Shown here: positions 1 through 64,000 of the stretch, piece by piece
Layout: every line of letters begins with the position of its first letter
How positions within the stretch are numbered: the stretch's first letter is position 1
Assembly (NCBI RefSeq): GCF_014284275.1
Contig: NZ_JACOFU010000003.1
Coordinates: 310,001-374,000, forward strand
Source of the DNA: Affinundibacterium amnicola
GTDB taxonomy: Bacteria > Pseudomonadota > Gammaproteobacteria > Burkholderiales > Burkholderiaceae_D
Length of the DNA: 64,000 bases
Direction: 5' to 3'
Translations under genes and position numbers: made by a program
Notes under the pieces: model-generated
Told to the model about the DNA's origin: nothing
The model's database searches: none
The model's input: the letters and a program-made list of their open reading frames with translations, nothing else

Positions 1-320
1 GCGGCAAGATTGTTGTCAACGGCAAACCAGCTGACGAATATTTCTCTCGTAAAACTGGCTTGATGGTTATCCGTCAACCACTCGAGTTGACTAATCACCT
101 CGAAACATTCGACATCATGATCAATGTACACGGTGGTGGTGAATCTGGCCAATACGGCGCGGTTCGTCACGGTATCACACGTGCTTTGATCGACTACGAT
201 GCAACTTTGAAATCTGAATTGTCCAAAGCTGGCTTCGTTACTCGTGATGCTCGTGAAGTTGAACGTAAAAAAGTTGGTTTGCGCAAAGCACGTCGCGCAA
301 AACAATTCTCCAAGCGTTAA
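1..320 (+). CDS. rpsI: 30S ribosomal protein S9 (5' end outside the window)
   Basis: This is the C-terminal part of ribosomal protein S9, a small-subunit head protein whose basic tail reaches towards the P-site tRNA. The reading frame is already open at base 3, so the start lies upstream of the window. The S9 hallmarks are clear: [19 protein letters not shown] in the middle, then the basic stretch [18 protein letters not shown] and the family-typical ending FSKR. An intrinsic terminator follows about 30 bases after the stop. In most proteobacteria rplM lies directly upstream in the same operon, which cannot be seen here. Identity is secure. Confidence 0.97.
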
Positions 321-349
321 TTTGCTTATTGCAGATTCTTTGCTGGAAC

Positions 350-380
350 AAAAAACCGCCAAATTTTGGCGGTTTTTTTT
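350..380 (+). terminator. Intrinsic terminator after rpsI
   Basis: GC-rich inverted repeat CCGCCAAA / TTTGGCGG (356-363 and 365-372; effective loop AAATTTT) followed at once by eight T residues. It is also preceded by an A-run, so it could work weakly on the other strand. Placement directly after rpsI fits the end of the ribosomal protein operon. Confidence 0.85.
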
Positions 381-403
381 CGCCTTAATTTTGGTAATTT
401 AGG

Positions 404-580
404 ATTTTTTTCGATGCAGAGGCGCAGAGGGCGCAGAGTTTTTTGCTTTGATTTCGATGAAGCATTTTCGCTTGCCCAGTTGGAGTCACTAGATTCCCGC
501 CTACGCGGGAATGACAAGCCATGAATTAATGACTTGCACCAGAAAACCTCTGCGTCCTCTGCGCTTCTGCGGCAAAAAGC
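404..580. repeat. Composite palindromic repeat with a dRS3-like core
   Basis: Two imperfect inverted arms of about 35 bp (left 412-446, containing GCAGAGGCGCAGAGGGCGC; right 543-579) enclose about 95 bases. At 493-512 inside lies ATTCCC-N8-GGGAAT, which matches the 20-bp dRS3 pattern known from Neisseria intergenic mosaic elements; the outer TGAC edge is also seen in the elements at 40843-40929 and 41146-41231. The element fills most of the rpsI-argC gap. A minus-strand reading frame across it (326-604) is only a product of the palindrome. It looks like a non-coding dispersed element. Confidence 0.6.
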
Positions 581-621
581 TTTAAATGCCTTTTGATAAG
601 GCAAACAGAAACAATCGTCTA

Positions 622-650
622 TTGGGAATTCAGGTTTCGGCTGCTAGAAT
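622..650 (+). promoter_or_regulatory. Putative sigma-70 promoter of argC
   Basis: TTGGGA (622-627) and TAGAAT (645-650) are separated by exactly 17 bases. The -10 box matches TATAAT at five of six positions. The position about 50 bases before the argC start suits a primary promoter after the rpsI terminator. No ArgR box was recognised nearby. Confidence 0.5.
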
Positions 651-698
651 GCACGCATAATTTCTTAACGGCATCAGCTTCAGTTTAGGACAGTAAAA

Positions 699-1736
699 AT
701 GATCAAGATCGGTATCGTAGGTGGAACAGGTTATACAGGTGTGGAGTTGCTCAGAATTTTAGCGACCCATCCACAAGCGCAATTGACTGCCATTACTTCG
801 CGTAAGGAAGATGGCGTACCAGTGGCGCAAATGTATCCTTCCTTGCGTGGCCGTGTTGATCTGGCGTTTTCTTCGCCCGATAAAGCAAACTTAAATGAGT
901 GTGATGTGGTGTTCTTTGCGACCCCGCATGGCGTGGCGATGGCGCAGGCACCAGAACTTTTGGCGAATGGCGTGAAGGTGATCGATCTGGCCGCGGATTT
1001 CCGTATGCAAGACGTGGCGCAGTTTGAAAAATGGTATGGCATGGAACATAGCTGCAAAGATTTATTGCCCGAAGCTGTGTATGGTTTGCCTGAACTCAAT
1101 CGTGACAAAATTAAGAGCGCACGTTTGATCGGTAATCCTGGTTGCTATCCAACGACCATGCAACTGGGCTTCGCGCCTTTATTGAAAGCTGGCGTGATTG
1201 ATGCAGGTAATCTGATCGCTGATTGCAAATCAGGTGTTTCAGGTGCAGGTCGTAAAGCAGAAATCGGGATTTTATTCTCTGAATCTAGTGACAGTTTTAA
1301 AGCCTATGGTGTGGCCGGACACCGCCATACACCTGAAACCATCGAGCAATTGCAGCGTCTGACTCAAGATAAAGTCGAACTTTTGTTTACCCCGCATCTG
1401 GTGCCTATGATACGCGGCATGCATTCCACTTTATACGCACAATTAACCAAAGAGATCAGCAATGAGGCTTTGCAAGCCTTGTTTGAAGATGCCTACAAAG
1501 ACGAAACTTTTGTTGACGTCATGCCATTTGGATCTCACCCAGAGACGCGCTCAACCCGTGCTTCGAATATGCTGCGTATCGCTTTGCACCGTCCAGGCAA
1601 TGGCAAACATGTTGTGATTTTGGTGGTGCAGGATAATTTGGTCAAAGGCGCTTCTGGTCAGGCAGTGCAGTGCATGAATATCATGTTCGGTTTGGATGAA
1701 AGCACTGGCTTGCAGCATGTGCCAGTCAATCCTTAA
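699..1736 (+). CDS. argC: N-acetyl-gamma-glutamyl-phosphate reductase
   Basis: ArgC reduces N-acetylglutamyl-5-phosphate to the semialdehyde with NADPH, the third step of arginine synthesis in the cytoplasm. The 345-residue product starts with the Rossmann motif [15 protein letters not shown] (residues 5-19) and carries the catalytic-cysteine signature GNPGCYPT with Cys149. The later [10 protein letters not shown] and HRHTPE segments are also typical of the family. The ATG has an upstream AGGA. Length is normal for the beta/gammaproteobacterial type. The following three genes (coiled-coil protein, bactofilin, erpA) are on the same strand with short gaps, an order common in Burkholderiales. 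Confidence 0.96.
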
Positions 1737-1756
1737 GCTGATATCTGAGCCTGACT

Positions 1757-2482
1757 ATGCCAATTTCTAAATTTTTTCGTCGTCGCATGACAGCGTCAAA
1801 GATGACGATCAATCAGCATTTGCCTTGGCCGATTAAGTTTGCCTTGTTTGCAGTGGTAATTGGATTAGGTGGTGCAATCGCGATGTGGACTTACGACATG
1901 GGGCGTAGTTTTGCCTTTGGCCCTAAGTTCTCGCCAGAGCAGATGACTGCTTTGCAAGATAAAGTTAGCAGCTTGACTGTGGAGCGTGACAAATTGCAAG
2001 CAGTGGCGGCCACCATAGAAAGTCAGCAAAATATTGAGAAGTCGATACAAAAGCAATTGACCGATCAAATCAATGCCTTGACAGCCGAAAATAATAAAAT
2101 CAAAGACGATCTCGCATTTTTTGAGAGTTTAATGCCTTCTGCTAATCGTCCACAGGGCATTACTTTGCAAAAAGCAAAGATGGAATTGGCAGCTCCCAAC
2201 CAGTTACGTTATCGTGCCTTGGTGATGCAAGGTGGTAAGACGGTTCGTGAATTTAGTGGTGAAATGCATATCAGCTTGACACTAATTCAAGATGGTAAAC
2301 CTGTTATGATGGAATTTCCTGATCCTAAATCAGGTGAGGCGGCAAAGTTAAAACTCTCGTTTAAGCATTACCAAAGATTAGAGGGACAAATTGCTTTGCC
2401 AGAAGGTGTTACCGTAAAATCAGCACAGATGACAGTTCTCGAAAAAGGTGAGTTACGCGCTAAGCAATCGCTTAGTTTGTAA
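1757..2482 (+). CDS. Single-span membrane protein with coiled coil (DUF6776-like)
   Basis: A 241-residue protein of unproven function. The N-terminus is basic, followed by one hydrophobic segment at about residues 26-44, then a heptad-rich coiled coil at about 60-122 (repeated leucines and charged residues in EQMTALQDKVSSLTVERDKL). The C-terminal half is a predicted beta-rich domain. This suits a type II inner membrane protein with a periplasmic domain. It sits 20 bases after argC and 83 before the bactofilin gene, a location where Burkholderiales carry a conserved uncharacterised family that I recall as DUF6776. The start is uncertain because later in-frame ATG codons (residues 11 and 16) also precede the membrane span. 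A link to the bactofilin is only inferred from position. Confidence 0.75.
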   Translation: MPISKFFRRRMTASKMTINQHLPWPIKFALFAVVIGLGGAIAMWTYDMGRSFAFGPKFSPEQMTALQDKVSSLTVERDKLQAVAATIESQQNIEKSIQKQLTDQINALTAENNKIKDDLAFFESLMPSANRPQGITLQKAKMELAAPNQLRYRALVMQGGKTVREFSGEMHISLTLIQDGKPVMMEFPDPKSGEAAKLKLSFKHYQRLEGQIALPEGVTVKSAQMTVLEKGELRAKQSLSL

Positions 2483-2565
2483 GTTCGTCGTGTATTGCCT
2501 AGCTTAATAAGCGGCGATCTTTTTATTAAACACTGTCAATATTCTAAAAAGATAGAGGAGTTTGC

Positions 2566-2952
2566 ATGTTTAATCGTAAAAATAAAAGCACCATTGATAG
2601 CCTAATCGGCTCAAGTACCAGTATCGAGGGCGACATTCACTTTAAAGGTGGATTACGCATTGATGGGCACGTAAAAGGCAATGTGATTGCTGAATCAGGT
2701 ACGGCAAGTATTTTGGTGATTTCAGAGCAAGCCGTCATTGATGGCGAGGTTCGCGCCGGACATGTGGTTGTGAACGGTGTGATTAATGGACCAGTGATTT
2801 CTACTGAATTGATTGAATTGCAAAGCAAGGCAAAAATTTCGGGCGATGTGCATTACAAAGCACTGGAAATGATGAACGGCGCCTTAGTTTCAGGAAAGCT
2901 TGCGCATGATCAAAATGCCGAGCCGGTCTTGAAGTTAGCGGCATCTAACTAG
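2566..2952 (+). CDS. Bactofilin (polymer-forming cytoskeletal protein)
   Basis: A 128-residue bactofilin, a small beta-helical protein that polymerises without nucleotide and scaffolds cell-envelope processes. The central domain (about residues 12-105) shows the repeating hydrophobic/glycine pattern of the family: SSTSIEGDIHFKGGLRIDGH, then VKGNVIAESG and DGEVRAGHVVVNGVINGPV. Short polar termini flank it, as is usual. A good AGGAG ribosome site lies about six bases before the ATG. Its neighbours are argC, a coiled-coil membrane protein and erpA; the membrane protein upstream is a plausible partner, but that is only a guess from adjacency. Confidence 0.9.
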   Translation: MFNRKNKSTIDSLIGSSTSIEGDIHFKGGLRIDGHVKGNVIAESGTASILVISEQAVIDGEVRAGHVVVNGVINGPVISTELIELQSKAKISGDVHYKALEMMNGALVSGKLAHDQNAEPVLKLAASN

Positions 2953-2968
2953 CTTGCGAAATAAGGTC

Positions 2969-2974
2969 TATAAT
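2969..2974 (+). promoter_or_regulatory. Possible -10 box upstream of erpA
   Basis: A perfect TATAAT lies 17 bases after the bactofilin stop and about 55 bases before erpA. No convincing -35 hexamer sits at the expected distance, so this would need an activator or could be chance. Confidence 0.3.
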
Positions 2975-3030
2975 AGCTATCTGATTTGAACTAATTTGTG
3001 CTAATTTGAGCCAACAAGCAGGAGAAAATG

Positions 3031-3381
3031 ATGAATGCTGTTACTGATATGCCAACCCCAATTATTTTCACCGATAGTGCGGCTGCTAAAGTCGCACAAT
3101 TGATTGAAGAAGAAGGTAATCCAGATTTGAAATTACGTGTGTTCGTGCAAGGTGGCGGGTGCTCAGGTTTCCAATACGGATTTACATTTGATGAAGTGAC
3201 CAATGAAGACGACACCATTATGGATAAAAATGGTGTGCAATTGCTGGTTGATGCGATGAGCTACCAGTATTTAGTCGGTGCTGAAATCGATTATAAAGAT
3301 GATTTAGAAGGTGCTCAGTTCGTGATTAAAAATCCGAATGCGCAATCGACTTGTGGTTGCGGATCTTCGTTTTCTGCATAA
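3031..3381 (+). CDS. erpA: Iron-sulfur cluster insertion protein ErpA
   Basis: ErpA is an A-type carrier that passes Fe-S clusters to apo-enzymes such as IspG. The 116-residue product has the three A-type ligand cysteines in the right arrangement: Cys44 in [10 protein letters not shown] and Cys108/Cys110 in [10 protein letters not shown] near the C-terminus. Two adjacent ATG codons exist (3028 and 3031); I chose the second because GGAG at 3021-3024 is then six bases away instead of three. The missing isc genes and the argC-linked position fit ErpA better than IscA. A strong terminator follows. Confidence 0.93.
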
Positions 3382-3401
3382 GCTAATTGTCGGCTGCATA
3401 C

Positions 3402-3430
3402 AAAAAAAGACGCTGCGGCGTCTTTTTTTT
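3402..3430 (+). terminator. Intrinsic terminator after erpA
   Basis: Hairpin AGACGC-TGCG-GCGTCT (3409-3424), preceded by seven A and followed by eight T in total, so it can act in both directions. It separates erpA from the glcDEF genes. Confidence 0.85.
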
Positions 3431-3519
3431 ATCTAATAATTATTTCCTACTCACAAATTCTTCGCTACAGGCTACACTCATCGTGATCGCTGATATCAGT
3501 GAAACCATGAGGTGTTTGG

Positions 3520-4986
3520 ATGAATAGTGCAAAGACACGAGCCGCTATCGTAGCAGCCTTGCGCAAAATAATGCCCGCGCATAGTATTTTGTCCGATGCG
3601 GAAGATACGCGTCCGTATGAATGTGATGCATTAAGCACCTACAAGCAATTGCCACTGATCGTTGTATTGCCTGACAACGAGACGCAAATCGTCGCGATAC
3701 TCAAAATTTGTCGTGATTTTCAATTACCAGTCGTACCGCGCGGTGCGGGTACTGGCTTGTCTGGCGGCGCAACACCAATCGAAAACGGTATCGTTTTATC
3801 GACCGCTAAGCTCAATAAAATCTTGGAACTCAATGCCTATGCGCGAACGGCCAAAGTACAACCAGGTGTGCGCAATCTCGCCATCTCAGACGCCGTTGCC
3901 GATGCTGGTTTGTATTACGCACCCGATCCCTCGTCACAGTTAGCTTGCACCATAGGCGGCAATGTTGCAGAAAATGCTGGTGGTGTACATTGTTTGAAAT
4001 ATGGTTTAACTAACCACAATGTGCTGCGCGTAAAAATCATCACGATGGATGGTGACATTCTTGAGTTGGGGAGCGAGGCACTTGACTCACCTGGCTTGGA
4101 CTTGCTTGCTGTGTTCATTGGTTCGGAAGGAATGCTCGGTATCGTTACCGAAGTCACTGTGAAATTGATTCCGAAAGCGCAGACTGCACAAGTGATTGTG
4201 GCTTCATTTAGTGAAGTGGAACAAGCTGGACACGCAGTTGCACAAATCATCGCGGAAGGCATTATTCCAGCGGGACTCGAAATGATGGATCAAACTTCAA
4301 TCAGGATGGTCGAACCTTTTGTGCATGCTGGTTACGATATCAGTGCTGCTGCAATTCTCTTGTGCGAGTCAGATGGAAATGCGGAAGAGGTAGCAGAAGA
4401 GGTGATACGCATGAGTGCAATCTTGAATGCTGCTGGAGCAAGTCATTTGACTGTGTCATTTAGCGAAGCTGAACGTTTGAAACTGTGGTCTGGTCGCAAA
4501 AATGCGTTCCCTGCGGCAGGCAGAATATCACCTGATTATTACTGTGTAGATGGCACAATTCCACGCAAACATCTGGCGCAAGTCTTGAATGCGATTCGTC
4601 AAATGGAACAGCGTTATGAGATGGTGTGTGCCAATGTGTTTCATGCTGGCGATGGTAATTTACATCCATTGATTTTGTTTGATGCGAACCATGTTGGCGC
4701 ATTTGAAAAAGCGGAAGCATTTGGTGCCGAGGTTTTAGCGCTGTGCGTCAAACTTGGTGGAACCATTACTGGCGAGCATGGCGTAGGAATAGAGAAATTG
4801 AATTCGATGTGTGTGCAATTTAATGCCGAAGAATTGCTTAGTTTTTTTTGTGTGAAACGTGCATTCGACCCGATCAATCTGCTCAATCCAAGTAAAGCAA
4901 TTCCAACCTTAAACCGATGCGCTGAATTTGGGCGTATGCATGTAAGTCAGGGGAAAATAGGTTTTCCTGATTTATCTCGCTTTTAA
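3520..4986 (+). CDS. glcD: Glycolate oxidase FAD-linked subunit GlcD
   Basis: GlcD is the catalytic flavoprotein of glycolate oxidase (glycolate to glyoxylate) and acts with GlcE and GlcF at the inner membrane. The 488 residues show the PCMH-type FAD-binding domain, with PRGAGTGLSGGATP (about residues 74-87) and IGGNVAENAGG, and the C-terminal FAD-linked oxidase domain with HAGDGNLHP and GEHGVG. Length is close to E. coli GlcD (499). The start has GAGGTG a few bases upstream. glcE begins about 20 bases after the stop, and glcF follows. No glcC-type regulator or glcB is next to it in this window. Confidence 0.94.
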   Translation: MNSAKTRAAIVAALRKIMPAHSILSDAEDTRPYECDALSTYKQLPLIVVLPDNETQIVAILKICRDFQLPVVPRGAGTGLSGGATPIENGIVLSTAKLNKILELNAYARTAKVQPGVRNLAISDAVADAGLYYAPDPSSQLACTIGGNVAENAGGVHCLKYGLTNHNVLRVKIITMDGDILELGSEALDSPGLDLLAVFIGSEGMLGIVTEVTVKLIPKAQTAQVIVASFSEVEQAGHAVAQIIAEGIIPAGLEMMDQTSIRMVEPFVHAGYDISAAAILLCESDGNAEEVAEEVIRMSAILNAAGASHLTVSFSEAERLKLWSGRKNAFPAAGRISPDYYCVDGTIPRKHLAQVLNAIRQMEQRYEMVCANVFHAGDGNLHPLILFDANHVGAFEKAEAFGAEVLALCVKLGGTITGEHGVGIEKLNSMCVQFNAEELLSFFCVKRAFDPINLLNPSKAIPTLNRCAEFGRMHVSQGKIGFPDLSRF

Positions 4987-5007
4987 TCTGAAAGATGATT
5001 GAGTTTG

Positions 5008-6081
5008 ATGATGAGTGACACACATCAGGAATTGTTGCAGCAGTTTCGTCAACAGATTCTGGCTGCAAGCGCAACAGGCTCTGCAATTTGTATACAAGGC
5101 GGCGCGAGCAAATCTTGGTACGGCGAGTCTGTGGCTGGCGACATACTAGATACACGAACTTATAGCGGCGTCATTCAATATGAACCGACCGAGTTGTATA
5201 TCACAGCGCGCGCGGGAACTCCTTTGCAAGAAATAGAAAACTTGTTAGCGCAACATGGTCAGATGTTGGCGTTTGAGCCGCCGCATTTCGGTGAGACCGC
5301 TACTTTGGGCGGCATGGTTGCAGCAGGTTTATCTGGACCCAGGCGCGCAACGCATGGTGCGCTGCGTGATTATGTGCTGGGTGTATCGATGATGAATGGC
5401 AAGGGCGAGTTCTTACGTTTTGGTGGGCAAGTGATGAAGAATGTCGCTGGCTATGATGTTTCACGATTGATGGCGGGTTCCATGGGAAGCTTGGGTTTAT
5501 TACTGGATATCACGCTTAAAGTGATGCCTCGCCCGGCATGTGAAACCAGTCTGGCATTTGCGATGTCCGAACAAGATGCATTACATGTCTTGAATATTTG
5601 GGCGGGACAGGCTTTGCCGATATCAGCAAGTTGCTATCACGCAGGTCGATTGCTGATTCGTTTATCAGGTTCGGAATCCGCCTTACGTTTGGCAAAGCAA
5701 AAGCTAGGCGGGCAAGAACTTGAACAGATACATTCGTATTGGGCGAAATTATGTGATCATGAACATCATTTTTTTATACCGGAAGATGGTTTGGCTTTAT
5801 TGCGCCTTTCCTTACCTTCGACGGCACCTGCACTAAAAATTCGATCCAAGTCTTTAATCGAGTGGGGCGGCTCGCAACGGTGGTTATGGACGCATGAGTC
5901 AATGCATTCATTGCGCGAGCAGGTGCAGGCAATGGGTGGGCACTTAACGCAATTTCGCTACGCAGATCCTGCACAGCCCATCTTTACGCCCTTGAGCGTG
6001 CCACTACTGAAGATTCATCAGCATTTGAAGAAAACATTTGATTCCGCGTCTATTTTTAATCGCGGCCGCTTGTTTTCTTAG
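5008..6081 (+). CDS. glcE: Glycolate oxidase FAD-binding subunit GlcE
   Basis: GlcE is the smaller flavoprotein subunit of glycolate oxidase. The product has a PCMH-type FAD-binding region with FEPPHFGETATLGGMVAAG and LRFGGQVMKNVAGYDVSRL, both typical of GlcE, and ends with SIFNRGRLFS as in the family. I chose the ATG at 5008 (357 residues); the open frame extends to a TTG at 4999, and another ATG at 5011 is equally possible. The ribosome site is weak, so translational coupling to glcD about 20 bases upstream is likely. Confidence 0.9.
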   Translation: MMSDTHQELLQQFRQQILAASATGSAICIQGGASKSWYGESVAGDILDTRTYSGVIQYEPTELYITARAGTPLQEIENLLAQHGQMLAFEPPHFGETATLGGMVAAGLSGPRRATHGALRDYVLGVSMMNGKGEFLRFGGQVMKNVAGYDVSRLMAGSMGSLGLLLDITLKVMPRPACETSLAFAMSEQDALHVLNIWAGQALPISASCYHAGRLLIRLSGSESALRLAKQKLGGQELEQIHSYWAKLCDHEHHFFIPEDGLALLRLSLPSTAPALKIRSKSLIEWGGSQRWLWTHESMHSLREQVQAMGGHLTQFRYADPAQPIFTPLSVPLLKIHQHLKKTFDSASIFNRGRLFS

Positions 6082-6129
6082 TGTGTTTTTAGTGCTTAAT
6101 TGAATTATTTAAAATGATGGTCTAAACGT

Positions 6130-7611
6130 ATGCAAACCAAAATCAGCGACACTTTTAGTCACACAACTGAGGGGCAAGAGGCTGAACAGATTCTGCGCCA
6201 GTGCGTGCATTGCGGCATGTGTAATGCGACTTGTCCGACCTATCAATTATTGGGCGATGAACTAGATGGTCCGCGTGGACGGATTTATCTCATTAAACAA
6301 GTGTTGGAGGGGCAGCAAGCAACACAAAAAACACAAACCCATTTAGATCGATGCCTGACCTGCCGCAGTTGCGAAACGACTTGTCCTTCTGGTGTTGACT
6401 ATGCGCGCTTGTTGGAAATAGGAAGAGATATCGTAGAAAAACAAGTTGGGCGATCCTGGTCGCAAAGATTACTCCGTACAGCCTTGAAAAATGGTTTGAG
6501 TAATCCACGCTTATTTCAACATGCTTTACGCTGGGGGCGCCGATTGAAGCCCATACTGCCGCAGCAACTACAGGAAAAAATTCCGGCGATGGCCGCGCCC
6601 AGCGAGATTCCGTTCAGCCAGCACAGTCGCAAGGTGATTTTATTGGAAGGCTGCGTGCAAGCTAGTTTGGCGCCGAATATCAACGCCGCAACCAAGCGGG
6701 TGTTGGATCGTTTGCAAATACAGGCAGTTGTGGCAAGCCAAGCAACTTGTTGCGGTGCTGTGCGTTTGCATTTGAGTGATGAGGCTGGCGCAAAGGCAGC
6801 AGCGCGTCAAAATATTGATGCGTGGTGGCCATTGATCAATCAGACTTCAGAGGCCAGTCAATCCGATGTGTCGATTGTAATGACCGCGTCTGGATGTGGC
6901 GTGACAGTCAAAGATTATGCAATCTTGCTCGCGCATGATCCTGAATATGCAGAAAAGGCAAAGCAGATTAGCGCGCTGACTGTGGATCTGAGTGAATATT
7001 TGGTAAATTTGACGACAGAATTGATCGCTTTGATTGGCGGAGAAATCTCTCAGCGACTGGTTTGGCATTCACCATGTAGTTTGCAGCACGGACAGCAAGT
7101 AAAAGGCAAGGTCGAAGCGATCTTGGGTAGTCTTGGTGTCGATGTGCGTGGCTGTGAGAATAGTCATCTGTGTTGTGGTTCTGCAGGCACCTATTCGATT
7201 TTACAGCCGACTTTGGCAAAGCAATTACGTGACAATAAAATTGCCGCATTGGAGCGAACTCATCCCGATGCCATTATCAGTGCCAATATGGCGTGCCAGC
7301 AGCATTTGCAATCTGGAACAAAAACACCTGTCATGCATTGGATAGAAGTACTCGATATGGCGATGGCGAAATTGCCTGCGCTGGCTGACGAACAGGATAA
7401 GAAAAACTTAGCGGCAGAAGTTGACGTGACCGTATCGCCAAGCGCAGATTCAGGCACAAGTATAGAAACTGCTGCGCTGGTAACCACAGCTACCAGTTCT
7501 ACCAACGTGAAGACATCGGAATTGCATCACAAGACGAATCCTGTGAAGAAAAATCCGAGCAAGAAGAAATCCAACAATGCAGGCAAATCGAAGAAAGCAA
7601 AAGCGCCCTAA
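6130..7611 (+). CDS. glcF: Glycolate oxidase iron-sulfur subunit GlcF with a long Lys/Ser/Thr tail
   Basis: GlcF carries electrons from the GlcDE flavins into the respiratory chain. Two 4Fe-4S motifs are present near the N-terminus (CVHCGMCNATCPTY and CLTCRSCETTCPSG), followed by two CCG domains marked by CCGAVR and CCGSAGTYS. The expected protein ends near residue 418 (MHWIEVLDMAMAKLPAL). Here a further 75 residues follow, first rich in Ser/Thr/Val, then very basic (KKNPSKKKSNNAGKSKKAKAP). E. coli GlcF is about 407 residues, so the tail is an extension and not part of the fold. It could bind acidic partners or the membrane surface; this is only inference. Confidence 0.92.
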   Translation: MQTKISDTFSHTTEGQEAEQILRQCVHCGMCNATCPTYQLLGDELDGPRGRIYLIKQVLEGQQATQKTQTHLDRCLTCRSCETTCPSGVDYARLLEIGRDIVEKQVGRSWSQRLLRTALKNGLSNPRLFQHALRWGRRLKPILPQQLQEKIPAMAAPSEIPFSQHSRKVILLEGCVQASLAPNINAATKRVLDRLQIQAVVASQATCCGAVRLHLSDEAGAKAAARQNIDAWWPLINQTSEASQSDVSIVMTASGCGVTVKDYAILLAHDPEYAEKAKQISALTVDLSEYLVNLTTELIALIGGEISQRLVWHSPCSLQHGQQVKGKVEAILGSLGVDVRGCENSHLCCGSAGTYSILQPTLAKQLRDNKIAALERTHPDAIISANMACQQHLQSGTKTPVMHWIEVLDMAMAKLPALADEQDKKNLAAEVDVTVSPSADSGTSIETAALVTTATSSTNVKTSELHHKTNPVKKNPSKKKSNNAGKSKKAKAP

Positions 7612-7637
7612 GCTTTAATATCGGTCTGATAAATACA

Positions 7638-7668
7638 AAAGTCGCCGGGCTGTCAGCGCGGCGACTTT
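7638..7668 (-). terminator. Terminator between convergent glcF and ompW
   Basis: Perfect 10-bp stem AAAGTCGCCG / CGGCGACTTT (7638-7647 and 7659-7668) with an 11-base loop. On the minus strand it runs into a T-rich stretch (TTTTGTATTT), so it best ends the ompW transcript, though it may stop glcDEF messages too. Confidence 0.7.
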
Positions 7669-7700
7669 GTGGACTTAAGTACGACTAGCTTAAACCCAAA

Positions 7701-8312
7701 TTAGAAACGGTAGCCTACGCCAACACCGATCAACAATGGATCAACTTTAACAGCACTTGCTTTTGCGCCAGCAATTTTGACATCGCTACGAATCTGTACT
7801 TTTTTCACATCCAAATTCAAAGACCAATTTTTGTCGATCGCGAAATCAACACCAGCTTGGAAAGACAAGCCAAAGCTGCTGCTTTCTAAACTACCTTTGC
7901 CGCCTAACAAATTCACTTTAGAGATATTGGTGTAGTTCACACCAACGCCGAGGTAAGGGTTGATGCTAGCGTTTGGCGCGAAGTGGTATTGTGCAGACAA
8001 TGTTGGTGGCAAATGTTTGAATGTACCGATATTGTTACCGTCCAAGTACACATCGTGTTTTTGCGGATAAGTCAAAATCAATTCAGCAGAAACATTTGGT
8101 GTGAAGAAATAAGAAATATCGATTTCTGGAATAGTTTTCTTGCCCACAGTAATACGGTCTTCCGCGCCAACACCACCAACTTGATCAGATTTATTTGCGG
8201 TGTCGATATTCACAACACGTGCACGAACCAACCATGGGCTATCTTGTGCAATTGCTTCTGCGCTGATGAAACCAACTGATGCTAAAGAGAGTGCGAGAAC
8301 GAGCTTTTTCAT
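7701..8312 (-). CDS. ompW: OmpW family outer membrane protein
   Basis: A small eight-strand outer membrane beta-barrel of the OmpW family, thought to form a channel for hydrophobic compounds. The 203-residue product has a clear signal peptide (MKKLVLALSLASVGFISAEAIA), then alternating strands with ISYFFTPNVSAELILTYPQ and LPPTLSAQYHF, which are OmpW-typical, and a terminal aromatic residue (GVGVGYRF) for BAM recognition. I start at 8312 because AGGA is then eight bases away; an ATG six bases further upstream (8318) lies too close to it. An FNR-like site lies about 160 bases upstream, consistent with oxygen control of ompW known in E. coli. Confidence 0.9.
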   Translation of the reverse strand: MKKLVLALSLASVGFISAEAIAQDSPWLVRARVVNIDTANKSDQVGGVGAEDRITVGKKTIPEIDISYFFTPNVSAELILTYPQKHDVYLDGNNIGTFKHLPPTLSAQYHFAPNASINPYLGVGVNYTNISKVNLLGGKGSLESSSFGLSFQAGVDFAIDKNWSLNLDVKKVQIRSDVKIAGAKASAVKVDPLLIGVGVGYRF

Positions 8313-8472
8313 TTTCATTTTCCTTGGTTATTAAACTAAATTATCACTATAAATTATCAATGTAAATTATGAATACGGATGTTGATTTTGTGGATTCTGA
8401 TGACTCTTTTGCTTGAGCGTTTTTTTCCTGAACCTGATGGAAACAGTGTAGTTGCGCACCGCAACATGCGTC

Positions 8473-8486
8473 TTGAGCTAGATCAA
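8473..8486 (-). promoter_or_regulatory. FNR/Anr-like box upstream of ompW
   Basis: TTGAG-CTAG-ATCAA matches the FNR consensus TTGAT-N4-ATCAA with one mismatch. It sits about 160 bases before the ompW start, on the upstream side. The 8319-8791 interval otherwise contains no gene: only this site and the hairpin at 8636-8667 stand out. Confidence 0.5.
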
Positions 8487-8629
8487 ATTTGCTGATCGGC
8501 AGACAAAAAATATGAAAAAGGTGGCTCTCTACTTTACTGAGGGGGTAAGGTTGGTGCTTGTTTCTGATGCTGGTGTGCGGTGCATTAACTCTAAATGCTG
8601 CTAACCAGCAAATACCAATCGATCAGACA

Positions 8630-8672
8630 ATAAAAAACGCCAGCGTTTAATGTTAAACGCTGGCGTTCTTTT
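8630..8672 (-). terminator. Bidirectional intrinsic terminator downstream of the amylase genes
   Basis: A 14-bp perfect stem AACGCCAGCGTTTA / TAAACGCTGGCGTT (8636-8649 and 8654-8667) with a four-base loop. A-runs precede it and T-runs follow it, so both strands have a U-tract. The likely client is the minus-strand amylase operon that ends about 125 bases to the right. Confidence 0.85.
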
Positions 8673-8791
8673 TATAGTTTAATTTTCTTGGTGCTACTTC
8701 GTCTCTTCCTACTACCTCTACTACAAACTGGTATTACGACTCTGCGCTATGACATTGGCATGAATTTGATACGCATAATACTGCATTTTGA

Positions 8792-10138
8792 CTATTGCGC
8801 AAACACTTTATATTCCCAAGGCTTGAGATTAAATTTGACGTTAGCGCCTTGTGGGGCTTTTGCGCCACTATTGATATCACGTAATTTACCTTTAGCCAGT
8901 GCGGATTGAATATCGGCTGTTTGTGCTTTATTCGACAAGTTAAAGATCGCAACTATCTTGTTGCCCTCTTTTTCGCGTGTAAATGCAAACACATGCTCAT
9001 CGGCGCCAGTGTGAATACGCTGCATTTCGCCACCCGCTAAACCATTCCATAAAGCCTTATTCGTTTTTTTCAATTGAAACAGTTTGGTATAGAGCTGTTT
9101 GAATGGATGAGCCTTCCATTCGATAGGATCGCGCTCAAAGAAATTCAATGCCTTGTTATTACCGGCTTCTTGTCCGCTATAGATCAGAGGCATGCCTTTC
9201 ATGATGTTGGATAGCACCAGAAAGGTTTCTACCGCATCACCGAGTCGAACAAACTCCGTGCCTTCCCAGCTGTTCAAATCATGATTGGTGATGTGCAACA
9301 TGCGATACGCATCAGGATGATAATGTTTTTCTTCGCCATTTAAATACGCGTCTAAATCTTTGACCGATTTTTTGCCTTGAGCGATTTCATTAAACAAGTC
9401 TTTGTATTGCCAGCCATACGTCATATCAAAGGCTTTTTCGTGCAATTCGAACTCATGCGCTTCTGCTAGCATGAAAACTTTTTTGGTCTTGTCTAATTCT
9501 TTGCGAGTATCGTTCCAGAAATCTGTCGGCACCATCGCAGCAACGTCGCAGCGGAAACCATCGATGTTGTATTCTGTGAGCCAGAAGCGCATCGCTTCCA
9601 ACATTTCTTTGCGCAATTGTTGATTACTATAATCAAGTGCAATCACGTCTGCCCAATCTGGTACGGGTGGAACAAATTTGCCGTCTTTATCTTTTTTGTA
9701 GAACTCAGGATGCTTTTCAGACCAAGGATGATCCCAGGCCGTGTGATTTGGCACCCAATCGATAATCACATACATGCCTTGTGCATGAATGGATTTCACC
9801 AGTTTTTTGAAGTCGGCAGGTGTGCCAAATTCTGGATTGACACCTTGGTAATCACGCACAGCATAGTAGCTACCTAAAGGGCCTTTGCGATTTTTCTCAC
9901 CGATAGGATTGATCGGCATTAGCCAGATGACTTTCACGCCCATTTTTTTGAGTTCAGGCAGATATTCTTCAAACTTCTGGAAGCTGCCTTCTTTTGAGTG
10001 CTGACGAATATTCGCTTCATAAATAGTGGCATTTTTTGTCCATGCTGGATGCACGACTTCGCTTCGAGTTTGCGCTGTAACTGGTAATGCACTCAATGCG
10101 CCTATGCTGAGTAAGAGTGAGAAAAGTAAATTTTTCAT
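8792..10138 (-). CDS. Exported GH13 alpha-amylase family hydrolase
   Basis: A 448-residue glycoside hydrolase of family GH13 with a cleavable signal peptide (MKNLLFSLLLSIGALSALPVTAQ), so it acts in the periplasm or outside. All four conserved regions are present: DWVPNH (127-132), GFRCD with the nucleophile Asp198, AEAHE with the proton donor Glu226, and NHD with Asp287. A short all-beta C-domain follows the barrel. GAGG lies seven bases before the ATG. It is the last gene of the minus-strand run glk - cyclomaltodextrinase - amylase, pointing to breakdown of alpha-glucans to sugars for glucokinase. Exact substrate cannot be told by eye. Confidence 0.88.
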   Translation of the reverse strand: MKNLLFSLLLSIGALSALPVTAQTRSEVVHPAWTKNATIYEANIRQHSKEGSFQKFEEYLPELKKMGVKVIWLMPINPIGEKNRKGPLGSYYAVRDYQGVNPEFGTPADFKKLVKSIHAQGMYVIIDWVPNHTAWDHPWSEKHPEFYKKDKDGKFVPPVPDWADVIALDYSNQQLRKEMLEAMRFWLTEYNIDGFRCDVAAMVPTDFWNDTRKELDKTKKVFMLAEAHEFELHEKAFDMTYGWQYKDLFNEIAQGKKSVKDLDAYLNGEEKHYHPDAYRMLHITNHDLNSWEGTEFVRLGDAVETFLVLSNIMKGMPLIYSGQEAGNNKALNFFERDPIEWKAHPFKQLYTKLFQLKKTNKALWNGLAGGEMQRIHTGADEHVFAFTREKEGNKIVAIFNLSNKAQTADIQSALAKGKLRDINSGAKAPQGANVKFNLKPWEYKVFAQ

Positions 10139-10186
10139 GATGTGACCTCGTTGGGGGGGATTTGCCTTATTGGCTTGTTACTTGGC

Positions 10187-12184
10187 TTAGTGCAGTTCTA
10201 AAATCATCGCGGTCTTGGCGTCGACCTTGAGCATTTTTTCTAAAACAAGATTTTGATTGCTGATAATTTCGCGTGCTTGATGGGGTTTTTGTAGCACTTC
10301 GTTAAACCGCGTTAAATCGAGCTGGAGTGATTTTTCGTTACGATTGATGATGATCATGATCTTCTGTTTGTCGTGTATGCGGAAATACACATAGCAATTA
10401 TTCTCAGGAATAAAGTGCAACAATTTTCCTTGGTGGATTGCAGTCGTAGATTTACGCCAATTGAATAAGCGCGTGACGAAATTTTGCATTTCTTGTTGTG
10501 CGACACTCAGATTTTTTCCGGTAAAGGCATTGACGTGATCACCTTCCCAACCACCCGGGAAATCACCACGAACCTTGCCATCATCGCGTTGTTTTGGACT
10601 GGTCATCAAGATCTCGGCGCCGTAAAACATTTGCGGAATTCCGCGCAGCGTTGCTAACATCGCGAAGGCGAGCCTGTTTAAGGCGATATCTTCATTCAGC
10701 GCAGAAAAAATACGTGGCGTGTCGTGATTGCCTTCAAAGATTGTTAGATTATCTGGATCGGCGTAAATGAAATCATTCGCAATCGCTTCATACATCGTCA
10801 TCATGTCAGCATCTTTACCATAGCCACCAACCAGACTTGCGTGCAAAGCTTGATAGACAGAAAAATCCATCAAGCTTGGAACGAATGAGCGATAGCCATC
10901 GTGATTCTGTTTACCGCGCTGCCAATAGGCGACGATATTCGGATTCATGCTCCATTCTTCGCCAACGATATTCAGATTGGGATATTCCTCCATCACAGCT
11001 TGAGACCAGCGCGCCAGAAAATCTTTGTCAGAGTAAGAATACGTATCGGTGCGCAGACCGGATAAATCAGCAAATTCTATCCACCATAGACTGTTCTGAA
11101 TTAAATACTTGGCTAAGAATGGATTGCGTTGATTGAGATCCGGCATGGTTTTCACGAACCATCCATCAGCAAATTTTTGTTTGTCGATTTGTGCAGCGTG
11201 CGTGTCTTGTAAAGTGCTGCGGATATGATTCGTCTCAGTATATTGCAGGGGGAAATTCAGCCAATCCTTACTCGGTAAATCTTGCATCCACCAATGTTGA
11301 GAGCCTATATGATTGAGTACCACATCTTGAATGACCCCGATATTTTTGCTCTTCGCTTCTTTGACGAACTGTTGATAATCCACATTGCTGCCAAAGCGCG
11401 GATCGATGCGATAGAAATCGCTCGCGGCATAACCATGATAGGAGTTGATTGCTTGTGCATTTTCCATCAAGGGTGTTGGCCAGAGCATGGTGAAGCCAAG
11501 TTTGGCGATGTAATCGAGATGTTGGCGCATGCCTTGAATATCACCGCCATGGCGTCCACCTGGTACATCGCGGGCAAGACGATCGGTGTAATTCTTTTGA
11601 TTATCATTGCCCTTATCGCCATTGGCGAAGCGGTCTGGCATTAACAAGTAAATCGCATCGCGTGGCGAGAAACCTGCACGTTGTGCAGAATTTGTGCGTC
11701 TTGTTTGTAAATGGAAATCAATGCTACCCATCGCTTTTTGAGCGTGCAGAAAATTGATCACCAATACGCCGGGTTTCGTGCTGCTAGTAATGTTTAGATC
11801 GATGAACAGATAATTAGGATTGTCACTACGATGCACTTGCTTGATGCTGACGCTCGGATGCTGAATTTGAGGACTGAGTTCCGCAATATTTTTCCCGTGC
11901 ACCATCAGTTGTACTTCTGGATTTTTCATCCCTATCCACCAAGAAGCAGGTTCGATGCGTTGAATCTGATCATTTGTTTGTTGCGCCATCGCATTGCCAA
12001 TTGGGCTGGCTGAGATGATGAGCAGTGACGCAAGCAGGATTAATAGTAATTTGGAGCAAGCTACGAAAAGCCTTGATGTGAATGAAGGTGACGAAAGAAA
12101 AAATGCAGCGCTGCTAAACGCCTTACTGAGTGGGGGCAGTTTGGCGACTTGGGAGATCATCAGAGGAAATGCGCAGCGCTGCAT
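10187..12184 (-). CDS. Exported cyclomaltodextrinase/neopullulanase-like GH13 hydrolase
   Basis: A 665-residue GH13 enzyme of the cyclomaltodextrinase-neopullulanase type. An N-terminal beta-sandwich (about 75-180) precedes the barrel, as in Cyc-maltodext_N proteins. Barrel motifs are DVVLNHIG, MPDLNQRNP (the subfamily region V), GLRTDTYSY (nucleophile Asp), VGEEW (acid Glu) and FEGNHDTPR. The hydrophobic core of the signal peptide (SKLLLILLASLLIISASPIG, ending near NAMAQ) begins only near residue 44, so the first ATG gives an unusually long n-region and the true start is unsure. It begins five bases after the glk stop, so the two are probably cotranscribed. Confidence 0.85.
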   Translation of the reverse strand: MQRCAFPLMISQVAKLPPLSKAFSSAAFFLSSPSFTSRLFVACSKLLLILLASLLIISASPIGNAMAQQTNDQIQRIEPASWWIGMKNPEVQLMVHGKNIAELSPQIQHPSVSIKQVHRSDNPNYLFIDLNITSSTKPGVLVINFLHAQKAMGSIDFHLQTRRTNSAQRAGFSPRDAIYLLMPDRFANGDKGNDNQKNYTDRLARDVPGGRHGGDIQGMRQHLDYIAKLGFTMLWPTPLMENAQAINSYHGYAASDFYRIDPRFGSNVDYQQFVKEAKSKNIGVIQDVVLNHIGSQHWWMQDLPSKDWLNFPLQYTETNHIRSTLQDTHAAQIDKQKFADGWFVKTMPDLNQRNPFLAKYLIQNSLWWIEFADLSGLRTDTYSYSDKDFLARWSQAVMEEYPNLNIVGEEWSMNPNIVAYWQRGKQNHDGYRSFVPSLMDFSVYQALHASLVGGYGKDADMMTMYEAIANDFIYADPDNLTIFEGNHDTPRIFSALNEDIALNRLAFAMLATLRGIPQMFYGAEILMTSPKQRDDGKVRGDFPGGWEGDHVNAFTGKNLSVAQQEMQNFVTRLFNWRKSTTAIHQGKLLHFIPENNCYVYFRIHDKQKIMIIINRNEKSLQLDLTRFNEVLQKPHQAREIISNQNLVLEKMLKVDAKTAMILELH

Positions 12185-12189
12185 AGGGC

Positions 12190-13200
12190 TTAATCTTCAC
12201 TTTGTTCAATAGCAAAGGCCGCACCACTAAGTGCTGCCAAGGTATCGGTAATGAGCGCCGTTGGAATTTGTTGTAAGTAAGATTGGAAGCGACCTTTCGC
12301 TTCAAACTTTGCGCGGAATCGCGATTGAAAAAAGTAGTCGCCAAGACGCGGTACGATGCCGCCACCGATATACACACCACTACGTGCACCAACCGTGAGC
12401 GCAATATTGCCGCAGAAGCTACCAAGCAATGCACAGAAACAGTCCAGCGTTTTGGCGCAAATGGCATCTTGACCTTGCAAGCCACGTTCGACGATTTGTT
12501 CTGTGCTTAACTCTTGTGGTTCGACTTGCATGCTACGCGCGACAGAACGATATAAAACGGGCATACCGATCCCCGACAACAATCGTTCGGCAGAGATATG
12601 ATTAAATTCCGCGCGCGCGTGGGTGAGCACGCTGGCCTCAAAATCATCTGTCGCTGCCAAGGTTGCATGGCCGCCTTCTCCCGGTATCGCGATCCAGCCA
12701 TGTCGAGTTTCTATGACCGATCCCACGCCTAAGCCTGTACCCGGGCCAACTACCGCCAGTGTTCCTGAATGTTGTGGTAGCGCGCCGTGCGCACGTATCT
12801 GTTCAGCCTTCAAACGGGGAAGAGATAAGGCCAAAGCTTCAAAATCATTGAGGGCAATAAATCGATCTAATTGCAAAGCAGCTTTCACCTCAGCACGTGA
12901 AAATTGCCAATGGCTGTTGGTGAATTGAATTTGCTCTTGCCCGACAGCAGTCGCGACTGCAAAAGCAGCGCATCTTGGAGCTTGATATTGATCGCCTAAT
13001 TCTTGTTGTAATTGCTGCAGATATTTTTCACTAGCGGCAATTGGCGTGGCGAAGTCAGCCACCGCCAAAGTTCTTACTTGTGTAATGTCCGCACCAGCGG
13101 CAGCGACCCAACCAAAGCGAGCATTGCTGCCGCCGATATCGGCGATCAGCCAAGGGTAGGGCGCTGTTATTGTTGCCGGCAAATTAGAGGCTGTTGTCAT
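12190..13200 (-). CDS. glk: Glucokinase
   Basis: An ATP-dependent bacterial glucokinase of 336 residues that phosphorylates glucose on entry to central metabolism. Motifs include the phosphate-binding PWLIADIGGSNARFGWV near the N-terminus, VVGPGTGLGVGSVI, the glucose-contacting PGEGGHATLA and GGIVPRLGDYF. It heads the minus-strand run with the two GH13 genes. It is divergent from a second glucokinase fused to a HexR-type regulator, with 627 bases between them. The two kinases are clearly related but not close copies. Confidence 0.92.
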   Translation of the reverse strand: MTTASNLPATITAPYPWLIADIGGSNARFGWVAAAGADITQVRTLAVADFATPIAASEKYLQQLQQELGDQYQAPRCAAFAVATAVGQEQIQFTNSHWQFSRAEVKAALQLDRFIALNDFEALALSLPRLKAEQIRAHGALPQHSGTLAVVGPGTGLGVGSVIETRHGWIAIPGEGGHATLAATDDFEASVLTHARAEFNHISAERLLSGIGMPVLYRSVARSMQVEPQELSTEQIVERGLQGQDAICAKTLDCFCALLGSFCGNIALTVGARSGVYIGGGIVPRLGDYFFQSRFRAKFEAKGRFQSYLQQIPTALITDTLAALSGAAFAIEQSED

Positions 13201-13427
13201 TGCGGGTTAATCCTGTAGCGTAAATCGCATTCTGTTTCGGTCGACATTGCCGTGATGGGGCAGTGTGCCTTTTATTGCTTGCGAGTCCGGGTAAATCGGT
13301 ATTTACGGAAATATTTTGAATGAATGTAGCAAAACTACATAAATGCTGCAATGATTTTGTTCGATGATTTGAGAATTTCTTTGAAAGTGTGGTTTTCAGC
13401 GAAAGAATTCTTTTTGAAAGAACAAGT

Positions 13428-13437
13428 TGTAGTCTGA
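13428..13437. promoter_or_regulatory. HexR-like half-site on the glk side
   Basis: TGTAGTCTGA repeats the left arm of the two better operators at 13606-13620 and 13689-13703. The right arm is missing, so this is a half-site at best. It lies about 230 bases upstream of glk and may serve the divergent promoter. Confidence 0.3.
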
Positions 13438-13605
13438 GAATCAGCCTGCATACGATAATGCATCGATGTTTAGTTGAGATGCCCCTTATATAAGTGGTTG
13501 ATTTTTTGGTGCTTTAGACTAAAAATGAGTTAAGGAAGTCGCTAGTGAAAATTGATTAATATCAATTTGACTAGGATAATTACTCGTCTGACTACGTGCT
13601 TGATC

Positions 13606-13620
13606 TGTAGTCTAGTTACA
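13606..13620. promoter_or_regulatory. HexR-like operator 1
   Basis: TGTAGTCTAGTTACA fits the published HexR-type palindrome TGTARTnnnAYTACA with one mismatch. It lies in the 627-base region between divergent glk and glk-hexR, which contains no gene. Its centre is 83 bases from that of operator 2, close to eight helical turns, so cooperative looping is possible. Confidence 0.5.
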
Positions 13621-13688
13621 AGAAATTTGTTATTTGGAATCTGAACTACTTAAAAAGGCATCAAGTGGACTGATATATCCAAATCCAG

Positions 13689-13703
13689 TCTAGTCAGACT
13701 ACA
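13689..13703. promoter_or_regulatory. HexR-like operator 2
   Basis: Read on the minus strand this is TGTAGTCTGACTAGA, one mismatch from TGTARTnnnAYTACA. It is the site nearest the glk-hexR start (about 125 bases upstream). A weaker relative (CGTCTGACTACG) lies at about 13585. The fused regulator probably controls its own gene through these sites. Confidence 0.5.
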
Positions 13704-13827
13704 ATGTGTTTTCTTGTTTTTTCACTCGCATGTCTGTTCGTTTTATCGCAGAATTTGCAGCGAGTAAGTTGCTTTTTCATTCTCGTCGCCTGATTTAGGC
13801 AGTAAAGCCTTATTTTTTTGGATACCT

Positions 13828-15774
13828 ATGCAAGCCAATCAAGTTGCCCGTACTTCATCTGCGCAAAGTGCCCAGCATCCGACGCCACATTTACTGGCGG
13901 ATATTGGCGGAACCTATGCACGATTTACGCTCGAAATGGGAAAAGGTGATTTTCAATATACGCATTCTTTGTTGTGTGCGGATTACGCAGACTTTTATTC
14001 TGCCGTAAAAGCGTATTTGCAAAGTTTGCCTGATCTGCATATCGAACATGCTGCGGTGGCGATTGCTAATCCGGTCGATGGTGATCAAGTCAGTATGACT
14101 AACTATCACTGGCAATTTTCGATTGAGGAAATGCGGCAAAAGTTAGGTTTTGATACCTTATTGATCGTGAACGATTTCACTGCCTTGGCAATGGCCTTGC
14201 CTAGACTTGGGGCAAATGATGTGCAGCAAATTGGTGGCGGCGAGGCGCGCAAACAAAGCGTGATTGGTTTACTTGGCCCAGGTAGCGGCTTAGGAACCTC
14301 GGGTTTAATTCCTGCTGGTGATGGCTGGATCTCGCTTGGCTCTGAAGGTGGTCACACCAGTTTCGCGCCGCGAGATGAACGTGAAATCGTGATCTTGCGA
14401 TATGTTTGGAAACACTTTGCACACGTCTCTTTTGAGCGCTTGGTATCTGGCCCGGGCTTAGAGTTGATTTATCAAGCCTTGTCTGAACATGCGCAAGTTA
14501 AACCTAAAGAATTGACTGCGCCAGAGATTACCCAACATGCACTTGATCAACATGATGCGCAATGTATTGAGGCGCTTGACGTGTTCTGTGCTCTGTTGGG
14601 AACCGCTGCGGCAAATCTCGCTGTGACTTTGGGTGCGATGGGAGGTATCTATATTGGTGGCGGTATTGTGCCGCGTTTGGGTGAGTATTTTGCAGCATCA
14701 AGTTTTCGACCACGATTTGAGGAAAAAGGGCGATTTAGCCGTTATGTTGCGGCGATCCCTACATTTGTGATCACGGCTGAACATGCCACTTTTATGGGGG
14801 CGGCGGCAATTTTGGATGCGCAGCTACGTACTTTAAAGACAGAGCCAGGCTCAGCAATCTTAGGGCAAATCAGGCGTATTCGTGCTGACCTGTCACCCGC
14901 TGAATTACGCGTCGCTGATCATGTCTTGGCACACGCCAGAGCCGTGGTGAATGATCCTATCGCCGAGATTGCCCGTGCCGCAGATGTCAGCCAACCGACG
15001 GTGATTCGATTCTGTCGCTCACTTGGTTGTGAAGGTTTGTCCGATTTTAAATTGCGCTTGGCATCGGGCTTGACTGGCACGGTGCCTGTCACACATATCC
15101 AGGTCACCGATGATGATTCTGCTTTAGAGCTTGGCGCAAAGGTGTTGGGAAATACCGCATCGTCTATCTTGCAGGTACGCAGTCAATTAAATCGCGACAT
15201 GATAGAGCGTGCAATTCAATTGATTAGCAGAGCGAACAAGTTAGAGTTTTACGCCATTGGTCACTATGGCGTGGTAGCCCAAGATGCACAATTTAAATTT
15301 TTACGACTAGGCATTCCAAGTATTGCGCACACCGATTCGCGTTTACAACTGTTGTCTGCGAGCGTTTTAAGTGATAAAGACGTGGTTGTTATTAGCAGTA
15401 GTAGCGGCCGCCTACCTGAGTTGTTAGAAGTCGCTGAAAAAGTGCGTGAACGTGGTGCGAAAATCATTGCGATTGCCGCTAGTCATTCGCCTTTAATTCG
15501 TAAAGCCGACGTTGCCTTGATTGTTGACCATGTCGAAGACGTCACAACGCATTTGCCTATGGTTAGCCGGATCTTACATTTGTTGGTGATTGATATGTTG
15601 GCTGTTGGCGTAGCAATGGGGCGCAATCCCGGCACCGCAGGATTAATGTCGGGTGAAGCGGATGAGCGTCTTGATGAAGCCACACCCGTTTCCAAAAAGC
15701 CGGCTGCGCGCAATCAGGCACCGGGCGTTAGCTTGGCTTCGCCCTTGGCAAAACTGACCTCACATAGTCGATAG
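13828..15774 (+). CDS. glk-hexR: Bifunctional glucokinase / RpiR-HexR family transcriptional regulator
   Basis: A 648-residue fusion. Residues about 20-335 are a glucokinase (LLADIGGTYARFTLEMG, LGPGSGLGTSGLI, GSEGGHTSFAP, IGGGIVPRLGEYF). Residues about 344-420 form an RpiR-type helix-turn-helix (IAEIARAADVSQPTVIRFCR), and about 455-595 a SIS sugar-phosphate-binding domain (FYAIGHYGVVAQDAQFKFLR, VVVISSSSGRLPELLEVA). HexR proteins sense Entner-Doudoroff intermediates such as KDPG; fusions of this kind are known in Burkholderiales. The enzyme therefore makes glucose-6-phosphate and the regulator part senses a product downstream of it. HexR-like palindromes lie upstream. Confidence 0.92.
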   Translation: MQANQVARTSSAQSAQHPTPHLLADIGGTYARFTLEMGKGDFQYTHSLLCADYADFYSAVKAYLQSLPDLHIEHAAVAIANPVDGDQVSMTNYHWQFSIEEMRQKLGFDTLLIVNDFTALAMALPRLGANDVQQIGGGEARKQSVIGLLGPGSGLGTSGLIPAGDGWISLGSEGGHTSFAPRDEREIVILRYVWKHFAHVSFERLVSGPGLELIYQALSEHAQVKPKELTAPEITQHALDQHDAQCIEALDVFCALLGTAAANLAVTLGAMGGIYIGGGIVPRLGEYFAASSFRPRFEEKGRFSRYVAAIPTFVITAEHATFMGAAAILDAQLRTLKTEPGSAILGQIRRIRADLSPAELRVADHVLAHARAVVNDPIAEIARAADVSQPTVIRFCRSLGCEGLSDFKLRLASGLTGTVPVTHIQVTDDDSALELGAKVLGNTASSILQVRSQLNRDMIERAIQLISRANKLEFYAIGHYGVVAQDAQFKFLRLGIPSIAHTDSRLQLLSASVLSDKDVVVISSSSGRLPELLEVAEKVRERGAKIIAIAASHSPLIRKADVALIVDHVEDVTTHLPMVSRILHLLVIDMLAVGVAMGRNPGTAGLMSGEADERLDEATPVSKKPAARNQAPGVSLASPLAKLTSHSR

Positions 15775-15782
15775 CCTGTCTC

Positions 15783-15810
15783 GCAATGACGCTAAGCCAA
15801 GCGTCATTGC
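15783..15810 (+). terminator. Stem-loop after glk-hexR
   Basis: Perfect 11-bp inverted repeat GCAATGACGCT / AGCGTCATTGC with a six-base loop, nine bases after the stop codon. There is no T-run, so it is either a weak or factor-assisted terminator or an mRNA 3' end stabiliser. The rest of 15811-15957 shows nothing I can support. Confidence 0.45.
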
Positions 15811-15957
15811 ATGAGAGATCTGTTGCAGATTTTCTCCAGAGCGTCTCTGCACTTGCGTTATGGCACTTCAATAGATGGCTTAATTGACATTTTCATCTCT
15901 ATTCTCACTGAACTGGTGCTGCGGTACCGCTCTTTCATTTGTCGTTTAAGTGCCGAT

Positions 15958-16373
15958 TTTGTAGCTTAATCCCGCCCTTTTTGCATTTCGTCGCATGTCG
16001 ATAGCACTTGACTGAAAGCTTGATTACAGTACACCCATCGAATCACGGTTCGATACAAAAACCAAGCAAAACTTTGACATCATTTAACGACATCTTTAGG
16101 AGAAATATCATGAAAACATTGACCGCAACCGCCATCGTTTCTGCAGCTTCTGCTTGCGTAACTTCTTTAATTTTTGTGGGTATCGTCAACGTCGCAACTA
16201 CGACCCAAGTTGAAGCATCACCAGCACCGATACAAACTGTTACAGTACGTCACGCTCGTATGACAGAAGCAGAAAAACTCGCTTATGATCAAGAAACATC
16301 CATGATGCAAACAGTCGTGATCAGCGCAAAGCGTTTAACGCCAGAGCAAAAAGCGGCAATGTCTGCAGAGTAA
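15958..16373 (+). repeat. Tandem segmental duplication, copy 1
   Basis: A leader block (TGCATTTCGTCGCAT at 15982-15996, followed by ACTTGA, GCTTGAT and AGTACAC-CATCGAA) plus the small gene at 16110. The same blocks in the same order precede the second small gene at 17056. The unit of duplication therefore includes the promoter region as well as the coding part; the two copies are about 940 bases apart and have diverged. Confidence 0.75.
16110..16373 (+). CDS. Small exported protein of unknown function, copy 1
   Basis: An 87-residue protein I do not recognise. The start at 16110 is chosen because TAGGAGAA lies directly upstream and because the sequence from here matches the paralogue at 17056; an upstream in-frame start (16008) falls in the leader repeat. 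Residues 1-35 are a signal peptide or membrane anchor (ending near VNVATTTQVEA). The rest contains two related units: VTVRHARMTEAEKLAYDQE and VVISAKRLTPEQKAAMSAE. The pattern is charged, helical and periplasmic. The first 31 residues are almost identical to copy 2, whereas the mature part has diverged more. Confidence 0.75.
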   Translation: MKTLTATAIVSAASACVTSLIFVGIVNVATTTQVEASPAPIQTVTVRHARMTEAEKLAYDQETSMMQTVVISAKRLTPEQKAAMSAE

Positions 16374-16880
16374 GAAAAACAGTTCGTTGTACTTGAGTAG
16401 TTTATTACGTGGTTTGTGAAACTGTTTGTAGAGCCTTTCGTAGACTAGCTTGCAGATCAGTTCATTATCGATGTTTGCCGCAAGATTGAGCGCAAGCAGA
16501 TAATTCAAAAGAGTTCGAGTGCCGACTCTTATTTGTTACAGTGAATCCGCCCGTTGCTATTCTCAGCACGGCGATGAAGAGAGTTAAGTGTTATTGCTTC
16601 TCTTCAGGCACTCATGTCTTATTTCTTTGTTTATTCCCTGATTTACTTCCAGATCTACTCTCATCATTTCGTTGAAACTGAATATCAGTTGTCCGCATAT
16701 TTTTTGTCGTTCATGAATCTTACTAGAGCAAAAATATCGTTCAATGTTTGCGCTGAATATTGGTATTTGAAACTGCATTTGAAACTAAATCTATTAAGAG
16801 ATTTTTTGCGTCAGAGATGATGTAGGTAGCACTGCATTTTTATTAGATCAGATCGTTGATCACAAACATTAATTCCTCAT
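16374..16880. other. Intergenic stretch between the duplicated genes
   Basis: About 500 AT-rich bases. Short open frames exist on both strands (for example 16614-16820 plus and 16584-16778 minus) but they overlap each other, lack ribosome sites and have unlikely compositions rich in Tyr, Phe and Leu. No terminator with a T-run was seen after copy 1. Confidence 0.5.
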
Positions 16881-17328
16881 TTTTAGTACTTGAATCCCGC
16901 AATTATGCATTTCGTCGCATAGCCCTGGTACTTGATTTTTGGCTTGGATATAGTACACACATCGAAATGCAAAACGAAGTGCAAATCGATAATGTAGGAA
17001 GCGAAAAATACTTAGATTTCGCATCATTTTTTAAAACTTATTTTGGAGAACTATCATGAAAACATTAACTGCAACTGCCATCGTTTCCGCTGCTTCTGCT
17101 TGCTTAACATCTTTGATTTTTGTCGGTATCGTGAACGTGGCGACAAGCGCTGATGTTGAAGCTTCTGTTGCACCGATTCAATCGGTGACTGTGAGTGCGA
17201 AACGTATGAGTGACGAAGATAAATTGGCTTATGATTTAGAAATGGCACAAATGACCGTGACGCAGGTAGTTGAGATTCGCGCGAAACGTTTGACTGCTGC
17301 TGAAAAAGCCAAGATGACAGCAGAATAA
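16881..17328 (+). repeat. Tandem segmental duplication, copy 2
   Basis: Carries the same leader blocks as copy 1: GAATCCCGC, TGCATTTCGTCGCAT, TACTTGA, GCTTGGATATAGTACAC and CATCGAA, then the second small gene. A TATAGT, TACAGT in copy 1, is kept directly before the shared GTACAC or TACAC and may be the -10 box. Confidence 0.75.
17056..17328 (+). CDS. Small exported protein of unknown function, copy 2
   Basis: A 90-residue paralogue of the gene at 16110, with the same N-terminal 31 residues apart from one Val/Leu change. The signal segment is followed by two internal units, VTVSAKRMSDEDKLAYDLE and VEIRAKRLTAAEKAKMTAE, each with a beta-like stretch, AKR(M/L) and a charged helix. GGAG lies about eight bases before the ATG. 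I cannot assign a function. The preserved leader and RBS in both copies suggest that both are expressed. An envelope or metal/stress-related periplasmic role is possible but not shown. Confidence 0.75.
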   Translation: MKTLTATAIVSAASACLTSLIFVGIVNVATSADVEASVAPIQSVTVSAKRMSDEDKLAYDLEMAQMTVTQVVEIRAKRLTAAEKAKMTAE

Positions 17329-17867
17329 AATTGAACGCTATCAAGATCACGAGGCTATTATTTTTATTTTAGTGTGAGCGTGAGTTTGAGTCTGAATTAG
17401 GTTTTAGTTTAATTTGTATGTTGTTCTAAGCGATTTAGCTTGTGTCGTTTATTAAGATTGTTGAGGCGTTTTTCATGCATCCAATCTCGTAGTTCTTTGT
17501 ACCAATAAGCGCATTGCGCTGCCACCAAAACTTGTGTGTCACAGTTTGGTGGTAATCATGGCGCTTCGGTTATCTCTTGCAATTCGTGGGTAGGACTTAT
17601 TTGTTAGCAGCTCAATTGCTAGCAGTTCACCCATTACCGTGATTGCGTCACACTGTCTTCTCCCATTTCACCACATCATTCCGCCACATAATTTCACCAC
17701 TCCGCAAACCGCTAGTTTAAGTGCCGTTGATGAATATTGGTTTAATTGAATTTGTGTGCTTTCGCATCAGGCTTGATGCTTATGGTTGCGGAGTGGAGTA
17801 AACTAAGCGTAGCAAAAAAATCTCGGTCATCTATTCAAGATGATGTTCTGCCTTTCAGGAGTTCTGC
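17329..17867. other. Intergenic region before the chemoreceptor gene
   Basis: No gene is supported. One hairpin is seen at about 17521-17550 (CCACCAAAAC / GTTTGGTGG) without a T-run. The last part holds the leader of the chemoreceptor gene, including CAGGAG before its start. Confidence 0.5.
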
Positions 17868-19292
17868 ATGTCAAATCAATTACTATCCAAAATGGATGCT
17901 TCGTATGCAAAATCAGATAAATTGATTTTTGCCATCTTAGTCGGTATGCAGGTATTTGCATTTGCGCTGGCGAATTGGCATGACACTTGGAAGATGGCGT
18001 TCTTTGCTGGTTTGCCTTTGTTATTGGTTCCTGCATATTTAATGTATGTATTTCCAGGTCAATTAGTGACGCGTTTGGTGAATGCATTCGCCTTAATGTC
18101 TTTTTGCGCCCTGCATATACAACAAGCCTTAGGCATGACCGAACTGCATTTTGGTATCTTTGCATTTTTGGCATTCCTGCTGATTTACGCGGATTGGCGT
18201 GTGATCTTGGTCGCTGCCTTAACGATTGCCGTGCATCACGCAAGTTTTGGCTATCTACAGGAATTGGGTTTCGGTGTAATTTGTTTTACTAAACCCAGTT
18301 TTGCTATTTTTCTCACGCACGCAGCTTATGTAGTGGTCGAAGCTGCGGTGCTGTCTTATATCGCTGTTCAAATTCGCCGTGATCGTGTGCAGGAAATTGA
18401 GCTAATGAATTACACATCCGAGTTGGATGGACAAAATGGTGTGATTAATTTGCGCGATCATGAAATGCATCCGGCTAGCGACTCTGGCAAGGCTTTGGTG
18501 TATGTGATTGAAATGCTGCACAATTCTGTCAGTCAGGTAAAGCAAGGGGTCGATGCCATCATCGATGCTTCACGCGAAATGGCGGATGGAAATGCTGATT
18601 TGTCACACAGAACCGAAGCGCAGGCTAATTCTTTGGATCAAACTTCCGCCACGATGGACAAGTTGACGGTGACTGTAAAGCAGAATACGGAACATGCCGT
18701 CCAAGCGAATAAATTGGTGCTGGCAGCTTCGGATATTGCGCGTAAGGGCGGCGAGGTGGTGAGTGAAGTTGTACAAACGATGGGATCGATTAAAGATAGC
18801 TCAAAACAAATTGTTGATATCATCGGTGTGATTGATGGTATCGCTTTTCAGACGAATATTTTGGCGTTGAATGCAGCAGTTGAGGCTGCACGAGCGGGTG
18901 AGCAGGGACGTGGTTTTGCTGTGGTGGCCTCTGAGGTTCGCAGTTTGGCACAGCGTAGCGCGAGTGCGGCAAAAGAGATTAAAGAATTAATCGGTAATTC
19001 GACTCAAAAAGTCGATCAGGGTAGCCGCTTGGTGGATGAGGCGGGACAGACGATGGAGGCAATTGTTAGCAGCGTTAAACATGTAGCTGACATCATGGCG
19101 GAAATCGCCGCCGCCAGTGAAGCGCAAAATGCAGGCATTCAACAAATTAATGCGGCAGTCAATGATATCGATAGCATGACGCAGCAAAATGCAGCATTGG
19201 TTGAACAAGCAACGGCGGCTTCAGAAAGTTTGATTGAACAAGCTGCGAATTTGCGGGATGTAGTCGAACATTTTGTAATTCGTAAAGGCTAA
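17868..19292 (+). CDS. Methyl-accepting chemotaxis protein with a multi-span membrane input domain
   Basis: A 474-residue chemoreceptor. The N-terminal 170 residues hold about six hydrophobic segments (near 19-36, 43-61, 72-88, 93-108, 111-128, 146-168) with very short loops, so there is no large periplasmic ligand domain. A membrane His pair lies in [10 protein letters not shown]. No clear HAMP domain follows; a linker leads to the cytoplasmic signalling hairpin, whose tip is [20 protein letters not shown] with [18 protein letters not shown]. The C-terminus (VIRKG) lacks a CheR/CheB tether. AGGAG lies about eight bases before the ATG. No other chemotaxis gene is adjacent, so it is an orphan receptor, perhaps sensing a membrane or redox signal. 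Confidence 0.88.
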
Positions 19293-19341
19293 GATGTAAG
19301 ACTTAATATGTAAAGACTAAGATGTAAGGCTTAAGATGTAA
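19282..19341. repeat. 14-bp minisatellite across the chemoreceptor stop codon
   Basis: Four consecutive units of exactly 14 bases: GTAAAGGCTAAGAT, GTAAGACTTAATAT, GTAAAGACTAAGAT, GTAAGGCTTAAGAT, then a partial GTAA. The first unit contains the TAA stop of the chemoreceptor gene (19290-19292). Each unit carries TAA, so changes in copy number would not alter the protein. Confidence 0.8.
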
Positions 19342-19383
19342 AAAACGTTTATCGCTTTACTCAACATTGAAGCCTTCCAGTAG

Positions 19384-19417
19384 AAAAGCACTGCGTTTAT
19401 TAATTCAGTGCTTTTTT
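19384..19417 (+). terminator. Intrinsic terminator after the chemoreceptor gene
   Basis: Stem AAAAGCACTG / CAGTGCTTTT (19384-19393 and 19406-19415) with a 12-base loop, running into more T residues. The opposite strand also shows TTTTCT, so it may serve the convergent GGDEF-EAL gene as well. Confidence 0.8.
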
Positions 19418-19457
19418 ATTTTTGACAGTCAATTGATTGATTTTATTCGATGGATTT

Positions 19458-22400
19458 TTATTCGATAAATTCACCGAGCTTAGAGCTGGCTTGGTGGCGT
19501 AAAAAATCGATTAGCTGTGGAGCAGGCAATGGTCTGGCGTATAGATAACCTTGGCCAAAATCACAGCCCATTTGCTTCAATAGTTGATCTTGCTGTTCTG
19601 TCTCAACCCCTTCGGCAATCACCTTAATGCCAAGTTTATGTGCCATCACAATAATCGCCTCACACAGCGCATATTCAGAGGAATCGATCGTAAGATTTTG
19701 TGTAAATGATTGATCAATCTTTAAGTAATCAACATCGAATTTTTTCAGATAAGATAAAGACGAATAGCCAGTACCAAAATCATCAATCGCTACTTGGATT
19801 TTTGCATCTCGATATTGCAATAAACTTTGCGTTACACGGACATCGTTGTTGATCAGCACACCTTCGGTGATTTCTATCACGATACTGTCACCATCAATAG
19901 ACGAGGCGGCTAGTTGATCTAACCAGTTATGCTGATCGCTACGCTCAACCAGAAATTGCACCGGAGATTTGTTGACACTGATCTGGAATTTTCTACCTAG
20001 CAGTGTCTGGCAAGCTTGCACTTGTTGCAGTGCTTGAGAAAACACCCAATCGCCAATTGGATGGATTGTGCCAGTGTCTTCTGCAATAGGAATAAAACTG
20101 GCGGGAGAAATGAATCCCAAGTCAGGATGCTGCCAACGTATTAAAGCCTCGGCCTTGTAGATCTCGCCATTCTGTAAATCAATGATGGGTTGGTAGTAGA
20201 CCAGAAATTGATTTTGTTTGAGTGCATGACGCATATCGTTGGCTAGACGCATCCGCTGCGTTGCATCTTCTTGCATGGTCTTGGTGAAAAATCGGAAACA
20301 TTGTCTGCCACTGTCTTTGGCAGAATACATGGCTTGGTCGGCATTCTTTGTCAGTTCAATCACCGTGCTGGCATCGTCGGGATATAAGGCGATACCAATG
20401 CTTGCTGACACATAAGATTCCACCCCATGGATCACAAATGGCTGTGACAAGTATTGAATAATTTTTTCTGCGAGATGTGCGACATCAGCACTATCGTGTA
20501 TATCCGTTAAAACGACAGTGAACTCATCTCCACCTAAACGCGCGACGGTGTCATAGACGCGCACTGACTCCTTGATGCGTGTTGCCGCCTGAATTAATAG
20601 CTGATCTCCAACATCATGTCCCAGTGTGTCATTCACTTCTTTAAAGCGATCCAGATCAATAAAGAGTAAAGCGATACTTTCTTTTCCTCTTTTTGCCTTC
20701 TTCATATTTTCTTCGATGCGATCATAGAATAAGCGACGATTCGGCAGTTTGGTTAATGCATCGTAGTTAGCTTCGATCCAGATTTTTTCTTCCGCATTTT
20801 TCATCGCCGAGATATCGGTATGTGTGCCGACCATGCGGAGAGACTTGCCGAATTCATCGGTACTCACAACCATGCCGCGACCATAAATCCATTTGTAACT
20901 ACCATCACTACAGAGCATGCGATACTCAGCGGAGAATTGTCGAGTTTGATGACTTAAATGTTTCTGCATCTCGTTCAGCAAGAGGTTTTTGTCTTCTGGA
21001 TGAATGAGATCTAACAGCTCTCGATAGTCTTCAGCAAATGCTCCTGTCGGATAACCGAGCATCTCTAAATAACGCTGAGAAAAATTGCCTTTACCATTGA
21101 CCAAGTCAATATCCCACACACCATCACCAGCGCCATCAAGTGCGAACTGCCAACGTAACTCGGCTTCTTTTTGTTGTGTAATGTCATTAAAATTGACGAC
21201 GATCTGTTTGAGTTGATCGTGTTCATCATTTTCTAAAAACGCACTAACTTGCATCCATCGAATACCATGAATATTGGGGAGTCGGACTCCCATGACCATT
21301 TCGGTAAATGATCGTTGCGATAGCAGCGCTCGCCTCACTGGATAGGCATCGGGATCTAATTTTTTACCAGTTTCATCGACAAAACTCCATGCTGGATCCA
21401 TCGCTACTTTTCCATGCATCTGGTCTTCATTTAAACCTAATAGCGCGGCGGCGCGTGAGTTGCTGAAAATAATGCTGGTATCAGGTGCATGTACCACAAT
21501 CGCGGTGTGTAATTTTTCGAGTAGAGAGCGATGTTGATTTTCTGAATTGATGAGTGTCTGGTGTTTTATTGTTAATTGCTCTGCACTGTGCTTTAAAGTC
21601 ACGATAGCACGATCATATTGCTGCCATGCTAGGTCAATCTTGCGAGCAAGGTAGAGCAGGCATAAAGTGAATAGTGTGATGATTAGACTTACCGCAGTAA
21701 GCTGATTTCTCCAGCCAGAGAGTGCCACTTCGGTTGCTAAGCCAACGTTGATCAGGTAGTGGTATTTACTACTGCGTTGATAAGAATAGATGCGGGTGAT
21801 CGGATCTGTGCTGCTGGCATCGCTGGTGTAACTGCCCGATTGAGGATTCGCTTTGAGTGCATCTTTAAACGGCTGAGAAATCGTGGTACTTCCAGTCGGA
21901 ATTGGGTTGCTTCTTTCAAATGTGGTGCGGGCAATTAGATTAATGTTCTGATGACGAATTGCAATGGATCCACCTGCCTCCATATGAATTTGGCTAAAGA
22001 GTTTTTCGATTTCATCTGTATAAATAGACGCATATACCATGCCTGCAAATGAGCCATCAGCGTGGTTGAGGCGGCGTGCAAAAGCCCACACCCATTTTTG
22101 AGCGATTTTCGCAAACACTGGCTGACTGATGACCAAACCAGCATTGGGGTCATCGCGTAATCGTTTAAAGAATTCTCGATCGTCTAAATACGCTGTTTTG
22201 CTGCCGTTCTCGACACCATAGATGACTTTGCCAAATTGATCCGTACTACGAATAAATGCCAGGTGTGGCACACGCCGAGCTTGACGCAGCAACAAGTGAT
22301 TAATGCTATCGATGTCCACTTTATTGATCGTTTGTTGCCGACTGATTTCATCGACTGCCGACAGCAAAGCAACGTCTATCGTATCAATGATGCCGTCAAA

Positions 22401-22595
22401 TGTTTGCTGTAGTGAACTGGCTAAATTTTCAGTCGAACGTTGCACGCGGGCGTTCGCTTCTTGCCTCAGGTATAGCAGAGTGATGATGGAAGCGACGATG
22501 AAAAATAGAATAACAAAGCAAATGCCGATATAGAGAAACCGTCGCTTATTGCCAGCAGTTGTTTTATCTAAGTCGGTTTTTATTTTGTTATTCAT
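19458..22595 (-). CDS. Membrane sensor diguanylate cyclase/phosphodiesterase (dCACHE-PAS-PAS-GGDEF-EAL)
   Basis: A 1045-residue cyclic-di-GMP enzyme. Order: membrane span (about 21-43), periplasmic dCACHE-type sensor (about 50-295), second span (about 300-317), PAS (about 355-475), PAS-PAC (about 480-603), GGDEF (about 608-770) and EAL (about 785-1035). The GGDEF signature is intact (RLGGDEF, 687-692 region) and so is EAL (residues 816-818, KAEALIRWQHP), so both synthesis and breakdown are possible. A weak RxxD-type inhibitory site was not confirmed. It is convergent with the chemoreceptor gene and stands alone. Confidence 0.92.
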   Translation of the reverse strand: MNNKIKTDLDKTTAGNKRRFLYIGICFVILFFIVASIITLLYLRQEANARVQRSTENLASSLQQTFDGIIDTIDVALLSAVDEISRQQTINKVDIDSINHLLLRQARRVPHLAFIRSTDQFGKVIYGVENGSKTAYLDDREFFKRLRDDPNAGLVISQPVFAKIAQKWVWAFARRLNHADGSFAGMVYASIYTDEIEKLFSQIHMEAGGSIAIRHQNINLIARTTFERSNPIPTGSTTISQPFKDALKANPQSGSYTSDASSTDPITRIYSYQRSSKYHYLINVGLATEVALSGWRNQLTAVSLIITLFTLCLLYLARKIDLAWQQYDRAIVTLKHSAEQLTIKHQTLINSENQHRSLLEKLHTAIVVHAPDTSIIFSNSRAAALLGLNEDQMHGKVAMDPAWSFVDETGKKLDPDAYPVRRALLSQRSFTEMVMGVRLPNIHGIRWMQVSAFLENDEHDQLKQIVVNFNDITQQKEAELRWQFALDGAGDGVWDIDLVNGKGNFSQRYLEMLGYPTGAFAEDYRELLDLIHPEDKNLLLNEMQKHLSHQTRQFSAEYRMLCSDGSYKWIYGRGMVVSTDEFGKSLRMVGTHTDISAMKNAEEKIWIEANYDALTKLPNRRLFYDRIEENMKKAKRGKESIALLFIDLDRFKEVNDTLGHDVGDQLLIQAATRIKESVRVYDTVARLGGDEFTVVLTDIHDSADVAHLAEKIIQYLSQPFVIHGVESYVSASIGIALYPDDASTVIELTKNADQAMYSAKDSGRQCFRFFTKTMQEDATQRMRLANDMRHALKQNQFLVYYQPIIDLQNGEIYKAEALIRWQHPDLGFISPASFIPIAEDTGTIHPIGDWVFSQALQQVQACQTLLGRKFQISVNKSPVQFLVERSDQHNWLDQLAASSIDGDSIVIEITEGVLINNDVRVTQSLLQYRDAKIQVAIDDFGTGYSSLSYLKKFDVDYLKIDQSFTQNLTIDSSEYALCEAIIVMAHKLGIKVIAEGVETEQQDQLLKQMGCDFGQGYLYARPLPAPQLIDFLRHQASSKLGEFIE

Positions 22596-23421
22596 AGAGA
22601 GAACTTTGATTGATGAAAACGAAAAGTTTGGCTCGAACTGTATGACTAACTCTCATAGGCGTTGCTTTAAAGTTTTATCAATCTTCAAGGAAAATCATGA
22701 ATTTATCCAGTAGAATTTTTTTGTACTGCAAATTAAACGACAAGCTTATTTTTTGATACACGGATCTGTCTATGTAGCACTTTAATGTATGGTAAGAATC
22801 TAGGCCTTATTTTTTCATTAAAGATATTTTTTGCTTCTGTCGTTTGCGCAAAATAAAGCTCGTCCTAGTTTTACTGGTTTTCTTATTAGGATGGATCCAG
22901 TAGAGGCAAAAGATCGCATTACTAAAATAAACGGATATCGCAGATGTTGATGTGCTGGTGATGCGAGAGGGGGGCAAGTGTTCCCAGAGCAAAGACTGCG
23001 AGCGCCACATCGTGTGGGGTAATTCGATTTAGTGCCTCCAGCACGAGTCGATTATTTTATTGTTCCTGCAATATATGTTGGCACTTATCCAGCTTGAATC
23101 GTAGGGGGCGATGTACAGGCATTAGTTTGATGATTTGGTCAGTCAGATTTCGCGTATTCTTTTTAGAGAAAGCATGCCGCTATTCGATAAATGGTCATAT
23201 TGTGACAACAGCTAAGGCGGCGTATTAATTGATGTTTTGTTCGCTTTGGTTGTTGCAATTTTTAATGACATGGCTAAGTTCAGACTGGACATTGAAGCTG
23301 AATGCACTGCCAGATTTATTGTATTGCAAATGAAATATATCTGTCGCTTGAGTGAGTGATAGGCGTTTATTGTCAAAACACTGACTTTAAATAGAAACAT
23401 TTTTTAAATCGCATTATTTGG
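22596..23421. other. Gene-poor stretch beside the restriction-modification block
   Basis: About 825 bases with no gene I can support. Open frames at 22807-23010 and 23212-23400 (both minus) have no ribosome site and no familiar motif. A short plus-strand hydrophobic run (KLVLVLLVFLLGWIQ, near 22855) ends in a stop and could be a relic of a membrane segment. This may be decayed DNA next to a horizontally acquired block. Confidence 0.4.
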
Positions 23422-26400
23422 CTAGTTTGACCAGCTCTGGCTCAAGACCTCAGCTTGCTTTAAACACAAATCAATCGCTTCATCCGTTTTATCTGGTGGA
23501 TATTTCCACTTTTTCAAAGCGCGGCGTACTAAATTACGCAATTTGGCACGCACACTGTCACGCACCTGCCAATCGACCGTGGTTGACGAACGTAATTGCT
23601 CGGTAACGTATTTAGCCAGTTCCCGCAGATTATTGTCGCCCAGTTCTTTCACTGCAGATTCGTTTTGGATCAAAGCGCGATAGAAGGCGATCTCGTCGGA
23701 ATTGAGTCCCAGTTTGGCGGCTTGCTCGGCATCGGCTGCCATCTCCTTCGCCATATTGATCAATTCTTCGATCACTTGAGCGGTTTCGATAGCGCGGTTA
23801 TGGTACTTGCGTAGCGTTTCTAAAATACGATCTGAATATTTTTTCTCAGACACGACATCCGTTTTCATGCGCGCTTTGACTTCGTCACGCAGTAATTTTT
23901 CCAGCAGTTCTACCGCCAAATTTTTGTGCGGCATGCGCGCCACGTCTTCCATAAATTCAGGGGAGAGCAGACCGATATTTGGTTTGTCTAAGCCCACCAT
24001 TTTAAAAATATCATCCACACCATCGGCAATAATCGCGTTATCGATGATTTGTTTGAGCGCACTATTTTTCTCTTCGTCGGTGCGGCGTTTATCAATGGTC
24101 GTGAACTTGGTGATCGCGTGCTTCACCGCACTTAAGAACGCGATCTCTTTTTTCAAAGGTTCAACTTCACTCATGGTGCTACACAGCGTATAGGCTTTAT
24201 TGAGTGCCGCCATTACGTCGAGAAAACGCTTCTTCCCATCGAGCTCGCCGCTAGCACCTTTCATTCCCAACAAGTGATTCATCGCCCTAGGCAATAGCTG
24301 CAAGGCCTTGGTCTCAAACTCGCTGTAATCAAAGCCATGAAACATCGCATGCACGATATCCATTTTCTCCAACAAAATCGCATAGGCTTCACGTGTATCG
24401 TGGGTGGGTTGGCCTTTGCCTTGTGAGCCTGTGTAAGTGTGCAGTGCCTTTTTTAACTCGCTGGCGATGCCAATATAGTCCACCACCAAACCGCCCGGTT
24501 TATCTTTGAAAACCCTATTCACCCGCGCAATCGCTTGCATCAGGTTATGGCCTTTCATGGGCTTGTCGATATACATGGTGTGACAATTCGGCGCATCAAA
24601 ACCCGTCAGCCACATATCACGCACGATCACTAATTGCAGAGGATCGTTCACATCTTTAAAGCGCTTTTCAAACAGCTTTTTGGTGTCTTTGTTGTAGATG
24701 TGCGGCTGCAGTTTGGATTTATCCGAAGCCGAACCTGTCATCACTATCTTAATCGCGCCCTTGGTCGGATCTGCATCGTGCCATTCAGGTTTGATCGCCA
24801 CAATCGCGTCATACATATCGACGCAAATTTCGCGGCTCATGCACACGATCATGCCTTTGCCCGGCATGCTGGCGATGCGGTTTTCAAAGTGCGCGACTAA
24901 GTCTTTGCCGACTTGTTGCATGCGCGGTTCGCTGCCGACCAGTTTTTCTAAAGCCGCCCATTGTGATTTGGTGCTTTCACGGCTAGCAACATCTTCTTCA
25001 TCTTCGATGACTTCATCGACTTCTTCATTCAGGGTTTCTATCTCATTCTGATTGATGTCGAGTTTTGCCAAACGTGATTCGTAATAGATAGGCACGGTCG
25101 CGCCATCGTCCACCGCATCTTGAATATCGTAGATAGAAACATAGTCACCAAACACTGCCTTGGTGTCTTTGTCGGCAGAATCAATCGGTGTACCTGTAAA
25201 GCCGATGAACGATGCCTCCGGCAACGCATCGCGCATGTGCTTGGAATAGCCAAACGTGTATTGCCCAGTCTTGGTATTGAATTTGGCCTTGTCGCCATAT
25301 TGACTACGATGCGCTTCATCGCTAATCACCACGATATTGTGGCGCGTCGAGAGAATAGGGTGACTAGCTTCCTCACCCAACAAAGCAAACTTTTGCACCG
25401 TCGTAAAAATAATGCCACCTGCCTGACGTGAGCTGAGTAATTCACGTAAATCATCTCTATCATCCGCTTGTACCGGAGTTTGCTTGAGCGCTTCTTGGGC
25501 CATGCAAAAGGTATTGTAGAGTTGACCGTCCAGATCATTTCTATCTGTCACCACGACGATGGTCGGATTGTTCATCTCAGGCTGCGCCAGCAGTTTCGCC
25601 GCATAGCACAGCATAGAAATCGATTTACCCGAACCTTGCGTATGCCATACCACGCCCGCTTTACCTGAGCCTGCTACAACTTCGTTGGCATAATTGGCAC
25701 GAGGCTGGGCAATGCTGCGTCCATCGGGACGTTGTGCCGCAATCACCGTCGCACGCACCGCCTCACGCACAGCATGAAATTGATGATAACCCGCGATTTT
25801 CTTAATGATGTTGTCGCCATCTAGTTCAAACAAAATGAAATAGCGTATGTAATCAAGGAATAAATCGGGCTTAAAAAATCCCTTCACCAAAGTCTCTAAA
25901 TGAAACTCAAACAGCGGCTTATCATGTTCATTCGCCACCGTGCGCCACGGCAAGAAGCGCTCTTTGTTGGAAGTGAGCGAACCCACACGCGCAATTAAAC
26001 CATCGCTCACCACGACCGCTTCATTAAAAATAAACAGATCAGGAATTTCTTCTTTATAGGTTTGTATCTGCTGAAACGCTTGCCAAATATCGGCGTTTTG
26101 ATCGGCAGGATTTTTCAGTTCCAACACCGTGAGCGGAATGCCATTAATAAACACCAGCACATCAGGGCGGCGATTACCTTTGCTGCCCGCCAAAGAATAT
26201 TGATTGACGACCAAAAATTCATTGTTGCCAGTGTTAGCAAAATCAATCAACTGCACATAATCGATCTTGCTCTCAGCATTGCCGTTGGCATCGACTTCCT
26301 GCGATTTAAATTCCACCTTCACGCCTTCCAGCAAAAGCTGATGAAAGGCTTTGTTATTTTTGATCAGTATCGGTGTTTCTGGCTTAGCGATTTGTAGCGC

Positions 26401-26604
26401 GACTTGTTCTAAGGTGGCGGCGGGGATATGGGGATTAATCTTTTGCAGAGCCGACAATAAACGTGCTGGCAAAATGATCTGACGATAATCACTCCGTTCG
26501 GGACTGTTTCCGTCTGGCGCAATATCATAGCCGCAGACATAGCTATAACCAATTTCAGCAAACCAAGTGAGGCAGAGTTGTTCTAGTTGGTCTTCAGTGA
26601 TCAT
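23422..26604 (-). CDS. hsdR: Type I restriction enzyme, R (motor/nuclease) subunit
   Basis: HsdR is the ATP-driven translocase and nuclease of a type I restriction complex. The 1060-residue product has the PD-(D/E)xK nuclease near the N-terminus (RRPDVLVF with Asp148, then LELK with Glu162 and Lys164), Walker A TQGSGKS (322-328), Walker B SDEAHRSQYG, and helicase motif VI-type MQAIARVNRV. The C-terminus is helical, for HsdM contact. It is the last gene of the operon, and its ATG overlaps the end of the AlbA_2 gene by 11 bases (ATGATCACTGA). All catalytic motifs look intact. Confidence 0.95.
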   Translation of the reverse strand: MITEDQLEQLCLTWFAEIGYSYVCGYDIAPDGNSPERSDYRQIILPARLLSALQKINPHIPAATLEQVALQIAKPETPILIKNNKAFHQLLLEGVKVEFKSQEVDANGNAESKIDYVQLIDFANTGNNEFLVVNQYSLAGSKGNRRPDVLVFINGIPLTVLELKNPADQNADIWQAFQQIQTYKEEIPDLFIFNEAVVVSDGLIARVGSLTSNKERFLPWRTVANEHDKPLFEFHLETLVKGFFKPDLFLDYIRYFILFELDGDNIIKKIAGYHQFHAVREAVRATVIAAQRPDGRSIAQPRANYANEVVAGSGKAGVVWHTQGSGKSISMLCYAAKLLAQPEMNNPTIVVVTDRNDLDGQLYNTFCMAQEALKQTPVQADDRDDLRELLSSRQAGGIIFTTVQKFALLGEEASHPILSTRHNIVVISDEAHRSQYGDKAKFNTKTGQYTFGYSKHMRDALPEASFIGFTGTPIDSADKDTKAVFGDYVSIYDIQDAVDDGATVPIYYESRLAKLDINQNEIETLNEEVDEVIEDEEDVASRESTKSQWAALEKLVGSEPRMQQVGKDLVAHFENRIASMPGKGMIVCMSREICVDMYDAIVAIKPEWHDADPTKGAIKIVMTGSASDKSKLQPHIYNKDTKKLFEKRFKDVNDPLQLVIVRDMWLTGFDAPNCHTMYIDKPMKGHNLMQAIARVNRVFKDKPGGLVVDYIGIASELKKALHTYTGSQGKGQPTHDTREAYAILLEKMDIVHAMFHGFDYSEFETKALQLLPRAMNHLLGMKGASGELDGKKRFLDVMAALNKAYTLCSTMSEVEPLKKEIAFLSAVKHAITKFTTIDKRRTDEEKNSALKQIIDNAIIADGVDDIFKMVGLDKPNIGLLSPEFMEDVARMPHKNLAVELLEKLLRDEVKARMKTDVVSEKKYSDRILETLRKYHNRAIETAQVIEELINMAKEMAADAEQAAKLGLNSDEIAFYRALIQNESAVKELGDNNLRELAKYVTEQLRSSTTVDWQVRDSVRAKLRNLVRRALKKWKYPPDKTDEAIDLCLKQAEVLSQSWSN

Positions 26605-28513
26605 TTTCTAACTCTTCTTTAGCGGATCGATAAGCTTGCTCAGGATGATTTGGTTTGGTCGGATACTTGTAGAACAATTGTTTTGCTTTTAACATTGGCT
26701 GGAGATAGTCTTTTCGGATTACATTTGTTGATCTTTTAAGTAATGAGGCTAATTCTCCCAATGTGCAGGCCTTGTCTTGGCATAACTCGAGAATGGTCTT
26801 TACGACAACTTCTTTTGAAACTTTCTTTTTGGATGCGACAGGCTCAGCTAATAATTGAAGTTCGCTCAAACCCCCAGAGCTATTGTTGAAACCCCCAGAC
26901 CTTCCGCTCAAACCCCCAGAGCTATCAGTCAATGTATTGAAGTCCACAACTTTCTTTGAGTCGTCGAAAAAATCATCTCCAAAAATTTCCTTAATGTCAT
27001 CACTTAGCCGAGCTTGGGCAAGAAAATAGATGGTTCCTCTTCCAGCACCTTCTTGTAAGAGTAAACTTCGCTCAATCAGTCCACTAAAGGTGGCGGATAG
27101 ATCTTTCGGATGAATATCAAGTACCTGCATCAATCGTCGGTGATCGACTGTACCTTCAATATGAGCCGTGGCTAAAATAAGACGCTCAGTTTCATTCAAA
27201 CAGTCGAATTCCTTTGAACCAATCGACTCTCGTAAAAAGTGAATTGTTTTCTCCGGTACCAAACTTAATGCGTGTAACTCTAAAAGCGTCTGGTCGTTCG
27301 GTACGGCTTTCTCTTTGAGTAGTGGTTGTCGCCAGTGTTGACTCTTCCAACCATCAAAAATCTTAGGCAAACCTGAACCTGCATTTTCTCCTAGGCCTAC
27401 AAATCGAAATAGGTTTTGCAGAATACGATTGCGACAATCACTTTCACTTCCTTGCACGGCACTCTCAATGGCAACACGCATCAGGCCTGGATTCCTAAAA
27501 CCAAACATGTCAGGGCGTTTGACCACAAGAATAGAAGCGTGCCCTGAATAATCGGCATGAATCAAAGTATTGACCAACGCTTCTCGAAGCGCTTTATGTA
27601 CTAAGGTATCGTCCTGTCGCTGATCTCCTTGCATTGTGAAGGGGACTTTTAAATCGGCGGTAAGTTTACGAATAACCTTTTGGTAGAAATCAAAAACATT
27701 CCCAGACCAAGTGCCATCTGGCACGATCCGATCGATCCACCGAGCTTCGGTCTTGGCTTCAGGCCTTTCCTGATAATCAACCATGTAGTTTGGAAAAGCG
27801 TCCATAATTGGACGATATTGTCCAAACATGAGCAAACCAGCTCTCGTCAATCCACTAACGCCAGAAACACGATCGCGACGCCAGGCGCCGATTTGTATTA
27901 AGAATTCCTGATTGTCGACCTTGTTCCAAGGGTGATCAGGCGCACGAGTACTGTACATATTTCGGTAGACGCGCAAACTATCGAGATCAAGATCCTCAAT
28001 CGAATAGCCCACCAAAATCTCTGCGTCGCGGCTCTCTTCACTCTGTTCCGCCAAAAGACGACTTACAGCATCGCGCTGCAATTTCATATCACCACTACCT
28101 AAGCGCTTAAATGTTCCTGTCAGAGGATTATTATTGACGAAAACGGGTTTCTGCTGCCGACTCGCTTGTGGCACGTGAATGTGTATCAGGCGCATTCCTT
28201 CAATCGTGATCACCGTGACCATGGAGTCACGTAACAGGTTAAAGCTTACTTTTTGAGGATTGTTTAGATTATTCCAAAAATCTTCTAAGACCTTTTCTGC
28301 ATTTTCTACACCGCGCAAATCAAAACTAAGATCTTTATTTTCCTTTAAACCCAAGAAAATGTCGCCGCCAGACGTATTCGCAAATGCGCTGTAGGTTTCC
28401 CAGAGATCATTCGGCAAACCGCCTTTGCCATCGCGGCCTTGGGCGAGTTTGCATTCGATGTCCACGCTTTCACGCAATGCGGCAATATCGGTTAAGGAGT
28501 TAAGTTCAAGCAT
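26594..28513 (-). CDS. AlbA_2 (Schlafen-like) plus GHKL-type ATPase protein inside the R-M operon
   Basis: A 639-residue protein. The first 135 residues are an AlbA_2 / divergent AAA_4 domain (ESVDIECKLAQG, YSAFANTSGGDIFLGLKEN). Residues about 295-420 resemble the HATPase_c_4 part of RecG-like ATP-binding proteins (HKALREALVNTLIHADYSG, GFRNPGLMR, GSGLPKIF). Winged-helix segments follow, including one near the C-terminus (TLGELASLLKRSTNVIRKDY). A Gly/Ser linker of three heptads lies at about 529-549. Such proteins occur as R-linked ORFs in hsd loci (the RloA type in Campylobacter, from memory). It starts 23 bases after the SIR2 gene and overlaps hsdR by 11. Function is unproven; a regulator or effector of the defence locus is likely. 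Confidence 0.82.
   Translation of the reverse strand: MLELNSLTDIAALRESVDIECKLAQGRDGKGGLPNDLWETYSAFANTSGGDIFLGLKENKDLSFDLRGVENAEKVLEDFWNNLNNPQKVSFNLLRDSMVTVITIEGMRLIHIHVPQASRQQKPVFVNNNPLTGTFKRLGSGDMKLQRDAVSRLLAEQSEESRDAEILVGYSIEDLDLDSLRVYRNMYSTRAPDHPWNKVDNQEFLIQIGAWRRDRVSGVSGLTRAGLLMFGQYRPIMDAFPNYMVDYQERPEAKTEARWIDRIVPDGTWSGNVFDFYQKVIRKLTADLKVPFTMQGDQRQDDTLVHKALREALVNTLIHADYSGHASILVVKRPDMFGFRNPGLMRVAIESAVQGSESDCRNRILQNLFRFVGLGENAGSGLPKIFDGWKSQHWRQPLLKEKAVPNDQTLLELHALSLVPEKTIHFLRESIGSKEFDCLNETERLILATAHIEGTVDHRRLMQVLDIHPKDLSATFSGLIERSLLLQEGAGRGTIYFLAQARLSDDIKEIFGDDFFDDSKKVVDFNTLTDSSGGLSGRSGGFNNSSGGLSELQLLAEPVASKKKVSKEVVVKTILELCQDKACTLGELASLLKRSTNVIRKDYLQPMLKAKQLFYKYPTKPNHPEQAYRSAKEELENDH
26864..26926 (-). 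repeat. Three 21-bp coding tandem repeats in the AlbA_2 gene
   Basis: Units of 21 bases at 26864-26884, 26885-26905 and 26906-26926, sharing AAACCCCCAGA on the plus strand. In protein they read DSSGGLS, GRSGGFN and NSSGGLS. Because the unit is seven codons, copy-number changes keep the frame and alter only the linker length. Confidence 0.8.
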
Positions 28514-28536
28514 AACGTTCGATTTCTTAATTCTGA

Positions 28537-29700
28537 TTATTTGAGGTTCAGACGATGCTCAGAGATATCAATCGCTAACTCAATAAGCAACGGAAGCATT
28601 TCATGGTAATTTTCACTAGAGTACCAGATCGGACGAATATTCAATATCAACAAACGTTCCTCTGTAGCTTGTCTTTCGGACGGGTTACTAGTCTCAGGTA
28701 AGAAGGCGAAATGCTCAGGTATATCAAACTCTGCACTCGTTTTTACCTGCTGAAATAGCTCAAGTGTCTTATCTTGATTCAAGGAGCAACCTAGAAAAAG
28801 CAATGAATTTGAAATATAGATTTGGCGCAATGCTCGGGGCAGTTGCTTGCTAAAATCGATAGGATCGCCGTAAGCGTTTTGATACTGTTCTGCGGTGAAT
28901 ACATAAGACGAAGATTGGCTCGCATCACCATGTAACTTCAAGATGCAGCGATCACCCTTGAGCAATCGTTGGACAAAATTATTGCCCGCTTGCAGACCAT
29001 ACATATATGCGTCGGTCAACGGAGCACCTTTCAATTTAAACGTCTCTTCTATAAGCGGATCAAAATTGGTGGTAATGATGCAGCCGTTAGCGAGTCTGTA
29101 AAGGTGTTTAAATATTCGTGGAATTTGCTCGCGATCCTCTTCGTTTTCAAACTTAGTACGAAACGTAGTTTGGACATAGTTATTTAACTGAACCTGTGAG
29201 GCATCCGCGATGGTTTGTGCTGCCTCTAAATATTTATTGTCCTGAAGTAGTTCTTGAAAAGCAGTCGCGTCAAAACTGGCGATTTTTTTGCTAAGGGATT
29301 GCAAGGCTTCGCCCCATATTGGGTATCCCGCCGCGCGAGAAACGCCTGCCCCCAAAAATGGCGCAATTTTTTTCTTACGAATAAGTGCGACAAGATCTAG
29401 AAAAACTGCGGATTGGTCAGTATCTTGAATGAAATTAATACAGGCAGAATACTTGTCTTTGATTTGCTCGCCATTCCAACTATCGAATTCATCCCAATAT
29501 GCATTTCGATCAACCCAATAAAGAATTTCGCTGGCGTCGTAGCGATATTCATTGTCAGGTTCCTTAATGCTTCTGACTATAAGTGGCTCTTCGCCATCAA
29601 TTGCTTCATTGAACTGATGATTCGCCTCGTAACCTGTTTGTAAGAAACGTTCGACCGTTTCAATTAACTCGGTGCTCTTTTTTACTTTTTCAATTGACAT
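28537..29700 (-). CDS. SIR2-like (predicted NAD-consuming) protein inside the R-M operon
   Basis: A 387-residue protein with a SIR2-like domain from about residue 105: PFLGAGVSRAAGYPIW (GAGxS at 117-121), TTNFD (210-214), KLHGD with the candidate catalytic His257, and FLGCS (302-306). The first 100 residues are a separate domain I do not recognise. I start at 29700 because GGAGG lies six bases upstream; the open frame extends further into hsdS. The ATG overlaps the hsdS stop by 11 bases (ATGTCAATTGA). SIR2 proteins in defence systems such as Thoeris ThsA and DSR destroy NAD+ during infection; a similar abortive role here is inference. Confidence 0.85.
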   Translation of the reverse strand: MSIEKVKKSTELIETVERFLQTGYEANHQFNEAIDGEEPLIVRSIKEPDNEYRYDASEILYWVDRNAYWDEFDSWNGEQIKDKYSACINFIQDTDQSAVFLDLVALIRKKKIAPFLGAGVSRAAGYPIWGEALQSLSKKIASFDATAFQELLQDNKYLEAAQTIADASQVQLNNYVQTTFRTKFENEEDREQIPRIFKHLYRLANGCIITTNFDPLIEETFKLKGAPLTDAYMYGLQAGNNFVQRLLKGDRCILKLHGDASQSSSYVFTAEQYQNAYGDPIDFSKQLPRALRQIYISNSLLFLGCSLNQDKTLELFQQVKTSAEFDIPEHFAFLPETSNPSERQATEERLLILNIRPIWYSSENYHEMLPLLIELAIDISEHRLNLK

Positions 29701-31072
29701 TCCCGGCCTCCAATTCATTGGAGAGCAGTTTTGGTAATAAATTGTCCCTTGTTTTGGAGAGTGAGCTTTCTTGTTGCTCAAAGATTGCAATTTGATGATT
29801 CATAGGTTCGACGATTGACTCAAAAAATAGACTTAAAGCCAGTGTTGGCTTTGCAAAGGATATATTTTCTAAGACTTGCCGATTAAGTTCAGTTTGTCCA
29901 GTACTGCCAATCCCGCTAGCCTTGATAAACGTCTCATTTTCAAGCATTAAGCCTATTAGAAATGACCTCGATATTTCACTAGTGTTTGCTCGGACGACTG
30001 TTACATGGCTGTCGTGAGCTGTGGGTACGGCCAAATATCTGATCGGCGCAAGACGACCGAGTGTACCAACGCCAGTCGAGTTAACTAGTACATCGCCGAC
30101 TTGAAGCAGGCGATCCTCAACTTTCTTTTTGATTGGGTCATTGAGTCTAGAAAATGAAAAATCTATTTTGTGATTTCGAATGCATTTTTGATTAATGACG
30201 CAGACGCCATTTTCATCCACGTATGCTGGGGAAATGCCTCGTCGTATTTCAGTTGTGACGGACTTTAAGTTGTTCACTACCCACCCCTCCGGTATCTTTC
30301 CCAACGTCGAATCCACCAAAACACCTGGGAATAGGGCTGCGGTGGCTTTTAGTTTCGTTATTGTTTTTGGGTGGTTTTGGGCTAGTTGGTCTGGGGTTTT
30401 GCCGCTGATGGCGCACATGGCGGCGTGTTCGATTTCTTCAGGCGATGCGCCAGCTTCTTTGGCGGCGATCTTGGCGTGTGTGGGTTCGAAATCGACAAAC
30501 CAACTCTTGAATAGGGCTTGTGCGATTTGTTCTAGGGTTTGGTTGGTTTGGCGGTTCGACTCAATCTTTAGGCAAAAATCGAAATAAGTGTCGCCAACTT
30601 TTCTTTGGTACTCCATGTCCAAAGGGATATCGAAATAGAGATTTCCGAAATCGCCTTTTTTAAAATGAGGAATCAAACTCCCAACGTGCATGTTCAAGAT
30701 TTTATTTTGGGTTTCTTCTGATCTGAGTAATGCAAAAAGATATTTAGGGTAAACAATTTTTTCATTTGCACGAATGCCCACCATGTCTTGCGCTATGCAA
30801 AAATCTATCGGATCAGGTACCCAACAAACTCTCCCAGGTGAGCCTTTGCACGTGAAAACCATATCTCCAGGCTTCGGATGCCCACGAAACCAAGTCTTAT
30901 ATGTGTTTTCAGACACATACCTTGCTTTGTCGTACGAAGGATACAAAGTTTCGTTTTTAATGCAGTTTGTCGCAATTAATGGAATGCCTTCCTCAGCGGT
31001 TGGCACTGTTTTCCCTCGATTATCAATAATCTCTGACAATAGACTACGGAACGAGTACTCCTTAAATTTCAT
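29690..31072 (-). CDS. hsdS: Type I restriction enzyme, S (specificity) subunit
   Basis: HsdS gives the complex its bipartite DNA target. The 460-residue product has two target recognition domains (about 1-165 and 265-400) separated and followed by helical conserved regions. The first helix region is the common QTLEQIAQALFKSWFVDFEP. The second ends in LPKLLSNELE. The start at 31072 (MKFKEYSFRSLL) is preferred over an upstream one because it gives an 11-base overlap with hsdM (ATGAAATTTAA), the same junction type as the next gene. Two complete halves mean that the target is probably an asymmetric bipartite site, which cannot be predicted by eye. Confidence 0.93.
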   Translation of the reverse strand: MKFKEYSFRSLLSEIIDNRGKTVPTAEEGIPLIATNCIKNETLYPSYDKARYVSENTYKTWFRGHPKPGDMVFTCKGSPGRVCWVPDPIDFCIAQDMVGIRANEKIVYPKYLFALLRSEETQNKILNMHVGSLIPHFKKGDFGNLYFDIPLDMEYQRKVGDTYFDFCLKIESNRQTNQTLEQIAQALFKSWFVDFEPTHAKIAAKEAGASPEEIEHAAMCAISGKTPDQLAQNHPKTITKLKATAALFPGVLVDSTLGKIPEGWVVNNLKSVTTEIRRGISPAYVDENGVCVINQKCIRNHKIDFSFSRLNDPIKKKVEDRLLQVGDVLVNSTGVGTLGRLAPIRYLAVPTAHDSHVTVVRANTSEISRSFLIGLMLENETFIKASGIGSTGQTELNRQVLENISFAKPTLALSLFFESIVEPMNHQIAIFEQQESSLSKTRDNLLPKLLSNELEAGNVN

Positions 31073-32768
31073 AGCCCAACCCCACCAAGTTCTTCTTAAT
31101 CTTCGCTTCCAATCGATCATTTTCTTCAAACTGCGTTTTCAATTGCGCAGTCAAACGTGCCATTTTGTCGACAAAAGCTTCTCCATCATCTATCACATCT
31201 TCGGCTCCCACATAGCGACCTGGTGTCAGTACGTAATCGTGTTTTTGGATCTCAGTCAAATTCGCGCTAGAACAAAAGCCTTTTTGATCTTCATAATCTT
31301 TACCCGTTTGCCATGCGTGATACACATCGCATATCTTGTTAAGGTCATTTTGCGTAAAGTCGCGTAACACGCGGTCTTTCATATAGCCGAGATTACGCGC
31401 ATCGATGAACAGCACTTTGTTTCTGCGGTCTATCAGTTGACGACCACTTGCCGCCGTGCGTGCGTTTTTGTTTTTGGTCAGGAACCAGATGCAAGCGGGG
31501 ATTTGGGTGTTGGTGAAGAGTTGCCCCGGCAGGGCAACCATGCATTCGACTAAATCATTTTCGATCAACGCTTTGCGAATATCACCTTCGCCGCTAGTGT
31601 TAGAGCTCATGGAACCATTGGCCAGCAATAAGCCCATGCTGCCATTTGGCGCCAGGTGGTAGAGCATGTGCTGCAACCACGCAAAATTGGCATTGCCTGA
31701 TGGTGGGCGACCATAGACCCAGCGCGGGTCATTGTCATCAACACCAGTGTCCCACTCTTTCATATTGAAAGGCGGGTTCGCCATCACAAAGTCGGCGCGC
31801 AGGTCAGGGTGTTGGTCGTTGGTGTAGGTGTTGGCTGGTTCTTTGCCGAAATTAAAATCAATACCGCGTATTGCCATGTTCATGGCGGCAAGTTGCCAGG
31901 TGGTGTGGTTGTATTCTTGGCCGTAAATCGAGATTTCAAGATTCCCGCTTGATTGTTTCGTCTTTCGATCTTGATGTTCACGAATGAATTGTTCCGACTG
32001 TACAAAGAAACCACCCGAGCCCATCGCTGGATCGTACACGCGGCCTTTGTAGGGCTCTAGCATTTGCACGATGAGACTGACGATGGCTTTGGGTGTATAA
32101 AACTGGCCGCCTTTTTTGCCTTCGGCTAATGCGAATTGCCCTAGAAAATACTCGTAGACGTGGCCGAGTATATCTTTGCTTGATAAGGATTTGTGCCTAA
32201 ACGGAATGGTGGAAATCAAATCAATCAATTCACAGAGTTTGGCTTGGTCGATTTGCAGTTGGGTATAACGTTTATTGAGTACGCCTTTGAGTTTTTTCTC
32301 ATTATCGAGTTCAATCGCTTCTAAGGCGGAATCAATTAAATGACCAACCGAACTGATTTTAATCTTCTTGGTTCTGTTTTTGACTTGAATAGATAATTCT
32401 GCGCCGCCAATAACGACTTTGTTTTTGTCACGTAAAAATTGCCAGCGCGCGACGGGCGGCACCCAGAAGGTATTGGTCTCTAGATAGTAATCGCGTCCTT
32501 CAAGTTCTGCTGCGATGTCGGTTTGGTAGTCGGCATCGTCATCAAAATCGGCGGGATCAATAAAATAGTCGTGTTTAGGATTTGTGAATTGCGCCTTGAG
32601 TTCGTCACGGCGAATATCAAACGCATCGGACACATATTTTAAAAACACCAGCCCCAGCATGACGTGCTTGTATTGCGAGGCGTCGAGTGAGGGCAGAAGT
32701 TTGTTGGCACTGGTCCAGAGTTTTTTCTCTAGATTGTTGAGGAATTCTTGTTCGTTTTGGTCGGTCAT
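31062..32768 (-). CDS. hsdM: Type I restriction enzyme, M (N6-adenine methyltransferase) subunit
   Basis: HsdM methylates adenine in the HsdS target with S-adenosylmethionine. The 568-residue product has the N-terminal HsdM helical domain, then the SAM-binding motif I DPAMGSGGFF (246-255) and catalytic NPPF (331-334), typical of N6-adenine enzymes. GGQFYTPKAIV before motif I is characteristic. I start at ATG 32768 (MTDQNEQEFL), as in most HsdM proteins; the frame is open 15 codons further upstream. It follows the GIY-YIG gene by 67 bases and is the first core R-M gene. Confidence 0.95.
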   Translation of the reverse strand: MTDQNEQEFLNNLEKKLWTSANKLLPSLDASQYKHVMLGLVFLKYVSDAFDIRRDELKAQFTNPKHDYFIDPADFDDDADYQTDIAAELEGRDYYLETNTFWVPPVARWQFLRDKNKVVIGGAELSIQVKNRTKKIKISSVGHLIDSALEAIELDNEKKLKGVLNKRYTQLQIDQAKLCELIDLISTIPFRHKSLSSKDILGHVYEYFLGQFALAEGKKGGQFYTPKAIVSLIVQMLEPYKGRVYDPAMGSGGFFVQSEQFIREHQDRKTKQSSGNLEISIYGQEYNHTTWQLAAMNMAIRGIDFNFGKEPANTYTNDQHPDLRADFVMANPPFNMKEWDTGVDDNDPRWVYGRPPSGNANFAWLQHMLYHLAPNGSMGLLLANGSMSSNTSGEGDIRKALIENDLVECMVALPGQLFTNTQIPACIWFLTKNKNARTAASGRQLIDRRNKVLFIDARNLGYMKDRVLRDFTQNDLNKICDVYHAWQTGKDYEDQKGFCSSANLTEIQKHDYVLTPGRYVGAEDVIDDGEAFVDKMARLTAQLKTQFEENDRLEAKIKKNLVGLGYEI

Positions 32769-32835
32769 ATTGTTCTTAGTTTTTTTGTGTTTTTGTTGGA
32801 TAAATCTTTGCAACGCATGAGTTGTTCATGCTGAG

Positions 32836-33459
32836 CTACGGTGCACTTTCAAATTGTTCGCTCTCAATGCGTTGGCGGCGTTCGTCCAGTGTTTCACCTT
32901 CATACATCCAAAAGACCGAGCCACTGACGCTGCCTATGCTATAACCTTTGGCTTGCAGAATGTTGAGTGCTGAGCGTGATAGACTGGTGACTGTTCCTTG
33001 GTAGTCGATTTGGGTTTCATTGAGCACTGTGCATTTGATGTCGGTATCGCGAGAAAAAACTAGTTCTGCACCGACAGGCACATTAATTGCGCGCAGATTA
33101 ATGCGATCACGTCTTGCGCGTGTTTCTGTAACAGCACGTTGCTCTTCTGCGTCTTCGAATATCCCGATGCGTGGCGTGACATCTTGATGCGGCGTTAAGC
33201 GCAATGCCGTAACCACTTTTTCTGGCGATAAACGAAAGAATTCACGATTGGGTCGTATGCGTTGTTCCGCAAACAGGGTATGCAAAATGCGTTCAATCTC
33301 GAACGCGTTTGCAACGCGGGCTGCGTAGTGGCATTCAAACGGAAGGGGGAGAGACGTGCGATCTAAAGTTTTGATGCGATTTTCTATATTGTCGGTGTAA
33401 CCAATTTTGATGATGCCTGGCATCGCTTCATTGGTCATTACGTAAACTATGTCGCCCAT
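32836..33459 (-). CDS. GIY-YIG (T5orf172/MUG113-type) nuclease domain protein with C-terminal RAMA-like domain
   Basis: A 207-residue two-domain protein. Residues 1-95 resemble the T5orf172/MUG113 branch of GIY-YIG nucleases: DIVYVMTN, then IIKIGYTDNIENRIKTL with the conserved Arg, and NREFF with the metal-binding Glu. Residues about 125-195 resemble RAMA, a domain linked to restriction and adenine methylases (YQGTVTSLSRSALNILQAKG, GSVFWMYEG). AAGGA lies close before the ATG. It sits just upstream of hsdM on the same strand and may be the first gene of the defence operon. Whether it cuts DNA is unknown. Confidence 0.82.
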   Translation of the reverse strand: MGDIVYVMTNEAMPGIIKIGYTDNIENRIKTLDRTSLPLPFECHYAARVANAFEIERILHTLFAEQRIRPNREFFRLSPEKVVTALRLTPHQDVTPRIGIFEDAEEQRAVTETRARRDRINLRAINVPVGAELVFSRDTDIKCTVLNETQIDYQGTVTSLSRSALNILQAKGYSIGSVSGSVFWMYEGETLDERRQRIESEQFESAP

Positions 33460-33562
33460 TGTGCTAGTCCTTAGTCACGGATTGATTTGCTCGCAAGCAT
33501 TGTAAGTGAGTTTGCGGGGAATCTAGAAGGCAGAATGATATGTTTATTTCTTTCTACAACAA

Positions 33563-33596
33563 AAACAAAAAAGCCCTGTTATTGCTAACAGGGCTT
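33563..33596 (-). terminator. Terminator of the tRNA-Met gene
   Basis: Stem AAGCCCTGTT / AACAGGGCTT (33571-33580 and 33587-33596) with loop ATTGCT. On the minus strand a T-rich stretch follows (TTTTTTGTTTTTG). It ends the tRNA transcript and insulates it from the GIY-YIG gene. Confidence 0.85.
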
Positions 33597-33603
33597 TGTG
33601 TTC

Positions 33604-33680
33604 TGGTGGTGATAGGTGGATTTGAACCACCGACCCCAGCATTATGAGTGCTGTGCTCTAACCAACTGAGCTATATCACC
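33604..33680 (-). tRNA. tRNA-Met (anticodon CAT)
   Basis: A 77-nt cloverleaf with encoded CCA. The acceptor stem is GGTGATA / TATCACC, the D-loop holds AGCTCAGTTGGTTAGAGC, the anticodon stem CAGCA / TGCTG surrounds CTCATAA (anticodon CAT), and the T-arm is GGTGG-TTCAAAT-CCACC. Position 1-72 pairing is present, so it is an elongator-type tRNA; tRNA-Ile2 with lysidine-modified CAT is the alternative, but the sequence looks like Met. It borders the restriction-modification block, but I found no repeated tRNA end on the far side. Confidence 0.93.
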
Positions 33681-33782
33681 AAGAAGCCCAAGATTATGCC
33701 AGTGGATGTGTGGTGCGTCAAGAATTAATCTGGATTGCTACCGTGATCTCGTTAAAATAGCTTAACATCGCTTAAAAACCTA

Positions 33783-34721
33783 TTAATTCTTTGCGATGGT
33801 GGCGAGGCTGTGCTGTAAAACCTGTTCGTTAATATTGTCTTTGGTGCAATCAACGATCACGCGTTCTGGAATTGAGCGACACCAAGTTAGTTGGCGCTTG
33901 GCTAGCTGGCGGGTGGCGATGATGCCGCGCTCGCGCATTTCTTGGTAGCTTATGCTGCCATCTAAATATTCCCAAGCTTGGCGATAGCCTACGCAGCGTA
34001 TGGATGGCAAATCTGCATTCAAATCGGGTCTTTGCTTGAGTTGGCGCACTTCGTCAATGAATCCTTGTTCCAACATGATGCCAAAGCGTTTGGCGATACG
34101 CTCGTGTAGGAAGCTGCGCTCGCTTGGTTCTAGAGATATCGGCAATAAGTCGAAAGGCGCTGCCGCTCTTGGTTGCTGGGCGATGAGCGAGGACATCGCT
34201 TGCCCTGTGAGCTGATAGATTTCTAAAGCGCGTTGTATGCGTTGGCTATCGTTGGGCTGCAAGCGCGCTGCTGTGATCGGATCGACTTGCGCTAGCCGTG
34301 CGTGTAAGCCTGGTGCGCCAATTTCTACCATGTCAGCGTCGAGTTGCGCGCGGATGGCGGGATCGGCTGGTGGTAGATCGTCGATGCCGTTGATCAAGGC
34401 TTTGTAGTACATCATGGTGCCGCCAACCAAAATCGGGAGCTTGCCGCGCTCGCGTATCTCTTTGACCAATCGTGCGCTGTCGTTTAAGAATTGGGCGACG
34501 GAATAGGCTTCGCTTGGATCGATAATGTCGATCAAATGATGCGGGGCGGCGGCGAGCTCTTCGGCGTTGGGTTTTGCTGTGCCTATATTCATGTCGCGAT
34601 AGACGAGCGCCGAATCGACAGAAATGATTTCGGCAGGAACTTCACGCGCAATCGCCAAGGCCGCTGCGGTTTTTCCGGAAGCGGTGGGGCCCATGATGGC
34701 GATGATTTTTTGTTGGTGCAT
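33783..34721 (-). CDS. miaA: tRNA dimethylallyltransferase
   Basis: MiaA adds a dimethylallyl group to A37 of tRNAs that read UNN codons. The 312 residues show P-loop GPTASGKT (11-18), [18 protein letters not shown], the DDLPPADP segment and [15 protein letters not shown], all MiaA hallmarks. Length is normal. It is on the same strand downstream of mutL, as in the E. coli order mutL-miaA, but a 150-base palindromic element lies between them. Confidence 0.96.
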
Positions 34722-34753
34722 GTTTTTAAAATTGTTAGAGACCTTAGAGTTCT

Positions 34754-34875
34754 AGTAATGTCAGAAAACGTCTTAGTCGGGATGCAGTGCTAGGCGCTGG
34801 ACGGAGCAATACGTCGGTATTGCGAGTAAGTGCAACAACGCGATGCGCCCGAATAAGGTGTTTGATGACATTACT
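34754..34875. repeat. Imperfect 122-bp palindromic element between miaA and mutL
   Basis: Outer arms begin AGTAATGTCA (34754-34763) and end TGACATTACT (34866-34875), and remain similar for about 28 bases inwards (CTTA, TCGGG). The centre is a perfect hairpin GCAATAC-GTCG-GTATTGC (34806-34823). The right arm includes the mutL stop codon. There is no T-run on either strand, so it looks more like a REP/MITE-type element than a simple terminator. Confidence 0.65.
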
Positions 34876-36766
34876 GCCCACGCATAAACATCCTATCTAG
34901 GTCATTCAATCCCAGTTGCACCCAAGTTGGTCGTCCATGATTGCATTGATCGGCACGTTCAGTTTGTTCCATTTGGCGTAACAACGCGTTCATCTCAACA
35001 ATCGTCAAGCTGCGATTGGCGCGCACGGCGGTGTGGCAGGCGAGGGTGCCGAGTAATTCGTTGCGTCTATCGATTAGCACACGTGAGCCGCCAAATTCGC
35101 GAACTTCGCGTAAGACATCGCGCGCTAAAGATTGGGCGTCGGCGTTTTTCAATAAAGCAGGTACCGCACGCACGGCTAATGTAGTCGGTGAGATAGCCGC
35201 GATATCAAAGCCCAGTGATTTTAAAATATCTTGATTTTCTTCTGCGGTGCCGACTTCGATGCCATCGGCGTGGAAGGTCATGGGAATTAATAATGATTGC
35301 ACAGGCATGGCATTTTCGTCCAAAGCATTTTTGAGTTGCTCGTACAAAATGCGTTCGTGTGCTGCATGCATATCGACTAGAACTAAGCCCTTACTGTTTT
35401 GTGCTAGTACATAGATGCCATGTAATTGGGCGAGTGCGAAGCCGAGTGGATGATCGTCGTTTGGTAGATTGGATTCACCGGCTTGTGCTGTCTTGCCACC
35501 AAAAAATGCGCCGTAACTTTCTGCGGATTGAGCCACGCCTGCGCCCTGCGCACGTTGTTGCATGAAACTGTAATCGTAGCCAGCACTATTACCTGCATTG
35601 CCACCGTAGCTGCCACTTTGGTTTAGATCACTGTCTTTGATGCCAAAAGCCGGCGATGCAAATTGCGCTGAAAAGCTGGTTTGCTCGCCACTTATCCACG
35701 GCATGCGTCCATTATTGCTTGTCGCTTCGCCTAAGCCTGCTGTTGCTGGTGCTGGCACGGTTCCGAAAGCAGTCGCCGAGGTTTGTGCCAACGCACGATT
35801 GACCGCATGGAAGACAAATTGATGCACGGCACGGCTATCGCGGAAACGTACTTCGATCTTGGACGGATGCACATTGACATCGACCAGTGCGGGATCGAGG
35901 TCGAGCGCGATGACGTAGGACGGATAACGATCACCATGCAAGACATCTTGATAGGCGGCACGGACTGCATGCGTCAATAGTTTGTCGCGTACAAAGCGGC
36001 CATTCACATAAAAATATTGCGCGTCGGCGCGGCCTTTGGAAGCAGTTGGTAAGCCGATGAAACCATGCAAACGCAAAGGTCCTGCGCATTCGTCAACGGC
36101 TAAGCGCGCATTGGCAAAGCCATCGCCCAAAATCGTTGCACTACGTTTGTCGATCGCACTGACATTCCAGTGATCAACGGTTTTACCATTATGCGATAAA
36201 GAAAACGAAACATCAGGTCGTGCTAATGCGATACGACGCACGACCTCGGCGCAATGACCAAATTCCGTTTGTTCCGATTTTAAAAACTTACGGCGAGCTG
36301 GCGTGTTGTAATACAAATCTTGTACATCCACCGTAGTGCCTTGCGCACCAGATGCCGGCGTGATTTTGCCACTTTCAATTTGCCAAGCGTGCGGTGCTTC
36401 GGCAGTGCGGGTGGTCAAAGTCAAAATCGCGACCGAGGAAATTGACGCTAATGCTTCACCACGAAAACCTAGGGTCGCAACATTTTCTAATTCTTCTAAG
36501 GAACTGATTTTGGAAGTTGCATGGCGTTGCACCGCCAGTGGTAACTGATCGGCAGGGATGCCGCGCCCATTATCGATAATGGCGATGCGTTTAACACCGC
36601 CTTCTTCCAAGCGTACGGTGATACTCGTAGCACCGGCATCCAATGCATTTTCGAGTAATTCTTTTACTACGGCGGAGGGTCGTTCCACCACTTCGCCAGC
36701 AGCAATTTGAGAAATTAAATGATCAGGCAGCGCCTGAATGGGGCGGGGAGATAATGTTGTCGTCAT
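34871..36766 (-). CDS. mutL: DNA mismatch repair protein MutL
   Basis: MutL couples mismatch recognition by MutS to strand removal. The 631 residues have the GHKL ATPase motifs ELLENALDAGATSI, DNGRGIP and GFRGEALASISS, then FYVNGRFVRDK, a variable linker rich in Gly/Ser/Ala (about 345-440) and the dimerisation domain with LACHTAVRANRSL. The C-terminal CNHGRPTWVQLG is typical. There is no DQHA endonuclease motif of the usual kind: DMHAAHERILYEQL is present, but the metal-site EEL/ACR set is incomplete, so nuclease activity cannot be decided by eye. Confidence 0.95.
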   Translation of the reverse strand: MTTTLSPRPIQALPDHLISQIAAGEVVERPSAVVKELLENALDAGATSITVRLEEGGVKRIAIIDNGRGIPADQLPLAVQRHATSKISSLEELENVATLGFRGEALASISSVAILTLTTRTAEAPHAWQIESGKITPASGAQGTTVDVQDLYYNTPARRKFLKSEQTEFGHCAEVVRRIALARPDVSFSLSHNGKTVDHWNVSAIDKRSATILGDGFANARLAVDECAGPLRLHGFIGLPTASKGRADAQYFYVNGRFVRDKLLTHAVRAAYQDVLHGDRYPSYVIALDLDPALVDVNVHPSKIEVRFRDSRAVHQFVFHAVNRALAQTSATAFGTVPAPATAGLGEATSNNGRMPWISGEQTSFSAQFASPAFGIKDSDLNQSGSYGGNAGNSAGYDYSFMQQRAQGAGVAQSAESYGAFFGGKTAQAGESNLPNDDHPLGFALAQLHGIYVLAQNSKGLVLVDMHAAHERILYEQLKNALDENAMPVQSLLIPMTFHADGIEVGTAEENQDILKSLGFDIAAISPTTLAVRAVPALLKNADAQSLARDVLREVREFGGSRVLIDRRNELLGTLACHTAVRANRSLTIVEMNALLRQMEQTERADQCNHGRPTWVQLGLNDLDRMFMRGQ

Positions 36767-36772
36767 GCTGGC

Positions 36773-36778
36773 ATTATA
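36773..36778 (-). promoter_or_regulatory. -10 box very close to the mutL start
   Basis: On the minus strand a perfect TATAAT ends seven bases before the mutL ATG (36766). If it is used, transcription would begin at or near the start codon and the message would be leaderless. No good -35 box was seen, so this remains tentative. Confidence 0.35.
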
Positions 36779-36879
36779 ACTGTGTTCGCTTAGTGTATGA
36801 TGTCGCCGCGAGTCGATCTCTCGTGACTTTTTTATTCAATTTAATCAATAGAATTTGCCCTCACTGAAAGTTGAGCATT

Positions 36880-37530
36880 ATGGATTTTATGCAGTTTTTG
36901 GATATGGTGTTGCATGTCGATAAGATGGGGCAACTGATAGAACAATATGGCACCTTGATTTACGTGGTGCTGTTTGCGATCATATTTTGTGAAACCGCCT
37001 TCGTTGTTTTTCCGTTTCTGCCTGGTGATTCCCTGTTGTTTATCGCTGGAACTTTCTGCGCCGCTGGTGCCATGGATCCATGGTTTCTAATTGCGATTCT
37101 GTTATTTGCTTCGATCTCAGGTAACTCGATTAATTACTGGATAGGAAGCACGATTGGTCACAGGGTGATGGCGGGCAATTCACGTTGGATTGATAAAGGT
37201 GCGCTGGAAAAGACCCATGCTTTCTATGAAAAGCATGGCGGTAAAACCATCGTCTTAGCGCGTTTTACACCGATCGTGCGTACCTTTGCCCCATTTGTCG
37301 CGGGCTTTTCTGAAATGAGTCATCGTAATTTTCAGTTCTACAATGTGCTTGGCGCTATTCTTTGGATAGTCTCTTTGATTTTGGCTGGATATTATTTTGG
37401 CCATATTCCTCTGATTAAAAATAATCTTTCTATCATTGTGATGATCGGTGTTGGTGCAGCCATTGTGCCGATTATTTTGGGTTTGGCATGGAAGTTTGGT
37501 CGTAAGTTATTTGCTAAGAAAACTTCTTAA
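36880..37530 (+). CDS. DedA family membrane protein
   Basis: DedA proteins are inner membrane proteins of the VTT/SNARE-associated superfamily; members in several bacteria transport undecaprenyl phosphate or affect envelope stress. The product (216 residues from ATG 36880; the open frame begins with a TTG at 36871) shows CETAFVVFPFLPGDSLLF, GNSINYWIGSTIG, and ARFTPIVRTFAPFVAGFSEM, the conserved DedA core, with about five hydrophobic segments. It is divergent from mutL and 12 bases upstream of a Cys-cluster gene. Confidence 0.92.
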   Translation: MDFMQFLDMVLHVDKMGQLIEQYGTLIYVVLFAIIFCETAFVVFPFLPGDSLLFIAGTFCAAGAMDPWFLIAILLFASISGNSINYWIGSTIGHRVMAGNSRWIDKGALEKTHAFYEKHGGKTIVLARFTPIVRTFAPFVAGFSEMSHRNFQFYNVLGAILWIVSLILAGYYFGHIPLIKNNLSIIVMIGVGAAIVPIILGLAWKFGRKLFAKKTS

Positions 37531-37542
37531 TTTTTCTCGTCG

Positions 37543-37887
37543 ATGAAACCCTCTGGCGTTCAGCATGAAGTAATTTGGTTGCAGTCAGAGGCACCACTCA
37601 AACCGAAAGCGGGACAATGCTGTAATGGCTGTGGCGTTTGTTGTGCAGCCAGTCCTTGTCCCGTTTCTCGACTTTTTCTTTGGCAGTGGCGCGGCAGTTG
37701 TCGTGCTCTTGAATGGCATGCCCAAGCACGACAATATCGATGCGGTATGCTGCTGCGCCCTGCACATTACTTGTCTGTTCTGCCTGTTTTTTTAGAACCT
37801 ATATTACGATATTGGGTTCGTCGCTCGATTGCAGCGGATGTGGCATGCGATTCTACGGTAGAAGTTGATGCGGACATTTCTGCATAA
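37543..37887 (+). CDS. Small YkgJ-like Cys-cluster protein
   Basis: A 114-residue protein with a dense cysteine cluster CCNGCGVCCAASPCPVS (about residues 26-42), two more Cys (CRALEW, YRCGML) and a hydrophobic C-terminal part. The arrangement resembles the YkgJ/zinc- or iron-chelating family, in which CxxCxxxCC binds a metal or Fe-S cluster. It begins 12 bases after dedA and is probably cotranscribed. The ribosome site is weak. The role is unknown. Confidence 0.7.
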   Translation: MKPSGVQHEVIWLQSEAPLKPKAGQCCNGCGVCCAASPCPVSRLFLWQWRGSCRALEWHAQARQYRCGMLLRPAHYLSVLPVFLEPILRYWVRRSIAADVACDSTVEVDADISA

Positions 37888-37930
37888 GGCTCTAAATTCT
37901 TTGGACTTATAAGCTAAGCTTTTTAAAAGA

Positions 37931-37958
37931 TTGGAAAGTGCTAGGCGAGTTCTATAGA
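37931..37958 (+). promoter_or_regulatory. Putative promoter of metNI
   Basis: TTGGAA (37931-37936) and TATAGA (37953-37958) with a 16-base spacer. It lies after the Cys-cluster gene and 70 bases before metN. The leader contains a small hairpin GGCT-TTATCC-AGCC but no recognisable SAM riboswitch. Confidence 0.4.
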
Positions 37959-38027
37959 ATGTCTTGATTGTTGGTTCGGCTTTATCCAGCCTTGCTCAAT
38001 CGCGAACAACCAAAAGGGAATTCCTCC

Positions 38028-39104
38028 GTGATAGAAATCGTGCAGTTAGAAAAAGATTATTTGGTGCAGGGACGACAAGTCTCTGCGCTGCGTAATATCA
38101 ATTTGCACATCGCACAAGGCGAAGTGTTTGGCATCATTGGTCGCTCTGGCGCTGGCAAAAGTACCTTGCTGCGAGCATTGAATTTATTAGAACGCCCAAG
38201 TCGTGGCAAGGTGATTTTTGAGGGTGAAGACATCACCCAATTCGATACGACTCAGTTGCAGAATCTGCGTCAACGTATTGGTATGGTGTTCCAACATTTC
38301 AATTTATTGAGCGCGAAAACCGTTGCGCAAAATATTGAATTTCCACTTAAGTTGACCGGAAAATATACCGCTGAAGAGCGTGCAAAACGGGTCGCCGAAT
38401 TGATCGAATTGGTGTGCTTGCAAGAGCATGCGAATAAATATCCAGCCCAATTGTCTGGTGGTCAAAAGCAAAGAGTTGGCATCGCTCGTGCGTTAGCTAA
38501 CTATCCGCACTTATTGTTATGTGATGAAGCGACCTCGGCACTTGATCCCGAAACGACACAACAGATTTTGCGGCTGCTGCTCGACATTAATCAAAAGCTG
38601 GGATTGACGATCGTCTTGATTACGCACGAAATGCAAGTCATACGCAGTATTTGTGATCGCGTCGCAGTGATTGATAGTGGTGAAATTGTCGAAACTGGCA
38701 ATGTGGTCGAAGTGTTTTTGCATCCACGTCATGCGGTTACACAAAGTTTGGTCGCAGAAAATCAAGCCTTGGATTTGAGTTTGCTGCAAGAGTTAGCCCA
38801 GCGAGGCAATCTTGCAGAACATAGTTATCTATTGCGTTTAACCTATGTTGGTAACGCAACGCATGAACCCATACTGAGCCGCATCACTGCGCAGACCAGT
38901 GCAGAAATCACGATTTTGCAAGGTGTGATTGCCCGAATCAAAAATACACCTTACGGTCAGTTGATTGTCGAAGTATTGGGATCAGAATCTGAAATTGATA
39001 AAGTCTTAAAGCTATTAGGACAAGCAAATATTCGCGTTGATGTGTTGAATCACTTGGTTCAGAGTTCCATTAATCCCACCGCAGATCAAACGCAGGAGAA
39101 CTAA
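38028..39104 (+). CDS. metN: Methionine ABC transporter ATP-binding protein
   Basis: MetN drives uptake of methionine through MetI, with MetQ as binding protein. The product has Walker A GRSGAGKST, signature LSGGQKQRVGIARAL, Walker B LLLCDEATSALDP and switch His in LITHEM, then a C-terminal NIL regulatory domain (about 275-345) that senses internal methionine. I start at GTG 38028 (VIEIVQLEKDY), because this matches the usual MetN beginning and GGGA is nearby; the open frame continues upstream to a TTG at 37968. metI follows after one base. Confidence 0.93.
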   Translation: MIEIVQLEKDYLVQGRQVSALRNINLHIAQGEVFGIIGRSGAGKSTLLRALNLLERPSRGKVIFEGEDITQFDTTQLQNLRQRIGMVFQHFNLLSAKTVAQNIEFPLKLTGKYTAEERAKRVAELIELVCLQEHANKYPAQLSGGQKQRVGIARALANYPHLLLCDEATSALDPETTQQILRLLLDINQKLGLTIVLITHEMQVIRSICDRVAVIDSGEIVETGNVVEVFLHPRHAVTQSLVAENQALDLSLLQELAQRGNLAEHSYLLRLTYVGNATHEPILSRITAQTSAEITILQGVIARIKNTPYGQLIVEVLGSESEIDKVLKLLGQANIRVDVLNHLVQSSINPTADQTQEN

Positions 39105-39105
39105 G

Positions 39106-39765
39106 ATGGATTTTTCAGTGATTGATTGGGAAGATATTTTACAAGCGACGCTTGATACGCTAACGATGACAGGCGTTTCTTTGGTATTCACTATTTTGTT
39201 AGGCTTGCCTTTGGGTGTACTGTTATTTTTGACCGGTAAAAAACAATTGTTGGAACAACGCGGCGTTTATGCGCTTTTGTCGTTCGTGGTCAACATGCTT
39301 CGTTCTGTGCCTTTTATTATTTTGTTGATTGTCTTGATTCCCTTGACTTTGATTTTGGTCGGCACTTCTTTGGGCGTGGCAGGAACAATTCCACCTTTGG
39401 TGATCGGTACGACGCCATTCTTTGCACGCTTGGTCGAAAACGTCTTGCGTGAAGTCGATAAAGGCATCATCGAAGCTTGTCAGGCGATGGGTGCTAAAAC
39501 GCACCAAATCATTTTGCAAGCATTGCTGCCAGAAGCCTTGCCGGGATTATTGGCAGCGGCGACGGTGACGACGATTGCTCTCGTGTCTTATTCCGCGATG
39601 TCGGGCGTGATTGGTGGTGGCGGTTTGGGTGATCTGGCTTTGCGTTATGGTTATCAACGTTTTCAAACTGAAGTCATGATCGTGACGGTGGCGATCTTGG
39701 TGATCTTGGTTCAGTTGTTTCAATGGTGGGGCGATTTGTTAGTCGCTAAGTTTACGCGTAAGTAA
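39106..39765 (+). CDS. metI: Methionine ABC transporter permease
   Basis: A 219-residue inner membrane permease with about five spans. The segments MLRSVPFIILLIVLIPLT, the EAA-type coupling loop IEACQAMGAKTHQIILQALLPEALPG and VSYSAMSGVIGGGGLGDLA are diagnostic for MetI. It is directly downstream of metN with its own AGGAG. The usual next gene, metQ, is separated by about 230 bases that hold a palindromic element. Confidence 0.95.
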   Translation: MDFSVIDWEDILQATLDTLTMTGVSLVFTILLGLPLGVLLFLTGKKQLLEQRGVYALLSFVVNMLRSVPFIILLIVLIPLTLILVGTSLGVAGTIPPLVIGTTPFFARLVENVLREVDKGIIEACQAMGAKTHQIILQALLPEALPGLLAAATVTTIALVSYSAMSGVIGGGGLGDLALRYGYQRFQTEVMIVTVAILVILVQLFQWWGDLLVAKFTRK

Positions 39766-39802
39766 TCATCATTCACCACACAAGTTTGTGCATTACTAAA
39801 AG

Positions 39803-39929
39803 TTCCCTCCCTTTCAAGGGGAGGGCTAGGGTGGGGATGGGTTTTAGTTGGCAAGGCTGTGCATTTTGATAGAACCCAACCCATCCCCATCCCAGCCTTC
39901 CCCTACATAATTGATAGGGGGAAGGAGTG
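39803..39929. repeat. Inverted repeat element between metI and metQ
   Basis: Two arms of about 45 bases. The left has CTTTCAAGGGGAGGGC, TAGGGTGGGGATGGGTT; the right is its imperfect reverse complement, with AACCCATCCCCATCCCAGCC and CCTTCCCC. The folded RNA would be a long hairpin inside the metNIQ message. The form is that of dispersed intergenic elements found in many proteobacteria; no transposase is present. Confidence 0.7.
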
Positions 39930-39992
39930 AAAATCATTTCGTCGCACTAAGAAAATTGTCACAAAAAATTCATCACAATACAGAGAGTTGCT

Positions 39993-40799
39993 ATGTCCGT
40001 TTTATTCCAACAAAGTCGTCGTATTTTTACCCTTACTGGTTTGAGTTTGTTCTTGTGCACGAGTATGGCGCAAGCGCAAGACACTTTAACCATTGCAGCT
40101 AATCCTGTCCCACATGCAGAGATTTTGGAATTCGTTAAACCTCAGCTTGCTAAACAAGGTGTGACGCTGAAAATCAAGGTATTTACCGACTACATTCAGC
40201 CCGGCGTACAGGTCAATGAAAAGCGTTTGGATGGTAATTATTACTTGACGCAACCTTACTTGAACGAATTTAAGAAAAGCCATAAAAATGATCTGCAAGT
40301 GCCGCTGGTGAAAGTGCATGTAGAACCATTTGCTGGCTATTCTAGTAAGTATAAAAAACTCAGCGATTTGCCCATTGGCGCGACGATTGCGATTCCAAAT
40401 GATCCAGCCAATTCTGGGCGCGCTTTGATTTTATTAGCGAAGCAGGGACTGTTGAAATTAAAGGATATGAATAATATCTCCGCCACCAAAAAAGACATTA
40501 TCGAGAATCCTAAAAATTTGAAGTTCAAAGAGTTAGAAGCCGCCACTTTGCCGCGTATTTTGGGTCAAGTTGATCTGGCTTTGATTAACACTAATTATGC
40601 TATTGAGGCGAAATTGAATCCTTTAAAAGATTCCTTATTTATCGAAGATGCGAATTCGCCGTATGCAAACTTATTGGTCGCGCGTGAAGATAATAAGAAC
40701 AGCCCAGCATTTAAGAAATTGGCTGCGGCCTTGAATTCACCGGAAGTGAAGAAGTTTATTCAAGAGCGGTATAAAGGGGCTGTGGTGCCGGCGTTTTGA
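39993..40799 (+). CDS. metQ: Methionine-binding protein (NlpA/MetQ family)
   Basis: The periplasmic binding component of the methionine transporter, 268 residues. A signal peptide ends at MAQAQ|D; no lipobox cysteine is in the right place (LFLC is not a good match), so it may be soluble, unlike E. coli MetQ. Family motifs include ANPVPHAEIL, DYIQPGVQVNEKRLDGNYYL, IAIPNDPANSGRALILL and IEDANSPYANLLVAR. It is downstream of metNI but beyond a palindromic element. Confidence 0.92.
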   Translation: MSVLFQQSRRIFTLTGLSLFLCTSMAQAQDTLTIAANPVPHAEILEFVKPQLAKQGVTLKIKVFTDYIQPGVQVNEKRLDGNYYLTQPYLNEFKKSHKNDLQVPLVKVHVEPFAGYSSKYKKLSDLPIGATIAIPNDPANSGRALILLAKQGLLKLKDMNNISATKKDIIENPKNLKFKELEAATLPRILGQVDLALINTNYAIEAKLNPLKDSLFIEDANSPYANLLVAREDNKNSPAFKKLAAALNSPEVKKFIQERYKGAVVPAF

Positions 40800-40842
40800 T
40801 GGGAGTTTAGTTGCTAGACATTGGAAAAATTCTCCAATTGGT

Positions 40843-40929
40843 CGTCACTCCTGCGTAGGCAGAAGTCCAGCGTCTTTGAGTGTTCAACTAACGCCGCTGG
40901 ATTCTTGCTAAGAGCATGCAGGAATGACG
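40843..40929. repeat. Palindromic repeat element, copy A
   Basis: An 86-base unit starting CGTCACTCCTGCGTAGGCAG and ending GCATGCAGGAATGACGA, with inner CCAGCG and CGCTGG arms. About 300 bases further on the same unit recurs as copy B in the same orientation. The ends (GTCA-TCCTGC / GCAGGA-TGAC) are related to the dRS3-like core near base 500. Confidence 0.75.
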
Positions 40930-41000
40930 AAGTGAGCCTCAACTTTATTGTTCTCTTAGTTGCACACTTTCATTGAATTTCTTGTGGCAGTGCAGAATTC

Positions 41001-41080
41001 GTAGGGCGGGTGATACCCGCGCTGCTTATGGGCTGCTTATGTGCTCGATAGACTGGCGGCGCGGGTTTCACCCGCCCTAC
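41001..41080. repeat. 80-bp inverted repeat between the two palindromic copies
   Basis: Arms of 21 bases, GTAGGGCGGGTGATACCCGC plus G on the left and its reverse complement on the right, differing at one position. The loop includes an 11-base direct repeat (GCTGCTTATGG twice). It looks like a separate element nested between copies A and B. The 40800-41246 gap holds only these repeats and no gene. Confidence 0.75.
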
Positions 41081-41145
41081 ATGTTCCTTCGTTTTAAGTG
41101 CTTCGTTCATTTGCGAGGTGAAGAAAATTTCGGAATAGACTTGTT

Positions 41146-41231
41146 CGTCATTCCTGCGTGCCTTTAGCAGGAATCCAGTGTCTTCAATTGTTTAGCCAAC
41201 GCCGCTGGATCCCTGCCTACGCAGGAGTGAC
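41146..41231. repeat. Palindromic repeat element, copy B
   Basis: Begins CGTCATTCCTGCGTGCC and ends CTACGCAGGAGTGAC, sharing most of its 86 bases with copy A (AACGCCGCTGGAT in both). It stops 15 bases before the amiC stop codon. Confidence 0.75.
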
Positions 41232-41246
41232 AACAAACAGCAAGTA

Positions 41247-42560
41247 TCAAGCAATCTTCCCACGATTCAATGGCGGATTTTTGGCAAAGTATTTCTTAAT
41301 TCCTCTGACAATCGCTTCCGCTAATTCATCCTGATAGGCTTCATCGCTTAAGCGCGCTTCTTCTTCGGGATTGGAGATGAAGGCGGATTCAATCAAAATA
41401 CTAGGAATATCCGGTGCTTTTAAGACCGCAAATCCGGCCTGTTCTACAGCCGGTTTATGCAAGCGATTTACCCCTGAAATTTCCTTTAAAACCACCTTGC
41501 CCACTTTCATACTATCGTTGATTTGTGCTGTGGTGGAAAGATCGAGTAAGACACCAGCTAACTGCTTGTCTTGATCTTTAAGATTGATGCCGCCGATCAA
41601 ATCAGCGTCATTTTCTTTTTTTGCCAGCCAGCGAGCCGCGGTCGAGCTTGCACCTTTTTCCGATAAAACGAATACCGAAGAGCCGCGTGCTCTTGGCTCG
41701 ATAAACGCGTCGGCATGGATGGAGACAAACAAATCAGCTTGTACGCCACGCGCTTTCTTTACGCGGGTTTGCAGCGGCACAAAAAAATCGCCATCACGCG
41801 TCAACATCACGCGCATATTGTCTTCTTGTTCTAGCTTTTGTTTGAGACGTTTGGCAATGGCCAAGACCACGTCCTTTTCACGACTGCCAGCGCGACCGAT
41901 TGCGCCGGGATCTTCACCACCATGACCGGGGTCTAGAGCAATGGTAATCATGCGAATTTGCTGATTGCCGACCGGTTTGTCAGTTTTTTGTTCCGTCTTG
42001 CCGTCGACTTTATTTTCATTCTTACTACTTGTGCTATAGGCCTTGCCATTGCCAGACATGGCAGCCGTAAGCGCATCGTCTTTTTGCCATTCGCCTTTTT
42101 CAATTAAGGCAGTGATTGGGTCAACTGGATTGGCAGGATATAAATCAAACACCAAGCGATGTTGATAATCACCAATCGGTTTTAAGCTAAAAACTTGCGG
42201 ATTAATTTCTTCTTTTAAATCAAATACCAGACGCACGACGTTCGGGCGATTTTGTCCTACCCTCACTTGCTTGATGTAAGGGTCATTGGTTTGAATTTTA
42301 GCGACGAGGTCTTTTAAAGTGGAATTTAAAGTCAAACCTTCAATTTCTACCACCATGCGATTCGGATCTTTGACCAGAAAATGCGTGGCCTTAAGCTCCG
42401 CATCATTTTCTAAAGTAACGCGCGTATAGTCAGCCGCGGGCCAAACCCGCACCGCCAAAATTTGCATCGCGTTTGCTGCCGCAGGCGCGAGCACGGATAG
42501 AACCAGAGTAGCGCCTGCTTTGAGGAAGATACGGCGTGGAGCAGGAGGGCGGCTAGACAT
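41247..42560 (-). CDS. amiC: N-acetylmuramoyl-L-alanine amidase (AmiC type) with Tat signal
   Basis: AmiC splits septal peptidoglycan so that daughter cells separate. The 437-residue product begins with a twin-arginine signal (PRRIFLKAGATLVL), as E. coli AmiA and AmiC do. An AMIN domain (about 35-140) for septum targeting is followed by a low-complexity linker and the Amidase_3 zinc domain: IALDPGHGGEDPGAIG, the metal-binding Glu in GSREKDVV, SIHADAF, and the catalytic Glu in LIESAFISNPEE. The open frame starts at a TTG (42590), but the ATG at 42560 places the Tat motif correctly. tsaE is 13 bases upstream. Confidence 0.94.
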   Translation of the reverse strand: MSSRPPAPRRIFLKAGATLVLSVLAPAAANAMQILAVRVWPAADYTRVTLENDAELKATHFLVKDPNRMVVEIEGLTLNSTLKDLVAKIQTNDPYIKQVRVGQNRPNVVRLVFDLKEEINPQVFSLKPIGDYQHRLVFDLYPANPVDPITALIEKGEWQKDDALTAAMSGNGKAYSTSSKNENKVDGKTEQKTDKPVGNQQIRMITIALDPGHGGEDPGAIGRAGSREKDVVLAIAKRLKQKLEQEDNMRVMLTRDGDFFVPLQTRVKKARGVQADLFVSIHADAFIEPRARGSSVFVLSEKGASSTAARWLAKKENDADLIGGINLKDQDKQLAGVLLDLSTTAQINDSMKVGKVVLKEISGVNRLHKPAVEQAGFAVLKAPDIPSILIESAFISNPEEEARLSDEAYQDELAEAIVRGIKKYFAKNPPLNRGKIA

Positions 42561-42573
42561 AATCAATTCAAAC

Positions 42574-43059
42574 TTAAAGATTTGGTGCAAAGTGCAATTG
42601 GCTTAAACAGACCTTGCCTTTTTCTGACAAGGCGCGCAATTCTACCTCGCGCCCGACATCAATAATAGCAAAATGTATTTCTAAATCGGGTAAAGGTAAA
42701 ATGCCATCGGCTTTCTCAGGCCATTCGATGATGCAAATGGTTTGTTCATTCATTTCATCACGAAAGCCCGCTTCGATAAACTCATCAGGGCTACGCATGC
42801 GATAAAGGTCAAAGTGCATTAATTTGGTGACTTGTCCTTGCACTAGGATTTCATACGGTTCCGCAAGAGTATAGGTTGGACTTTTGACCGTGCCTTGATG
42901 ACCCGCAGCGTGTAAGATGGCGCGGGTTAGGGCGGTTTTACCTGCGCCCAAATCGCCATGTAAATTAATCACGATGCCCACCTGTAAGCAGTGCGCTAAA
43001 CTTTTGCCTAGGGCTTGTGTTGCCGCTTCATCCACCAAGCTTGTCTTATAATGTTGCAT
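42574..43059 (-). CDS. tsaE: tRNA threonylcarbamoyladenosine biosynthesis ATPase TsaE
   Basis: TsaE works with TsaB and TsaD to make t6A37 in tRNAs. The 161 residues include Walker A HGDLGAGKTALTR (about 34-46), the PTYTLAEPY switch and HFDLYRMRSPDEF, all typical. It forms a pair with amiC, and is divergent from queG with only 44 bases between the starts. tsaD is found in this window too, about 10 kb away. Confidence 0.94.
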   Translation of the reverse strand: MQHYKTSLVDEAATQALGKSLAHCLQVGIVINLHGDLGAGKTALTRAILHAAGHQGTVKSPTYTLAEPYEILVQGQVTKLMHFDLYRMRSPDEFIEAGFRDEMNEQTICIIEWPEKADGILPLPDLEIHFAIIDVGREVELRALSEKGKVCLSQLHFAPNL

Positions 43060-43103
43060 TCTGAATTCTTTGCTGCCTTAGAAGGCTCAAAACATACCAT
43101 AAC

Positions 43104-44174
43104 ATGACTGATTACGTCCAACTTGCGCAAGAAATCAAAGAACTCGGCAAGCAAGTTGGGTTTGCCGATGTGCGGATTAGCGATGTGGATTTGTCGCATG
43201 TGGTGGATGGCTATCAAGCTTGGATTGCCGCTGGCTTTCATGGTGAGATGGCGTATATGGAAAGCCATGGCAGCAAACGCTACCGACCCGATGAGTTGGT
43301 GCTCGGAACAGTGCGGGTGATCACGGCACGTATGGATTACCTTCCCAGCGATACGCCAGATGACTGGCGCGAAGTCGAAAAATCGCGTGCGGCGGATCAA
43401 GCCGTAATTTCGATTTATGCGCGAGGGCGGGACTATCACAAAGTCTTGCGCCAACGTTTGCAACATTTGGCTGAGGCGATTGCCGCGAAAGTTGGTGATT
43501 TTGGTTATCGTGTGTTCACCGATTCTGCGCCCGTGATGGAAGTGGCATTGGCAGAGAAAGCTGGCCTAGGTTGGCGTGGTAAGCATACTTTATTGCTGAC
43601 CCGTGAAGCGGGGTCTTTGTTCTTCTTAGGTGAGATTCTTGTCGATATTCCTTTGCCGGTTGATCCGCCGACCAGTAATCATTGCGGTCAATGCCGTTCC
43701 TGTATTGATGTTTGTCCGACGCAGGCGATAGTCGCGCCATATCAACTAGATGCGCGGCGATGTATTTCTTATTTGACGATAGAACTACATGGCGCGATTC
43801 CTGTTGAATTGCGTCCCCTGATTGGTAATCGCGTGTATGGCTGTGATGATTGCCAGCTGTATTGTCCTTGGAATAAATTTGCGCAAACTGCCACGGTGAA
43901 TGATTTCGAGGTGCGCCATGGCTTGGATCAGCGCACGATGCTCGACCTATTTGCTTGGAGCGAAGCCGATTTTTTACGCAGAATGGAGGGCAGTCCAATC
44001 CGGCGCATAGGCTATGAGAAGTGGTTGCGTAATCTCGCCGTGGGGTTGGGGAATGCCGCAAGTGAATTCAAAGGCAGAGCGGATATTGTACAAGCCTTGC
44101 AGGCGCGTTTGGACGATAGTTCGGAGCTTGTGCGCGAGCATGTGCAGTGGGCTTTAGCGCAACATCTAGCCTAG
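43104..44174 (+). CDS. queG: Epoxyqueuosine reductase
   Basis: QueG performs the last step of queuosine synthesis, using cobalamin and two 4Fe-4S clusters. The 356 residues contain the ligand clusters CGQCRSCIDVCPTQAI and CDDCQLYCPWNK, the family motif VFTDSAPVMEVALAEKAGLG, and a C-terminal HEAT-like segment (SELVREHVQWALAQHL). It is convergent with the response regulator gene, leaving a single base between the two stop codons. Confidence 0.95.
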   Translation: MTDYVQLAQEIKELGKQVGFADVRISDVDLSHVVDGYQAWIAAGFHGEMAYMESHGSKRYRPDELVLGTVRVITARMDYLPSDTPDDWREVEKSRAADQAVISIYARGRDYHKVLRQRLQHLAEAIAAKVGDFGYRVFTDSAPVMEVALAEKAGLGWRGKHTLLLTREAGSLFFLGEILVDIPLPVDPPTSNHCGQCRSCIDVCPTQAIVAPYQLDARRCISYLTIELHGAIPVELRPLIGNRVYGCDDCQLYCPWNKFAQTATVNDFEVRHGLDQRTMLDLFAWSEADFLRRMEGSPIRRIGYEKWLRNLAVGLGNAASEFKGRADIVQALQARLDDSSELVREHVQWALAQHLA

Positions 44175-44175
44175 A

Positions 44176-44784
44176 TTATTTCAATAAGCCCGCTAGCTCC
44201 ACCGCAGACTTGATCTGCATTTTGTCAAAAATATGGGCGCGATGCACTTCCACGGTGCGCATGCTGATGCCGAGTTCGTCAGCGATGTTCTTATTCATCT
44301 TGCCTTGTAAAATCAGCTCAAGCACTTCATGTTCTCGTTGCGACAAGCTTTGCAAACGTAATTGCACTTGATGGGCTTCACCAGCTTTAATGGATTGTTG
44401 TAAGGCTTGTTCAACTCTATCCATTAGGGCATTGTCATTAAACGGTTTCTCAAAGAAATCGAAGGCCCCGCGTTTCAAACTATCCACCGCCATCGGTACA
44501 TCACCATGCCCAGTGAGAAAAATCACGGGTAATCTTTGGGTTAATTGACGAGCGCTTAAGATATCGAATAAGGCGGTACCGCTGAGTTCCGCCATCCTGA
44601 CGTCGAGTAACAGACAATCTCCTTTGGGGGAAAAACTTAAGCCAGTTCCTGATGTGGCTGCTTCATCAATAGCAGCTAAAAATGTTTCACCATTGGCGTA
44701 AGTTTTTGCCTCGATCTGGCGTGAGCGTGCTAGCCACAGCAGGGCGTCTCGTACCACTTCTTCATCATCAACAATATGTAACAT
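44176..44784 (-). CDS. dctR: FixJ/NarL-type response regulator (DctR-like)
   Basis: A 202-residue response regulator. The receiver has the acidic pocket VDDEE near the start, phospho-acceptor Asp61 in LLLDVRM, Thr in FLTGHGD and Lys in FEKPF. A 15-residue insertion follows the first helix (TSGTGLSFSPKG). The C-terminal LuxR/FixJ helix-turn-helix is SQREHEVLELILQGKMNKNI and MRTVEVHRAHI. It starts three bases after the sensor kinase stop and lies beside a TRAP dicarboxylate transporter, as DctR does in Rhodobacter capsulatus. Confidence 0.87.
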   Translation of the reverse strand: MLHIVDDEEVVRDALLWLARSRQIEAKTYANGETFLAAIDEAATSGTGLSFSPKGDCLLLDVRMAELSGTALFDILSARQLTQRLPVIFLTGHGDVPMAVDSLKRGAFDFFEKPFNDNALMDRVEQALQQSIKAGEAHQVQLRLQSLSQREHEVLELILQGKMNKNIADELGISMRTVEVHRAHIFDKMQIKSAVELAGLLK

Positions 44785-44787
44785 CGC

Positions 44788-46806
44788 TTAGGCTTGCTCC
44801 ATGTTTGATTCATCTTTGTTGGCGTTGCAAGGGAGTGTGAATTCGAACACCGTGCCACCCGCAGGATTAGCGCGATATTTTAAGCTGCCGCCATGAAACT
44901 CTATCGCAGTCCGGCAAATGTTTAAACCCATGCCCATACCAGCCGCTTTGGTAGAGAAAAAAGGCGAGAATAATTGTTCGGCGACTTCTGCCGTGACGCC
45001 ATGTCCTTGATCGATAATTTGGATTAGCAGCAACTGACTGTGCGGTAGATGTGGGTCAGCAATCACGTGTGCGTGTATTTGCATCTGTCTTTTTGCATAG
45101 GCGACATTGTGCATCGCTTCGATCGCATTACGGGTCAAATTCAAGATAACTTGTTCTATCAACACTTGATCGCCTAAGACTTCTGGTAAATCGGGGTCGA
45201 TTTGATATTGCACGTGGATATGCGCACTTTGCGCTTGTAGTGCGATCAAAGGCATCACACTTTGCAGCAAGGTAGAAATTGGAAACAAAGCACGACTCGC
45301 TTCGCGCTTTTTGACGAATTGATGCACGCTGCGTATGACTTGCGCTGCGCGTTGCGCTTGTTGCGTGGTTTTTTCTAAAGCTTCGCTTAGGGATTGCTGG
45401 TCAATTTGCTGTTCTTGCTTGAGAATATTTAAGGCTCCAGTTGCATAACTTGAGATGGCGGCAAGAGGTTGATTGAGTTCATGTGCGAGCATCGACGCCA
45501 TTTCACCCATGGTCGCCAAACGCGCGTTTTGATGCAATTTCTCCTCTTGTTGGCGACTGAGTTCTTGCGCACGTTTTAACTCAGAGACATCCAAGATCGA
45601 ACTCATCCAGCCAGTCTGTTTGCCGTTGTCATCGACTAAGGGGGATTCATAAATCAAGACTGGAAATCGTTCGCCATTGGCGCGTTGGTAGATGGTTTCA
45701 AAGCCTTCAGGTTGTACGGTGCCCGTCAAGATTTGCGCGAAACGATTTTCGTATTCGGTGATTTCTTCTGGTGCCCAGTACGGCATAGGTGGAAGTTTTC
45801 CAACGAGTTCTTCAGCTGGGAAACCTAACATTTTGCAGAAGGAGGGATTGACGTAAGTGAGCCTGCCTTCCATATCCCGTGCGCGCAGACCGGTGATTAA
45901 CGAGTTTTCCATCGCAGCTCTGAAAGCGGCTTCTTTGCGTAATGCGCCCTCTGCTTGCAAGCGCCGGTTGATGTCGCGCCATAGTGCAATCAAACTCCAT
46001 ACCAGACCTAGCGACAGTAACACTACAGATACGACCAATAAATTCGACAGTAGTTTTGGTTCTGCTTTCGTGCTATTGGTATGCAGATTTAAACTGAGTT
46101 GCGGAAACTCAAGTGCGCGATTATGTGTATAGACGTTTTTCCCAGGGCCGCCAGCTGCACGTTTCGCCAGAAGTTTTTCGTCTTGATCATATAAAGAAAT
46201 TTCATTTTCTTGCGCAAACCACCAAGGTACAGTTTCATCTAATAGAGTTTGTAGTCGATAGCTAACCGTCACGCTGGCGAGATAACTTTTGTCTCGAAAT
46301 AAAGGAAAGCGGCAATATAGCGTGACTAGACTGGCGGCTTGTTGTTGACTCTTCACGCAAGAAGGTTTGTGTAATCGCTGGGTGAAGTTCGCGTTAGCGT
46401 TCAACGCCTCTGTAAAAGAATCGGGCGGCGAATTTGGATGGATTTCAATATTACTCGCTACCATCTTGTCTTGCGCGTCCCACAGAGCGAGATCGGCAAT
46501 TTCATGATTATTCGTCGCATATAAACGCAAACGTGCGCTAAGCACATCATTGCTGACTTTGCCGCTAGCGAAATCCTCGGCAATATTCGCTAAGCTCTCC
46601 TGATGACGATTCAGCTGAAATTGCAAGGCTTGTTCCACCCACAAAGTATCGGCGATTAATTGTTCTTGACGCTCGTTGGTTTCCATCCTTTGCGCTTGCC
46701 AAGGTAGCCAGATCAACACCGCGACGAATAGCAGCACCAAAACAATAGGCAGCAACCAAGGTAAAGAGCTTGGGAATAGCTGACTAGGTAAGGTCTTGAT
46801 TTTCAT
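44788..46806 (-). CDS. dctS: Sensor histidine kinase (DctS-like)
   Basis: A 672-residue membrane kinase. Spans are at about 16-34 and 256-276, enclosing a periplasmic sensor domain of about 220 residues. A PAS domain follows (about 290-412), then the HisKA box HELNQPLAAISSYATG with His442 and an ATPase domain (N box LNLTRNAIEAM, G box GMGMGLNICRTAIE). The HELNQPL form is shared with DctB/DctS/FixL kinases. I start at ATG 46806; the frame is open to a GTG at 46842. It is divergent from dctP and probably controls it. Confidence 0.88.
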   Translation of the reverse strand: MKIKTLPSQLFPSSLPWLLPIVLVLLFVAVLIWLPWQAQRMETNERQEQLIADTLWVEQALQFQLNRHQESLANIAEDFASGKVSNDVLSARLRLYATNNHEIADLALWDAQDKMVASNIEIHPNSPPDSFTEALNANANFTQRLHKPSCVKSQQQAASLVTLYCRFPLFRDKSYLASVTVSYRLQTLLDETVPWWFAQENEISLYDQDEKLLAKRAAGGPGKNVYTHNRALEFPQLSLNLHTNSTKAEPKLLSNLLVVSVVLLSLGLVWSLIALWRDINRRLQAEGALRKEAAFRAAMENSLITGLRARDMEGRLTYVNPSFCKMLGFPAEELVGKLPPMPYWAPEEITEYENRFAQILTGTVQPEGFETIYQRANGERFPVLIYESPLVDDNGKQTGWMSSILDVSELKRAQELSRQQEEKLHQNARLATMGEMASMLAHELNQPLAAISSYATGALNILKQEQQIDQQSLSEALEKTTQQAQRAAQVIRSVHQFVKKREASRALFPISTLLQSVMPLIALQAQSAHIHVQYQIDPDLPEVLGDQVLIEQVILNLTRNAIEAMHNVAYAKRQMQIHAHVIADPHLPHSQLLLIQIIDQGHGVTAEVAEQLFSPFFSTKAAGMGMGLNICRTAIEFHGGSLKYRANPAGGTVFEFTLPCNANKDESNMEQA

Positions 46807-46874
46807 ATCAAAAGTGTAGCTGAACTCTTGGTCAAAGCGCACTTTAACAAGCTTTTGTCACTATATGGCGACAT

Positions 46875-46919
46875 TGTGGTTAACCACAGTTGTGTAATTG
46901 TCTGTGAACGGCTAATAAT
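46875..46919 (+). promoter_or_regulatory. dctPQM promoter with a perfect 14-bp palindrome
   Basis: TGTGGTTAACCACA (46875-46888) is a perfect palindrome directly before TTGTGT (46890-46895), 18 bases and AATAAT (46914-46919). An operator abutting a weak -35 box is the normal layout for an activator such as a FixJ-type regulator. It is in the 144-base divergent gap between the sensor kinase and dctP. Confidence 0.5.
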
Positions 46920-46950
46920 GTTTGCACAATTATTAAACTAGGAGACTTTT

Positions 46951-48006
46951 ATGAAACATCAAGATATTCATCAGCAAAAACGTCATACCCTGCGTTATTT
47001 GCTCAGCGCAATTGGGGCGACTTCCTTACTTGCAGCAGGCTTAGGTTTGAGTGGCACAGCTATGGCGCAAAATCCGATTGTGATCAAATTTAGTCATGTG
47101 GTTGCGAACGACACGCCAAAAGGTAAAGCAGCTGAACGATTTAAAGAGCTCGCTGAGAAAGCAACCAAAGGTCGAGTCAAGGTCGAACTCTATCCAAACA
47201 GTACCTTGTACAAAGACAAAGAAGAGTTAGAAGCGCTGCAGCTCGGTGCGGTGCAAATGTTGGCACCGTCGTTGGCGAAGTTTGGCCCGCTGGGTGTAAA
47301 AGAATTTGAGGTGTTTGACTTGCCTTATATCTTTCAAAATCGTGATGTTTTGCATCGCGTGACGGAAGGTCCGGTTGGTGCAAGCTTATTAGCTAAATTA
47401 GAGTCAAAAGGTATTACTGGTTTGGGATTTTGGGATAATGGTTTTAAAGTCATGTCATCGAATATTCCTATGCGAGTACCGACCGATTTAAAAGGCAAGA
47501 AGCTGCGTATACAATCGTCTAAAGTGCTTGATGCCCAAATGCGAGCACTTGGTGCAAATCCACAGGTGATGGCTTTCTCTGAGGTCTATCAGGCGCTGCA
47601 AACAGGTGTTGTGGATGGTACAGAAAATCCGCCATCGAATTTATACACGCAGAAAATGCACGAAGTGCAAAAACACGTAACCATGACGAATCATGGTTAC
47701 CTTGGCTATGCAGTCATTGTGAACAAAAAATTCTGGGATGGCTTGCCAGCTGACATTCGTACAGAATTAAATAAGGCGATGAAATCGGCAAGCCAATACG
47801 CAAATGCGATTGCGCAAATCGAAAACGATAATGCCTTAGAAGCAGTGAAGAAATCGGGCAAAACAACGGTTTATGTTCCTACTGATAAAGAACGTGCTGA
47901 ATGGGTCAAAGCCTTGATGCCAGTTCAACGTTCCATGGAAGGGCGTATCGGTAAAGACCTGATTCAAAGCGTGCATAAAGAAGCGCAAGCATTGGGCTTG
48001 AAATAA
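46951..48006 (+). CDS. dctP: TRAP transporter solute-binding protein, DctP type
   Basis: The periplasmic receptor of a TRAP transporter, 351 residues. A signal peptide (ending AMAQ|N) is followed by IVIKFSHVVANDTPKGKAAE, VKVELYPNSTLYKDKEEL, and the carboxylate-binding Arg in GKKLRIQSSKV, then AFSEVYQALQTGVVDGTENP. These are the DctP-family signatures for C4-dicarboxylates or similar acids. AGGAG is six bases before the ATG. dctQ and dctM follow, and a two-component system is divergent. Confidence 0.94.
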   Translation: MKHQDIHQQKRHTLRYLLSAIGATSLLAAGLGLSGTAMAQNPIVIKFSHVVANDTPKGKAAERFKELAEKATKGRVKVELYPNSTLYKDKEELEALQLGAVQMLAPSLAKFGPLGVKEFEVFDLPYIFQNRDVLHRVTEGPVGASLLAKLESKGITGLGFWDNGFKVMSSNIPMRVPTDLKGKKLRIQSSKVLDAQMRALGANPQVMAFSEVYQALQTGVVDGTENPPSNLYTQKMHEVQKHVTMTNHGYLGYAVIVNKKFWDGLPADIRTELNKAMKSASQYANAIAQIENDNALEAVKKSGKTTVYVPTDKERAEWVKALMPVQRSMEGRIGKDLIQSVHKEAQALGLK

Positions 48007-48101
48007 AGTCGGCTTGCAATAGTTCTCCTCTCTCGTCAATCCAGCAAAAGACAGCTGGATTGACTCCTAACAATCTATTTTTTTTCTTACCGGGAGCTGG
48101 C

Positions 48102-48653
48102 ATGAAATTGCTTGATCACTTGGAAGAGTATTTGATCGCCTTGCTGATGGCAACGGCGACTTTGATTACCTTTATCGCGGTTGTACATCGCTATATGTCG
48201 GGCTTTGATATTCCTGTGGTGCAGGATTATTTGATCAGCCTCAATACGAGTTGGGCACAAGAATTGACGATTTATTTATTCGTCTGGATGGCGAAATTTG
48301 GTGCCGCTTATGGTGTGCGTTCTGGCATTCATGTGGGGGTTGATGTGCTGGTTAATCGTATGAATGAAAAGAATCGGAAACTGTTCACCTTGATCAGCCT
48401 TGGTTCTGGCGCTTTGTTCACAGCGATCATCGGTAGTTTAGGCTCGTTTTTTGTATATGGCATCGCGCAGACTGATCAAACTTCACCGGATATGGAAATC
48501 CCGATGTGGTGGGTGTATATGGCGATTCCACTTGGATCTTTTTTGATGTCTTTCCGCTTCTTGCAGGTGGCTTGGCATTTCATTCGTAGCGGCGAATTGC
48601 CTAAGCATGATCATTCGCATGTTGAAGGTCTGGATAAAGAGGTACAAGCATGA
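48102..48653 (+). CDS. dctQ: TRAP transporter small permease, DctQ type
   Basis: The small membrane subunit, 183 residues with four hydrophobic spans. SWAQELTIYLFVWMAKFGAA and VRSGIHVGVDVLVNRM are typical of DctQ. I start at ATG 48102 because GGGAGCTGG lies directly upstream; the frame is open to a TTG at 48060. The stop overlaps dctM by four bases (ATGA), a sign of coupled translation. Confidence 0.92.
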   Translation: MKLLDHLEEYLIALLMATATLITFIAVVHRYMSGFDIPVVQDYLISLNTSWAQELTIYLFVWMAKFGAAYGVRSGIHVGVDVLVNRMNEKNRKLFTLISLGSGALFTAIIGSLGSFFVYGIAQTDQTSPDMEIPMWWVYMAIPLGSFLMSFRFLQVAWHFIRSGELPKHDHSHVEGLDKEVQA

Positions 48654-49930
48654 ACGCGCTGATTATTTTTAGTCTGTTATTGTTGCTCATGTTAACCGGC
48701 ATGCCGATTTCTATCGCGCTCGGTTTAACTGTGTTGACCTTCTTGTTCACGATGACGACGGTACCAATTGAGTCGGTTGCCTTGAAGCTTTTTACTGGTA
48801 TCGAAAAGTTTGAAATCATGGCGATTCCCTTCTTTATTCTGGCAGGTAATTTCTTGACGCATGGCGGGGTTGCCAGGCGCATGATTAATTTTGCCACTTC
48901 AATGGTTGGACATTGGCATGGCGGTTTAGCAATTGCTGGTGTGATGGCTTGTGCTTTGTTTGCAGCAGTGTCGGGTTCCTCACCTGCGACCGTGGTGGCG
49001 ATTGGCTCTATCATCATGCCAGCGATGGTGAGACAAGGTTATCCAAAAGGATTTGGTGCCGGTGTGATAACGACATCTGGTGCTCTAGGCATTTTGATTC
49101 CACCTTCGATCGTGATGGTGATGTATTCGGTATCGACTAATACCTCTGTTGGCCAACTGTTTATGGCTGGTGTGATCCCCGGCTTAATGCTGGCATTTTT
49201 CCTCGGTTTGACGACGTGGTATTTAGCGCGCAAGCATAACTATCCGCGCATGGTCAAAGCAACTTGGGGAGACCGATTTGTCGCTTTCCGTAAAAGTGCT
49301 TGGGGCTTATTGCTGATCGTGATTGTAATGGGTGGTATTTATTCCGGTATGTTCACGCCGACAGAAGCGGCTGCAGTATCCGCAGTGTATGCGTTTATTG
49401 TCGCGGTCTTTGTGTACAAAGATATGAGCCTAAAACAAGTGCCCAAAGTTTTGATTGATTCTGCTGCGATGTCGGCGATGCTCTTGTATATCATCACGAA
49501 TGCCGTTTTATTTTCCTTCTTAATGACGAGTGAAAATATTCCGCAAGCGATGGCTGCATGGATACTTGATAGCGGTTTTGGCATGATTAGTTTCTTGTTG
49601 GTGGTGAATATTTTATTGCTGTTGGCAGGCAATGTGATGGAGCCATCTTCTATCGTGTTAATCATGGCGCCTATCTTGTTCCCGGTAGCGATGAAGTTAG
49701 GTATCGACCCTGTGCATTTCGGCATTATTATGGTGGTGAATATGGAAGTAGGTATGTGTCATCCACCAGTTGGCTTGAATCTTTATGTGGCTACTGGCAT
49801 CGCTAAAATGGGTATCACCGAATTGACAGTCGCAGTGTTACCTTGGCTGATGACGATGATCGCCTTTTTGATGTTGATTACTTATGTGCCGATCATTTCA
49901 ACTTGGTTGCCGCGCCTGATTTACAGCTAA
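48650..49930 (+). CDS. dctM: TRAP transporter large permease, DctM type
   Basis: The large transport subunit, 426 residues with about 11-12 membrane spans. FFILAGNFLTHGGVARRMI, AVSGSSPATVVAIGSIIMP, and GALGILIPPSIVMVMYSV are conserved DctM segments, as is HPPVGLNLYV near the end. It uses a sodium gradient to move the acid delivered by DctP. A terminator lies about 50 bases downstream. Confidence 0.95.
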   Translation: MNALIIFSLLLLLMLTGMPISIALGLTVLTFLFTMTTVPIESVALKLFTGIEKFEIMAIPFFILAGNFLTHGGVARRMINFATSMVGHWHGGLAIAGVMACALFAAVSGSSPATVVAIGSIIMPAMVRQGYPKGFGAGVITTSGALGILIPPSIVMVMYSVSTNTSVGQLFMAGVIPGLMLAFFLGLTTWYLARKHNYPRMVKATWGDRFVAFRKSAWGLLLIVIVMGGIYSGMFTPTEAAAVSAVYAFIVAVFVYKDMSLKQVPKVLIDSAAMSAMLLYIITNAVLFSFLMTSENIPQAMAAWILDSGFGMISFLLVVNILLLLAGNVMEPSSIVLIMAPILFPVAMKLGIDPVHFGIIMVVNMEVGMCHPPVGLNLYVATGIAKMGITELTVAVLPWLMTMIAFLMLITYVPIISTWLPRLIYS

Positions 49931-49976
49931 GACTGCTAACTAAGCGGAGATCAATTAAGGTTTTAGTGTCAGTTTG

Positions 49977-50008
49977 AATGCCACGACTTTGCTCGTGGCA
50001 TTTTTTAT
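49977..50008 (+). terminator. Intrinsic terminator after dctPQM
   Basis: Stem AATGCCACGA / TCGTGGCATT (49977-49986 and 49993-50002), loop CTTTGC, then more T residues. Confidence 0.88.
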
Positions 50009-50348
50009 GGTGTGTCAATTAGCCTAAAACATTTCCACTCGGAAAATAAGATAAATCATTTTTGATTTAGCACATTTTTTTTGAGATTTGCGATCTTTCT
50101 CTGCTGCAGAAGCACAAATGCAACAAAGCTTTTTTTTTAATGAAATGCCTTGATCGCTTTGCTAAGAAGCCATGCTATATTTCGCACACCTTAATCATTT
50201 GCTAGATTAAATGATCGCGAATGTAGAGGAAATGTAGATTCAGGTGCAATACAAAATTAAATGCTGATAGTCGAAAAATCATTGGAAATTAGCGGCAAAC
50301 ACGAAATACGGAAGTGCAATAATAGTGCCTTGTAGGGCGCAGTCAAAA

Positions 50349-50456
50349 GGGGGGGAGATTCACGTTTCAAGATAAGCTGAGTCCTGTTCAAAGAGACTAA
50401 ACAGCCCGAACGTGAAAAATTTTAGAAGGCGCATCCATTGGATGCGCCTTTTTTCT
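50349..50456 (+). ncRNA. Candidate structured small RNA with its own terminator
   Basis: In the 574-base gap between dctM and ogt lies a strong terminator (AAGGCGCATCC-ATT-GGATGCGCCTT, 50426-50450, then TTTTTTC) that belongs to no gene. Directly before it is a stem TTCACGTT (50359-50366) / AACGTGAA (50409-50416) enclosing a smaller hairpin CTGTT / AACAG (50384-50388 and 50400-50404). A run of seven G starts at 50349, and a possible -10 AATAAT lies near 50323-50328. No reading frame spans it. It does not match 4.5S RNA or tmRNA by eye; the family is unknown. The 50011-50320 part shows nothing else. Confidence 0.5.
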
Positions 50457-50504
50457 TGCGCGTTTCTGTAGGACAATCACGTAAATCTTTTAAATGGATA
50501 TGTG

Positions 50505-51050
50505 ATGGCAACTCCCGAATCAATCATTGAAGCGGCAATTTTTTCCGCAATTGTGCCCACTCCCTTTGGTTACATCGGCGTGCGTACCGAATATGCACAT
50601 GTGAGTGAACTGGTTTATCTACCACCGCGCTTTCAAGAAAAGTCGCCAGCGGATGCGGTCGCGCAAGTTGCCGCTGAACAGATCGATCGCTATTTTGCTG
50701 ATCCTGATTTTCAATTTACGCTACCATTGAAGCCAGTCGGAACAACTTTTCAGCACAAAGTTTGGCAGACAATTTCCAGTATCCCGCGTGGTCAAGTACG
50801 CACTTACGGACAAATTGCAAAGCATATCGCGTCAGCGCCACGTGCAGTTGGTCAGGCCTGCGGTGCGAATTGGTTCCCACTGGTGATTCCATGTCATCGT
50901 GTGACTGCGTCTGGCGGTCTTGGTGGCTTTGCGCATCATGATGACGAAACCGGATTTCATTTAGGTGTCAAACGTTATCTTTTACGTTTAGAGTGTGTGC
51001 CTGAGTACAGTAAGACCGAACCAACTCAGCATCAGGAGTCTATGTGGTAA
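50505..51050 (+). CDS. ogt: Methylated-DNA-protein-cysteine S-methyltransferase
   Basis: Ogt removes O6-alkylguanine damage by transferring the alkyl group to its own cysteine. The 181-residue product has the active-site motif PCHRV (Cys130) preceded by RAVGQACGANWFPLVI, and the Arg-finger region IPRGQVRTYGQIA. A GTG at 50502 is adjacent; the ATG is preferred. Its last codons overlap the xerD start by seven bases, and AGGAG for xerD lies inside it. Confidence 0.93.
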   Translation: MATPESIIEAAIFSAIVPTPFGYIGVRTEYAHVSELVYLPPRFQEKSPADAVAQVAAEQIDRYFADPDFQFTLPLKPVGTTFQHKVWQTISSIPRGQVRTYGQIAKHIASAPRAVGQACGANWFPLVIPCHRVTASGGLGGFAHHDDETGFHLGVKRYLLRLECVPEYSKTEPTQHQESMW

Positions 51051-51976
51051 AGCTTGTAGAGCAAAAAGTCGCGACAGAATTACCAGCACAGGTGCAAGCG
51101 CAAATTGACCAATTTTGCGATAGCTTATGGTTAGAAGATGGCTTGGCGAAAAATTCTTTAGAGGCGTATCGGCGCGATTTACGTTTGTTTGCGGAATGGT
51201 TGCACCATACGCATCAAAAACATTTGTTGCAGGTAACTGAGTTAGAACTATTTTCTTATGTCGCGGCGAAGCACAGTAGTTCTAAAGCGACTTCGGTGAA
51301 TCGTCGTATGTCGGTGTTGAAGCGCTATTACCAGCAAGCGTTTCGGCTAAATCAGATTGCCGTTAATCCTTGTACCAAATTGAAATCGGCGAAACAGCCC
51401 GATCGCTTGCCAAAAACATTGAGTGAAGCGCAAGTTGAATCGCTATTGCAAGCACCAGACGATCAGACACCGCTGGGTTTGCGTGACCGTACCATGTTAG
51501 AACTCTTATATGCTTGCGGCTTGCGTGTGACGGAATTGGTGTCTTTGAAATCGTTTGAAGTAAGTTTGAATGATGGCGTTTTGCGAGTTACAGGTAAGGG
51601 CAGCAAGACTCGCTTAGTACCGTTCGGTGAAGTGGCGCGGATGTGGTTGCAGCGTTACTTGAGTGAGGGCAGACCTGCAATTTTGGATGGGCAGATTGAT
51701 GATGCTCTATTTGTAACCGCGCGTGGCGGTGCAATGACACGTCAGATGTTTTGGGTGGTGATTAAAAAATGCGCAGCGAGTGCTGGGATCACTTCACCAT
51801 TGTCACCGCACACACTACGTCATGCGTTTGCAACACATTTACTGAATCATGGTGCGGATTTGCGTGTCGTGCAATTGCTACTTGGGCATGCAGATATTTC
51901 GACTACACAGATATACACACACGTGGCGCGAGAACGATTAAAACAACTGCATGCACAGCATCATCCGCGCGGTTAA
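51044..51976 (+). CDS. xerD: Site-specific tyrosine recombinase XerD
   Basis: XerD resolves chromosome dimers at dif together with XerC and FtsK. The 310-residue product has an N-terminal SAM-like DNA-binding domain (about 18-105) and all catalytic residues: Arg161 (YACGLRVTEL), Lys185, His256 and Arg259 (HTLRHAFATHL), His282 (LLGHADISTTQIY) and Tyr291. Start is GTG at 51044 with AGGAG five bases upstream. It lies among housekeeping genes, so it is the chromosomal XerD and not a phage or island integrase. Confidence 0.92.
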   Translation: MVKLVEQKVATELPAQVQAQIDQFCDSLWLEDGLAKNSLEAYRRDLRLFAEWLHHTHQKHLLQVTELELFSYVAAKHSSSKATSVNRRMSVLKRYYQQAFRLNQIAVNPCTKLKSAKQPDRLPKTLSEAQVESLLQAPDDQTPLGLRDRTMLELLYACGLRVTELVSLKSFEVSLNDGVLRVTGKGSKTRLVPFGEVARMWLQRYLSEGRPAILDGQIDDALFVTARGGAMTRQMFWVVIKKCAASAGITSPLSPHTLRHAFATHLLNHGADLRVVQLLLGHADISTTQIYTHVARERLKQLHAQHHPRG

Positions 51977-52011
51977 AATAGTTGATATTTAAAGACCTTG
52001 TGAGAAGTATC

Positions 52012-52497
52012 TTGGCAAAAAAAGAACACGTATCAGAAACTCCTGCGACCCAATTACTGCGAAAAAAAGCCGCTACATTTACTGAGCATCCATATGCTTA
52101 CGAAGAGCACGGCGGCACTTCAGTGTCATCGCGTGAGCTTGGTGTGGAAGAGCATGTCGTGGTAAAAACCTTAGTCATGCAAGATGAGCATGCCAAGCCC
52201 TTGATTGTGTTGATGCATGGCGATAAAACAGTATCGACCAAAAATCTGGCACGCCAAATTGCTTGTAAGTCGGTGGAACCCTGTAAGCCAGAAGTGGCGC
52301 AGCGACATTCTGGTTATATGATCGGCGGCACCTCACCATTTGGCACTAAGAAAGCAATGCCAGTTTATGTCGAGGCATCGATTTTAGATTTGGAAAAAAT
52401 ATACTTGAACGGTGGTCGTCGCGGTTATTTGATAGGCATCGCGCCAACATTGCTGTTGGAATTATTATCCGCCAAGCCCGTCAATTGCGCTTTGTAG
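52012..52497 (+). CDS. ybaK: Cys-tRNA(Pro)/Cys-tRNA(Cys) deacylase YbaK
   Basis: YbaK edits mischarged Cys-tRNA(Pro). I use the TTG at 52012, giving 161 residues that begin AKKEHVSETPATQLLRKK, as in close relatives, with GAGAAG just upstream; the open frame reaches back to 51982 and a GTG at 52000 is another option. The motifs VVKTLVMQDE, the catalytic Lys region PLIVLMHGDKTVSTKNLA, and YMIGGTSPFGTKK are diagnostic. Confidence 0.9.
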   Translation: MAKKEHVSETPATQLLRKKAATFTEHPYAYEEHGGTSVSSRELGVEEHVVVKTLVMQDEHAKPLIVLMHGDKTVSTKNLARQIACKSVEPCKPEVAQRHSGYMIGGTSPFGTKKAMPVYVEASILDLEKIYLNGGRRGYLIGIAPTLLLELLSAKPVNCAL

Positions 52498-52620
52498 AGA
52501 AGGCATTCCCCTAAATCCACTAGAGTTTCATACACTGATGTGTAAGAATGTGGCGCTTGTCTGCTTGTTCTGCTAAAAAATATTCAAAACTAAATTTAAA
52601 ATAATAGGATGGAGTAATAG

Positions 52621-53226
52621 ATGAATGCAGTGATCGCAATTGTTGCGGCATATTTAATCGGTTCAATTTCGTTTGCCGTGGTGGTAAGTCGTTTATTTGG
52701 TTTATCCGATCCGCGCACGTATGGTTCTAAAAATCCTGGCGCCACCAATGTTCTGCGTTCGGGGAATAAAGCCGCTGCAGTATTGACACTGATTGGCGAT
52801 GGTTTTAAAGGTTGGTTGGCGGTTTGGCTGGCAATGGTTTTTCAGGAACAGTTTGCTTTAACCAGCACGACCATCGCGGCGGTTGGTTTAGCAGTTTTTG
52901 TCGGCCACTTGTGGCCAGTGTTCTTCAAATTTGTTGGCGGCAAAGGCGTGGCAACTGCTTTGGGCGTTCTACTGGCGATTAATATTTGGCTAGGTTTGGC
53001 AACGTTGGCGACATGGTTGATCGTTGCTTATGCATTCCGATACTCATCACTCGCAGCACTCATCGCATCATTGTTCGCGCCATTTTATTATGGTCTGTTA
53101 TTCGGCCCGAATTTCACATTATTGGCTGTCGCGGTAATGAGTGCTTTATTAATTTATCGTCATGCGTCAAATATTGCGAACCTGATGAGTGGTAAAGAAA
53201 GTCGTATTGGTAGTAAGAAGAAGTAA
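52621..53226 (+). CDS. plsY: Acyl-phosphate glycerol-3-phosphate acyltransferase
   Basis: PlsY starts phospholipid synthesis by acylating glycerol-3-phosphate with acyl-phosphate. The 201-residue inner membrane protein has five spans and the three active-site loops: [13 protein letters not shown] near residue 40, [17 protein letters not shown] in the middle, and [17 protein letters not shown] at the end. GGATGGAG lies before the ATG. It is followed by a terminator shared with tsaD. Confidence 0.95.
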
Positions 53227-53290
53227 TCTGTTGTTAGGCATGGAGCACCAAACTAGCCAAATTTCTTGATGAAAAATCGAAGACAAAAAT

Positions 53291-53325
53291 ATCCCTCGGC
53301 CTGTTGGTACGAGGGATTTTTTTTA
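53291..53325 (+). terminator. Bidirectional terminator between plsY and tsaD
   Basis: Stem ATCCCTCG / CGAGGGAT (53291-53298 and 53310-53317) followed by a long T-run on the plus strand and flanked by A residues on the other side, so it can stop both convergent transcripts. Confidence 0.85.
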
Positions 53326-54363
53326 TGCCGAAACTAATTCGTGTAAGGGCCAGCGCGGGCGTACATTGAAGCTATAGTTTTTGCTTGCTAGCTCAGGATA
53401 AGCTTGTAAGCGCATCGCACCTGCGAAGGCGATCATTGCGCCATTGTCTGTGCAAAATTCTAGTTCTGGATAATAGACTTGGAAACGTTTTTTCGGATTG
53501 GACGAATTGGCAGCAGCATTCAATGCCGCGCGCAATTGTTGATTGGCACCGACACCGCCAGCAATTACCAAGCGCTTTAAGCCAGTTTGCTTCATTGCGG
53601 TTTGGCACTTGGCGACCAACACATCAATAATGGCATCGACAAAACCGCGTGCGACATTGGCTTTATCATTGTCCGTTAAAGCTTCCGGGTATTTTTTTAC
53701 TGCGGTGAGTACGGCAGTTTTAAGCCCAGAGAAACTGAAATTTAAATCTTTAGAATGCAACATCGGGCGAGGAAATTGATGCACCAGCGGATCTCCGGTC
53801 AGTGCCAGTTTTGAGATTGCCGGTCCACCTGGATAATCGAGCCCAAGTAATTTGGCTGATTTATCAAATGCCTCTCCTGCAGCATCGTCGAGCGTCTCGC
53901 CTAATAAACTATATTTTCCGACTCCATCAACACGCATTAATTGGGTGTGTCCACCAGAAACCAGCAACGCGACAAATGGGAATTCAGGTGGCTGGCTGGC
54001 GAGTAAGGGTGACAGTAAGTGCCCCTCTAAATGATGAATGCCGATGAGCGGCTTGTCTAAAGCTAAACCTAAGCCACATGCAACAGAAGCACCGACCAGC
54101 AAAGCGCCAGCTAACCCCGGGCCTTGTGTATAGGCGATGGCGTCAATATCGGCCAGATTCATTTGCGCTTTGTCCAAAGTCTCTTGTAATAAAGGCAGGG
54201 CACGTTTGACGTGATCGCGGGAAGCCAGTTCAGGTACCACGCCGCCATATTCTTGATGCATGGCGATTTGTGAGTGTAGGGCATGGGATAGCAATCCGCG
54301 ATGGGTATCGTACAAAGCAATGCCGGTTTCGTCACAAGAAGATTCGATACCAAGAACGATCAT
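53323..54363 (-). CDS. tsaD: tRNA N6-adenosine threonylcarbamoyltransferase
   Basis: TsaD transfers the threonylcarbamoyl group to A37 of ANN-decoding tRNAs. The 346-residue product has the family signature [12 protein letters not shown], the metal-binding histidines in [36 protein letters not shown] and [10 protein letters not shown], with [10 protein letters not shown] at the nucleotide site. It follows a GGDEF-EAL gene on the same strand by 78 bases. Confidence 0.95.
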
Positions 54364-54441
54364 AATTAAATTCTAAGAAAATGCGATAGGGGGAAATTTA
54401 TCCGCCATTATAAAGCATAGACTTAGATCGATAGCCGACAC

Positions 54442-56571
54442 TCAGGCTCGGTCAGTTGGCAATGATTGTAGCCACTGTTCCAGAGCGTTACCGTGTAGTG
54501 GCTTGCTAGCGAAATAACCTTGAATAGAATCGCAACCTAGCTTGATTAAGGTGTCGCGTTCTGCTTGTGTTTCTATGCCTTCAGCAATCACATGTAGATC
54601 CAAACCATGCCCCATCTCGACGATGGTTCTCACCAACTTTTGCGTTGAATCCTGTTGGTCGATATCAATCACAAAACTGCGATCTATCTTTAATTCGGAT
54701 ACCGGAAGCTTTTGTAGATAAGCCAGTGAGGAATGGCCTGTACCGAAATCATCAATCGATAGGCCAATTCCGGTGGCTCTTAAGGTCTGTAGCAAGGGAA
54801 TCGCATTATCGGGATTTTCCATGATGCCACTTTCAGTCAATTCTAGCTGTAGATTTTCTGGTCTAAGCTGATATTGCTGAATTAAATGCCTGACCCGTTC
54901 AGGAAATTGTTGATCGCGTAAATCATTGGTGCTGACATTGACTGCAATGCTTAGATGTGGATACCGGCTTTGCCAGCTAGCCAAGGTTTGTGCTGCCTGT
55001 TGTAGCATCCAATTAGTCACATGGCTGATATAGCCAGCACGTTCCGCGAAAGGAATAAATTCAATGGGTGATATAAAACCACGTTGTGGATGCTGCCAAC
55101 GTACCAGTGCCTCAAAGCCATAACAACGCAGATCATGTAAGTGGATCTTCGGTTGCAACCACATTTGCAATTCATTATTTTGAATCGCAGAACGCAGATC
55201 TGATAACAGACTTAGGTGGCCTAAGCGCGATGCTTCTTGCGCATCAGAATACCAAGCACTAGTTTCACTATGTTCTTTCGCCGCATATAACGCAACTTCA
55301 GCGTTACGAATTAACGTGGCTAAATTCTTGGTTTCAGAATTTGCCAAGGCAATACCAAATACCAGATTCACATCTACGCTGTAGTTACCGCATTGAACAG
55401 GGACGTTGAGTTCCAGCTTAATATCATTGATGATTTGTTCGACTAAACGCTTGGTGTTTGACTCTGAATCTGGTTTGGCGGCACAAAATAGGGCGAACTG
55501 CCCACCAGAAAATTTTGCTAAGAAAGTCATCGTATCGGTATGATGACTTAGTGCGCGCTGCAGACGCTGGCTGGTTTCAACAATTAAGGTATCGCCGGTA
55601 CCGAAACCCAAAGTTTCATTGACGATTTTTAGACGCGCAACATCCATCAAGATCATGGCATGATGTTGCAAATCTTGCTGTTCAAATTTTCTCAGTAAGC
55701 GTGTCCGATTGGGCAAATTACTTAAGCTATCGTAATACGCTAGCTGTTCGATTTCTGCTTCGCGACTAGCGATCGCATCCGTCATGATATTGAGTGCATG
55801 GCTTACTTGCGCCACCTCGGTGGTGCGGGTAGGCGGCACTTTACTGCCGTAATCTCCAGCGGCAATTCTCAAGGCACTTTGCTCCAACATACTTAATGGT
55901 TGCACTACGCTGCTTTGGGTGATGAATGCGAGTACGATCCCTGACAACACAGCAAGGACAGATATAGCAAGAATTTGGAGTTTGAGTCTTTCCAGATCTT
56001 CTTGTTCTTCTTCTTGCCTTTGCTGTATGCGTTGTTTGGCGAGATCCAATAACACATTGCTTTCACTTAAAAATGCTTGGCGTGCGGGAGCAACTTGAGT
56101 TTCGAAGACTTGTTTTGCACCATCTGGATTATCAAGTTCAATCTCATCAAATAAATTCAAATACGACTGGCGATATTCTTGATGTGTTACCGCCAATCTT
56201 TGCAAACAGATGAGCTGGACTTCATCGTCAGATTCTGCGCTGAGTTTTTGAATTAATTCGTCGATGTGTTTTTTCTTGGCATCAATCGCGTCATAAGCTG
56301 GTTTGCGTTTCTCTTGCGTCGCGTTGAAAATCAAGACTAAGGCACTGGTCGAACCCTCAATGTCGAGCGCTAGATTTTGTACTTGTAGTAATTTTTGTAA
56401 ATCTTGGCTGGCAAACTCTTGGCTGCGGCGTGATACGTCCTGCACTTGCGTTACGCTGCGAACGACAACAATAATAAATAAGCAGAGAATTAATAAGTAA
56501 CTGAGGGCTAAGCGGTAGCTAATCCTGCTAGGCAGAATACGTTCGATAAAATAGAGATAGGCATTTTTCAT
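54442..56571 (-). CDS. Membrane HAMP-GGDEF(degenerate)-EAL protein
   Basis: A 709-residue cyclic-di-GMP protein. A span at about 20-39 and another at about 199-218 enclose a helical periplasmic domain (about 42-195) like four-helix-bundle sensors. HAMP (about 222-273), GGDEF (about 280-440) and EAL (about 455-700) follow. The GGDEF motif is changed to SGGQF (355-359), so cyclase activity is unlikely. EAL is intact (FEALVRWQHP, 486-495) with later DDFGTGHSSLAYL and AEGIETQAE, so the protein is probably a phosphodiesterase with a regulatory GGDEF part. Confidence 0.9.
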   Translation of the reverse strand: MKNAYLYFIERILPSRISYRLALSYLLILCLFIIVVVRSVTQVQDVSRRSQEFASQDLQKLLQVQNLALDIEGSTSALVLIFNATQEKRKPAYDAIDAKKKHIDELIQKLSAESDDEVQLICLQRLAVTHQEYRQSYLNLFDEIELDNPDGAKQVFETQVAPARQAFLSESNVLLDLAKQRIQQRQEEEQEDLERLKLQILAISVLAVLSGIVLAFITQSSVVQPLSMLEQSALRIAAGDYGSKVPPTRTTEVAQVSHALNIMTDAIASREAEIEQLAYYDSLSNLPNRTRLLRKFEQQDLQHHAMILMDVARLKIVNETLGFGTGDTLIVETSQRLQRALSHHTDTMTFLAKFSGGQFALFCAAKPDSESNTKRLVEQIINDIKLELNVPVQCGNYSVDVNLVFGIALANSETKNLATLIRNAEVALYAAKEHSETSAWYSDAQEASRLGHLSLLSDLRSAIQNNELQMWLQPKIHLHDLRCYGFEALVRWQHPQRGFISPIEFIPFAERAGYISHVTNWMLQQAAQTLASWQSRYPHLSIAVNVSTNDLRDQQFPERVRHLIQQYQLRPENLQLELTESGIMENPDNAIPLLQTLRATGIGLSIDDFGTGHSSLAYLQKLPVSELKIDRSFVIDIDQQDSTQKLVRTIVEMGHGLDLHVIAEGIETQAERDTLIKLGCDSIQGYFASKPLHGNALEQWLQSLPTDRA

Positions 56572-56805
56572 AATTCCCTTGCGATGAACATGCGGAGTTT
56601 GCCTGACATGGAGAGTGATGATCCAGACTATTAAAGCAAATTGTCCGCCTGCTGGAAAGTAAAACTTTGTTTCTTGCCTGGAATCGTTGTAAGCACGAGT
56701 TGATTATTTGGCGACATCCCGCTGATTTTGCTTAAAACATACCGGGTTGGTAAGTGATGGGCTAAAATGAAAAACTTCATATGCTAAGAATTTCAGGAGA
56801 ATGCT

Positions 56806-57120
56806 ATGTTTTTAGATCACGCCAAAATCTCAGCCACGCACAGTGAGACCGAACCAGATCGGATCGAGCGATTAAATCGGGTATATGGCTATGCGATCGC
56901 TTTGGCAGATGCAGATGGAAATGAGCAATGCATTATTAAGCTAGCGAAGTTACATGATCACAAAGGTACGCTGATGGTGCTTTGGCACGAGGCACCAACT
57001 GAGCTGGAAAGAATTTACTTTATGAAAGCATGGAAAAGTCGTGTCGGCGATGAGTCTACACAAGTTGAACATGCATTAATGTTACAAGATGTGAATGCAA
57101 CTGACACAGAGGCTGCTTAG
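56806..57120 (+). CDS. Small hypothetical protein
   Basis: A 104-residue soluble, acidic protein I do not recognise. A good AGGAG lies seven bases before the ATG and a strong hairpin terminator follows, so it is very likely a real single-gene unit. The middle part (VYGYAIALADADGNEQCIIK, MVLWHEAPTELERIYFMKAW) suggests a compact alpha/beta fold. No signal peptide, Cys cluster or membrane segment is present. Confidence 0.7.
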   Translation: MFLDHAKISATHSETEPDRIERLNRVYGYAIALADADGNEQCIIKLAKLHDHKGTLMVLWHEAPTELERIYFMKAWKSRVGDESTQVEHALMLQDVNATDTEAA

Positions 57121-57153
57121 GTAAAAACACCTTAGCCCAGTGGCTTAAAACAT

Positions 57154-57207
57154 AATGGCTTGTTGATCCTTGTAATCGGCATTACGGGGATCAACAAGCC
57201 ATTTTCA
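57154..57207 (+). terminator. Long hairpin terminator between convergent genes
   Basis: Perfect 16-bp arms AATGGCTTGTTGATCC (57154-57169) and its complement (57188-57203), with a further inner stem GTAAT / ATTAC. TTTTC overlaps the end. It can serve both the small hypothetical gene and the MarC-family gene. Confidence 0.8.
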
Positions 57208-57232
57208 TTGCTGACAGCAAGTGGCTAAGTCT

Positions 57233-57916
57233 TTATCGACGCATCTTCAAATCTTCTAATAATTCAGAGAAGCCAGACCAGCCAATTTCGATACCAATAC
57301 ACAGCAAGATGAATGCAGATAAACGCATCAAGACGGTTGCGCCAACGTCGCCTAAGAAGCTTTCTAAGTTACGTGCAAAGCGGTAGGACAAAAATATCGC
57401 GATCGTGGTCAGAAAAACACCAATCGTCGCGGCTAAACCCGTAATTAACCAGTCAACAGGCTTATTTGGTAACTGCGCCCCTAAAGTGATGGATGCGGCA
57501 ATCGCGCCGGGTCCAACCGTGAGCGGGAAACTAAATGGATAAAAACTGTGGCGACGCAATTCTTCTTTGGTCCATTTGTCGGCTGAGGCAGCGACTGAAG
57601 TGCGCAGTTTATCTTGGCCTTGGTCATTGAGTAATTTCCAACCCGCCATGCCAACCACAATGCCACCAGCAACGCGAACGATTGGTAATGAGATGCCAAA
57701 GAAGTCAAGTACGTAAGAACCGACAAAGACCGCACCCATTAATAAGAAGAAACAATTAATCGCGATTCGCTTGGCCAATCGGTTTGCCATGACTTGATCC
57801 ATTGGTCCTGTCATTGACAAGAAGATAGGGGCAACTGCGATGGGATTAAGAATTGGTAACAGGGTTACGGGTACTACGATGAGCGCCTTGACGAAAACAG
57901 TGAGTGCGATGCTCAT
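57233..57916 (-). CDS. MarC family integral membrane protein
   Basis: A 227-residue inner membrane protein with six predicted spans. NPIAVAPIFLSMTG near the N-terminus, GIVVGMAGWKLL and PLTVGPGAIAASITLGAQ are conserved in the MarC/UPF0056 family. The function of the family is not settled; the old link to multiple antibiotic resistance has been withdrawn. A perfect AGGAGG lies five bases before the ATG, so it should be well translated. Confidence 0.9.
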   Translation of the reverse strand: MSIALTVFVKALIVVPVTLLPILNPIAVAPIFLSMTGPMDQVMANRLAKRIAINCFFLLMGAVFVGSYVLDFFGISLPIVRVAGGIVVGMAGWKLLNDQGQDKLRTSVAASADKWTKEELRRHSFYPFSFPLTVGPGAIAASITLGAQLPNKPVDWLITGLAATIGVFLTTIAIFLSYRFARNLESFLGDVGATVLMRLSAFILLCIGIEIGWSGFSELLEDLKMRR

Positions 57917-58033
57917 TGGACCTCCTGAGTTTTAGAATAATTGTGATTATGCAATATTTCTTTTGTTTGGTGGGGTATTTCATGACTGGCGCATGAACCT
58001 GATGAAGCAGGTCAGCTTTGTTGTACTTTTACA

Positions 58034-58089
58034 TTGTCACAAAACGGACATGTAATTGTCACAGTCTTGAAGTATTCGCTCTTTATTCT
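58034..58089 (+). promoter_or_regulatory. Pho box with four 11-bp-spaced half-sites and a -10 box
   Basis: TTGTCAC (58034), CGGACAT (58045), TTGTCAC (58056) and TTGAAGT (58067) each start 11 bases after the previous one, matching the tandem PhoB repeat CTGTCAT-N4. TATTCT (58084-58089) follows ten bases after the last half-site, the usual distance for PhoB activation. The target is the OlsB-like/PlcP-like operon, whose ATG is at 58128. Confidence 0.7.
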
Positions 58090-58127
58090 GCACGCTAAAT
58101 GCTGATTTGAATAAAGGAGACCAGCGC

Positions 58128-58895
58128 ATGAGAGTGTTGACGATACCGGGCGATGCCAGTCCAAATTTTTCCAAACTAAGTCTCAGTCTTGCCAGTACCA
58201 AAAAGGAAGTCAAAGAAGTCCAGCGTTTGCGCTATAAAGTTTTTATTGAGGCGATGGGCTTAACGGCTTTGGCCAACGATGATTGCTTAGACAAAGATGA
58301 ATTCGACGAATATTGCGATCATCTAATTGTGCGCGATACTAAATCTTTGAAAGTGGTTGGCACGTATCGCATTTTGAGTCCGAATGCAGCACGTCAAATC
58401 GGACGCTATTATTCTGAAGGTGAATTTGATTTGTCTCGCCTGCAAAATATTCGCGGCAGCATTGCAGAAGCAGGGCGCGCATGTATTCACCCTGACTATC
58501 GCAGTGGTGCGGTGATCATGTTGCTGTGGGCCGGCTTAGCCGCATATATGCGTAAGGAACGTTGCGAGTTTTTGATTGGCTGCGCCAGTATTAGTCTTGC
58601 TGATGGCGGCCATAATGCTGCAGCAATTTATCGTGGTTTCAACGAGGAAGCGTTCGCTCCTTTAGATTATCGTGTAACGCCGCATCTGCCTTTTCCTTTA
58701 GATAGTATGGATGATGGACACGAGGCGCGTATTCCGCCGCTGTTGAAAGGCTATTTGCGCGCGGGAGCCTGGATTTGTGGCGAACCGGCGTGGGATCCTG
58801 ATTTCCATAGCGCAGATTTGTTTGTGATGCTGCCGCTAGCCAACTTAGATAATCGTTACGCCAAGCATTACGGCACTGAGGATATCGCCAAATGA
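58128..58895 (+). CDS. OlsB-like GNAT N-acyltransferase
   Basis: A 255-residue protein of the Acetyltransf_5 (OlsB/hemolysin-like) branch of GNAT enzymes. OlsB adds a 3-hydroxy-acyl chain to ornithine, the first step to phosphorus-free ornithine lipids. Motifs: VQRLRYKVFIEAMGL, CDHLIVRDTKSLKVVGTYRI, SIAEAGRACIHPDYRSG and LIGCASISLADG. I start at ATG 58128 because GGAG is nine bases upstream; the frame begins at a TTG (58107). A Pho box precedes it and its stop overlaps the next gene by four bases. Ornithine as substrate is inferred. Confidence 0.78.
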   Translation: MRVLTIPGDASPNFSKLSLSLASTKKEVKEVQRLRYKVFIEAMGLTALANDDCLDKDEFDEYCDHLIVRDTKSLKVVGTYRILSPNAARQIGRYYSEGEFDLSRLQNIRGSIAEAGRACIHPDYRSGAVIMLLWAGLAAYMRKERCEFLIGCASISLADGGHNAAAIYRGFNEEAFAPLDYRVTPHLPFPLDSMDDGHEARIPPLLKGYLRAGAWICGEPAWDPDFHSADLFVMLPLANLDNRYAKHYGTEDIAK

Positions 58896-59758
58896 TGCCA
58901 GCAGATCAGTTCCTCGAGAAGAAAATGCAAAAGCTTTTAAAGCATCCAAAATTGCCTAAATCGCCTAAAAAAAATATTAAACATTTTCGAACTATCTGGA
59001 TTTCTGATCTGCATCTTGGAACTCCCGGATGCCAGGCCAAACGTTTGCTCGAGTTTTTGAAAGCAACCGAATCTGAAACTTTATATCTGGTCGGTGACAT
59101 CATCGACGGCTGGCAGTTAAAGCGACGTTGGTACTGGGATCAAACCCATAACAATATCGTGCAAACTGTGTTGAAAAAAGCCAAGAAGGGAACGAATGTG
59201 ATTTTTGTTCCCGGCAATCACGACGAAGCTGCACGTCAATTCATTGAGCTCGACTTTGGTGGCATACAAGTACGTGATGAATTAGTGCATACGACAGCGG
59301 ATGGTAAGCGCATGTTGGTGTTGCATGGTGATCGCTTTGACGGCGTGATTGCTTGTGCTAAGTGGTTAGCTTATTTAGGTGACAGCATGTACACCGTGAT
59401 TTTGAAAGTCAATCAAGTCTTTAATCAGTGGCGCGCCCGCGCAGGTTTACCCTATTGGTCGCTATCGCAATATTTGAAATCAAAGGTCAAAAATGCTGTA
59501 AGTTATATCACCAAATTTGAAGATGCATTAGCGGACGAAGCGCGTAAGCGTGGTCTTGATGGTGTGATTTGCGGCCATATCCACAAGCCTGAAATTCGTC
59601 ATATTGATGGCATCATTTATTGCAATGATGGTGATTGGGTGGAGAGTTTATCGGCCTTAATTGAGGAGGCTGACGGAGAGCTTCGATTAGTTACTTGGCA
59701 TGATGTCGTACATCAAGAACAAAATACAGAGCTGCATCAAGTCGCTTTGCCAGCATGA
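58892..59758 (+). CDS. PlcP-like calcineurin-type metallophosphatase
   Basis: A 288-residue metallophosphoesterase with a complete metal site: DLHLGTPG, GDIIDGW, PGNHDE, LHGDRFDG and CGHIHKPE. Such proteins are often labelled UDP-2,3-diacylglucosamine pyrophosphatase (LpxH), but LYLVGDIIDGWQLKRRWYW, and GLPYWSLSQYLKSKVKNAV resemble what I remember of PlcP, the phospholipase C that removes phospholipid head groups under phosphate starvation. The Pho box upstream and the four-base overlap with the OlsB-like gene support that reading. A short basic N-terminal segment (about 1-27) precedes the domain. Confidence 0.78.
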   Translation: MMPADQFLEKKMQKLLKHPKLPKSPKKNIKHFRTIWISDLHLGTPGCQAKRLLEFLKATESETLYLVGDIIDGWQLKRRWYWDQTHNNIVQTVLKKAKKGTNVIFVPGNHDEAARQFIELDFGGIQVRDELVHTTADGKRMLVLHGDRFDGVIACAKWLAYLGDSMYTVILKVNQVFNQWRARAGLPYWSLSQYLKSKVKNAVSYITKFEDALADEARKRGLDGVICGHIHKPEIRHIDGIIYCNDGDWVESLSALIEEADGELRLVTWHDVVHQEQNTELHQVALPA

Positions 59759-59820
59759 ATGGAAAATGTTGTTGGGCGTAAAACATTGATTGCAAGTTGC
59801 CCCTGAAACTTTGCTTTCTT

Positions 59821-60300
59821 TTATTTGATGATCAAGTCTGGTGACATGATCGCTTTCAAATAAGTCCTCAAACCTTCACCATCACGTTCCTTTTGTGTGA
59901 TCCACCAGACATTGCCTTTACGCACAGCGCATTCATTTTGTTGTGGCGTAATTAATTGTGCGGCGACTTCTCCTAGACTGGGTTGATGTCCAATCAAGAG
60001 TACAGATTCGCGTGAATCTGGCCAATTTGCCGCTTTCAGTAAATCGTTCGCACTTGCCTCAGTTCCAATTTCTGGCGCAATTTTGAATTTACGATTCAGT
60101 TTAGAAAGGGCGGCCATGGTTTCTCGGGTGCGAATTGCAGGGCTGACTAAAATTCTGCAATTGTCAGGCAAAACACTATCTAGCCAGTAAGCCATTTTCT
60201 GCGCTTGTTTTTGACCTTTAGGCGTAAGGCGGCGCAAAGCATCGGCTAGTTCTTCACTACCTGGTTCAGCTTCAGCATGACGCCAGAGAATTAAGTCCAT
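59821..60300 (-). CDS. sixA: Phosphohistidine phosphatase SixA
   Basis: A 159-residue histidine phosphatase with the RHAEAEPG catalytic motif at the N-terminus (DLILWRHAE) and the second His in LIGHQPSLGEVA. SixA dephosphorylates phosphohistidine, for example in PTS-related proteins. I start at 60300 because AAGGA lies seven bases upstream; the open frame would overlap ppk1 by eight bases. It is 40 bases downstream of ppk1 and likely in the same transcript, a common pairing in betaproteobacteria. Confidence 0.88.
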   Translation of the reverse strand: MDLILWRHAEAEPGSEELADALRRLTPKGQKQAQKMAYWLDSVLPDNCRILVSPAIRTRETMAALSKLNRKFKIAPEIGTEASANDLLKAANWPDSRESVLLIGHQPSLGEVAAQLITPQQNECAVRKGNVWWITQKERDGEGLRTYLKAIMSPDLIIK

Positions 60301-60340
60301 CTCTTTTCCTTCAGTTTCTTTTTGTTGCCTTAGCGTGTCC

Positions 60341-62554
60341 TCATTCATCTTCGGATTCTGGTGAACCCAAAGTCTGCATCAGGTATTGTTGTGCGCTAAA
60401 CGGTTTTTGCTTGCCGCGCACTTTTTTACGCTCATAACTGCCATCGGAGGCCAGTACCCAAGAATTTTGATTGTCTTTTAAATAGGGATCTAAGCCCTCA
60501 GTGATGATGCGTTTTTTGAGATTTTTTTCTAAGACTGGGAACGCCACTTCGATGCGACGGAACAGATTGCGACTCATCCAGTCCGCGCTCGCAAGATAAA
60601 CATCGTGTTCCAGATCATTACGGAAGTAATAGATACGTGAATGCTCTAAAAAACGTCCGATGATAGAGCGCACAGTAATATTCTCAGACAGGCCAGGCAC
60701 ACCAGGACGCAAGGTGCAAGCACCGCGTACGATCAGATCAATTTTAACGCCATCAGCAGAAGCTGCATATAAAGCACGGATCACCGACTCATCAACCAAG
60801 GCATTCATCTTGGCAATGATGCGACCAGGACGACCTTCCCGCGCAATGCGGGCTTCATTGCGAATGGCTTTGATGATCTTTGGTTGTAAGAAAAATGGTG
60901 CTAACCACAGGTGCTCAAGTTTCTTCGGTTTGGTTAAGCCAGTGAGATGAATAAAAACTTCATTCACTTCCGCTGCTTTTTTCGGATGCGCGGTCAATAA
61001 ACCAAAGTCGGTGTAAAAGCGTGTGGTTGATGGATGATAATTGCCAGTACCTAAGTGCGCATAGTGACGAAGACCGCCACCTTCTTCACGTCGAATCACC
61101 AAAGCCAATTTGGCGTGGGTTTTTAAACCAACCACGCCGTACACAACTTGCGCCCCCGCTCTTTGTAAGCGATCAGCCCAATTGATATTGGCTTCTTCAT
61201 CAAAGCGCGCCATCAATTCCACCACCACCGTGACTTCCTTACCCATGCGAGCGGCAGTGATTAAGGATTCCATTAAATCAGAATTCATACCCGTGCGATA
61301 AATCGTCTGCTTAATCGCCAGCACGTTAGGATCGAGTGAAGCCGTGCGGATAAAATCGATGACCGTTTGGAAGGGCTGAAATGGATGGTGCAATAAAATA
61401 TCTTGTTTGTTTAAGACATCGAAAATATTTTTTTGCGCCAGTTTGGTATCCGGCTTAGCAGAAAAAGCAGGGAAGCGCAGATTGGCCTGATTCACATGAT
61501 CGATTAATTCTGACAGTCGCACCATGTTGACCGGACCATCGACGGCATACAGACGATCTTTACTGAGCGAAAATTGTTCGAGTAAGAATTGTGACAAAGC
61601 TTCTGGGCAGTTTTTTGCAACTTCCAGCCGCACGGCCATACCAAATTGACGACCTTGTAATTCGCCTTGTAAGGCTTGGCGCAAATTTTTTACTTCATCT
61701 TCATCTACCCACAAATCGCTATCGCGGGTAACACGAAATTGTGAATAGGCGAGCACTTCACGATCATTAAACAAATCACCAATGTGCGCGTGGATGACTG
61801 AAGAGAGTAAGCAGAAGGCTTGACCTTTTTCGGTGAGCTCATCGGGAATCTTAATAACTCGTGGTAACACCCGTGGCGCTTTCACAATCGCGATGGCGGT
61901 ACCTCGCCCAAAGGCGTCTTTGCCAGCCAGTGAAACAATAAAGTTCAGACTTTTGTTGACGACTTGTGGAAACGGATGCGCTGGATCTAAGCCTATCGGT
62001 GTTAATAAGGGGCGTACTTCGCGGTCGAAATAGGATTTAACCCAAGCGCGTTGGGCTTCGGTTCTTTCGGTGTGGCGTAATAAATGTATGCCTTTGCGTG
62101 ATAGCGCTGGCAAGATATCTTGATTTAAGACTTCATATTGCCGGATTTCCAGCGCATGGCATTCTTTGTCTATGCGTCCCATCATGCTAGTGAATGCGGC
62201 GTGTTGGGCAAGCTGACCATCGATGGTATTTTGCGCCAACAAGCTCGCTACTCTAACTTCAAAGAACTCATCCAAATTACTACCAACAATACACAAATAC
62301 TTTAGACGCTCTAACAAAGGAATACTTTTGTCTTCTGCTTGCGCCAATACACGCCAATTAAAAGCGATCTGTGAGGTTTCTCTGTCTAAATAAATGGCGG
62401 AACGTGATAATCCCCAAGCTGCCATTAATGCTGATTCACTATCACTTGTCGCTTTATGGCTCACGGTACCGCCTGTTGGAATAGAGGAACTTGCATTAAC
62501 CTCGATTGCTTCTGTCGTGTCAATGACATTATTTGTGACATCAGGATTCATCAT
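60341..62554 (-). CDS. ppk1: Polyphosphate kinase 1
   Basis: Ppk1 makes polyphosphate from ATP, at the inner membrane. The 737-residue product has a variable leader of about 43 residues, then the N-domain (YLDRETSQIAFNWRVLAQA, LKYLCIVGSNLDEFFEVRVA), HHPFQPF, the autophosphorylated His in GLKTHAKLALVIRRE, the second key His in FLEHSRIYYF, and LHLGTGNYHP-like AHLGTGNYHPSTTRFY. Two adjacent ATG codons exist at the start. A Pho box faces this gene (62639-62656), so phosphate limitation should induce it. Confidence 0.96.
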   Translation of the reverse strand: MMNPDVTNNVIDTTEAIEVNASSSIPTGGTVSHKATSDSESALMAAWGLSRSAIYLDRETSQIAFNWRVLAQAEDKSIPLLERLKYLCIVGSNLDEFFEVRVASLLAQNTIDGQLAQHAAFTSMMGRIDKECHALEIRQYEVLNQDILPALSRKGIHLLRHTERTEAQRAWVKSYFDREVRPLLTPIGLDPAHPFPQVVNKSLNFIVSLAGKDAFGRGTAIAIVKAPRVLPRVIKIPDELTEKGQAFCLLSSVIHAHIGDLFNDREVLAYSQFRVTRDSDLWVDEDEVKNLRQALQGELQGRQFGMAVRLEVAKNCPEALSQFLLEQFSLSKDRLYAVDGPVNMVRLSELIDHVNQANLRFPAFSAKPDTKLAQKNIFDVLNKQDILLHHPFQPFQTVIDFIRTASLDPNVLAIKQTIYRTGMNSDLMESLITAARMGKEVTVVVELMARFDEEANINWADRLQRAGAQVVYGVVGLKTHAKLALVIRREEGGGLRHYAHLGTGNYHPSTTRFYTDFGLLTAHPKKAAEVNEVFIHLTGLTKPKKLEHLWLAPFFLQPKIIKAIRNEARIAREGRPGRIIAKMNALVDESVIRALYAASADGVKIDLIVRGACTLRPGVPGLSENITVRSIIGRFLEHSRIYYFRNDLEHDVYLASADWMSRNLFRRIEVAFPVLEKNLKKRIITEGLDPYLKDNQNSWVLASDGSYERKKVRGKQKPFSAQQYLMQTLGSPESEDE

Positions 62555-62638
62555 TGCGATTTTGATTTTGATCTAATGGTAAAGACGGTGTTTGGCACGG
62601 GGGCGTACTAAACTTTGCAAAGATTGTAGTTATCTATT

Positions 62639-62656
62639 GTGACAAGTTTGTGACAG
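62639..62656 (-). promoter_or_regulatory. Pho box facing ppk1
   Basis: Read on the minus strand, CTGTCAC-AAAC-TTGTCAC is an almost ideal PhoB 18-mer. It is 85 bases upstream of the ppk1 start and only 42 bases from an opposed Pho box for pstS. Confidence 0.7.
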
Positions 62657-62697
62657 AATTATTTCATTAAATCAAATATTTCATAGATCAATAAAGT

Positions 62698-62715
62698 CTG
62701 TCATATTCTTGTAAT
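62698..62715 (+). promoter_or_regulatory. Pho box facing pstS
   Basis: CTGTCAT-ATTC-TTGTAAT: the first half-site is a perfect consensus, the second has two changes. About ten bases further TAGTAA may be the -10 box. pstS starts at 62839. Confidence 0.65.
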
Positions 62716-62838
62716 AATGGGCTAGTAAAGTTCGCCTCATGTTATTTCAGTGCACAAGCAACATGCTTAATTCTTGAAGTTACATATCGGTTTATAGATA
62801 GATTTATAGATTTGTTTTCCCAATTACATGAGGTCAAT

Positions 62839-63882
62839 ATGCAATTTAATCGTATTGTTAAGTCTTTAGTCATGGCGGCTGGTGCTGCATTGGCTTTTTC
62901 GTCTGTGCACGCTGCTGAAGTCACTGGCGCTGGCGCGACTTTCCCTTACCCAATCTATGCTAAGTGGGCAGATGCTTACAAAAAAGCAACGGGAAATACT
63001 ATTAATTATCAATCCATCGGTTCTGGTGGCGGTATTAAACAGATCAAGGCTAAGACAGTTGACTTCGGCGCGACAGATATGCCGTTGAAGATAGAAGACT
63101 TAAACGCAGACGGCATGATGCAGTTCCCTGCGGTTATCGGTGGTGTGGTACCAGTGATTAATTTGGAAGGTATCGCTCCAGGTCAATTGAAGATGACTGG
63201 TGAAGTGTTGGCGAAGATTTATATGGGTACGGTCACTAAATGGAATGCTGCAGAAATCGCTGCGATTAATCCAGGTGTGAAATTGCCAGCAGAAGACATT
63301 ACTGTTGTGCACCGTTCTGATGGTTCTGGTACGACATTTATCTGGACTGACTATTTGTCTAAAGTAAGCCCAGAATTTAAATCCACAGTTAGTTCTGGCA
63401 CTGCGGTTAAGTGGCCAGTAGGCTTGGGCGGTAAAGGTAATGAAGGCGTTGCCGCAAACGTACAACGTATCAAGGGTTCTATCGGTTATGTTGAGTATGC
63501 TTATGTTAAGCGTAACAAAATGATCCATACACAAGTGAAAAATCTGGATGGTCAATTTGTACAGCCAGATGATGCGAACTTTAAAGCAGCTGCTTCTGGT
63601 GCTGATTGGGCGAAAACACCAGGTATGGGTGTGATCTTGACGAATCAAGCTGGTAAAGCAACTTGGCCTATCAGTGGTGCAACTTTCATCTTGTTACATA
63701 AAGTGCCAGCGAATGCAGCGAACACACAAGAAGTTGTTAAGTTCTTTGACTGGGCGTTTGCAAATGGTTCTGTAATGGCAACTGAATTGGAATATGTTCC
63801 ATTGCCAGCGGATGTCGTTAAATTGATTCAAGCGAGCTGGAAAGCAAGTTTGAAAGATGCATCTGGTAAGGCTTTGTATTAA
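62839..63882 (+). CDS. pstS: Phosphate ABC transporter substrate-binding protein PstS
   Basis: PstS captures phosphate in the periplasm for the PstCAB transporter. The 347-residue product has a signal peptide ending VHA|A, followed by the mature start EVTGAGATFPYPIYAKWADAY-like segment, YQSIGSGGGIKQI and HRSDGSGTTFIW, the phosphate-binding loops. I start at ATG 62839, where GAGG lies five bases upstream; the open frame begins at a TTG (62812). pstCAB are expected just past the window. Confidence 0.95.
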   Translation: MQFNRIVKSLVMAAGAALAFSSVHAAEVTGAGATFPYPIYAKWADAYKKATGNTINYQSIGSGGGIKQIKAKTVDFGATDMPLKIEDLNADGMMQFPAVIGGVVPVINLEGIAPGQLKMTGEVLAKIYMGTVTKWNAAEIAAINPGVKLPAEDITVVHRSDGSGTTFIWTDYLSKVSPEFKSTVSSGTAVKWPVGLGGKGNEGVAANVQRIKGSIGYVEYAYVKRNKMIHTQVKNLDGQFVQPDDANFKAAASGADWAKTPGMGVILTNQAGKATWPISGATFILLHKVPANAANTQEVVKFFDWAFANGSVMATELEYVPLPADVVKLIQASWKASLKDASGKALY

Positions 63883-63917
63883 TCAGTTTGTGTTGATTAT
63901 TGTGAAGTAAATGACGT

Positions 63918-63948
63918 CAAACATCCCGACTCTTGGTTGGGATGTTTG
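63918..63948 (+). terminator. Stem-loop after pstS
   Basis: Arms CAAACATCCC / GGGATGTTTG (63918-63927 and 63939-63948) with an 11-base loop. No T-run follows, so it is more likely a partial terminator or mRNA-stabilising hairpin that keeps pstS message above the downstream transporter genes. Confidence 0.55.
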
Positions 63949-64000
63949 CATATAAAAAGTAAAAAAATATCTACTCCAGCTTAGAACTCTTCATCTTCGT

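Follow-up and report, generated by a model that had tools for sequence, protein, structure and literature searches.

To our knowledge, soluble proteins with TonB boxes are known only from bacteriocins, and our literature searches found no description of free-standing TonB-box proteins that control TonB-dependent transport, nor of a cell that makes Ton box peptides itself. The TonB box of colicin M is given as ETLTV (PMC11658791), and a synthetic Ton box pentapeptide, ETVIV, has been employed in living E. coli with the aim of blocking TonB (PMC5413942). Here we describe a family of tiny, predicted exported proteins, apparently undescribed since the same kind of search did not find it, which carry a short unit that resembles the TonB boxes of TonB-dependent receptors. 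The likeness lies in a Q/E-x-V-x-V/I-S/T-A/G core, often with R two residues on, and in the placement of the unit in a flexible exported stretch. Unlike the receptors, however, the family consists of free-standing small proteins without Plug or barrel. Each protein carries one to three boxes, the box is followed by a TxxEK helix, and the unit is more stereotyped than a receptor box, i.e. A-K-R is followed by L/M-T/S-x-x-E-K, the latter being required by no receptor box. The family also lacks the toxin architecture of colicins that have a TonB box.

A second group of similar systems comprises Spy, CpxP, ZraP and MgrB-like proteins. These are likewise small and exported, appear to be top targets of an envelope-type regulon and have T-x-x-E/Q helix starts. 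In contrast to them, the present family has no meaningful match to a known family and no helical bundle, but a strand motif instead.

A tandem gene pair and its family

An earlier note had described, within the window (the whole 64-kb stretch of DNA that was analysed), a tandem duplication of an unrecognised small exported protein with a nearly identical signal region and a diverged mature part, the duplication extending into the leader. Both ORFs, of 87 and 90 aa, are present (Table 1). The copies are identical at 33 of 37 positions in residues 1–37 and at 16 of 29 in residues 38–66, and two DNA blocks are repeated at 75% identity each, one of 214 nt (16083-16296 of copy 1 versus 17029-17242 of copy 2) and one of 64 nt (15979-16042 versus 16903-16966) that includes the exact repeat TGCATTTCGTCGCAT. 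Searches of Pfam and NCBIfam at E ≤ 10 gave no match for either window protein. The note had allowed that the frames might fail to hold up in relatives; yet both copies have orthologs in five relatives, with dN/dS values of 0.01–0.19 for copy 1 and 0.04–0.14 for copy 2 (one pair saturated). Judged by these ratios both ORFs are under purifying selection, and the low values therefore mark them as real proteins.

Table 1. Coordinates of the features of the tandem pair, numbered from the first position of the window.
Feature	Positions	Strand	Basis
Copy 1, 87-aa protein with export-type N-terminus	16110..16373	+	ORF; orthologs in five relatives
Copy 2, 90-aa protein with export-type N-terminus	17056..17328	+	ORF; orthologs in five relatives
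Copy 1 operator: two direct half-sites 21 bp apart, second = TTTTTGCATTTCGTCGCA	15956..16007	+	match of operator model R1 at 15957-16006, E 1.5e-10
Copy 1 -10 element TACAGT, N5, CATC	16025..16039	+	pattern hit G000:C23:325991-326039; sequence
Copy 2 operator	16880..16931	+	match of operator model R1 (site inside its training set) at 16880-16930, E 1.6e-11; score 59.8
Copy 2 -10 element TATAGT, N5, CATC	16949..16963	+	pattern hit G000:C23:326915-326963
Copy 1 unit 1, QTVTVRHARMTEAEK, degenerate	16233..16277	+	sequence
Copy 1 unit 2, QTVVISAKRLTPEQK	16308..16352	+	sequence
Copy 2 unit 1, QSVTVSAKRMSDEDK	17179..17223	+	sequence; one of 88 units in the unit matrix
Copy 2 unit 2, QVVEIRAKRLTAAEK	17263..17307	+	sequence; one of 88 units in the unit matrix

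In six relatives, each copy is 81–100% identical to its own ortholog versus 54–74% to the other copy, and at the six pair loci at least one window neighbour (glk-hexR, MCP or GGDEF) adjoins the pair, one of these loci being incomplete at a contig end. Because identity between orthologs exceeds identity between copies and the neighbours are shared, the sequences indicate that the tandem pair is old. One genome, G024, has three copies.

The internal units ascribed to both proteins, V-x-V/I-x-AKR(M/L)-(T/S)-x-x-(E/D)K, are real, but the exact pattern fits only the two units of copy 2 (VTVSAKRMSDEDK and VEIRAKRLTAAEK). In copy 1, the first unit (VTVRHARMTEAEK) has HAR where the pattern has AKR, and the second (VVISAKRLTPEQK), otherwise nearly clean, has Q in place of E/D. 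Across the family the consensus is Q-T-V-x-I-S-A-K-R-(L/M)-(T/S)-x-x-E-K, with A7, K8 and R9 conserved at 92%, 80% and 90%, respectively, and the unit is present in one, two or three copies. An AF2 model of copy 2 (mean pLDDT 73, pTM 0.29) has helices at residues 4–28, 53–65 and 81–89, the remainder being coil. In the model a short helix follows each strand-like stretch and there is no fold, which is the picture to be expected of a linear-motif carrier.

The description as a single unrecognised pair with internal duplication was sound but incomplete, as the pair belongs to a large family. Counting copies in relatives revealed that this family is genus-wide, and the home genome has four members, namely the tandem pair (contig C23, of which the window covers 310001-374000), C28:302908 and C12:581978. 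In a first survey all 36 Undibacterium genomes (home included) matched, and none of 24 genomes from other families of the order did. With a profile of 29 members, matches at E ≤ 0.001 were obtained in 162 of the 392 genomes from the taxonomic family; these include all 43 genomes of the genus (the home genome among them) and represent 14 of the family's 44 genera. One to three units are visible in 15 of 16 outside-genus matches that were inspected; for the sixteenth, L145, the stretch inspected ends before the unit position. The filter for members kept 62 rows (61 loci), the proteins of which were thinned to 44 at 80% identity. Since sequences of the copy 1 type and some further members (e.g. 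L013, L021 and L058) did not pass this filter, copy 1 is absent from the promoter models and from the unit matrix used below.

Among the matches listed for the 29 members, no library model matches more than two of them, with best E values of 0.0043 (Pfam) and 0.00026 (NCBIfam). For four outside-genus members all library matches fall below the cut-off, and a search of PDB sequences gave one weak match alone, to a polysaccharide deacetylase (E 0.12). As no Pfam, NCBIfam or PDB match is consistent, identity with a known family was rejected. A mobile or phage origin was likewise rejected, since copy 2 has no tblastn match among 72,556 records of plasmids and 50,697 of phages. In a further locus (L144, G025:C29, positions 2-1735), one family unit (QQVAITAHRMTEGEKAAYD) lies mid-way in a larger protein encoded by a 578-aa open frame, which has no Pfam match at E ≤ 0.01.

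The promoter and the genes that share its operator

The duplicated block in the leader is kept, as the earlier note had observed, but it is not merely carried along by the duplication: its sequence identifies it as a dedicated promoter whose operator consists of two half-sites, and it is found before all four home paralogs. The pattern TC-N-CA-N29-TA-N-AGT occurs upstream of 61 of the 62 member rows in the genus, the exception being L075, the start of which is called far downstream. These 61 promoters were thinned to 46 at 88% identity, and the 46 align over 93 nt when set at a fixed distance to the -10 element. As the 29 nt up to the -10 are part of the search pattern, gap-free spacing there is given by construction; the upstream half-site and CATC were left unanchored. 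The layout reads TTT-N6-TT-N-A-T-N-CCC and, 21 bp on, TTT-N6-TTCRTCGCA, followed by a weak TSGCA at -35, 17 bp, TAHAGT, N5 and CATC. All 46 promoters have the downstream half-site (at least 8 of 9 positions), and 42 have the upstream half-site (at least 6 of 9) at 21 bp. The operator of copy 1, which is outside the training set of model R1, reaches a weight-matrix score of 55.7 as compared to -1.6 for the best non-site in the window. In the home genome (4.58 Mb), TCGCA-N(27-31)-TANAGT-N(4-6)-CATC has four matches, each preceding a family gene; the reversed control pattern has none in this genome and one or two in some others.

The full promoter model has matches in 273 of 392 genomes and in 28 of 44 genera. 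As it was trained on the genus only, its hits outside the genus provide independent evidence that promoter and protein belong together. Of 20 such loci, hand-picked among the matches listed and including the near-copies L371/L373 and L372/L374, 19 lead to a gene with one unit. In 18 of these the frame is intact, and the 17 proteins measured have 57–76 aa. In these genes the unit is placed C-terminally or nearly so, is often preceded by P and scores 4.9–18.1; in L384 it lacks TxxEK. Most of the N-termini have a KNMEAIF-like stretch. The remaining gene, L385, has no unit. The gene in L372 (G399:C7), a relative of that in L374 with the same promoter, is broken by an in-frame stop. Within the window, CATTTCGTCGCA at 39935-39946, just upstream of a MetQ/NlpA-like gene and without a second half-site, was rejected as a further operator; it is outside the best eight two-half-site matrix scores on that strand and is therefore probably a chance occurrence.

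The operator model has six matches at E below 1e-5 in the home genome, four of which are the family genes (copy 1 untrained). The fifth precedes a gene whose product looks, on visual inspection, like the DUF418 proteins found in congeners, although the fragment of it contained in L279 has no Pfam match, and the sixth a gene for a small membrane protein with a DUF2807 gene behind it. One study places DUF2807 among the ‘Toastrack’ envelope-stress domains (PMC11237479). The next match, at E 0.03, is a receptor gene. Of the 43 Plug-domain genes of the home genome, a single one, on contig C31 at about 192450 (L266/L281; TonB box QRVEVQGKSQEQF), has the family operator within the sequence examined, and the idea that several home receptors carry the operator was rejected on this count.

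Matches of the operator model at E ≤ 0.1 occur in 43 of 43 genus genomes, and in congeners the operator precedes further receptor genes as well as genes for DUF418, DUF2807, TetR and HlyD-type adaptor proteins. Forty non-family hits, hand-picked among the matches listed and comprising many mutual orthologs, were grouped by eye into a membrane protein with a GEEI-like motif (12), DUF418-type proteins (7), TetR (4), receptors (3), exported SQEFVVVP-type proteins (3), other small membrane proteins (3), DUF2807 (2), RND adaptors (2), a beta-lactamase (1) and three others. Pfam confirms representatives for DUF2807, TetR, HlyD, beta-lactamase, DUF418 and the receptor; the representatives of the GEEI-like and SQEFVVVP types and one small membrane protein have no Pfam match. 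Even without TonB binding, family and promoter define a large regulon across the bacterial family, for which our literature searches found no description.

As far as the layout of the operator tells, the regulator is probably of the LytTR (AlgR-like) type; it would be in charge of an envelope-type regulon. LytTR sites are typically two imperfect direct repeats about 12 bp apart, usually few bp upstream of the -35 (PMC4064291, PMC6193735). The family promoter agrees with this arrangement in its two imperfect direct half-sites, which are 21 bp apart near the -35 (12 bp between 9-bp repeats), and in the position of the operator 6 bp upstream of the -35; moreover, its core TTCRTC resembles the AlgR sequence CCGTTCGTC. 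AlgR's own sites are often not paired repeats (PMC4064291). Unlike an autoregulated system, none of the 18 LytTR genes of the home genome has the operator at its own locus (about 1.5 kb on each side), and an autoregulated LytTR gene was rejected for this reason.

Likeness of the unit to TonB boxes and what it may mean

No counterpart of the unit had been known to the author of the earlier note. This holds for Pfam and NCBIfam, which give no consistent match, but not in general, as the TonB box of TonB-dependent receptors is a recognisable counterpart. The home genome has 43 Plug and 12 TonB_C matches. A receptor matrix was made from the TonB-box windows of the 43 Plug-containing home genes, which were chosen by a generic regular expression and not by the family; positions 3, 5 and 7 are dictated by this expression, and pieces of signal peptides seem to make up at least two of its 43 picks. 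In 44 of 44 non-redundant members, the two best windows of this matrix are exactly both units, and none of 14,573 windows from 30 control proteins reaches the members' 25th percentile; by this test the units have the hydrophobic-x-hydrophobic-x-(A/G) core of the home genome's receptor boxes. Conversely, for 31 of 43 receptors, taken as the protein parts contained in the loci read, the best window of the unit matrix falls within the TonB-box zone, with 3.4 expected. One hundred column-shuffled unit matrices gave a mean of 10.1 of 43 and a maximum of 22, none reaching 31, and the reversed matrix gave 14 of 43; the likeness is thus partly compositional. Q1, V3, V/I5, S/T6, A/G7 and R9 are common to unit and receptor boxes, and one home receptor box reads QTVQVSAKRT. 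The first non-family match of the family profile in the home genome is a receptor N-terminus (E 0.89). The two window proteins themselves are not receptors: they end after the units, have no Pfam hit and lack the Plug and beta-barrel that follow a receptor's box.

Our preferred reading, to which we give a probability of about 0.38, is that the family is a putative periplasmic TonB ligand, produced under a stress-type regulon and competing with receptors. It draws on the match of the matrices in both directions (44 of 44 members and 31 of 43 receptors), on the dedicated promoter, whose operator also stands before a receptor gene, the DUF418-like gene and the DUF2807 operon, on the short helices on a flexible chain in the AF2 model, and on the precedent of the Ton box pentapeptide. 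The proteins would be small periplasmic proteins, predicted to be exported by Sec and cleaved, or else N-terminally membrane-anchored, with the short linear unit, occurring one to three times along a flexible chain, as the working part. In response to a predicted stress signal, an activator, most likely LytTR (AlgR-like), may bind the direct repeats, recruit RNA polymerase at each gene's own promoter and serve an envelope-stress-like regulon. In the periplasm the first seven residues of the unit would act like a TonB box and pair with TonB's C-terminal domain in the manner of receptor boxes, and the units would compete with TonB-dependent receptors or buffer them. As a putative outcome, TonB-driven opening of the outer membrane would be throttled under envelope stress. 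Several observations count against this reading: V-x-V-x-(A/G) is a simple strand motif and the likeness in part compositional, the family unit is more stereotyped than receptor boxes and adds TxxEK, unit 1 of copy 1 is degenerate, unit scores are lower outside the genus, one of the 20 promoter-linked genes there (L385) has no unit, and the operator is found at one of 43 home receptors and at none of the 18 LytTR loci.

The unit could also be a motif for another periplasmic partner, such as a protease or PDZ protein, a peptidoglycan factor or a sensor domain, its likeness to TonB boxes being convergence among strand peptides. A-K-R is nearly fixed in the family and not in TonB boxes, TxxEK follows A-K-R in the family, and the position of the unit at or near the C-terminus outside the genus would suit such a partner. 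However, the ordered match to the receptor boxes of the home genome exceeds the composition effect, and we consider this explanation somewhat unlikely.

Envelope-stress feedback or chaperoning of the Spy/CpxP or MgrB kind is unlikely in our view. Here, the proteins would quench the sensor kinase of their regulator or protect the envelope, and (L/M)(T/S)xxEK would be the active part, like LTxxQ. Such a role would agree with a dedicated promoter that drives small exported proteins, with a regulon content that looks like envelope stress, and with the LTPEQK-like helix starts in the units, where AF2 places helices. Weak NCBIfam matches point in the same direction, to Spy for one outside-genus member (E 0.39, residues 6–45, mainly the N-terminal segment) and to ZraP for 2 of 29 members (best E 0.26). 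However, the proteins do not match the Spy/CpxP (LTXXQ) family model: neither window protein has any Pfam match, and LTXXQ is absent among the best 25 of 31 weakly matching families for the 29 members. Moreover, a helical bundle is absent from the AF2 model (pTM 0.29), helices are commonly capped by S/T-x-x-E, and the strand part of the unit would stay unexplained.

A secreted peptide signal, or a precursor like that of a bacteriocin, with cleavage at KR and LytTR regulation as in peptide quorum-sensing circuits, would account for the repeated units with dibasic KR, the several paralogs and the LytTR-like direct repeats, but is very unlikely given the export-type N-terminus, the strong purifying selection on the pair instead of diversification, and three home-genome places at which the neighbours differ and an unsystematic reading came across no gene for immunity, a transporter or a receptor.

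If the family does serve as the cell's own Ton box peptides, it would be a natural means of regulating nutrient uptake as well as the entry of phages and bacteriocins, and its simple genetics would make it possible to ask how dozens of receptors share TonB. The wider proposition, that members of this taxonomic family encode sets of free-standing TonB-box proteins under a dedicated, probably stress-controlled promoter, as natural TonB ligands that switch down, buffer or redistribute TonB-dependent transport and so form a control layer on the energy system of the outer membrane, is rather doubtful.

Other features of the window

Positions 23422-33459 carry what we take to be a type I restriction-modification locus with HsdR-, HsdS- and HsdM-like ORFs (names from translations), and presumably ATP-binding schlafen/AlbA-like, SIR2-like and GIY-YIG-like ORFs between or beside them; the region looks like a defence island. 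At 12190-15774 there are two divergent genes that we assume to be glucokinase-like, one of them fused to an RpiR/HexR-like regulator, adjoining two presumably glycosidase-like genes. The two glucokinase-like genes are about 40% alike.
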